Shown: positions 1-5,604 of the stretch, piece after piece
How the letters are laid out: every line of letters starts with the position of its first letter
Numbering within the stretch: the stretch's first letter is position 1
Assembly: GCA_003647765.1 (NCBI GenBank)
Contig: QMNM01000124.1
Span: 1-5,604 of the forward strand
Reading direction: 5' to 3'
From: Candidatus Cloacimonadota bacterium
Lineage (GTDB): Bacteria; Cloacimonadota; Cloacimonadia; JGIOTU-2; B8-G9
DNA length: 5,604 nucleotides
The notes under the pieces: generated by a model
Database searches by the model: none
The model's input: only the letters and a program-made list of their open reading frames with translations
What the model was told of the DNA's origin: nothing
Made by a program: the position numbers and the translations under genes

Positions 1-361
1 GTAGAATATATGAAAAGTGAAGTATAAGACAAAGGAGAGGTTTTAGGCATAATTAACCAATTAGTAAAAAATGAGTATATTCGCTTCAGGATAATATTGA
101 CAATATGTTTCACTTTGCTCTCTTTCATCTTAAGAACCAAATAAAAAAATCTCGAATTTCTCTGTCAAATTTTTCTTGGAAAAATTAAACGCGAACAAAT
201 CACTAACTCAACAAACTCATCGCAAAAGATAATTTTTATTTACACATTGTCATTGCGAACCATGATTTATTATGGTGAAGCGGTCTTGTCTTATTGGAAT
301 AGCACCACTTTTGCCTATTTTGCATAAGTCATTAAAAAACTATATGTAGGAGGAAAAAACA
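1..361. other. Intergenic region upstream of the PEBP lipoprotein gene
   Basis: No convincing gene is visible. The first 27 bases can be read on the + strand as eight codons followed by TAA, which could be the tail of a gene lying outside the window, but this is too short to support. An AAGGAGAG stretch near position 34 looks like a ribosome site but no ATG follows it usefully. An A/T stem-loop lies at 168-186 (AATTTTTC, loop TTG, GAAAAATT). A more structured repeat lies at 248-291 and is listed separately. A poor promoter-like pair (TTGCAT at 320-325, TATATG at 341-346, 15-base spacer) precedes the lipoprotein gene; it is not strong enough to call. Confidence 0.6.
248..291 (+). repeat. Two-stem palindromic repeat of the GTCATTGCGA...GAAGCRRTC type
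   Basis: The element can fold on the + strand. The outer stem is ATTGC (252-256) with GCGGT (280-284), five pairs of which two are G-U. An internal loop of GA against GAA follows. The inner stem is ACCATGAT (259-266) with ATTATGGT (269-276), eight pairs with one G-U, closed by a two-base TT loop. The flanks TGTCATTGCGA and GAAGCGGTC resemble a widely dispersed intergenic bacterial repeat that I recall as GTCATTGCGA...GAAGCAATC; this is memory, not a search. It lies about 70 bases upstream of the lipoprotein start and has no coding capacity. Confidence 0.6.
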
Positions 362-925
362 ATGAAACAACTTATTTCTACCATTGGGTTAATTATTCTG
401 ATTTGTATAATTGGCTGTAAAAAGGAAAAACAGGAAGAAGAGCAAAACAAAGCAGTTCCACAAGCGAAGATAGAAATTACAAGTTCAGCTTTCAGCTATG
501 GAGAAATGATACCCAAAAAATATACTGCTGATGGAGAAGATATTTCACCATCATTAAAATGGACAAAACTTCCAGAAGGGACAAAAAGCTTGGTTTTAAT
601 TTGCGATGATCCTGATGCTCCAATGAGAACATGGGTGCATTGGGTAATGTATGCTATTCCTCCTGAACAAGATAGTTTGCCAGAAGGCATTGGTAAAGAA
701 GCAGAAGTGTTAAATGGCATTAAACAAGGTAAAAATGACTTTCATAAGTTTGGTTATGGAGGTCCATCTCCACCAAAAGGTAAGCCACATCGCTATTATT
801 TCAGGTTATATGCTATAGACATTATTCCTGATTTAACTATTGGAGCAACAAAAAGCGATGTTATGAACGCAATCAAAGGACATATTATTGCACAAGGAAA
901 CTTGATGGCACGATACCAGAGGTGA
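362..925 (+). CDS. PEBP-family (YbhB/YbcL, Raf-kinase-inhibitor-like) lipoprotein
   Basis: The protein has 187 residues. It opens with a lipoprotein signal peptide: a basic start (MKQ), a hydrophobic stretch of residues 4-18 and a lipobox IIGC with the acceptor Cys at 19. A charged linker (about 20-35) comes next, then a complete phosphatidylethanolamine-binding-protein domain (about 36-187). The family's anion-pocket motifs are present: DDPDAP at 82-87, the HW pair at 93-94, and the GYGGPSPPKGKPHRY segment at 131-145 with His143. Known relatives bind small anionic or phosphorylated ligands; the cellular role in bacteria is unclear, so no pathway is assigned. The start is well supported by GGAGG at 349-353, eight bases upstream, and by the signal peptide. 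The gene stands alone on the + strand and ends one base from the stop of the convergent thyX. Lipidation would place it on the periplasmic or outer face of a membrane, unlike cytosolic YbhB of E. coli. Confidence 0.92.
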   Translation: MKQLISTIGLIILICIIGCKKEKQEEEQNKAVPQAKIEITSSAFSYGEMIPKKYTADGEDISPSLKWTKLPEGTKSLVLICDDPDAPMRTWVHWVMYAIPPEQDSLPEGIGKEAEVLNGIKQGKNDFHKFGYGGPSPPKGKPHRYYFRLYAIDIIPDLTIGATKSDVMNAIKGHIIAQGNLMARYQR

Positions 926-926
926 A

Positions 927-2375
927 CTATAAAGTTGATCCATATAAACCAGAATAGATATTCTCAAATTGGTCTTTGCCACAAACTAACATTGTAGAAA
1001 GTGGCAACTTATCTTTACAGATTCTTACTATTTGTTCGGCAATATTTCTAATTTCCCATTGAGAATGTGTATCTTCTCTCAATCTTGAAAAATGATATAG
1101 TTCTCGCACATTGAGCTTGAAAATAACACTTCTGCGATGAGCATTAGTTAAAATATACGGTGCTACTCTGGGAAATATATCCTGTATTTTGTAGAAAGTT
1201 TCATTAGTTACATTCATTATTTCTATGAATTTTTTCTTTTCGTCTATCTTTTCAATTGATTGTGGAATTGTGTATCCAAAATCAGGATGGTAAGGAGCAG
1301 AAATAATAGTACTCATACGATGCCGTTTTAATTGAGCAAAGCAACTGGCACTACAAAGAATCTGAAAAGTAAAGTCCGCTAATTCAAATTCTCGTGGGAC
1401 AGGATCAAAGGATTTTATCTCTTGTAAAATTTCCTTAAATAGCTCTTTCTTTTCTGCAACACTTTTATTTCGTAGATTTTCCTTTATCTTTTGGAAGCCA
1501 TTGTAACTATTTCTAAATAGAATTGCTGATAATATTTTATCATCGCCATCTTCGTCATAATCAAGTAGCTGCACATTTTTAGCATGGTGAAATATTGATT
1601 CTATGTTGCCTTCTTTGGCCTTAAAATTGGAATAGCAGAAATTTGAATTTCTCTTATCAAATTCAGATGGTATAATATATCTAACTAAGGAAGGAGCAAT
1701 ATTTTTTACTTGATTATACATCTTGTCAGCAATTATTTTCCCTTCTGTTAATCCACAAGCAAATAGTCGTTTCAATAATCGTTCCAGATTCCGAGCATTG
1801 ATTGTTATGCCCATCTGGGTCTCTGTGCTTAAACATACTACATATCTGGCATCCTGTTTTGCTTTCTCATCCACAGCTCTTCGTGTATAATTATTGCAAA
1901 GAGTCCTTCTAAAATATTCTTTTAGTTTATCATACAAATATAAGTATGTTTGATTTTGCTGTTCAATAGTATTGATAAAATTTTGTTTTATTGGATAATT
2001 GACAAGTTCTGGTGGCAGAACAAAATCTCCATATAAAGTAATATATCTTTGTGATTTTTCTGTAAAAGAGACAAGCCGTGACCTTTGAATAAATTCGGTT
2101 ATATACCGAGAAATTCCAATCAGGTCAAAGTTAAATACAGAATGCTCAGCTATGGAACTATGCCCCATTTCAAAAATTATTCTCTGATTTGAATTACGGG
2201 CTTTAGTTATATTATGTATGGATAATCGCCGCAACTCATCAACTGATTTTGAATACCGACTTATCCTTGCATAAGCAGAAGAAATGGTTTCTGGTGTTAG
2301 AACTTCTCCTGATATTGTTTTATAATCTTGTAATAGGTTTATGTCTAAATTATATCCAGCTAAAATTATTTTCAT
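927..2375 (-). CDS. thyX: Tandem (two-module) flavin-dependent thymidylate synthase ThyX
   Basis: ThyX makes dTMP from dUMP with methylenetetrahydrofolate, FAD and NADPH. This protein has 482 residues, about twice the usual 220-250, and two ThyX-like modules are visible. Module 1 has GHSSIAEH (71-78), then RSR (98-100) in place of the signature RHR, followed by an intact S103, E106, S108 and R110-Y111. Its last motif is only partly kept (TINARNLERLL, 191-201). Module 2 has FELADFTF (330-337), RHRMS (351-355) but no downstream ExSxRY. It keeps NAHRR (411-415), NVRELYHFSRLR (422-433) and HSQWEIR (437-443). An active ThyX site is built between subunits, so the halves probably complement each other; that is inference. 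Long ThyX proteins are known in chlamydiae, from memory. The MKIILAGYNLD N-terminus fits the family, though no clear Shine-Dalgarno sequence precedes the ATG (bases just upstream read TATAGAACCTT). Converges on the PEBP gene. Confidence 0.88.
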   Translation of the reverse strand: MKIILAGYNLDINLLQDYKTISGEVLTPETISSAYARISRYSKSVDELRRLSIHNITKARNSNQRIIFEMGHSSIAEHSVFNFDLIGISRYITEFIQRSRLVSFTEKSQRYITLYGDFVLPPELVNYPIKQNFINTIEQQNQTYLYLYDKLKEYFRRTLCNNYTRRAVDEKAKQDARYVVCLSTETQMGITINARNLERLLKRLFACGLTEGKIIADKMYNQVKNIAPSLVRYIIPSEFDKRNSNFCYSNFKAKEGNIESIFHHAKNVQLLDYDEDGDDKILSAILFRNSYNGFQKIKENLRNKSVAEKKELFKEILQEIKSFDPVPREFELADFTFQILCSASCFAQLKRHRMSTIISAPYHPDFGYTIPQSIEKIDEKKKFIEIMNVTNETFYKIQDIFPRVAPYILTNAHRRSVIFKLNVRELYHFSRLREDTHSQWEIRNIAEQIVRICKDKLPLSTMLVCGKDQFENIYSGLYGSTL

Positions 2376-2455
2376 AAGGTTCTATATAATCATCAACAAT
2401 ATCAATATAGTTCTTTGTAAAGTTAGTTTTGATAGATTTTTAATTATATTTTTAA

Positions 2456-2479
2456 TCCCGATATCCTGACAAGTCGGGA
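2456..2479. repeat. Stem-loop, TCCCGA...TCGGGA
   Basis: A six-base perfect stem, TCCCGA (2456-2461) with TCGGGA (2474-2479), closes a 12-base loop. It lies five bases before the CCCAC hairpin block at 2484. It has no T-run on either side that would make it a good terminator. Probably another dispersed intergenic palindrome. Confidence 0.5.
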
Positions 2480-2483
2480 GGAT

Positions 2484-2628
2484 AGAAGCCCACGATTTTA
2501 ATCGTGGGTAAGAAAGCAAAGAACTCATCTATTAACCATTTTAATGGTTTTTTAATATTGTAAAACCGTTGAAACGGTTATAAATATATCGTTCTACGTT
2601 CACCCCACAACTGAAGTTGTGGGCTTCT
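2484..2628. repeat. Nested hairpin cluster bounded by an AGAAGCCCAC inverted repeat
   Basis: Four perfect small-loop hairpins occur in order. (a) 2489-2508: CCCACGATT, loop TT, then its complement. (b) 2534-2549: AACCATT, loop TT, AATGGTT. (c) 2564-2579: AACCGTT, loop GA, AACGGTT. (d) 2604-2623: CCCACAACT, loop GA, then its complement. The two outer hairpins share CCCAC feet and nine-base stems and face opposite ways, so AGAAGCCCAC at the left edge (2484-2493) is mirrored by GTGGGCTTCT at the right edge (2619-2628). The two inner hairpins share AACC feet and seven-base stems. Hairpin (b) is followed on the + strand by a run of six T, but no + strand gene ends here. The CCCAC hairpins with AGAAG flanks recall the subterminal hairpins of IS200/IS605 elements, so a transposase-less relic is possible. 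Dispersed REP-like repeats are the alternative. Confidence 0.7.
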
Positions 2629-2716
2629 GTCTATCAATCAGAATTTACTTTACAGTGCAGTAGTTCTTGTTTGTAAGAAAATATTATCTTATTGCAGTTT
2701 ATAATATCGCTATAAA

Positions 2717-3670
2717 TTAGCTATCTGTATCTTCAATAAGTGTAAAATGTTTATCTGGAATTGGCAAATTTAGGGCTGTTTTTAAGGCAATTATAGCAAC
2801 TTCTATTTGCTTCTCGTCTGGTTCCTTAGTAGTAATGTATTGCAGTAACAGTCCAGGGAATGTAAATATCTTAACTAATGGATGATTGATATTTTTTCCT
2901 GAGAATTTTAATACTTCGTAAGAAATGCCAGATATCAATGGCAAAAATAAAAGATGAATTAGTATTCTAAGAGGTAGAGGAGGAATTTTCCATAACACAC
3001 TAACAATAGAGTCCAATATTGAAAAAATAAGTATAGCAATAACTAAAACGATAAAGATAAAACTGGTACCACACCGGGGATGTTTTGTGCCATATTTTAG
3101 AGTATGCTCAAAATTAAGGTTTTCTTGATGTTCATAAGCAAATACAGATTTATGTTCAGCACCGTGAAACTCAAAAATACGTCTAACTTCTTTGAATAAA
3201 CTGATTACCCAAATATAAGCAACAAAAACAACAATTCTAAAAATACCTGCAATTATATTGAAGCTAAATGTCTTCTCTCCTAATTTTAGCCAGTATGCTG
3301 ATTTATATGGCAAATATACAAAGATAAGGAACGCTAAACCAAAAGCAAACATATAAGTCAATGTGCTCCACAGTTTAGAATTTTTTTTCACATTATCATC
3401 ATTGCTTTTTTCATGTTCCATTGCTTGTTCAGCAGAGAAATTTAATGACTTAAAACCGATTATCATCATTTCAATCAGAGAGACAAATCCTCTAATAATA
3501 GGCAGACCAAAAATTCTTTTCCTTTTAGTTAGAGATATAAATTTCTCTTTTTTAACAAGAATCTCTCCATTTGCTCGGCGGATAGCAGTAGCAATATTTT
3601 CTGGTCCGCGCATCATTACACCTTCAATAACTGCTTGACCGCCAACTGCAAGTTCAGGCCTTTCATTCAT
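2717..3670 (-). CDS. DUF1385 (YqhQ-like) integral membrane protein
   Basis: The protein has 317 residues, near the usual family length. The family N-terminal signature GGQAVIEGVMMRGP is at residues 10-23, followed by a basic segment with a short hydrophobic stretch (about 54-75). Likely membrane segments are at about 103-120, 138-158, 203-226 and 232-252, with a possible fifth at 264-280. Two conserved family motifs lie between the second and third: EFHGAEHKS (167-175) and HPRCGTS (197-203). Their His, Glu and Cys residues could bind metal, but that is inference. The function of the family is not established; YqhQ of Bacillus subtilis is the best-known member. It starts nine bases after the rpmE stop, so the two genes should share a transcript and may be translationally coupled. 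No Shine-Dalgarno sequence is visible in that gap. In many bacteria this gene sits between rpmE and prfA; here prfA does not follow. Confidence 0.88.
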   Translation of the reverse strand: MNERPELAVGGQAVIEGVMMRGPENIATAIRRANGEILVKKEKFISLTKRKRIFGLPIIRGFVSLIEMMIIGFKSLNFSAEQAMEHEKSNDDNVKKNSKLWSTLTYMFAFGLAFLIFVYLPYKSAYWLKLGEKTFSFNIIAGIFRIVVFVAYIWVISLFKEVRRIFEFHGAEHKSVFAYEHQENLNFEHTLKYGTKHPRCGTSFIFIVLVIAILIFSILDSIVSVLWKIPPLPLRILIHLLFLPLISGISYEVLKFSGKNINHPLVKIFTFPGLLLQYITTKEPDEKQIEVAIIALKTALNLPIPDKHFTLIEDTDS

Positions 3671-3679
3671 AATTTTATA

Positions 3680-3907
3680 TTAGCTCTTTTTCTGTACTTT
3701 TTCTTTATTATATTTAGCATACTTACGGCGGAATCGCTCAATTCTACCCGCACTATCAATTATCTTCTTCTGTCCTGTGAAGAACGGATGACATTTAGAG
3801 CATATCTCCACATTGATCTCTGGCAAAGTTGACCTAGTCTCAAAAGTATTTCCACAAGCACACTTTACTATTGACTTCTGATATTTAGGATGAATCCCTT
3901 TTTTCAT
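3680..3907 (-). CDS. rpmE: 50S ribosomal protein L31, zinc-binding (C+) type
   Basis: L31 is a component of the large ribosomal subunit that contacts the small subunit. The 75-residue product begins MKKGIHPKY, the usual L31 opening. It has the four zinc ligands of the C+ form: Cys16 and Cys18 in CAC, and Cys36 and Cys39 in CSKC. The downstream HPFFTGQ (40-46) and the basic [10 protein letters not shown] (54-63) are also typical. The start is supported by AGGAG at 3914-3918, six bases from the ATG. It is the first gene of a minus-strand pair with the DUF1385 gene. Zinc-dependent L31 is replaced by a zinc-free paralogue under zinc starvation in some bacteria; nothing here shows whether this organism has one. 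Confidence 0.97.
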
Positions 3908-3927
3908 AACTTACTCCTATAAAATAT

Positions 3928-3958
3928 ATTATAATAATGGATATTAAAAAGATTACAA
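3928..3958 (-). promoter_or_regulatory. Possible sigma-70-like promoter for rpmE
   Basis: On the minus strand a perfect TATAAT lies at 3933-3928 and TTGTAA at 3958-3953, with a 19-base spacer, two longer than ideal. Transcription would start near 3920, just upstream of the rpmE ribosome site. The region is very A/T-rich, so chance matches are common. Confidence 0.3.
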
Positions 3959-4126
3959 AAGAAGAAAGTATATTTTTTTGAGTCAATTTTTTTCTTATAT
4001 GAATAATATTAAACCACATTCTCCAACCGTTATGAATTATGTTCAGATATAATATTTGACATTGAATATAATTAAATTCTTGTTTGCAGAATACTGATGT
4101 TATTATTTTTTTGCAACAGAGATTTA

Positions 4127-4159
4127 TCCAGTGTAATAAATTCTTCGTATTACACTGGA
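4127..4159. repeat. Perfect 12-bp stem-loop with nine-base loop
   Basis: TCCAGTGTAATA (4127-4138) is exactly complementary to TATTACACTGGA (4148-4159), with the loop AATTCTTCG (4139-4147). No T-run follows on either strand, so it does not look like an intrinsic terminator. It lies about 105 bases before the Gx-transporter start and about 220 bases upstream of rpmE. It may be a dispersed repeat, a protein-binding site, or a structure in a long leader. Confidence 0.65.
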
Positions 4160-4264
4160 CAGGCAGATGGCACAGAGAGAAATTTATGGACACTGAGTAA
4201 TATAAAATAAGTTATAAAAGTTATATTTTTTATCTTATGGTAGCATCTTTCTTGTATAAATTAT

Positions 4265-4807
4265 ATGGGAAATAATTATCATAAATTAGTATTATTAGCC
4301 ATTTTTACAGCAATTGCATCTTTGCTTTTCTTAGTAGAAAATTTAATCCCAAAACCATTACCATTCTTGCGCATTGGATTGGCAAATATATTGGTCATTT
4401 TAGTATTAGTTTTAATCGGATATAAAGAAGCATTGTTAATTACTGTTACCAAAACAGTATTAGGCAGTTTTTTCTCTGGCTTATTATTTTCGCCAACCAT
4501 CATTTTATCGTTAGGCAGTAGCATTGTTAGTTTAACCATAATGTTTATTGCATTAAAATCAAAAATCAGTTTTAGTTTAATCGGAATTAGTATTTTAGGT
4601 GCATTTTCCCACAATGCTATGCAATTGTTTTTGGTCTATATTTTGCTTATTAAAGAAGTTAGGATATTTTATTTATTCCCAGTATTAAGTATAATTGCAT
4701 TGATTTCTGGATTTATCACTGGAATAATCGCTTATACAAGTTATCCCAAATTGAAAAGATCTTGCGACGGTGTAAACACCGAGGCTGAGTCAATAAAAGA
4801 ACGCTAA
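4265..4807 (+). CDS. Gx transporter family / heptaprenyl diphosphate synthase component I-like membrane protein
   Basis: The 180-residue product is almost entirely hydrophobic, with about five or six membrane segments (roughly 8-26, 38-52, 56-75, 78-97, 104-128 and 135-157). Its family-typical motifs are ENLIPKPLPFLRIGLANI (25-42), the KTVLGSFFSGLLFSP segment (63-77) and the GAFSHNAMQL segment (112-121). It belongs to the family annotated as Gx transporter or heptaprenyl diphosphate synthase component I. The fold resembles small substrate-binding transporter subunits of the ECF type, and the substrate is not known. The older enzyme name rests on a partner role in Gram-positives and need not apply. 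No partner (prenyl synthase, NusG-like or FMN-binding protein) is nearby. The start has no Shine-Dalgarno sequence and ATG is the only reasonable choice before LVLLAIFTAIASLL. The last residues, about 167-176, are encoded by a hairpin repeat (4764-4791), so the C-terminal tail is probably not ancestral. Confidence 0.82.
   Translation: MGNNYHKLVLLAIFTAIASLLFLVENLIPKPLPFLRIGLANILVILVLVLIGYKEALLITVTKTVLGSFFSGLLFSPTIILSLGSSIVSLTIMFIALKSKISFSLIGISILGAFSHNAMQLFLVYILLIKEVRIFYLFPVLSIIALISGFITGIIAYTSYPKLKRSCDGVNTEAESIKER
4764..4791 (+). repeat. Hairpin repeat, family A copy 1, inside the 3' end of the Gx-transporter gene
   Basis: The 28-base unit reads GCGA, then CGGTGT, loop AA, ACACCG, then AGGCTGAGTC. 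The six-base stem is perfect (4768-4773 with 4776-4781). A second copy of the same length lies in opposite orientation at 4894-4921 with the same flanks and loop but a different stem. This copy encodes residues 167-176 of the upstream gene, in frame. Confidence 0.7.
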
Positions 4808-4821
4808 AGCATCCTATTAGC

Positions 4822-4851
4822 CACAAAATTACACGAAAACACACAAAACCT
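4822..4851 (+). repeat. Three-unit 10-bp tandem repeat, CACRAAA with phased A-tracts
   Basis: CACAAAATTA, CACGAAAACA and CACAAAACCT begin at 4822, 4832 and 4842, an exact 10-base period. Each carries four A in a row, so the A-tracts are in phase with the DNA helix and could bend it. The block is flanked by near-identical TTAGCCACAAA (4817-4827) and TTAGCTACAAA (4854-4864). Confidence 0.55.
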
Positions 4852-4869
4852 TGTTAGCTACAAATAAAT

Positions 4870-4893
4870 AGCGTCCTTTAGAACGCTTTCTTT
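4870..4893 (+). terminator. Possible intrinsic terminator of the Gx-transporter gene
   Basis: AGCGTCCT (4870-4877) pairs with AGAACGCT (4880-4887) with one C-A mismatch and a two-base loop, and the sequence continues TTCTTT (4888-4893). It begins 62 bases after the stop. The tight loop and the interrupted T-run make it imperfect, and it may simply be another repeat hairpin of this cluster. Confidence 0.4.
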
Positions 4894-4921
4894 GACTTAG
4901 CGTGTGGATTTATCCACTCGC
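4894..4921 (-). repeat. Hairpin repeat, family A copy 2
   Basis: Read on the minus strand this is GCGA, then GTGGAT, loop AA, ATCCAC, then ACGCTAAGTC. It matches the copy at 4764-4791 in length, in the GCGA and A[GC]GCT[GA]AGTC flanks and in the AA loop. Its six-base stem differs but is still perfectly paired. The outer GCG and CGC also pair across one T-T mismatch. It lies in the argF leader region. Confidence 0.7.
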
Positions 4922-4944
4922 AATTAGTTTGAACTTATACCGTA

Positions 4945-4981
4945 AAACCCGACTCGAGTTCAAAGAACCCGAGTCGAGTTT
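4945..4981. repeat. 17-position stem with three-base loop upstream of argF
   Basis: AAACCCGACTCGAGTTC (4945-4961) folds onto GAACCCGAGTCGAGTTT (4965-4981) around the loop AAA. Fifteen pairs are Watson-Crick and two are C-A mismatches on the + strand (4957 with 4969, 4949 with 4977). In a minus-strand RNA both become G-U pairs, so the stem would be continuous. No T-run follows on the + strand. The two arms are also near-direct repeats (AACCCGASTCGAGTT). Confidence 0.7.
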
Positions 4982-4995
4982 CTGTGAAAAAAAAA

Positions 4996-5014
4996 ATCCC
5001 GTAGGGATGAAATA
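4996..5014 (+). repeat. GTA-loop hairpin repeat, family B copy 1
   Basis: ATCCC (4996-5000), loop GTA, GGGAT (5004-5008), then GAAATA, and four bases later TAGC. It shares this plan with the copy at 5046-5064. Confidence 0.65.
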
Positions 5015-5045
5015 CTCGTAGCAATAATTACAATAGCAAATCATA

Positions 5046-5064
5046 GCTCCGTAGGAGCGACATA
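5046..5064 (+). repeat. GTA-loop hairpin repeat, family B copy 2
   Basis: GCTCC (5046-5050), loop GTA, GGAGC (5054-5058), then GACATA, and two bases later TAGC. The stem differs from copy 1 in two paired positions while the loop and the GA[AC]ATA tail are kept. It lies 50 bases from copy 1 in the same orientation, shortly before the argF ribosome site. Confidence 0.65.
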
Positions 5065-5096
5065 AATAGCTTTAACCATTTTTATTAAAATTCTAT

Positions 5097-5103
5097 GGAG
5101 GAG
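5097..5103 (+). promoter_or_regulatory. Strong ribosome binding site that fixes the argF start
   Basis: GGAGGAG lies two to four bases before the ATG at 5106, a slightly close but very strong match. The ATG at 5095 is out of frame, so 5106 is the start. Confidence 0.8.
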
Positions 5104-5105
5104 AT

Positions 5106-5604
5106 ATGGCGTTTAATTTAAAATCTAGATCTTTACTAACACTTATTGACTTTTCTGCCAAGGAGATTGATTTCCTGATTGATTTAGCAATTAAATTGAA
5201 GAGGGATAAATATGCAGGAATTTACAGTAAGAATTTGGAGCATAAAAATATCGCCTTGATTTTTGAGAAGAGTTCTACTCGGACAAGATGTGCGTTTGTG
5301 GTTGCTTGTATAGATGAAGGTGCGCATCCTGAATATTTAGGTAAAAATGATATTCAATTAGGTAAAAAAGAGACAATTGAGGATACTGCTCGTGTTTTAG
5401 GCAGAATGTTTGATGGCATTGGTTTTCGTGGATTTAAGCATTCTACTGTAGAAATTTTAGCAAAATATTCTGGTGTTCCTGTGTGGAATGGTTTGACAGA
5501 TAAATTCCATCCGACTCAAGTGTTAGCTGATTTTATGACCATTAAAGAGATAAAGGGCTATTTAGCAGGGATAAAACTTGCTTACATAGGTGATGGCCGA
5601 AATA
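5106..5604 (+). CDS. argF: Ornithine carbamoyltransferase, N-terminal half (runs off the window)
   Basis: This enzyme joins carbamoyl phosphate and ornithine to give citrulline in arginine synthesis; the reverse reaction works in the arginine deiminase pathway. The 166 residues visible are about half of the usual 310-335. They cover the whole carbamoyl-phosphate domain. The signature FEKSSTRTR is at 53-61 with the phosphate-binding STRTR at 57-61. [16 protein letters not shown] (94-109) supplies Arg108, and HPTQ is at 135-138. GDGRN (162-166) begins the second domain. FEKxSTRTR separates it from aspartate carbamoyltransferase. Alignment by memory with E. coli ArgF is close throughout with an offset of about two residues. 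The SMG ornithine loop is beyond the window. It could be the catabolic arcB, since sequence alone does not decide and no other arginine gene is visible. The leader is crowded with hairpin repeats, and I see no clear ARG box. Confidence 0.95.

Follow-up and report, generated by a model that had tools for sequence, protein, structure and literature searches.

The hairpin pair described here is likely a miniature, non-autonomous mobile element of the REPIN/BIME type that is moved, or was formerly moved, by a TnpA transposase of the subclass-1.2 type; its binding, cleavage and mobility are what we infer. This explanation is supported by the copy number of the element, its fixed two-ended layout, its confinement to one order, the covariation of its stems, its bracketing of transposase genes and its extragenic placement. 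REP doublets and their transposases are already known. New with respect to the literature would be the association of subclass 1.2 with REPs, the host phylum, an inward tag without GTAG and the four-hairpin layout. Our search covered open-licence papers, in which no paper linked subclass 1.2 or Cloacimonadota with REPs, and a prior description is possible. In an uncultured phylum, a family of REP doublets is here linked to a transposase subclass reported without REPs, a case from which one may learn how IS200-like transposases might become REP-associated. Additionally, natural stem variants over several genomes make the recognition rules directly testable in vitro. For the genome under study, the element accounts for the ends of some genes and probably for certain contig breaks.

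Anatomy of the element and its copies in one genome

The window, i.e. the whole stretch of 5,604 nucleotides that was analysed, is contig C150 of a genome of 1.97 Mb (G000; 360 contigs, 88.8% complete). Two 28-base units lie in it, one at 4764-4791 on the + strand (GCGA CGGTGT AA ACACCG AGGCTGAGTC) and one at 4894-4921 on the - strand (GCGA GTGGAT AA ATCCAC ACGCTAAGTC). They have a common frame, composed of GCGA, a six-base stem, AA, the complementary stem and A[GC]GCT[GA]AGTC, and both stems pair perfectly while being unlike at four of six positions. The coordinates, length, frame and stem differences given in a preliminary description of the window are exact in every respect. That description also took the pair as hairpins kept against drift. 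Throughout the genome, the two belong to one inverted-pair element of about 111 bp, with CGGTGT as its fixed left and GTGGAT as its fixed right end. Two independently drifting hairpins are thereby ruled out and, given that the stems are end types genome-wide, the window pair alone is no proof of compensatory drift. The features in the window are:

4265..4807, + strand: open reading frame with an Hpre_diP_synt_I domain, whose stop codon and last residues lie inside the left end of the element
4757..4763, + strand: left border of subfamily 1, AGATCTT here and AGATATT in most copies
4764..4785, + strand: left-end (A) hairpin GCGACGGTGTAAACACCGAGGC, the left-end type fixed throughout G000
4786..4793, + strand: inward tag TGAGTCAA, forming the central stem by pairing with TTGACTTA at 4892-4899
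4798..4815, + strand: inner hairpin 1, imperfect (AGAACGCTAAAGCATCCT), terminator-like on the - strand
4818..4867, no strand assigned: nested extra repeat, about 47 bp net (TAGCCACAAAATTACACG...TTAGCTACAAATAA), absent from standard copies
4870..4887, + strand: inner hairpin 2 (AGCGTCCTTTAGAACGCT), terminator-like on both strands
4892..4899, + strand: right-end inward tag TTGACTTA, directly 5' of hairpin B
4900..4921, - strand: right-end (B) hairpin GCGAGTGGATAAATCCACACGC, the right-end type fixed throughout G000
4922..4939, + strand: conserved right flank of subfamily 1 (AATTAGTTTGAACTTATA...), truncated here by another hairpin repeat

Each element has five helices, namely hairpin A, the central stem (TGAGTCAA with TTGACTTA), the two inner hairpins and hairpin B, so that four hairpins are arranged around the central stem. 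The inward tags pair as T[GA]A[GA]TCAA / TTGA[CT]TTA. The foot of the hairpins is GCG/CGC and the inner tag reads CT-R-A-N-TC; a GT[AG]G or CGTC tetranucleotide is absent at the foot. Compared with shuffled sequences, the RNA fold of the window region has a z-score of -6.1, and the DNA folds of six copies from four genomes have z-scores of -5.1 to -8.3. The element supplies the stop codon and final residues of the Hpre_diP_synt_I reading frame. Upstream of the left border of subfamily 1, the copies have mostly unrelated sequence, and in other copies the right flank extends to ...ACTGCGAAAGTCCTG.

The pattern GCGAN6AAN6ANGCTNAGTC, with two mismatches at most, has 66 matches in G000, versus 6 for the reversed control, and these fall at about 45 loci; a covariance model yields 64 matches at E<=0.01. 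The family with constant flanks and maintained hairpins that had been proposed is thus borne out, and the situation that was to speak against it, only two copies in the genome, does not apply. The 61 tallied units divide into 37 that combine the CGGTGT stem with TGAGTC and 24 that combine GTGGAT with TAAGTC. They are arranged as A(+)...B(-), with a start-to-start distance that is usually 83 in standard copies of G000 and 100 in G002. In the window copy the distance is extended to 130 by about 47 bp of another repeat in the middle of the element. Most loci (41 of the 46 tested) are outside long open frames.

The elements themselves receive insertions. The nested repeat of the window (TTAGCCACAAAATTACACG...TTAGCCACAAATAAATA, 4818-4867) has related inserts in copies L043, L048, L050 and L051, and together with a relative, TTTGTGAATTCGTGGCTTTAATAATATTAG, it recurs mid-element, near the same position, in many copies (L015, L038, L042 and L055 are further loci). 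A further palindromic element, TCACCC...GGGTAAA, has entered units at one constant point, directly after GCT at the tag. This is seen in L031, L034 and L054 (G000), L070 (G014:C105), L121 (G009:C188) and L171 (G013), and the repeat described here seems to be its target.

Distribution and stem covariation in Cloacimonadota

An exact scan of 84,980 species genomes gave 'Candidatus Cloacimonadota bacterium RS_16_45' as the sole match, a genome of the same order that appears in our set twice with identical contigs, as G001 and as G014. The covariance model was built on 41 distinct units from the seven top-scoring genomes, whose top rank is therefore by construction: G000 has 64 matches, G014 31, G002 29, G009 13, G006 10, G013 5 and G003 3, while the other 52 relatives have 0-3 each. 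A stem-free pattern search gave the same picture of the distribution. The repeat family is essentially confined to one order of Cloacimonadota.

Between genomes the stems change and stay paired. In G002 the left end is GCGAGGGCATAAATGCCCACGCTGAATC (GGGCAT) and the right end GCGAGGGGGTAAACCCCCACGCTAAATC (GGGGGT), which are other stems, all paired, in an unchanged frame and inverted layout. In the 41 distinct units, pairing holds for 87.3% of cells. Their covariation score of 0.431 exceeds the 0.131 +/- 0.016 of shuffled alignments, none of 500 matching it, and the maximum of 0.106 in slid ones; most of these units came from the free-stem pattern and hence were not selected for pairing, with a few added from pairing-filtered flanks. 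Full elements (16 elements, 40 pairs) score 0.470, versus 0.167 shuffled and at most 0.118 slid, and 23 of the 40 pairs have changes on both sides. Fixed across the stem variants are the GCG foot, a TAAA-type loop and the CT-R-A-N-TC tag, whereas the stems need only pair. Among copies of one genome, the inner hairpins differ as whole blocks and the outer hairpins stay (L066, L074, L075).

Within G000 the changed stem pairs comprise 25 broken, 7 wobble and 8 compensatory ones. Broken pairs prevail, which implies that single copies are not protected. Pairing is thus preserved across lineages and not copy by copy, presumably via the copies that amplify; this would follow if spread were templated by a fraction of the copies. 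The preliminary description had named many copies with covarying stems in the genome and its relatives as what would establish a family, and unpaired stems in other copies as evidence against a maintained hairpin. The copies are indeed many and their stems covary across species, but in G000 they mostly decay singly and the unpaired stems do occur. Maintenance against drift hence holds between species, where compensation is real, but does not follow from the window pair, whose stems are end types.

A search for empty versus filled sites in genus mates gave no clean case. We dropped a candidate insertion 3' of TTTTGT in mgsA with an identical right end, since the G009 sequence differs, the junction is unclean and the match is maybe a coincidence; the site is already occupied in G013 and has other sequence in G009. 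At this same site, the C-terminus of mgsA (KVATV stop) is supplied by the element in L077 (G014:C205) and L171 (G013:C136).

The Y1/HUH transposases bracketed by the element

In three genomes, doublets bracket a clade of Y1 (HUH) transposases, with five genes at four loci: G014:C105 (two tandem genes), G009:C188, G006:C39 and G009:C34. Each tandem gene of G014:C105 has a complete doublet before it and a unit after it. The G009 orthologue (93% identical) and the G006 relative (70%) are bracketed in the same manner, the latter by a full doublet directly before and another directly after the gene. A 57%-identical relative in G009 has two doublets before and one related, decayed doublet after, and relatives of 60-63% in G046 and G010 have similar flanking hairpins. 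In a tree, the five clade proteins that were included group at 100/99 support. The hairpins of the enzyme loci are also dispersed in the same genome, as is the case for GCGAGAATATAAATATTCTCGC at G014:C97 and GCGAGATGGTAAACCATCTCGC at G009:C419.

The C105 protein (142 aa) has DHVH, WQ and YVKNQEEHH and matches Pfam Y1_Tnp. It reaches 85 bits with the NCBIfam IS200 transposase model (cut-off 55) and 29.6 bits with the REP-associated transposase model NF047646 (curated cut-off 80), and the nearest solved structure is IS608 TnpA. Having no Y---NP and scoring below the cut-off of the RAYT profile, it falls outside the RAYT / TnpA-REP class 2. Judged by motif and size against Table 1 of PMC6006769, the enzyme is an IS200-like TnpA with subclass-1.2 motifs. 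Members of TnpA-Y1 subclass 1.2 have DH[IV]H, WQ and YIKNQKEHH (Y-x-x-N-Q-x-x-H-H), about 148 aa and a low copy number; they are listed without REPs, and their hosts are given as Cyanobacteria and Bacteroidetes (Quentin et al. 2018, PMC6006769). The genes found here are alike in motifs, size and low copy number, and differ from the subclass as surveyed in that hairpin doublets flank them and that the host is Cloacimonadota. A search for subclass-1.2 homologues on plasmids gave distant IS200 matches only.

The link to a REP-associated tyrosine transposase suggested in the preliminary description proved right in kind, in that a Y1/HUH clade is physically tied to the repeat in relatives, but the enzyme departs from a canonical RAYT and a GTAG tag is lacking. 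The genome of the window does have one Y1 gene, at C246, but this belongs to another clade (33% identical) with other hairpins in its flanks, and we rejected it as the cognate enzyme. G000 (88.8% complete) and G002 (99% complete) both have many repeat copies, and in neither was a member of the bracketed clade found. For G000 this absence is weak evidence, because short-read assemblies easily lose genes with repeats at their flanks; we infer that its cognate enzyme has been lost or lies in unassembled sequence.

The element is comparable to several known systems. With the REPINs of Pseudomonas fluorescens (Bertels & Rainey 2011, PMC3116915) and the BIMEs of E. coli it shares an inverted pair of REP-like hairpins at near-constant spacing as the repeated unit, many and mostly extragenic copies, and compensatory changes on the two hairpin sides, here across species; unlike REP types within one unit are also seen in the Y and Z REPs of E. 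coli. It differs from REPINs and BIMEs in having no GT[AG]G tag and instead a conserved CT-R-A-N-TC tag on the inner side of the hairpins, in its two additional inner hairpins and in the host phylum. As in REPtrons with TnpA-REP/RAYT (PMC6006769, PMC8266576), a Y1/HUH gene at a single locus has REP doublets immediately on its flanks, relatives of which are scattered over the genome; this is the arrangement in G014, G009 and G006 and not in G000. The enzyme, in contrast to that of REPtrons, has Y--NQ--HH and not the class 2 Y---NP, and lies below the cut-off of the NCBI REP-associated model. IS200/IS605 elements such as IS608 are similar in TnpA homology and in single-strand hairpins beside presumed cleavage sites, and unlike in that the hairpins here form inverted pairs beside the gene and dispersed full-length gene copies were not seen.

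Proposed mode of spread and hairpins around other TnpA genes

Food for thought is how such an element might move. It is made up of two unlike, inverted REP-like hairpins, between which lie two inner hairpins and the inward tags that pair with each other. The element would fold whenever it becomes single-stranded, as it may on the lagging strand. A Y1/HUH transposase with subclass-1.2 motifs could then bind hairpin plus tag, its tyrosine cutting beside them, and the excised single strand would be rejoined elsewhere by the transposase. We propose that the protein reads shape and tag and not the stem sequence, which would leave the stems free to change between lineages while paired. By analogy with IS608 and E. 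coli TnpA-REP (PMC8266576), binding, cleavage and movement of this kind would be likely. The mode of REP spread is unproven even in E. coli (PMC8266576). Against this explanation stand the lack of a clade gene in G000 and G002, the lack of a clean empty site and a G014 subfamily that may have spread as a passenger.

The latter could suggest that the hairpin pair is carried inside a longer element with terminal inverted repeats, a MITE moved by a DDE transposase, which we consider unlikely. Doublets of the GCGAGATGAT type in G014 do lie inside a repeat of about 400 bp with ends ATACCCCCAAAA.../...TTTTGGGGGTAT (L066, L067, L073, L074, L075) and apparent target duplications of variable length (13-22 bp), and some G000 copies have outer inverted repeats TACTTTGTCAA/TTGACAAAGTA. 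Some copies, such as this G014 subfamily, may therefore spread as passengers. Subfamily 1 in G000, however, has a sharp left border, most of its copies are without a matching right inverted repeat and no target duplication was seen by eye; moreover, the doublet, not the outer repeat, is the unit that is common to genomes and brackets Y1 genes. Rather improbable as well is that gene and flanks are an ordinary self-mobile IS200-type insertion sequence, of which the dispersed units are remnants of internal deletion. The IS200 model score and IS608 TnpA as closest solved relative would fit, but each close type of the gene occupies one locus per genome (with the tandem pair in G014 and the second, 57%-identical gene in G009), no dispersed full-length copies were seen in the genomes searched, and the same gene-plus-ends unit does not recur at several loci. 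Complete inverted doublets, not one hairpin per end, lie at the sides of the gene.

It is very improbable that the element is a functional RNA or bidirectional transcription terminator preserved through selection on the individual host operons, as most stem changes within G000 break pairs, copies carry nested inserts and a search of Rfam gave no credible family match (best E 0.58). Such a role would account for the predicted terminators formed by inner hairpins and T runs, of which there are 5 in 4600-5120 versus 0.4 expected, three of them inside the element, and for a position near gene 3' ends, the neighbouring genes being tandem at 8, convergent at 3 and divergent at 0 of 11 judgeable loci (a small sample with crude gene calls). 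Local use as terminator is nonetheless compatible with a mobile origin.

Beyond the mobile element favoured here, Q--H-type TnpA genes in relatives have 1.86 perfect hairpins (6 bp or more) per 250 nt nearby, versus 0.27 farther away and 0.43 beside other genes, in counts with a small control set (42 genes), a few doubled loci (e.g. L090/L119, L057/L112, L108/L163) and the class-2 gene L086 in the Q--H group. At 19 of the 31 genes a perfect hairpin is present on both sides, and the hairpin families differ by clade. This enrichment is a lead, not proof. We see about even chances that TnpA-Y1 with subclass-1.2 motifs is a further REP-mobilising lineage, in which many Cloacimonadota genes have clade-specific multi-hairpin doublets, no GTAG tag is needed and stems change as blocks in a constant frame. 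The class-2-like Y1 genes (Y---NP) L084, L085 and L086 of G014 have their own hairpin families, e.g. TCGTCAGGGA..TCCCTGACGA and TGGTTCA..TGAACCA. Relatives in the clade of C246, the only Y1 gene in G000, are flanked by hairpins of the CCCACGATTAAAATCGTGGG/AACCGTTTCAACGGTT type, which also occurs at 2481-2631 of the window, where a second hairpin repeat family is located (GCCCACGATTTTAATCGTGGG, AACCGTTGAAACGGTT, CCCACAACTGAAGTTGTGGG). Finally, further hairpin repeats occupy 4941-4985 and 4996-5058 of the window: AACCCGACTCGAGTTCAAAGAACCCGAGTCGAGTT, which is also found at L054, ATCCCGTAGGGAT and GCTCCGTAGGAGC.
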